Assembly: GCA_002473085.1 (NCBI GenBank) | Contig: DKTP01000101.1 | Coordinates: forward strand, 1 to 17,744 | Direction: 5' to 3' | Length of the DNA stretch: 17,744 nt | Source: Anaerolineales bacterium UBA7227 | GTDB lineage: Bacteria > Chloroflexota > Anaerolineae > Anaerolineales > Villigracilaceae | Shown: positions 1 through 17,744 of the stretch, piece after piece | How positions within the stretch are numbered: position 1 is the first letter of the stretch | How the letters are laid out: every line of letters begins with the position of its first letter | Program-made: the position numbers and the translations under genes | Notes under the pieces: model-generated | Database searches by the model: none | Told to the model about the DNA's origin: nothing | What the model saw: only the letters and a program-made list of their open reading frames with translations

Positions 1-240
1 TTCACCGTCGGCGCGGTCGCAGCGCTCGGCTCGTATGTGATGGGCGCGGGCTATTTCGGCAAGATGCAGGAGAAAATCGCAAAACTCGGGGCGGAGATCG
101 GCTCCGCGCAGAGCGCGCCGAATCCAGCCAAGGTCCAGGAAATGAGCCGCTTGCAATCGTCGTTGATGAAGGCGTATCAGTTCGACCTCGTCTTGCTTGC
201 AATCGCCATGCTGGGGATGGCTGTCGCAAGGTATTTGTGA
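1..240 (+). CDS. Partial small membrane protein, C-terminal end
   Basis: Frame 1 is open from the window edge to the TGA at 238-240, so this is the last 79 codons of a gene that begins upstream. A hydrophobic stretch at the very start (FTVGAVAALGSYV) is followed by a charged linker with KMQEKIAKLG and KVQEMSRLQ. A final hydrophobic segment (FDLVLLAIAMLGMAVARYL) looks like a C-terminal transmembrane helix. This layout resembles the end of DUF2269-like integral membrane proteins, but the match is weak and no function is assigned. A stable hairpin at 249-281 follows the stop and may mark the transcript end. Confidence 0.6.
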   Translation, partial: FTVGAVAALGSYVMGAGYFGKMQEKIAKLGAEIGSAQSAPNPAKVQEMSRLQSSLMKAYQFDLVLLAIAMLGMAVARYL

Positions 241-248
241 AGGAGTTG

Positions 249-281
249 AAGCGGCAGTCGCCTTGAAGGCGGCTGTCGCTT
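249..281 (+). terminator. 14-bp hairpin after the first gene
   Basis: The arms AAGCGGCAGTCGCC (249-262) and GGCGGCTGTCGCTT (268-281) enclose the 5-nt loop ttgaa. As RNA all 14 positions pair, two of them G-U. It starts 9 nt after the stop of the partial membrane protein and ends 11 nt before the next start codon. There is no T-run on the plus strand, so it may be a non-canonical terminator, a 3'-end stabiliser, or a copy of a dispersed palindromic repeat. Confidence 0.55.
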
Positions 282-292
282 CTATCAAATGT

Positions 293-586
293 ATGATCGC
301 ACGAATCTGGCGCGGCATTTTGCGCGTGAATATCTCTGAGGATTACCTTCGGCATTTGGGCGAGAGCGTCATCCCCGCGTATCGCGCGGCGGAGGGCAAC
401 CAAAGCATCCACATCCTGCTTGACGCGCAGGGAGAGTTCATCACCATTCTCCTGCTCTCGTTCTGGGAATCGCGCGCCGCGCTCGAAGCCTTCCGCGATC
501 CGCATAAACCCGAAGAGTTTCTGCTGGCGTCCGAAGCGGCGACGGTGTATGAGGTGGCCGCCGCGGAAAAAGCGGCGGGCGCGTAA
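293..586 (+). CDS. Antibiotic biosynthesis monooxygenase (ABM) domain protein
   Basis: A 97-residue single-domain protein beginning MIARIWRGIL. The N-terminal MIARIWRG strand, the IPAYRAAEGNQSIHIL segment and the FITILLLSFWESRAALEAF segment follow the pattern of the ABM/dimeric alpha-beta barrel family. These small cytoplasmic proteins dimerise; members include quinol monooxygenases and heme-degrading enzymes, but many are uncharacterised. The ATG at 293 is chosen because family members start at this motif; the reading frame stays open upstream without a plausible start. No Shine-Dalgarno sequence is visible, and the 249-281 hairpin lies just upstream. The substrate cannot be told from the sequence. 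Fold call is fairly sure, function is not. Confidence 0.72.
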   Translation: MIARIWRGILRVNISEDYLRHLGESVIPAYRAAEGNQSIHILLDAQGEFITILLLSFWESRAALEAFRDPHKPEEFLLASEAATVYEVAAAEKAAGA

Positions 587-611
587 AACGGGATGACGTT
601 GCGACCTGCGA

Positions 612-617
612 TATAAT
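612..617 (+). promoter_or_regulatory. -10 element of murJ, likely leaderless transcript
   Basis: A perfect TATAAT lies 8 nt upstream of the GTG start of murJ. The expected +1 is therefore at or next to the first base of the start codon. No Shine-Dalgarno sequence lies before the GTG. No good -35 hexamer is seen at 16-18 nt spacing, so the promoter call rests on the -10 and its position. Confidence 0.5.
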
Positions 618-625
618 CCCGCTCT

Positions 626-2182
626 GTGACCTCCTCCAACCAAAAAATCGCCCGCGCCGCGGGGACGGTGATGCTTGCCATCCTGCTGGGACAGCTGGCC
701 GGTCTCGTCCGCTCGATGATTGTGGCAAGCGCCTTCACCGCCTCCGACCTGGACGCCTTCTCCGCCGCCAACCGCGTCAGCGAGACGCTCTTCAACCTGA
801 TCGCGGCGGGCGCGCTCGGCTCGGCCTTCCTGCCCACCTTCACCAGCCTGCTCGTGACGGAAAAACGCGCCGCCGCGTGGAAACTGGCCTCCTCGCTCGT
901 CAACCTCGTCACGCTGACGTTGATCCTGGCCGCGGCGCTCGTCTCGATTTTCGCGCCGCAGATCGTCCGCTACCTGCTCGCGCCTGGCCTCTCCGCCGAC
1001 CCGCGTCAATTCCAGTTGACGATTGACCTGCTCCGCATCCAGTCCATCTCCGCCATTCTCTTCGGCGTGGGCGGGCTGGTCGTCAGCATCCTCAACGCGC
1101 ACCAGGTCTTCTTCATCCCGCAATTGACGGCGGCCATGTATCAGCTGGGATTGATCTTCGGCGCGCTGGTCTTAAGTCGCTGGATGGGAATCTACGGCCT
1201 GGCCTGGGGCGTGATCCTCGGCTCGACGCTCTTCCTGCTGATCCAACTCCCCTCTCTCTTCAAACTTCACGGGACATTCTCCGCCTCGCTCGGACTCTCC
1301 AACCCCGACGTCCACAAGGTCATCCGCCTGATGGGGCCGCGCGTCTTCGGCGCGGCAATCGTGCAACTGAACTTCTGGGTCAACACCAACCTCGCCTCGC
1401 GCATGGACGCGGGCAGCATCATCAGCCTCACCTACGGTTTCATGCTCATGCTCATGGCGCAGGCCGCCATCGCGCAATCCGCGGCGATTGCCGCCATGCC
1501 GACCTTCTCGGCCCAGCACGCCCTCGGCAAACAGGACGAAATGCGCGCCTCGCTGGCTTCCACGCTGCGCGGCATGTTCCTGCTCTCCGTCCCCGCGAGT
1601 TTGGGACTGATGCTCCTGGCGCGTCCCATCGTCTCGATGCTCTACCAGCGCGGCGAGTTCAACGCCCTCACCGCCGAGATGACCGCCTGGGCGCTGGTCT
1701 GGTACGCGGCGGGACTCGTCGGTCATTCCATCATGGAAGTGCTGACGCGCGCCTTCTTCGCCCAACACGACACGAAGACTCCCGTCCTCATCGGGACGGT
1801 CGCCATGCTCCTGAACGTGCTCTTCTCCCTGACCTTCCCGCGTCTCTTCCTGACCTGGGGCTGGATGCCGCATGGAGGCCTGGCCCTGGCGAACAGCCTC
1901 GCGACCGCGCTCGAAGCCTCCGCGCTCTTCGTGGTGATGCGTCAACGCCTCGGCGGGATCGAGGGGAAACGTATCGCGCAGGGACTCGCGTCCGCGGCAA
2001 TCGCGGGCGCGGGGATGAGTCTCGCGCTCGGGGTGTGGATTCGGCTGGCGGGCGGGATGAACCGCTGGCTGGTCGGGCTGGGAGGCGTCGCGGTTGGGGG
2101 AATCGCCTATGGGCTGGTCATGCTCGCCCTGCGCGTCCCGGAGATCCAAAGTCTTGTTCAATTGATTCGGAGAAAATTGTAG
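626..2182 (+). CDS. murJ: Lipid II flippase MurJ
   Basis: A 518-residue polytopic membrane protein of the MOP/MVF superfamily, the usual length for MurJ. It moves lipid II (undecaprenyl-PP-MurNAc-GlcNAc-peptide) across the inner membrane for peptidoglycan synthesis. The N-terminus (RSMIVASAFTASDLDAFSAA) and the following NRVSETLFNLIAAGALGSAF segment are characteristic. So are LYQRGEFNA and the later MEVLTRAFFAQHDTKTP block. Hydrophobic segments run to the end and are compatible with about 14 helices. The GTG at 626 is the start that includes the conserved N-terminus; it lacks a Shine-Dalgarno sequence and sits just after a TATAAT. It converges with a lipoprotein gene across a 31-nt gap. Confidence 0.93.
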   Translation: MTSSNQKIARAAGTVMLAILLGQLAGLVRSMIVASAFTASDLDAFSAANRVSETLFNLIAAGALGSAFLPTFTSLLVTEKRAAAWKLASSLVNLVTLTLILAAALVSIFAPQIVRYLLAPGLSADPRQFQLTIDLLRIQSISAILFGVGGLVVSILNAHQVFFIPQLTAAMYQLGLIFGALVLSRWMGIYGLAWGVILGSTLFLLIQLPSLFKLHGTFSASLGLSNPDVHKVIRLMGPRVFGAAIVQLNFWVNTNLASRMDAGSIISLTYGFMLMLMAQAAIAQSAAIAAMPTFSAQHALGKQDEMRASLASTLRGMFLLSVPASLGLMLLARPIVSMLYQRGEFNALTAEMTAWALVWYAAGLVGHSIMEVLTRAFFAQHDTKTPVLIGTVAMLLNVLFSLTFPRLFLTWGWMPHGGLALANSLATALEASALFVVMRQRLGGIEGKRIAQGLASAAIAGAGMSLALGVWIRLAGGMNRWLVGLGGVAVGGIAYGLVMLALRVPEIQSLVQLIRRKL

Positions 2183-2196
2183 GGCAGGCCTGTGCC
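2183..2196. repeat. Short GC-rich dyad after murJ
   Basis: GGCAGGCCTGTGCC directly follows the murJ TAG: GGCA and TGCC arms around an AGGCCT core. With the preceding GTAGG it resembles the sequence after the HMG-CoA reductase stop (17719-17744). It could be a remnant of the same dispersed repeat, and it lies between two convergent genes. It is too short to call a terminator. Confidence 0.35.
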
Positions 2197-2213
2197 TCCG
2201 CCCTCCCTCGCGG

Positions 2214-2663
2214 CTACGGCGCGCTGGACAACAAACTGGAGGCGAAATCCAGCATGGATTGGATGGCCGCGTCGTCCGCGGGGCGGCTGCCGCGCCCCGC
2301 GAGTTGCAGAGAAACGTACATCCCATCCGCGGCCATGGGCGGATCGGACTGGACAAATTCGACAGGCCGATACGCGGAAAGCCAGCCGCGCAGCTGCGCG
2401 CTCTGCGTTTCGGTCAACTTGAACGTGACTTTCATGCCGCCCTTGCAGTTATAGACCGTCGCTTCGAACGTCGGCCCCACGACCACTTTGTCGCAAAAGC
2501 CCGCGAAGCCGCCCGAACGCTGCCAGACAAGGATCGAATCTCCCAGAGGCGCGGCGGTCGGCGCGCTCAACGGGGGGTTAACTTCGGGCGCCGCGGTGAC
2601 GGGTCCGCAGGCCGCGAGCGCCAGGCCAAGAATCAGAATCGAAGAAGAGAGGGTCGGCTTCAT
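2214..2663 (-). CDS. Predicted lipoprotein of unknown function
   Basis: A 149-residue protein with a type II signal peptide. A short basic/polar N-terminus and hydrophobic core (SSILILGLALAAC) end in a lipobox with cysteine 19 as the lipidation site. A Pro/Ala-rich linker follows (APEVNPPLSAPTAAP), then a compact domain of about 110 residues. The domain includes two cysteines (in GFCDKV and YNCKGG) that could form a disulfide outside the membrane. I do not recognise the domain. The ATG at 2663 has a GGAG Shine-Dalgarno sequence 6 nt upstream. It starts 60 nt after the DUF212 gene and is probably the last member of the xseA-xseB-DUF212 operon. Confidence 0.72.
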   Translation of the reverse strand: MKPTLSSSILILGLALAACGPVTAAPEVNPPLSAPTAAPLGDSILVWQRSGGFAGFCDKVVVGPTFEATVYNCKGGMKVTFKLTETQSAQLRGWLSAYRPVEFVQSDPPMAADGMYVSLQLAGRGSRPADDAAIQSMLDFASSLLSSAP

Positions 2664-2723
2664 TTTTTCTCCTTGTCAAACTCAAGACGCTCGCCTCTTT
2701 ACAAAGTTCCGCGCCGCGGACCG

Positions 2724-3176
2724 TTATTTCCAGATCAGCCAATTCGCCGTGGCGATCACGATCCCCAGCAAAATACCTCCCACTACTTCCAGCGGCGTGT
2801 GACCGATCACCTCGCGCAAGTCTTTCTCGCTCCACAAATGGCCGCTCATCAGCTCGTCAAACAACACGTTGATCCGCTCCGCGTGGATTCCCGCCTGCCG
2901 CCGCACGCCCGCCGCGTCGTAGACCACGATCATCGTGATGGCGATCGCGAGCGCGAACAGGGGCGAATCGAAACCGAGAAACAAACCGATTCCGTGCGTG
3001 GCGCTGACGATCAACGCGGAATGCGAGCTCGGCATCCCGCCCGCGTCCAGCAGTTTGCTCCACTTCCAGACGCGCGTGCGAAGAAACTCGAACGAGGGCT
3101 TCAGTCCCTGCGCCAGCAGCCAGGCGGCCAGCGTGCCGATCAAGACCTTGTTTTGTAAAAGCCCGGCCAGGTTCAT
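2724..3176 (-). CDS. DUF212 / divergent PAP2-family membrane protein
   Basis: A 150-residue membrane protein matching the DUF212 (YuiD-like, acid phosphatase/vanadium haloperoxidase-related) family at full length. Typical segments are the start NKVLIGTLAAWLLAQGLKP, the GGMPSSHSALI motif (about residues 46-56), VYDAAGVRRQAG (about 85-96), and LREVIGHTPLEVVGGILLG near the C-terminus. GMPSSHSA resembles the PAP2 phosphatase SxxxH motif; actual phosphatase activity in this family is not established. The ATG overlaps the xseB stop by 4 nt, which indicates translational coupling. Its biological role here is unknown. Confidence 0.85.
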   Translation of the reverse strand: MNLAGLLQNKVLIGTLAAWLLAQGLKPSFEFLRTRVWKWSKLLDAGGMPSSHSALIVSATHGIGLFLGFDSPLFALAIAITMIVVYDAAGVRRQAGIHAERINVLFDELMSGHLWSEKDLREVIGHTPLEVVGGILLGIVIATANWLIWK

Positions 3177-3406
3177 TCTTCCTCTGCGAAGGGGGACAAT
3201 TCGCCGCCCGATAATTTCTGCACTTTCAACTCGGCGGCTTCCAGCAGACCAGCGCAGCGTTTCATCAACGCCTGGCCGCGCTCGAACAGCGTCATCGCCT
3301 CCTCCAGTTTTTGATTCCCCTCCTCCAACGCGGCGACGATGGACTCCAGTTCGGCCATCGCCTCCTCATAACTCAACGACTCGACGGGTTTGGGTGTTTT
3401 TGCCAT
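3173..3406 (-). CDS. xseB: Exodeoxyribonuclease VII small subunit
   Basis: A 77-residue coiled-coil protein with the XseB pattern: SYEEAMAELESIVAALEEG, then KLEEAMTLFERGQALMKRCAGLLEAAELKVQKL. XseB binds several copies of XseA to form the nuclease that degrades single-stranded DNA to oligonucleotides. The ATG at 3406 is preferred because an AGAGGA lies 3 nt before it. A GTG at 3418 would give a 4-nt GTGA overlap with the xseA stop and four more residues, but has no ribosome site. It lies in the xseA-xseB-DUF212 operon. A 7-nt tandem repeat spans the xseA end just upstream. Confidence 0.9.
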   Translation of the reverse strand: MAKTPKPVESLSYEEAMAELESIVAALEEGNQKLEEAMTLFERGQALMKRCAGLLEAAELKVQKLSGGELSPFAEEE

Positions 3407-3414
3407 CATTCCTC

Positions 3415-4635
3415 TCACGATTTACGATTTACGATTGCGCCGAACTTTCCATCCGACACGCGGACGTCGATTTCCTCATTCGGATTTAACTGACCGACGC
3501 TCCGAATCAGACTCCCATCCGCGGGACGCGTCACCACCGCGTAGCCTCTCGCCAGGACCTCGAACGGACTCAGCGCCACCAGGCGTTTTCCCAGCCCCGC
3601 GGTTTTTTCCGCCTCGAACGCGAGACGATGCGCGCACGCGGCCTCGAGACGCCGTCCCTGCTCGTCGGCGCGCTGGCGCTCGGTCTGGAGCCGACGCGCG
3701 GGAGAGACGAAGAGCAGGCGAGATTGGAGATTGGAAAGCGAAACGCGGTTCATCTCAACCCGCCTGCGCATTGCCATGTCCATGCGCTGACCGAGATCGC
3801 TCATCGCGGAGGCGAGGTCGAACAGCGTGACGGGCGTCGCCAGTTCCGCCGCGGCGGTGGGAGTGGGCGCGCGCAGGTCGGCGGCGAAATCGGTCAGCGT
3901 GAAATCCGTCTCGTGGCCGACTCCGCTGATGACGGGAGTCGCGCTGGCCGCCACCGCGCGGACGACGCGCTCGTCGTTGAAGGCCCACAAATCTTCGATG
4001 GAGCCTCCGCCGCGCGCGACGAGGATCGTGTCGGGTTTGAGTCGATTCAGGTTTTGCAGAGCCGCCGCGAGGGCGGGAGGCGCGTCCGCGCCCTGGACGG
4101 GAGAGGGCGCGAGGATCACGTCCGCGAGGGGGAGTCGACGTCGCAGGGTGTCGAGCATGTCGCGCAGGGCCGCGCCCGTGGCGGAGGTCACGATGCCGAT
4201 GCGTTTGGGCAGTTGGGGAATCTCGCGTTTGCGCGCGGGGTCGAAGAGTCCCTCGGCTTCGAGCAGCGCTTTGAGCCGCAGAAATTCCGCGTAGAGCGCG
4301 CCCTCGCCCACGGGACGGAGCGCGTCCGCGTAGAGTTGGTATTGCCCGCCGACTTCGTAAACGCCGATGCGCCCGTGGACGTCCACTTCCATGCCGTCGC
4401 GCAGGGGAACTTTGAGGCGCGAGGCTTCAGTCCGCCACATCACGCCGCGCAGGGACGCGCCCGCGTCTTTGAGGGTGAAGTACAAATGTCCCGAGGCGGG
4501 GCGCGAAACGTTGGAGAGTTCGCCGCGCACCCAAACGTCCTGGAGCGCGGGATCGGATTCGAGCGTCTGTCGAATGTGCGCGGTGAGGCGGGTGACCGTC
4601 CACTGGACGGAGGCGAAGAGGGTCGGCTGTGTCAC
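3415..4635 (-). CDS. xseA: Exodeoxyribonuclease VII large subunit
   Basis: A 406-residue protein with an N-terminal OB-fold (DVWVRGELSNVSRPASGHLYFTL) followed by the catalytic domain. Diagnostic blocks are RIGIVTSATGAALRDML, ILVARGGGSIEDLWAFNDE, SGVGHETDFTLTDFAADLRA and PTPTAAAEL. A helical region and the end block LARGYAVV follow. It is the catalytic subunit of exonuclease VII. The GTG at 4635 is preferred over a TTG at 4701: family members begin close to SVQWTVTRLTAHI, the 22 extra residues look like translated promoter, and a good promoter lies inside that stretch. A 7-nt tandem repeat forms the last codons. Confidence 0.92.
   Translation of the reverse strand: MTQPTLFASVQWTVTRLTAHIRQTLESDPALQDVWVRGELSNVSRPASGHLYFTLKDAGASLRGVMWRTEASRLKVPLRDGMEVDVHGRIGVYEVGGQYQLYADALRPVGEGALYAEFLRLKALLEAEGLFDPARKREIPQLPKRIGIVTSATGAALRDMLDTLRRRLPLADVILAPSPVQGADAPPALAAALQNLNRLKPDTILVARGGGSIEDLWAFNDERVVRAVAASATPVISGVGHETDFTLTDFAADLRAPTPTAAAELATPVTLFDLASAMSDLGQRMDMAMRRRVEMNRVSLSNLQSRLLFVSPARRLQTERQRADEQGRRLEAACAHRLAFEAEKTAGLGKRLVALSPFEVLARGYAVVTRPADGSLIRSVGQLNPNEEIDVRVSDGKFGAIVNRKS
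3417..3437. repeat. 7-nt tandem repeat at the xseA/xseB junction
   Basis: Three tandem units ACGATTT, ACGATTT, ACGATTG (plus strand) cover the last codons of xseA, its stop, and the region just upstream of xseB. Because 7 is not a multiple of three, adding or losing a unit would change the xseA C-terminus and stop position. Copy number is low, so chance cannot be excluded. Confidence 0.5.
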
Positions 4636-4642
4636 GGCGGCG

Positions 4643-4671
4643 AGGATACCGCAGGCAAGGGGGAGAGTCAA
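4643..4671 (-). promoter_or_regulatory. Promoter for xseA operon, likely leaderless
   Basis: On the minus strand TTGACT (4671-4666) and TATCCT (4648-4643) are separated by 17 nt. The -10 ends 7 nt before the preferred GTG start (4635), so transcription would begin at the start codon. No Shine-Dalgarno sequence lies upstream of this GTG. Confidence 0.5.
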
Positions 4672-4714
4672 CCAAATCCATCTGCGAGTTTTAGCGGTCA
4701 AGCAAAGAGATTAA

Positions 4715-4741
4715 ACACAAAGGCCACGAAGGTAACGAAGG
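4715..4741. repeat. 9-nt tandem repeat upstream of xseA
   Basis: Three adjacent 9-nt units: acacaaagg, ccacgaagg, taacgaagg (consensus NNACGAAGG). They lie in the gap between the divergent xseA operon and the HIT gene, outside both coding regions. The degenerate unit and location match the style of the other short-period repeats in this window. Confidence 0.55.
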
Positions 4742-4864
4742 TGGGTTGAATGATGATTTTGGTTTTCTGCTTTTGACCATCGTTCGTGATTGTCGAAAAA
4801 GAAGAAACCCCGTCATCACGCGCCCTCCTTTGAGCCCTTTGTATTTAAAGATTTGAAAACCGTT

Positions 4865-4893
4865 TTGGAGGATTAAAGAATCTCTGCTAGAAT
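4865..4893 (+). promoter_or_regulatory. Extended -10 promoter of the HIT gene, likely leaderless
   Basis: TGCTAGAAT (4885-4893) is an extended -10 element. TTGGAG (4865-4870) lies 17 nt upstream of the hexamer as a weak -35. The -10 ends 6 nt before the ATG at 4900, so little or no 5' leader is expected. The only GGAGG-like sequence is about 30 nt from the ATG, too far to act as a ribosome site. Confidence 0.5.
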
Positions 4894-4899
4894 CGCCGC

Positions 4900-5382
4900 A
4901 TGAAACGAATGACAACCCCCTGGCGAAGAAGGTACATCGAAGGTCATATAAAAGAAGACGGATGCGTTTTCTGCAATGCTCTGGCGAAGACGGAAGACAA
5001 TTCCAAAAACCTGATCGTCCATCGCGGACAGCGCGCCTTCGTCATCGTCAACCTGTTCCCCTACACGAACGGTCATCTCATGGTCGCGCCCATGGACCAC
5101 AAAGCCTCGCTCGAATTACTGGACGCGGAAACGCGCGCCGAGATGATGGAGTTGAGTTCCCAAGCCATCGTCATCCTGAAAAATATCTACCATCCGCAGG
5201 CGTTCAACGTGGGCGCGAACATCGGCAAGGCGGCGGGCGCGGGCGTGCCAGATCACGTCCACATGCACATCGTCCCGCGCTGGGCAGGCGACTCGAATTT
5301 CATGTCCGTTCTCGGCGAGACGCGCGTCCTGCCTGAGACGATCGAGGAGACGTATGAGAGGGTGAGGAAAGGATGGGGGTAG
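4900..5382 (+). CDS. HIT-family protein, Ap4A phosphorylase-like
   Basis: A 160-residue histidine-triad protein. The HIT motif is HVHMHIVPRW with histidines 119, 121 and 123; the middle of the triad acts as nucleophile on nucleotide alpha-phosphates. A CVFC pair (22 and 25) probably contributes to a structural zinc site. NLFPYTNGHLMVAP (51-64) is the usual substrate-side segment. The C-terminal block PRWAGDSNFMSVLGETRVLPET resembles bacterial Ap4A phosphorylase-like HIT proteins, so cleavage of dinucleoside polyphosphates is the likely role; this is inferred. The ATG at 4900 follows an extended -10 by 6 nt. It stands alone between the divergent xseA operon and the interrupted membrane gene. 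Confidence 0.88.
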   Translation: MKRMTTPWRRRYIEGHIKEDGCVFCNALAKTEDNSKNLIVHRGQRAFVIVNLFPYTNGHLMVAPMDHKASLELLDAETRAEMMELSSQAIVILKNIYHPQAFNVGANIGKAAGAGVPDHVHMHIVPRWAGDSNFMSVLGETRVLPETIEETYERVRKGWG

Positions 5383-5495
5383 GCGCAAGGCCGATAAAGT
5401 GTTTGGAACAGCCAGAACGTGACAAATGACAGTAGAAATTTCCATGCAAAATGCTCTATAGTGATAGCAAAGTCATCACAAAAGGAGAGAACAGC

Positions 5496-5801
5496 ATGTT
5501 AGAGATTGTTGCCATCCTTATTCTGACCAATCATGTCGGAAAAATTGTGGAGGCAAAGGGATTAAAAAGCGGCGGGTATAAATGGGGAGCAGCCGGCCTC
5601 TGATTTGGAGGAGAGATTGCGGGCGCGTTCATAGGAGGAATCATTATTGCAATAGCAGGAGCAGACTCGAATTGCATTGTCTACCTCGCCGCTCTGCTGG
5701 GCGCGGCCGTTGGCGCCTGGGTCGCAATCGCCATCGCAAAAGACGCTGAACCGCCGCCCAATTATTCTCAAGAGCCTCCATCAATTGACGAGAGAAAGTA
5801 A
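5496..5801 (+). pseudogene. Small membrane protein gene interrupted by in-frame TGA
   Basis: The frame starts at ATG 5496 after a strong AAAGGAG (spacing about 9 nt). It reads MLEIVAILILTNHVGKIVEAKG, then KSGGYKWGAAGL, then a TGA at 5601-5603 (codon 36). It continues without another stop as FGGEIAGAFIGGIIIAIAG, a second hydrophobic helix (IVYLAALLGAAVGAWVAIAIA) and a polar tail ending at TAA 5799-5801. From memory of similar small membrane proteins, Trp is common at the TGA position (..LLWFGGE..), so one TGG-to-TGA change would explain it. The preserved downstream frame and hydrophobicity point to a recent mutation, a sequencing error, or readthrough. The second half alone has no start. It ends just before alkD and is probably cotranscribed with it. 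Confidence 0.7.
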
Positions 5802-5812
5802 TGGAGGACGCC

Positions 5813-6484
5813 ATGCGCCCATTTCTCATCCCGCTCGTTTCTCTTTTCGAACAAAACGCGAATCCCGCGCAGGCCGCGCCGATGAAGAAGTACATGCGTG
5901 ACCAGTTCGAATATCTGGGGATTAAATCGCCGCACTTCAAAATTCTGATGAAAGAACACATCGCCGCGCATGGCCTTCCACCCGCGGAGGAATTGGACGC
6001 GATCGCGCGTGAACTGTGGGAATTGCCCCACCGCGAATTCCAATACGCGGCCACCAGCCTGATCGGGCGAATGGAGAAGAAATTGCCCAAAGGCTTCGCG
6101 CCGACCTTCGAGCGCCTCATCACCCACAAATCGTGGTGGGACACGGTGGACACGCTGGCGGGCGGCTCGGTCGGCGTCCACTTTCAGCGCTTCCCCGACG
6201 TGCGCGAAAAATATCTCGCCAAATGGCGCAAATCAGACAACTTCTGGCTGCGGCGCGTCTGCATCCTCTTCCAACTCAACTACAAGGAAGAGACTGATTT
6301 CGACCTGCTGCGCGGGATCATCCATGAGAATCTCGGCTCGAAGGAGTTCTTCATCAACAAGGCCATCGGCTGGTCGCTCCGTCAATACGCGCGGACGGAT
6401 CCGCAGGCGGTGAAGAAATTCGTCAAAGCGACGCCCGCGTTACATCCGCTCAGCCAACGCGAGGCGATGAAGCATTTGGAATGA
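5813..6484 (+). CDS. AlkD-type DNA alkylation repair glycosylase
   Basis: A 223-residue all-helical HEAT-like repeat protein of the DNA alkylation repair family. AlkD removes N3- and N7-alkylated purines without base flipping. With the start at 5813, the residues known as functional in Bacillus cereus AlkD fall at the same numbers: W109 and D113 (in SWWDTVD), R148 (in FWLRRVC) and W187 (in NKAIGWSLRQYA). The ATG at 5813 has GGAGG 5 nt upstream. A second ATG at 5801 overlaps the upstream stop but would place that ribosome site inside the gene. It directly follows the interrupted membrane gene; the functional link between them, if any, is unknown. Confidence 0.9.
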   Translation: MRPFLIPLVSLFEQNANPAQAAPMKKYMRDQFEYLGIKSPHFKILMKEHIAAHGLPPAEELDAIARELWELPHREFQYAATSLIGRMEKKLPKGFAPTFERLITHKSWWDTVDTLAGGSVGVHFQRFPDVREKYLAKWRKSDNFWLRRVCILFQLNYKEETDFDLLRGIIHENLGSKEFFINKAIGWSLRQYARTDPQAVKKFVKATPALHPLSQREAMKHLE

Positions 6485-6490
6485 TTCAAA

Positions 6491-6517
6491 AGCCAGGTTT
6501 CTTGAAAAGACCCGGCT
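6491..6517 (+). terminator. Imperfect hairpin after alkD
   Basis: The arms AGCCAGGTTT and AGACCCGGCT pair around a short T/A-rich loop, with an A-C mismatch and one G-U pair. It begins 6 nt after the alkD stop and precedes the thiolase promoter. No T-run follows, so it is a possible weak terminator or a dispersed palindrome. Confidence 0.4.
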
Positions 6518-6562
6518 TCCACAACAAATTACATTTGCTGCCTTATCCGTCCACACGCGGGC

Positions 6563-6568
6563 TATAAT
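6563..6568 (+). promoter_or_regulatory. -10 element upstream of the thiolase gene
   Basis: A perfect TATAAT 43 nt before the thiolase ATG. A transcript starting near 6575 would have a leader of about 36 nt carrying the AAAGGAG ribosome site (6600-6606). No convincing -35 lies at the normal distance; TTATCC is 14 nt away and TTGCTG is 22 nt away. Confidence 0.45.
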
Positions 6569-6611
6569 TGACCAGACAGACAAAATGGATTTATCGTACA
6601 AAGGAGCAGCC

Positions 6612-7808
6612 ATGAGCAAGGATACTGAATCCGTCATCCTTTCCGCGGTCCGCACGCCGAGCGGAAAATTTCAGGGAAGCCTCGCCTCCCTCCCCGCGCC
6701 GCAGTTGGGCGCGATCGTCGTCAGGGAAGCGGTGAAGCGCGCGGGGGTGGATCCCGCCGACATTGACGAGGCCTTCATGGGCAACGTCGTCTCCGCGGGG
6801 CTGGGACAGGCTCCCGCGCGTCAGGCCGCGATCGGCGCGGGGCTGCCGTCATCCGTCGGCGCGACCACGGTCAACAAAGTCTGCGGCTCGGGGTTGAAAG
6901 CCGCCATGTTCGCGGCGCAGGCCATCAAAGCGGGCGAGGGGCGATTGTTCGTCGCGGGCGGGTTCGAGTCGATGAGCCGCGCCCCCTACCTCGTCAACGG
7001 GCGAAGCGGCGAACTTCGCTTCGGTCACGCCCAACTCACCGACGCGCTGCTCAACGACGGCCTGTGGTGCGCGCTGGAAAATTGGAGCATGGGCGCGGCG
7101 GCAGAGTTCATCGCCGAAGAGTACGAGGTCACGCGCGAGGCGATGGACAAGTTCGCCTTCGAGAGTCACCAAAAGGCGCTTGCCGCCAGCGACGGCGGAA
7201 AGTTCAAGGCAGAGATCGTCCCCGTGGAAATCCAATCGAAAAAGGGCGTGACGGTTTTCGAGGTGGACGAAGCGCCGCGCCGCGACACGACCCTGGATGG
7301 ACTCGCCGCGCTCAAGCCCGCCTTCCAAAAAGACGGCAGGGTGACCGCGGGGAACGCGCCGGGTCTGAACGACGGGGCGGCCGCGGTCGTCGTCGCGAGC
7401 CGCGCCTACGCCGAGGCGCGCGGACTCAAACCGCTGGCGCGCGTCGTCGGCTACGATCAATATGCCGACGAGCCGAAGTATCTCTTCCGCGCCCCCGCGT
7501 TGGCGATTCCCAGGTTGCTGAAAAAAATCGGCTGGACGCTCGCCGACGTGGACCTGATCGAACTCAACGAAGCCTTCGCCGCGCAAGTCCTCGCGGACGG
7601 ATACGCCCTCGCGGACCAGGGCTGGGACTGGGACAAGGTCAACGTCAACGGCGGCGCGATCGCGCTGGGACATCCCATCGGCGCGAGCGGCGCGCGCATC
7701 CTGACGACGCTCATCTACGCGTTGAAAGATCGCGGGTTGAAGAGAGGTATTGCATCGCTATGTTTGGGAGGCAGCGAAGCGGTGGCGATGGCGGTGGAGG
7801 TTGAGTAG
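6612..7808 (+). CDS. Acetyl-CoA C-acetyltransferase (thiolase)
   Basis: A 398-residue thiolase that condenses two acetyl-CoA to acetoacetyl-CoA or cleaves the latter. Catalytic features are all present: nucleophile C91 in NKVCGSGLKA, NEAF (319-322), H354 in GHPIGASGA and C384 in CLGG. GGFESMSRAPYL and NDGAAA are also family hallmarks. The GGSEA after C384 differs from the usual GGGQG-like sequence, a minor oddity. The ATG at 6612 follows AAAGGAG by 5 nt; an upstream ATG at 6585 has no such site. Its stop codon is the first bases of the 8-nt repeat array. It very likely works with the 3-hydroxybutyryl-CoA dehydrogenase downstream. Acetoacetyl-CoA would also feed the mevalonate route that uses HMG-CoA reductase. 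Confidence 0.92.
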   Translation: MSKDTESVILSAVRTPSGKFQGSLASLPAPQLGAIVVREAVKRAGVDPADIDEAFMGNVVSAGLGQAPARQAAIGAGLPSSVGATTVNKVCGSGLKAAMFAAQAIKAGEGRLFVAGGFESMSRAPYLVNGRSGELRFGHAQLTDALLNDGLWCALENWSMGAAAEFIAEEYEVTREAMDKFAFESHQKALAASDGGKFKAEIVPVEIQSKKGVTVFEVDEAPRRDTTLDGLAALKPAFQKDGRVTAGNAPGLNDGAAAVVVASRAYAEARGLKPLARVVGYDQYADEPKYLFRAPALAIPRLLKKIGWTLADVDLIELNEAFAAQVLADGYALADQGWDWDKVNVNGGAIALGHPIGASGARILTTLIYALKDRGLKRGIASLCLGGSEAVAMAVEVE

Positions 7809-7901
7809 TCGCGTAGTCGGGTAGTCGGATAGTCGCGTGGTCGAGTGGTCGGGTGGCCGCGTGGTCGGGTGGTCGGGTGGTCAAATGGTCGCGTAGTTGG
7901 T
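7806..7901 (+). repeat. Left 8-nt tandem array (TRGTCGNN x12)
   Basis: Twelve phased 8-nt units start exactly at the thiolase TAG stop. They run tagtcgcg, tagtcggg, tagtcgga, tagtcgcg, tggtcgag, tggtcggg, tggccgcg, tggtcggg, tggtcggg, tggtcaaa, tggtcgcg, tagttggt. Units 1-4 carry TAGTC, most later ones TGGTC. The last unit (TAGTTG) is degenerate. The array is in opposite orientation to the one on the far side of the four-helix-bundle gene. Confidence 0.9.
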
Positions 7902-7962
7902 TGCTGACATGGAAAAGCGACTGGTAGTTCGATCATCCGAATTTAAAATATAGGAGGCGAAA

Positions 7963-8343
7963 GTGAAGATCGAGAAGTTCGAGGATATTCGCGCGTGGCA
8001 GCAAGCGCGAGAACTGACCAACCTCGTCTACGACTTGACCGAGAAAGGCAACTTCGTCAAAGATTATCGCCTTCGCGATCAGATCCATGGCGCGGCTGGT
8101 TCGATCATGCATAACATCGCCGAGGGATTTGACGATGGCTCCGACGTCGAGTTCATACGCTTTCTAAAGTATGCGCGGCGTTCCGCGAGCGAGGTTCAGT
8201 CAGAGACCTACCTCGCCCTCGACCGAAAGTACATTACCCCGCAGGATTTTCAACAAGTGTACGACATGGCGACGACAACAAAGAAATCCATCAACGCTTT
8301 TATCGCATATTTGCGAAAGTCCAAATCTGATTCAACCAGATGA
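7963..8343 (+). CDS. Four-helix-bundle protein (23S rRNA-IVS / Avd-like family)
   Basis: A 126-residue helical protein of the TIGR02436 'four helix bundle' family, first noticed in 23S rRNA intervening sequences and related to Avd of diversity-generating retroelements. Family signatures are FEDIRAWQQARELTNLVYDL (residues 6-25), FVKDYRLRDQIHGAAGSIMHN (about 31-51), IAEGFDDGS and EFIRFLKYARRSASEVQSE. YITPQDFQQVYD and a final helix with ILE-rich spacing and basic residues (AYLRKSKSDSTR) follow. The GTG at 7963 is supported by AGGAGG (7952-7957) 5 nt upstream. Avd-type proteins are basic and bind nucleic acid; the function of stand-alone copies is unknown. The gene is bounded on both sides by inverted 8-nt arrays. 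Confidence 0.88.
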   Translation: MKIEKFEDIRAWQQARELTNLVYDLTEKGNFVKDYRLRDQIHGAAGSIMHNIAEGFDDGSDVEFIRFLKYARRSASEVQSETYLALDRKYITPQDFQQVYDMATTTKKSINAFIAYLRKSKSDSTR

Positions 8344-8413
8344 CCATGCAACTATGCGACAACATGACTACGCGACTATGCGACAATGCGACTACACGAC
8401 TAACTGACAAGGA
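8342..8413 (+). repeat. Right 8-nt tandem array (GACTATGC-like x9)
   Basis: Nine phased 8-nt units begin within the TGA stop of the four-helix-bundle gene. They run gaccatgc, aactatgc, gacaacat, gactacgc, gactatgc, gacaatgc, gactacac, gactaact, gacaagga. The phase continues for one more unit (gacaacat, 8414-8421) into the ATG of the next gene. The AAGGAG ribosome site of that gene is part of the array. The reverse complement of GACTACGC is a rotation of TAGTCGCG, the left-array unit. Confidence 0.9.
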
Positions 8414-8419
8414 GACAAC

Positions 8420-9268
8420 ATGGATATCAAAAATATTTTTGTGATCGGCGCTGGAACGATGGGAAATGGAATTGCCCAAGTAGCCGCAACTTCTGGTTAC
8501 GCCGTCACCTGCATGGACGTCGTCCCTGCCGCGCTGGAGAAAGCGAAAGCAACCATCGCCAAGTCAACGGCGAAACTGCTGGAGAAGGGAGTCGTCACCG
8601 CCGAGCAAAAAGCCAACGCGGACAAGATCGTCTTCGTCGGCGACATGTCCACGATGAAGGACGCGGACCTGGTCATCGAAGCGGCGACGGAGAATCCCGA
8701 ACTGAAATTCAAAATTTTCAAAGACATGGACGCCAATGCGCGCCAGGGCGTGATCCTCGCCAGCAACACCTCGTCCATCTCGATCACCAAGATCGCCGCG
8801 GCGACGAAACGTCCCGACAAGGTCATCGGGATGCACTTCATGAACCCCGTCCCGTTAATGAAACTGGTGGAAGTGATCCGCGGCCTCGGCACGTCGGACG
8901 AAACGACGCAGACCGTGACGGACATCTGCAAGACGATGGGCAAGGAACCCGTCGAAGCGAACGACTCGCCAGGCTTCATCTCCAACCGCATTTTGTGTCC
9001 GATGATCAACGAGGCGGTCTTCGCCCTGCAGGAGGGAGTCGGCACGCCCGAAGCCATTGATACGGTGATGAAACTCGGCATGAACCACCCGATGGGGCCG
9101 CTCACCCTCGCCGACCTGATCGGACTCGACGTCGTCCTGTTCGTGATGGAAGTCCTCCAGCGCGACCTCGGCGAGGACAAATACCGTCCCGCGTACCTGC
9201 TGCGGAAGATGGTGGACGCGGGATATTTGGGAAGGAAATCGGGGAGAGGGTTCTATAAGTACCAATAA
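8420..9268 (+). CDS. 3-hydroxybutyryl-CoA dehydrogenase
   Basis: A 282-residue NAD(P)-dependent dehydrogenase, the standard length for Hbd/PaaH. It interconverts acetoacetyl-CoA and 3-hydroxybutyryl-CoA. The Rossmann motif GAGTMGNGIAQ (10-20) is followed by an acidic D33 in CMDVV, which favours NAD(H). The catalytic region has NTSS (116-119), H139 in GMHFMNPVP, E151, and N189 in NDSPGFISNRI. HPMGPLTLADLIGLD and YLGRKSGRGFYKY mark the C-terminal domain. The ATG at 8420 follows AAGGAG inside the right 8-nt array. It is probably in the same operon as the thiolase, giving acetyl-CoA to 3-hydroxybutyryl-CoA for butanoate, polyhydroxybutyrate or beta-oxidation; no other gene here decides which. Confidence 0.92.
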   Translation: MDIKNIFVIGAGTMGNGIAQVAATSGYAVTCMDVVPAALEKAKATIAKSTAKLLEKGVVTAEQKANADKIVFVGDMSTMKDADLVIEAATENPELKFKIFKDMDANARQGVILASNTSSISITKIAAATKRPDKVIGMHFMNPVPLMKLVEVIRGLGTSDETTQTVTDICKTMGKEPVEANDSPGFISNRILCPMINEAVFALQEGVGTPEAIDTVMKLGMNHPMGPLTLADLIGLDVVLFVMEVLQRDLGEDKYRPAYLLRKMVDAGYLGRKSGRGFYKYQ

Positions 9269-9288
9269 TTGGGCTGTAACGTCCATCG

Positions 9289-9317
9289 ACCGCCAGTTCC
9301 CGCTGGCGGTTTTCTTA
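9289..9317 (+). terminator. Rho-independent terminator after the dehydrogenase
   Basis: ACCGCCAG (9289-9296) and CTGGCGGT (9303-9310) form a perfect 8-bp stem around ttcccg, followed by TTTTCTTATT. It ends the thiolase/dehydrogenase operon. A nearly identical hairpin recurs at 10368-10389. Confidence 0.85.
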
Positions 9318-9328
9318 TTGCGGAAGAC

Positions 9329-9356
9329 TTGACAATTCGCCAAATCCACTTATAAT
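9329..9356 (+). promoter_or_regulatory. Near-consensus sigma-70-type promoter
   Basis: TTGACA (9329-9334) and TATAAT (9351-9356) are both perfect hexamers with a 16-nt spacer. The expected start site, about 9363, falls at the left edge of a 23-bp dyad. This is the strongest promoter seen in the window and, with its operator, suggests strong but repressible expression of the two downstream genes. Confidence 0.85.
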
Positions 9357-9361
9357 ATAAG

Positions 9362-9384
9362 AGTACTTTATGATATAAAGTACT
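9362..9384. promoter_or_regulatory. Operator: perfect 10-bp inverted repeat over the start site
   Basis: AGTACTTTAT (9362-9371), GAT, ATAAAGTACT (9375-9384). The dyad sits immediately downstream of the -10 and covers the predicted +1, ideal for repression. The second gene of the operon encodes a winged-helix regulator, the natural candidate to bind here as a dimer; this pairing is inferred from position. Confidence 0.75.
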
Positions 9385-9402
9385 TCACAGAAAGGAGACA
9401 CC

Positions 9403-10029
9403 ATGAAAAACCGTTACTCCCAGATCAAATTTATCGCCGCCAATTACTCAAAACTACAAGGGCTGCGAGTAGTCCCCATCGGCCTGTTGAGTTTATTTGT
9501 GGCAGCCTGGACCAACGCCAGGCAGGGCCAGTTGGACGGTCCCCTGATCGCCCTGGCGGTTGCCGCCCTGCTCTATTGGCTGATTGACCGCTATTACACC
9601 CGCGTGTTTGGGACGGTGACACAGACGCCGAACCAACGCAAGCAGGAAACGATCGTATCCATTGTGTTTGGCGCATTGGCGTTGCTGGCATTTGCGCTCG
9701 ACACGGCAGAGATCGTTCCCGTCAGCGCGCTCGGACTCGTGTTCGCCGCCGGGTTGTTCGCAGATTTTTGGCGCGCAACCCGGCCAGTCCGAAGCGGGGC
9801 GTTGACGGTCTTCCCCGAAAACGTCAGCGCGTCTATTTTGATCCTGATCGTCAGCATCCTGCCCCTCTTTGGCGTCGCATGGTGGAAAGGATGGGGAATC
9901 AAGTCGCAGGTAACGGGCGTTTTCATGATCGTTGGCGTGATCCTCACTCTCATGGGGATTTGGGGTCACATCCGCATCACGCGTGACCTGTCAACGACGG
10001 AGGCGAAAGCAGATGACCACGCCCTTTGA
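9403..10029 (+). CDS. Multi-pass membrane protein of unknown function
   Basis: A 208-residue protein with about six hydrophobic segments (around residues 22-36, 47-62, 83-99, 105-122, 143-160 and 169-190) and charged termini. The N-terminus (KNRYSQIKFIAANYSKLQGLR) is amphipathic and the C-terminus is acidic/polar. I do not recognise a catalytic or transport motif. The ATG has AAAGGAG 6 nt upstream. It is the first gene after a strong promoter with an operator dyad, and its last 17 nt overlap the regulator gene, so the two are probably translated together. Membrane protein/winged-helix regulator pairs of this kind are common, with the regulator controlling its own operon. Confidence 0.75.
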   Translation: MKNRYSQIKFIAANYSKLQGLRVVPIGLLSLFVAAWTNARQGQLDGPLIALAVAALLYWLIDRYYTRVFGTVTQTPNQRKQETIVSIVFGALALLAFALDTAEIVPVSALGLVFAAGLFADFWRATRPVRSGALTVFPENVSASILILIVSILPLFGVAWWKGWGIKSQVTGVFMIVGVILTLMGIWGHIRITRDLSTTEAKADDHAL

Positions 10030-10342
10030 AGAACTCGCCAACCTCGACAAGTTGATCCACGAACCCGCCCGTCTCGCCATCTTGACGGCCCTCTCGGCCT
10101 GCGAAAGCGCAGACTTCACCGCCCTCCGCCGCCTGACGGGATTAAGCGACGGCAATCTTTCCGTCCAATTGACGAAACTGGAGGAGGCGGGCCTGGTGAG
10201 CATACAAAAACAATTCGTCGCGAAGAAACCCAGCACGCGAGCCAGAATCACCAAAAAAGGGAACGAAGCGATTCAACGTCACTGGGAACGGTTGAACGCC
10301 ATCAAACAAAATGCCGACGCGTGGGAAGACAACTCCGGGTGA
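10013..10342 (+). CDS. Winged-helix transcriptional regulator (PF13601-like)
   Basis: A 109-residue single-domain DNA-binding protein. LIHEPARLAILTALS is the first helix pair. DFTALRRLTGLSDGNLSVQLTKLEEAGLVSIQKQF is the helix-turn-helix with recognition helix (around NLSVQLTKLEEAG), and KKPSTRARITKKGNEAI forms the wing and last helix. This is typical of the compact HTH_34-type (PF13601) family near MarR/ArsR. The ATG at 10013 is supported by GGAGG at 9999-10003; an in-frame start at 9983 has no ribosome site. It overlaps the membrane protein gene. Likely function: repression of its own operon through the 9362-9384 dyad. No effector-binding domain is visible. Confidence 0.87.
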   Translation: MTTPFEELANLDKLIHEPARLAILTALSACESADFTALRRLTGLSDGNLSVQLTKLEEAGLVSIQKQFVAKKPSTRARITKKGNEAIQRHWERLNAIKQNADAWEDNSG

Positions 10343-10367
10343 AACGCAATCCGATCAACGACAAATC

Positions 10368-10397
10368 GCCGCCAGTTCTCGCTGGCGGCTGTTTGTT
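10368..10397 (+). terminator. Hairpin after the regulator gene
   Basis: GCCGCCAG (10368-10375) and CTGGCGGC (10382-10389) form a perfect 8-bp stem around ttctcg, followed by the T-rich TGTTTGTT. It ends the membrane protein/regulator operon and shares almost its whole sequence with the terminator at 9289-9310. The T-rich tail also holds the promoter of the next gene. Confidence 0.75.
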
Positions 10398-10402
10398 ATA
10401 AT
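10394..10402 (+). promoter_or_regulatory. Extended -10 promoter of the GMC oxidoreductase gene
   Basis: TGTTATAAT is a TGN plus perfect TATAAT. The ATG is 28 nt further with GGAGAG in between. The -35 position would lie in the terminator hairpin and has no good match. Confidence 0.6.
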
Positions 10403-10429
10403 CGTCCCAATTCGCCTCGGAGAGCGCTT

Positions 10430-12034
10430 ATGGACACAGTCTACGATTACCTCATCATCGGTTCGGGATTCGGGGGCAGCGTCTCCGCCATGCGGTTGAC
10501 CGAAAAGGGCTACTCGGTCTTGATGCTGGAAAAGGGCAGGCGTTTCGAAGACCGGGATTTCGCCAAAACCAACTGGCAGTTCTGGAAATATCTGTGGCTG
10601 CCCGCCCTCCGCGCGCACGGCATTTTGCAAATCGGCATACTCAAAGGCGCGATGGTGTTGCACGGCGCGGGCGTGGGCGGCGGGAGTCTCGGCTACGCCA
10701 ACGTGCTGGAGGTCCCCGCCGAGGCGACCTTCGCGACGCCCGCCTGGAATCAAAACGTGAAGTGGGGCGAGGCGCTGCGTCCGCATTACGAGACCGCCCG
10801 TCGGATGCTCGGCGCGGCGCGCAACCCGAAATTGTGGACGGCGGATTTCCTGCTGAAAGACATCGCCGAGGAACGCGGCATGGGACGCACCTTCCGCGCC
10901 ACCGATGTCGGCGCGTACTTCGGGGAGGCGGGCGCGACCGTCCCCGACCCCTACTTCGGGGGCGCGGGCCCCGACCGCGCGGGATGCCGTCACTGCGGCG
11001 GGTGCATGGTCGGCTGCCGCTACAACGCCAAGAACACCCTCCCCAAAAATTACCTGTACTTCGCGGAGAAGAACGGCGCGAAGATCGTCCCAGAATCCGA
11101 AGCGGTTGACGTCAGGCCGTTGACCGACCCGTCGTCAGGCTACGAGATCGCCTACCGCGACTCCACCAAACTCTTCAAGCGGACGACCAAAGTCCGCGCC
11201 CGAAACGTCATATTCGCCGCGGGCGTGATGGGGACGGTCCGCCTGCTCCTGCGTTTGCGCGAGGACGGCTCGCTCCCGAACCTGTCGCCGCGCGTCGGCC
11301 ACATGGTGCGCACCAACTCCGAGGCGCTGCTCGGCTCGCTGGCCCGCAGATCGGACGTCAACTACTCGGAGGGCGTGGCGATCTCGTCCATCTACAACCA
11401 CGACGAGATCACGCGCGTCGAACCGGTCCGCTACCCCGACGGCTCCAGCCTGATGCGCTTCCTGGCCGCGCCGCTGATCGAGAAAGACATCCCCGTCCCG
11501 GCGCGCGTGTTGAAGTTCATCGGCTGGTCGCTGACCCATCCTGTGGACTTTCTCAAAGCGCTGCTCCTGCCGGGCTGGGCGCATAACACCACCATCCTGC
11601 TGGTGATGCAGCACGCCGACAACCGCATGCGCTTCCGCATGGGACGCAGTTTCTTCACGCTCTTCCGCCGCGGCATGGTGGCAGACGAGGAGCCCGGCTA
11701 CAAGATCCACGCGCAGGTGGAAGGCTCGCACGAGTTGACGCGCGACTTCGCCAGACGGACAAACGGGATCGCGCTCGGCTCCATCGGCGAAAACCTGCTA
11801 GGCCTGCCGACAACCGCCCACATCCTCGGCGGCGCGCCGCTCGGACGCGACGCCTCCGAAGGCGTGGTGGACGAGAACTTCCGCGTCCACAACTACGAAG
11901 GGCTGTACGTCATTGACGGCTCAATCATGCCCGCCAACCCCGGCGTCAATCCGAGTCTCACCATCGCCGCGCTGGCAGAATACGCGATGAGTAAAATTCC
12001 GCCGAAGCCCGACGTCCAGGAGAGCGTTTCCTAA
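10430..12034 (+). CDS. GMC-family FAD oxidoreductase with iron-sulfur cysteine motif
   Basis: A 534-residue flavoprotein of the glucose-methanol-choline family, cholesterol-oxidase-like subgroup. The FAD motif is GSGFGG (11-16) with acidic E34 in MLEKG. HGAGVGGGSLGYANV (78-92) is the second flavin contact. CRHCGGCMVGC (186-196) gives C186, C189, C192 and C196, a CxxCxxCxxxC arrangement typical of a [4Fe-4S] cluster and absent from classical cholesterol oxidases. The C-terminal half has H464 in AHILGGAPLG and N507 in NPGVNPSLTI, at the positions of the catalytic His/Asn. No signal peptide is present. The electron acceptor may be a ferredoxin-type or quinone partner rather than oxygen; the substrate (sterol or other alcohol) is unknown. 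It has its own promoter. Confidence 0.85.
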   Translation: MDTVYDYLIIGSGFGGSVSAMRLTEKGYSVLMLEKGRRFEDRDFAKTNWQFWKYLWLPALRAHGILQIGILKGAMVLHGAGVGGGSLGYANVLEVPAEATFATPAWNQNVKWGEALRPHYETARRMLGAARNPKLWTADFLLKDIAEERGMGRTFRATDVGAYFGEAGATVPDPYFGGAGPDRAGCRHCGGCMVGCRYNAKNTLPKNYLYFAEKNGAKIVPESEAVDVRPLTDPSSGYEIAYRDSTKLFKRTTKVRARNVIFAAGVMGTVRLLLRLREDGSLPNLSPRVGHMVRTNSEALLGSLARRSDVNYSEGVAISSIYNHDEITRVEPVRYPDGSSLMRFLAAPLIEKDIPVPARVLKFIGWSLTHPVDFLKALLLPGWAHNTTILLVMQHADNRMRFRMGRSFFTLFRRGMVADEEPGYKIHAQVEGSHELTRDFARRTNGIALGSIGENLLGLPTTAHILGGAPLGRDASEGVVDENFRVHNYEGLYVIDGSIMPANPGVNPSLTIAALAEYAMSKIPPKPDVQESVS

Positions 12035-12045
12035 CTCTTTTTGGA

Positions 12046-12081
12046 CACGGATTTCACGGATCGCACGGACAAGCGCGGATC
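12046..12081. repeat. 9-nt tandem repeat between GMC and SIMPL genes
   Basis: Four adjacent 9-nt units: cacggattt, cacggatcg, cacggacaa, gcgcggatc (consensus CACGGATNN). It fills about half of the 76-nt gap, upstream of the AAAGGA ribosome site of the next gene. No promoter is evident in the gap. Confidence 0.65.
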
Positions 12082-12110
12082 TTTATCAAACAAATCAAAA
12101 GGAATCGATC

Positions 12111-12755
12111 ATGGAAACCAAACCCGACACCATTCACGTTTCTGCAACCGTCAAAGAGGAAGTCAACGCCACGCACGCGGACCTGTTCGTGACCGTGCGC
12201 GGCTCGTCCGTCGTCAGCGGGAACGAGGCGCTGAAGAAGGCGAAGGAGGTCAGCGCGCTCGTGGACGAGTTGACGCGCGCGGGCGTGGCCGCGGAAGACG
12301 TCCACTTGCAGGGCGTGTACGCAGAGACTTCGAGCGGCGTCCTGCTCAAATCGTCGAGCGCGGCGTACCGGCTGAGAGTCCGCTGCGGGAAACTGGAGAG
12401 CCTGCCCGAACTGCTGGACATCGTCGCCTCGCAGAAGAATGCCGCCCTGGAGCGGATTGACTGGAAGTACGACGAAGCCTCGGTGCGCGAACGCGGCCTC
12501 GCGTCCGCGATGGAGGCGGCAAAGTCGAAGGCGGAGAAAGTCGCCGCGGCGCTGGGAGTCAAATTGCTGGGCGTGTACCAGTTCAACGAGAACGCGTTCG
12601 ACGAGGAGTCGCCCATGCCGTTCCAGCCGCAGATGAGGATGATGAAAGCGCGGCAGGCCGAGGCGGAGTCCGAACCAAGCCTCGGGATGGACATCCAGCA
12701 CGGGAAGACGATCCAGGTGAACGTGGAGATCGAGTACCGCGTTTCGGGATTCTAA
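12111..12755 (+). CDS. SIMPL-domain protein (DUF541)
   Basis: A 214-residue protein consisting of one SIMPL/DUF541 domain. DTIHVSATVKEEVNATHADLFVTVRG is the opening strand pair. ALKKAKEVSALVDELTRAGVAAEDVHLQGVYA follows, then DEASVRERGLASAMEAAKSKAEKVAAALGVKLLGV, and it ends in the usual VNVEIEYRV strand. Most family members have a signal peptide and lie in the periplasm or on the surface; this one starts directly with the domain, so it is probably cytoplasmic unless the start is misplaced. The ATG follows AAAGGA at normal spacing. The biochemical function of the family is poorly known. It is convergent with dnaA across a strong terminator. Confidence 0.82.
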   Translation: METKPDTIHVSATVKEEVNATHADLFVTVRGSSVVSGNEALKKAKEVSALVDELTRAGVAAEDVHLQGVYAETSSGVLLKSSSAAYRLRVRCGKLESLPELLDIVASQKNAALERIDWKYDEASVRERGLASAMEAAKSKAEKVAAALGVKLLGVYQFNENAFDEESPMPFQPQMRMMKARQAEAESEPSLGMDIQHGKTIQVNVEIEYRVSGF

Positions 12756-12792
12756 CCGGCCTGCGCGCCCCCCGAATCTGCCCGCTTAAAGC

Positions 12793-12825
12793 AAAAACCA
12801 CGTCCGCTTTGGGACGTGGTTTTTT
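12793..12825. terminator. Strong bidirectional terminator between SIMPL gene and dnaA
   Basis: AAAAACCACGTCC (12793-12805) and GGACGTGGTTTTT (12812-12824) form a perfect 13-bp stem with a 6-nt loop. The A/T ends supply a U-run on both strands, so it can terminate both convergent genes. Confidence 0.92.
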
Positions 12826-12832
12826 AGAAACC

Positions 12833-14182
12833 CTATATGGCGGAAACCTGCTGGCCGTATAGCTGCTGGCGAATCTGCATTAACTGTCGTTGCATACGGT
12901 CGTCGTTTTTTATGTCGCTTTCGATCTTTTTGATGCCGTGCATCACGGTGGTATGGTCGCGCCCGCCGACGACTTCGCCGATCTGCGGCAGCGAGGCTTT
13001 CACGTCTTCGCGCAAAATATACATGGCGAGTTGCCGCGGCAGGGAGACGTTCTTCGAGCGGTCGGCGCTGAGCAATTTTTCGGCGGTCAGGTTGAAGAAG
13101 CGCGCCACCACGTCAATGACGACCTGCGGCTGGAGTTCGCCGCGCTGGGGCAGCAGGTCGGCCAGGGCCACATCCACGAGGCTGGCGTTGAGGGTGGAGC
13201 CGCTCAAGTCGGCGAAGGCGATGATGCGGTTCAGCGCGCCTTCCAGTTCGCGGATGTTCGACTGGACGCGGCGGGCGATCTCCTGCAGCACCTCGTCGGG
13301 GACGAAACGCCCCGTCCGTTCGGCCTTCGAGCGCAGGATGGCGAGACGGGTCTCGAGGTCGGGCGCCTGGATGTCGGCGGCAAGTCCCCACTCGAAGCGC
13401 GAGCGCAGCCGTTCTTCGAGCGTGACCAGCGACTTGGGCGGGCGGTCGGACGAGACGATGATCTGCTTGTCCTGTCCGTGCAGGGTGTTGAAGGTGTGGA
13501 AGAACTCCTCCTGCGTGGATTCTTTCCCGGCGATGAACTGAATATCGTCAATCAACAGCACGTCTGCTGAGCGGTATTTGTCGCGGAAGGCCTGCGTGGT
13601 GTGCGTGCGGATGGCGGAGATCAGGTCGTTGGTGAACTCCTCCGACGAGACGTACAGCACATTCAGCCCGCGGGCGTTGCAGGCGTTCCCGATGGCATGG
13701 AGCAGGTGGGTTTTTCCAAGCCCGACTCCCCCGTAGAGGAAAAGCGGATTGTAGGCGCGCGCGGGTTTTTCGGCCACAGCCTGACACGCGGCGTGCGCGA
13801 GACGGTTGCCCGCGCCGACGACGAAGGTGTCGAACGTGTAACGCGGATTGAGCGTCAGGCTGCGCGGACGCGGTTCCGCGGGCGGCGCCTCAGGCTGGAC
13901 CTCGGCCGGGTCGGCCTCCCCCGCCTCCCCGTCCGCGCCCGAAGCGACGACGAAGTTGACGGTCACGCTGGAATCGGTGGCGGTCATCAACATCCGATTG
14001 ACGGTGGCCGCGAGGCGCGAATCCAGCCAATCGCGGGCGTAGGCGTTGCGCACGGCGACAGTCATCACGCCCGCGTCGAACGAGACCGGCTTTGTGTCGC
14101 GCACCCAGGTTTCGTAAGAGGCCCTGGGCATTTCCATTTGTAACTGGCCGAGTACTGACTGCCAGGCGTGCTCTGCGTTCAT
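12833..14182 (-). CDS. dnaA: Chromosomal replication initiator protein DnaA
   Basis: A 449-residue DnaA with all four domains. Domain I (about 1-75) starts with HAWQSVLGQLQ and contains the SYETWVRDT block. A short acidic, proline-rich domain II linker covers about 81-108. The AAA+ domain III opens with NPRYTFDTFVVGAGN, has Walker A GGVGLGKTH (151-159) and Walker B VLLIDDIQF (208-216). Domain IV ends with the DnaA-box-binding signature GGRDHTTVMHG (406-416). It binds DnaA boxes and opens the origin in an ATP-dependent way. The ATG at 14182 has a GGGAG-type ribosome site just upstream. No dnaN, recF or gyrB lies next to it; the upstream neighbour is a histidine kinase. Confidence 0.97.
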   Translation of the reverse strand: MNAEHAWQSVLGQLQMEMPRASYETWVRDTKPVSFDAGVMTVAVRNAYARDWLDSRLAATVNRMLMTATDSSVTVNFVVASGADGEAGEADPAEVQPEAPPAEPRPRSLTLNPRYTFDTFVVGAGNRLAHAACQAVAEKPARAYNPLFLYGGVGLGKTHLLHAIGNACNARGLNVLYVSSEEFTNDLISAIRTHTTQAFRDKYRSADVLLIDDIQFIAGKESTQEEFFHTFNTLHGQDKQIIVSSDRPPKSLVTLEERLRSRFEWGLAADIQAPDLETRLAILRSKAERTGRFVPDEVLQEIARRVQSNIRELEGALNRIIAFADLSGSTLNASLVDVALADLLPQRGELQPQVVIDVVARFFNLTAEKLLSADRSKNVSLPRQLAMYILREDVKASLPQIGEVVGGRDHTTVMHGIKKIESDIKNDDRMQRQLMQIRQQLYGQQVSAI

Positions 14183-14644
14183 AAGCGCTCCCTCAGGAAG
14201 ATGATAGGGTATATTGAACTAACCCGCCAGTTTTCTGCGGCTTAGCGAGGTAAATCTATGCAATTTTTCACGTTTGGATCTGGGATGCGGGAGGGGCTGC
14301 ATCCAACTCGTTTTCAGCGTACCCGTATTCTAGCAGACATTCCCCGCTTTGAACAACACGCTCAGCCTACGGGATGTTAAAAGTTTCGCTTTTTTTAAGG
14401 TCGCTCAATGTTAAATATCGCGGCGGCAATAGGACAGAAGAGGGGGCATTCCTCGAACACCTGTTTCAGCCAAAGACGCCATTGACCCAATCCGCGCCCC
14501 CCATATATGGGGCTTGCGCGGGATTCAATCCCCCAAATGGCATATTTGCCTTAAAGATTCGTGAACGAATGCCCCTGCGTTTGCCCGCCTCCATCGCGCC
14601 GAATCTGGCGCTTCGTTTGGCAATTATCCGAACGGGCGGACGAT
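14183..14644. other. Gene-free, dyad-rich region upstream of dnaA
   Basis: 462 bp between dnaA and the histidine kinase gene hold no credible ORF. Several inverted repeats are present: GGATGC/GCATCC (14283-14288 and 14299-14304), the 30-nt palindrome at 14492-14521, ATTCGT/ACGAAT (14557-14570) and GCGCC/GGCGC (14596-14611). A moderately AT-rich patch lies at 14373-14420. DnaA-box search by eye finds only imperfect candidates (TTTTTCACG near 14264, TTATCCGAA near 14624), not a cluster. The dnaA promoter must lie here, but no clear -35/-10 pair stands out. A small RNA or regulatory leader is possible; origin function is not supported. Confidence 0.6.
14492..14521. repeat. Long palindrome, CCCCATATATGGGG core
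   Basis: A perfect 14-bp palindrome (14499-14512) is flanked by CCGCGC (14492-14497) and its complement GCGCGG (14516-14521), with 1 and 3 unpaired bases between. In total 13 bp can pair. There is no T-run on either strand, so it does not look like a terminator; it could be a protein-binding site or RNA hairpin. Confidence 0.7.
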
Positions 14645-16321
14645 TCATCCCGCGACGCGCCGCGGGACCCAGGCGAGGACGCTGGCGCCTTCGCCGGGCG
14701 CGGAGGTGATGTCCACTTCGCCGCCCACCGTGCGGATGCGCGTCTGCATGTTGGCGAGTCCGTGACCGATTGACCGGCTCATTTTTTCGGGATCGAAGCC
14801 CCTGCCGTTGTCGCGCACTTCCATGACGACGCGCTCGTCGGTCACCCACAGGTTGATGGAAACGTGCTTGGCAGAGGCGTGTTTGGCGGCGTTCGCCAGC
14901 GCCTCCTGGCAGATGTGGAACAGCGCCATACTGTGGCTGGGCGGAAGCGAATCCAGTTTGGCTTTCGAGCCGTTGACGGTGGCCGAGGCCAGCGTATTGG
15001 CGCGATATTCCGCCGCGAGGCGTTTGAGGCCGTCGAGCAGATTTTCGTTGTTCAGTTGACGCGGCCGCAAGTCAAGGATGTAGGCGCGGATGTCGCGGAT
15101 GATCTGATTCAGGGCGTCAATGACGTGTTTGACGCGGTTTTTCGCCTGCGGATTTCCGTCCTCCAGCATGTGCTGAAGGTTTTCCATCGCCAGTCCCACC
15201 CCGTAAATGGATTGGATGATGCCGTCGTGCAGGTCCATGCCGATGCGTTCGCGTTCCTCCAGCACGGCGAGACGGCGCGCGTTCTGGTGCAGGCGGGCGT
15301 TTTCGATGGCGAGCCCGGCCCAGTTTCCCAAAGCCGAGAGGAGTTGAATGTCGCGCTTGTTGAAAGGAGACTGACTGCGCGTGGCGACGCCCAACACGCC
15401 CACCAGTTCGCCCGAAGCTTTCAGCGGCAGGCAGGCGATCTGGCGGAACCCCGCCTGGACGATCGCTTCGCGCACAAAGCGGTCGTCCTTCGTGAGGTCC
15501 CGGCTGACGATCGGCTCTCCTTTTTGCGCGGCCATGCCGGGAAACCCGTCCCCCACACGGAAGCGGTTGCTGTTCCAAAACGCCTCGGCCGCCTGCCCGC
15601 GGTGCAGCGCCATCCGCAAAGTTTCTTTGTCGTCCTCCAGCAGAAAAATCTCGCCGGCCTCCACCCGCATGTAGTTCATGACGAGGGCGAGAGTCTTGTT
15701 CAGAATCTCGTCCTGTTCCAGCGAGGAGGCGAGCGTGGAGGCGATATCGTTCAGCAGGGCGGCGTCTTCGTTGCTGCGGGTCATGGCGGCGTCGCGCTCG
15801 CGCAAACGCTCATACAAGCGCGCGTTCTGGATGGCCGCGGCCGCGTACGCGGCCAGCATCTGGATGATCTTCTCGTCGTCGGCGGTGAACTCGCCCGCGT
15901 CGACTTTCTCCGTCAGGTAGATCTGTCCCAGTTGCAGGTCGGCGGCGCGGATCGGGACCCCGAGGAACGACCGCATGTGCGGATGCTGCGGCGGAAAGCC
16001 GACCGCGCGCGGGTCGCGCGTCACATCCGCCAGGCGGATCGGCGCCTCGGCGTTCATCAACGCGCCGATCAGTCCCACCCCGCGCGGCGGGTGCGGGATC
16101 CGCCTCGCCTCGTCCTCGGTCATGCCGACTGAAATAAATTGCTTCAACTTCCCTTCATCGTCCAACACCCCCACCGCGGCGTAACGCGCGTGCGCCTGCT
16201 CGCACGCCGTGGCCGCGATCCGCCGGAGCAGCGTCTCCAGCGAAACGTCTTTCACCAGTTCAAGGCTGGCCTGGTGCAATGCGATCAGGCGTTCCTGCAA
16301 TTCCTCGCGCGTCAAAAGCAT
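14645..16321 (-). CDS. Two-GAF sensor histidine kinase (DesK/LiaS/NarX type)
   Basis: A 558-residue soluble kinase. GAF 1 spans about residues 25-170 and GAF 2 about 190-345, joined by a helical linker. HisKA_3 follows with H365 in ERERIGMDLHDGIIQS, the phosphoacceptor. HATPase_c has N477 in CQEALANAAKHA, DNGRGF (504-509) and GHGLANM (519-525), and ends in GGEVDITSAPGEGASVLAWVP. There is no transmembrane segment, so the signal is probably intracellular. The GAF domains lack cysteine or histidine patterns that I can assign to a ligand. Kinases of this class normally pair with a NarL/LuxR-type response regulator; none is in this window. The ATG at 16321 has AGAGGA 8 nt upstream and a TATAAT at 16350-16345. 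Confidence 0.92.
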   Translation of the reverse strand: MLLTREELQERLIALHQASLELVKDVSLETLLRRIAATACEQAHARYAAVGVLDDEGKLKQFISVGMTEDEARRIPHPPRGVGLIGALMNAEAPIRLADVTRDPRAVGFPPQHPHMRSFLGVPIRAADLQLGQIYLTEKVDAGEFTADDEKIIQMLAAYAAAAIQNARLYERLRERDAAMTRSNEDAALLNDIASTLASSLEQDEILNKTLALVMNYMRVEAGEIFLLEDDKETLRMALHRGQAAEAFWNSNRFRVGDGFPGMAAQKGEPIVSRDLTKDDRFVREAIVQAGFRQIACLPLKASGELVGVLGVATRSQSPFNKRDIQLLSALGNWAGLAIENARLHQNARRLAVLEERERIGMDLHDGIIQSIYGVGLAMENLQHMLEDGNPQAKNRVKHVIDALNQIIRDIRAYILDLRPRQLNNENLLDGLKRLAAEYRANTLASATVNGSKAKLDSLPPSHSMALFHICQEALANAAKHASAKHVSINLWVTDERVVMEVRDNGRGFDPEKMSRSIGHGLANMQTRIRTVGGEVDITSAPGEGASVLAWVPRRVAG

Positions 16322-16344
16322 CTGAAATATCCTCTAATTCGACC

Positions 16345-16376
16345 ATTATATCCAAATTCAATAAGTTTGATAGAAT
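16345..16376. promoter_or_regulatory. Divergent promoters for the kinase and HMG-CoA reductase
   Basis: On the minus strand TATAAT (16350-16345) lies 23 nt before the kinase ATG. On the plus strand an extended -10, TGATAGAAT (16368-16376), lies 44 nt before the reductase ATG. Clear -35 elements are missing for both. The two -10 regions are about 20 bp apart and bracket an inverted repeat. Confidence 0.45.
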
Positions 16377-16380
16377 TTGG
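16352..16380. promoter_or_regulatory. Inverted repeat CCAAATTC-N13-GAATTTGG
   Basis: Perfect 8-bp arms at 16352-16359 and 16373-16380 with a 13-nt spacer; the arm centres are 21 bp apart, about two helical turns. The right arm overlaps the plus-strand -10, and the left arm lies just upstream of the minus-strand -10. It is a good candidate operator for a dimeric regulator controlling one or both genes. Confidence 0.5.
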
Positions 16381-16420
16381 CAGGCGGCCAACATACAATT
16401 GCGACAGCAAGGACAAAACC

Positions 16421-17716
16421 ATGACAAACTCCCGAATCGCTGGATTTTACAATTTGACTCTCGACGAACGCCGCGCCAAACTGGCCGAGGCTGCGCGTCT
16501 GACCTCGCCCGAGCTGGCCGCGTGGACCTCAGGCGGACTCAGCCCCGAGTCCGCCGATCCCATGATCGAAAACGTAGTCGGCCTGCACGCCCTCCCGCTC
16601 GGGATCGCGCTCAACTTCCAGGTGAACGGGCGCGACGTTCTCGTCCCGATGGCAATCGAAGAGCCGTCCGTCGTGGCGGGCGCGTCGTTCATGGCGAAAC
16701 TGGCGCGCGCCGGCGGCGGATTCCACGCCACCGTCTCCGCCCCGCACATGATCGGGCAAATGCAGGTCGTCAACCTGTCAAACGTCGAGGAAGCGCGGCT
16801 GAAAATCTACGAGAAAAAAGCCGAACTGCTCGCCGAAGCCGACACGATTGATCCCGTGCTTAAAAAATTTGGCGGCGGCGCAAGGGACATCGAAGTCCGC
16901 GTCATCGAGGACTCCCCCATCGGCGCGTTCCTCGTCGTCCACCTCATCTATGACGTGCGCGACGCGATGGGCGCGAACGCCGTCAACACCGCCTGCGAAA
17001 GACTCGCCCCGCAAATCGAGTCCATCACGCGTGGCAAAGTCCATCTCAAGATTTTGTCCAACCTCGCGGATAGACGTCTCGCCCGCGCGCGCTGCGCCAT
17101 CCCCCTGAAAGAATTGGAGGTTGTAGGTCGAGATAGTATCTCAACCTATTCTGGCGAGACCGTCCGCGACGGGATTCTTGCCGCCTGGGCGTTCGCCGCC
17201 TCCGACCCGTACCGCGCCGCCACGCACAACAAAGGCATCATGAACGGCGTGGACGCGGTGGTCATCGCCACGGGCAACGACTGGCGCGCCATCGAGGCGG
17301 GCGCGCACGCCTACGCCGTGAAGAACGGCAAGTACACATCCCTTTCCACCTGGGGCAAGGACGCGGACGGCAACCTGGTCGGCGCTCTCGAAATGCCGAT
17401 GGCGGTGGGAATCGTCGGCGGCGCGACCAAAGTCCACCCCGCGGCACAGGCCGCGGTCAAACTGATGGGCGTGAAGACTGCGAACGAATTGGCTGAAGTC
17501 ATCGTCTCGGTGGGACTGGCGCAAAATCTCGCCGCCCTGCGCGCCCTCGCCACCGAGGGCATCCAACGAGGTCACATGTCCTTGCACGCACGTCAAGTTG
17601 CGATTGCCGCGGGCGCCAGCGGTGACCTGATCGAGAAGGTCGCCGCGCAGATGGTGGCTGAGAAGATTGTGCGGATTGATCGGGCGGAGGAGATTTTGAA
17701 AGGAATAAACGCGTAA
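16421..17716 (+). CDS. Class II hydroxymethylglutaryl-CoA reductase
   Basis: A 431-residue class II HMG-CoA reductase, catalysing HMG-CoA to mevalonate or the reverse. Class II features are the short N-terminus without membrane domain, ENVVGLHALPLGIALNF (50-66) and DAMGANAVN (181-189). Catalytic residues are visible as the EE pair at 80-81 (EEPSVVA), K271 in HNKGIMNG, D287 in GNDWRA and H385 in GHMSLH. The C-terminal helical flap (388-431) is complete. Start ATG 16421 follows AAGGA and matches the family start; the frame is open further upstream, opposite the kinase gene. A palindromic stretch at 17124-17148 appears to add residues VVGRDSISTY before SGETVRDG. No other mevalonate-pathway gene is in the window, so biosynthetic or degradative use cannot be decided. 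Confidence 0.93.
   Translation: MTNSRIAGFYNLTLDERRAKLAEAARLTSPELAAWTSGGLSPESADPMIENVVGLHALPLGIALNFQVNGRDVLVPMAIEEPSVVAGASFMAKLARAGGGFHATVSAPHMIGQMQVVNLSNVEEARLKIYEKKAELLAEADTIDPVLKKFGGGARDIEVRVIEDSPIGAFLVVHLIYDVRDAMGANAVNTACERLAPQIESITRGKVHLKILSNLADRRLARARCAIPLKELEVVGRDSISTYSGETVRDGILAAWAFAASDPYRAATHNKGIMNGVDAVVIATGNDWRAIEAGAHAYAVKNGKYTSLSTWGKDADGNLVGALEMPMAVGIVGGATKVHPAAQAAVKLMGVKTANELAEVIVSVGLAQNLAALRALATEGIQRGHMSLHARQVAIAAGASGDLIEKVAAQMVAEKIVRIDRAEEILKGINA
17124..17148. repeat. Palindromic element inside the HMG-CoA reductase gene
   Basis: TAGGTCGAGATA (17124-17135), one central G, and TATCTCAACCTA (17137-17148) form an inverted repeat with 11 of 12 pairs. It is translated in frame as part of VVGRDSISTY, at a point where, from memory, the Pseudomonas mevalonii enzyme has about six fewer residues between LE and SGE. 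The local AT content and TAG/TAT codons differ from the GC-rich surroundings. This is consistent with insertion of a small palindromic repeat. Confidence 0.6.
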
Positions 17717-17724
17717 ATCGTAGG

Positions 17725-17744
17725 GGCAGACCTACGTGTCTGCC
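17725..17744 (+). repeat. Hairpin after HMG-CoA reductase, cut by window end
   Basis: GGCAGAC (17725-17731) and GTCTGCC (17738-17744) form a perfect 7-bp stem around ctacgt, 8 nt after the stop. The sequence runs into the window edge, so a longer stem or T-run cannot be seen. It may be the terminator or a dispersed repeat related to the sequence after murJ. Confidence 0.6.

Follow-up and report, generated by a model that had tools for sequence, protein, structure and literature searches.

A gap in a thiolase/dehydrogenase operon of Anaerolineales bacterium UBA7227 (contig DKTP01000101.1), together with its counterparts in other genomes, suggests that there is a family of small genetic elements, probably mobile, that has not been described so far. 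The window, which is the whole stretch of 17,744 nt that was analyzed, carries one member at 7806-8413. In the reading that we favor, at odds slightly better than even (probability about 0.55), these are widespread small mobile or selfish elements with inverted tandem-array ends and a PF05635 gene as their sole gene. Their ends would consist of one 7- or 8-nt unit whose word varies by element lineage, and array hairpins lacking the gene would be non-autonomous forms, part of which arose by internal deletion. Operon gaps, from a stop codon to the following start signal, would be the sites of the elements, which are mostly oriented in the sense direction. The PF05635 protein probably assembles as a five-membered ring, which may act on the units of its own ends by marking or holding them, and the mobilizing enzyme would be supplied in trans. 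The functional pentamer of Avd and TRAP-like wrapping are the background to this mechanism.

The block separates two genes of one pathway, as the earlier note, made from the letters alone, had recognized, and it fits tightly between them: the first unit of the left array overlaps the thiolase stop codon, the right array overlaps the stop codon of the four-helix-bundle gene, and its last unit enters the AGGAG of the dehydrogenase gene (Table 1). The phased and mutually inverted 8-nt units described in that note, twelve on the left and nine on the right, were recovered at the same positions, and 7806-7818 is the reverse complement of 8366-8378 at 13/13 bases, exactly as it had stated. A repeat finder detected the 8-nt family in the window, as well as an inverted pair of 68 nt that is 74% complementary. 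When a three-unit TRGTCG pattern (8-nt spacing, two or fewer mismatches) was searched in the window, all 16 matches lay within or edged the two arrays, compared to 0.00 expected from 200 dinucleotide shuffles.

Table 1. Features of the block and of the neighboring operon genes in the window
Feature	Position	Strand	Basis
Thiolase, acetyl-CoA acetyltransferase family, upstream operon neighbor	6585..7808	+	PF00108/PF02803; TIGR01930 above cut-off
Left array, 12 x 8 nt (TRGTCGNN), from thiolase stop codon	7806..7901	no strand	Repeat and pattern searches
AGGAGG, likely ribosome-binding site of the four-helix-bundle gene	7952..7957	+	Read off the sequence
PF05635/TIGR02436 four-helix-bundle gene, 126 aa, GTG start	7963..8343	+	Profiles, AlphaFold model, fold matches
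Right array, 9 x 8 nt, inverse orientation	8342..8413	no strand	Repeat and pattern searches
AGGAG ahead of dehydrogenase start, edge of right array	8410..8414	+	Read off the sequence
3-Hydroxybutyryl-CoA dehydrogenase, downstream operon neighbor	8420..9268	+	PF02737/PF00725; PRK05808 above cut-off

Membership of the enclosed gene in the IVS/Avd-like family, proposed from its translation, was borne out by PF05635 (103.2 bits, cut-off 33.8) and TIGR02436 (98.3 bits, cut-off 24). The AlphaFold model of the protein is a helical bundle of high confidence (pLDDT 94.3), and a fold search matched 2gsc, 2rld and Avd (4dwl), with chains A to E among the matches for each. With a net charge of +1 and a pI of 8.1 the protein is close to neutrality, and the description of the bundle as basic fails. 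The proposal of a non-transposase element held, since the block contains no transposase and its gene matches PF05635 only and not the Y1 transposase. An Rfam search of 7000-9200 gave no match. The nearest named relatives of the gene, among the matches listed, were Anaerolineae MAGs. Two copies of a direct repeat, 18 nt long and A+T-rich, follow the dehydrogenase gene at 9350-9385.

The observation is far more general than the window alone, and the supposition that the gene and the inverted arrays belong together was confirmed at two scales. At each locus, the 200 bp upstream were scored for similarity to the reverse-complemented 200 bp downstream, with a threshold score of at least 16. Eight genomes of the genus, including the window's own and one same-species genome, contained 60 PF05635 matches; 55 were taken in, the 5 left out being below the family cut-off, and 54 were scorable. 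The inverted score reached 16 at 38 of 49 stand-alone loci, or 31 of 42 after removal of 7 same-species duplicates, compared to 4 of 265 control genes in 400 kb of the same-species genome (Fisher p = 6e-29 against 31/42), and at 0/5 members located beside a reverse transcriptase. Across GTDB (one genome per species), relatives were sought with an alignment of the window's clade, and the best 80 of at least 546 confirmed relatives were kept, which carry 11 phylum-level labels, assigned by record title, and come mostly from MAGs, so that single labels may be wrong. L158 was dropped owing to a short flank; at the remaining 79 loci of these best 80 of at least 546, the score was 16 or more in inverted orientation at 56 and in direct orientation at 12. 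Neighboring genes at the same loci reached it in 21/665 (inverted; p = 9e-48) and 28/665 (direct) cases, and one of those 21 (L125) resembles a family member itself. Within this best 80 of at least 546, inverted flanks were found at 30/38 loci labeled Chloroflexota, 10/17 Desulfobacterota-type, 8/10 Verrucomicrobia, 2/2 Kiritimatiellae, 2/2 Nitrospinae, 1/5 Planctomycetes, 1/1 each of Methylomirabilota, Neomarinimicrobia and Nitrospirae, and 0/1 each of Elusimicrobia and Cloacimonadota.

The five reverse-transcriptase-adjacent genes, at G000:C53:15417-16573 (L009), L021, L022, L028 and L033, lack inverted arrays and are probably DGR Avd genes; at L022, neighboring A-biased direct repeats resemble the template and variable repeats of a DGR. 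The window gene resembles DGR Avd in its fold and, at low score, in its Pfam family, but it has no adjacent reverse transcriptase. The single RVT_1 match in the window's genome is on a different contig, beside another PF05635 match.

The arrays were then dissected at 127 loci (8 same-species copies were dropped; L086 is the same as L170, so one locus is counted twice). A 7- or 8-nt array was present on both sides in 75 of them, and the period was equal on both sides in all 75 (43 of 7 nt and 32 of 8 nt), which 0/10000 permutations matched. The unit words, of 7 or 8 nt, differ between loci, and the notion of one special 8-nt word did not survive. When the upstream arm was compared with the reverse-complemented downstream arm of its locus, the 5-mer cosine averaged 0.41, whereas it was 0.065 for arms of other loci and 0.073 in direct orientation; among the 73 loci whose arms are free of N, 62 were better inverted, 9 better direct and 2 neither. 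In the 62 inverted loci, each unit consists of a core and a spacer, conservation being 0.86-0.96 at the best phase and decreasing stepwise until it is about 0.4 at the worst; the conserved phases are common to both arms (r = 0.45; the maximum of 500 null values was 0.06). The upstream arm was G+T-rich on the gene strand in 57 of the 62. Spacer positions barely match between the arms of these loci, and no excess of G-U over A-C was found between arms (29 vs 33 loci, p = 0.80). The visible constraint is the unit, rather than perfect pairing.

These features bear on an RNA-level explanation, which we regard as unlikely: the block would be the operon counterpart of a 23S rRNA intervening sequence, with the arrays as stem and the gene as loop, and RNase III would excise it from the message. 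Such intervening sequences involve PF05635-family proteins and complementary ends cut by RNase III, as described in an excerpt of PMC4990558, and a 23S rRNA IVP is named in a figure legend of a CRISPR survey (PMC10910872). The likeness extends to the protein family (S23/IVP gene) and to a gene looped between complementary ends. An RNA fold of 7800-8422 pairs the array arms around the gene (z -6.1, 20 shuffles); like the ends of an intervening sequence, the 68-nt arms are complementary and can form a stem. The gene orientation also suits a transcript-borne element, the upstream neighbor being on the same strand for 115 of 120 family genes, compared to 545 of 684 other genes. Against this explanation stand the absent G-U/A-C asymmetry, the poor spacer matching and the DNA-level duplications described below for one lineage. 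Moreover, the window block lies between two protein genes and not inside a 23S rRNA gene, its ends are tandem arrays with a locus-specific word, and gene-less copies are dispersed. The same orientation belongs to the reading we prefer, that of mobile elements residing in operons. The arrays lie between stop and start codons (medians -8 and +6 nt; 66 and 51 loci), and with this gap position and the sense orientation the gene would be transcribed as part of the host operon.

The unit goes together with the protein across unrelated sites. For 6056 locus pairs without a homologous near-flank ORF, protein identity correlated with unit similarity at r = 0.44, a value reached in 0/1000 permutations (maximum 0.13). 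Among pairs without homologous near flanks, units were shared (similarity >0.3) by 58% of 130 pairs at 70-80% protein identity and by about none of 679 pairs at 40-50%. In pairs below 60% identity, the correlation was weaker (r = 0.24), and the period did not track identity (r = -0.13). Between L325 and L330, from two genomes, 91% identity extends over 485 bp spanning the gene and arrays, and outside these 485 bp no common stretch of 120 bp or more was found in the 3 kb compared. At L119, L131, L172, L175 and L182, several adjacent gaps of one gene cluster are filled by hairpins of one unit.

The earlier note had made the association depend both on flanking arrays at homologues and on the arrays being scarcer where the gene is missing. 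The first part stood, at 31/42 and 56/79 loci; the second is less clear-cut, as arrays are also common without the gene. Array hairpins lacking the gene are scattered through genomes. Sampled genomes with the family contained 51 arrays in 725 kb and those without it 9 in 745 kb (20 genomes each; Mann-Whitney p = 0.005 for 14 with vs 16 without, genomes sampled over at least 20 kb), a comparison confounded by kinship since the family-free genomes are mostly from different taxonomic families, and based on a non-random choice of 20/47 genomes with and 20/104 without the family. At least one array occurred in 11/20 gene-bearing samples, the other 9/20 being array-free, compared to 5/20 samples without the family. 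No orientation bias of gene-less arrays was seen in 21 scored arrays, for which gene calls were crude.

In Desulfobacterota records, the hairpins have fixed ends, GTAACCGTTCAC on the left and a GTGAACGNNTAC-like sequence on the right. The left motif GTAACCGTTCAC occurred 61, 12, 2 and 53 times in four records, compared to 1, 0, 1 and 1 times for the reversed pattern. We examined 30 of 128 such places; 20 had a right end, corresponding to 17 distinct elements in three Desulfobacterota records. Target-site duplications were present at 11 of these 17, with 8/8 bp matching in 7 and 7/8 in 4, a level to which mismatched end partners rise in 0.2% of cases (7 matches) or never (8 matches). Three of the 17 are related to the gene: L359 contains it whole (4/8 duplication bases match), and L332 (259 bp, duplication 8/8) and L340 (162 bp, duplication 6/8) contain remnants 73% and 60% identical to family proteins, respectively. 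The remaining 14 showed no match to the family protein. The remnants indicate that part of the gene-less hairpins derive from gene-bearing ones by internal deletion, which is also how MITEs usually arise. Further gene-bearing copies with GTAACCGTTCAC-type ends matched at 8/8 (L326), 7/8 (L157) and 3/8 (L141) duplication bases, and L325, judging by its alignment with L330, has different ends; its 7-bp repeat is displaced by one base at the right end. Decayed family copies were seen in G188, where many of 27 PF05635 matches are short or interrupted by stops.

In Chloroflexota and Nitrospinae records, L153 (157 bp) and L165 (173 bp) have GTAACCGTTCAC-like ends and perfect 8-bp duplications, and no arrays at the ends inspected, so that such ends can exist apart from arrays.

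When array ends were checked at 124 family loci (some under two ids), duplications did not exceed the chance level, with 9/124 having 7 or more matching bases compared to 6.5% expected; at 44 hairpins, mostly from Chloroflexota with a few from L126 and L129, 7/8 was found in 1/44 (3.7% expected) and 8/8 in none. In view of these negative tests, DNA-level insertion is established for a single lineage. Among the window's relatives, a different mode of movement, old age or change in place may account for the result, and recent mobility of the window's own lineage is what we infer.

Several known systems share parts of this picture. Like MITEs, the elements include short gene-less copies with inverted ends, some with gene remnants, and 8-bp duplications in one lineage; unlike MITEs, they end in arrays, the gene of the longer copies is not a transposase, no parent transposase was found when IS66-type matches were checked, and duplications were not seen at the window or at the 44 mostly Chloroflexota hairpins. 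IS66 follows an end rule of GTAA and 8 bp. As a mobilizer it is not favored: 12 IS66-type matches were present in two of the three records, none with a GTAACCGTTCAC-like end (two or fewer mismatches, in the stretch examined), and the third record has element copies yet no IS66 match. REPINs, according to an excerpt of PMC3116915, are dispersed hairpins linked to a Y1 transposase (RAYT) gene framed by the same hairpin sequence, and dispersed hairpins together with a gene framed by that sequence are found here too; the differences are that the framed gene is not a Y1 transposase, that the ends are 7-8 nt tandem arrays, and that there are many words per genome. Each genome of the genus has one Y1_Tnp match (8/8; e.g., G000:C43:13085-13441), located in a long open frame of 541-593 aa, and its protein is a possible candidate for a hairpin-handling enzyme.

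The comparison of thiolase/dehydrogenase loci proposed earlier revealed relatives in which the slot has no gene or is filled by different hairpins. A search of 41 genomes from the taxonomic family located the dehydrogenase in 29, and the gap was readable in 25, of which the window and L191 have a gene-bearing element in this slot and L192, L194, L196 and L197 have gene-less hairpins of different units (judged by eye). The flanks of L107 (gene, TAGTC units) and L196 (gene-less, different units) are 93% and 85% alike. In L106-L111 and L090, too, the window element precedes the dehydrogenase, and there the core unit is kept and the unit order differs; with at least seven relatives having it beside the same dehydrogenase, it is not a frequent jumper. 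Upstream of the dehydrogenase in L188, L189 and L190, there are imperfect palindromes of the TCATTGCGAG...CTCGCAATGA type. In L080 and L084 (G007 C1), the gap hairpins have an apparent 9-nt unit (ACACAAAGG), and relatives have 7-nt arrays and the gene there.

The variable occupancy of the slot also bears on a host-regulator explanation, in which a ring protein would bind messages at gene junctions through their core-plus-spacer units, with gene-less arrays as its targets. The conserved core with a free spacer, the same phases in both arms and the location between stop and start codons would suit a regulator. So would the pN/pS of 0.08-0.14 of the window gene against 8 relatives of other species (dS saturated in most), a sign of purifying selection that also counts in favor of the mobile-element reading. 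However, the units in this operon slot vary between relatives and are absent in some, and decayed copies and duplications better suit a mobile element; we consider this explanation quite improbable. That slippage makes arrays in operon gaps and the gene merely sits in array-rich gaps is very improbable: gene-less arrays are indeed dense (94 runs of period 6-12 in 400 kb, compared to 5 in one block shuffle), but inverted flanks are rare at neighboring genes of the same GTDB loci (best 80 of at least 546 relatives) and missing from the reverse-transcriptase-adjacent members, and slippage alone is disfavored by the correlation of unit and protein across unrelated sites.

PF05635 is widespread, with, to our knowledge, no role assigned to its stand-alone members, and we know of no cause for the intergenic heptamer arrays that have been described. 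The link between PF05635 genes and arrays offers a testable explanation for both, and under it every protein should show a preference for the repeat word of its own element. The mobile-element reading would also add a new element type that keeps rebuilding gene junctions within operons. A further-reaching version, which we think unlikely, is that the ends are set by period and inversion and not by a fixed sequence, with a ring protein reading a lineage-specific 7-8 nt word that may drift provided that it is retained at both ends; if true, the elements would be a source of the unexplained heptamer and octamer arrays of many bacterial genomes. In the open-licence PubMed Central literature, as far as its texts were searchable, no paper was found linking PF05635 genes to flanking arrays. 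Intergenic heptamer arrays have been described for TAACTGA in Beggiatoaceae (PMC4679880) and GGGAATC in Xanthomonas (PMC4692102), and the terms S23 and four helix are absent from the main texts of both papers. In an excerpt of a Thiomargarita paper (PMC4853749), TAACTGA and MITEs are reported separately. Both published arrays resemble those analyzed here in being intergenic and of 7 nt, and TAACTGA, read backwards and shifted, is the CAGTTAT word of L024.
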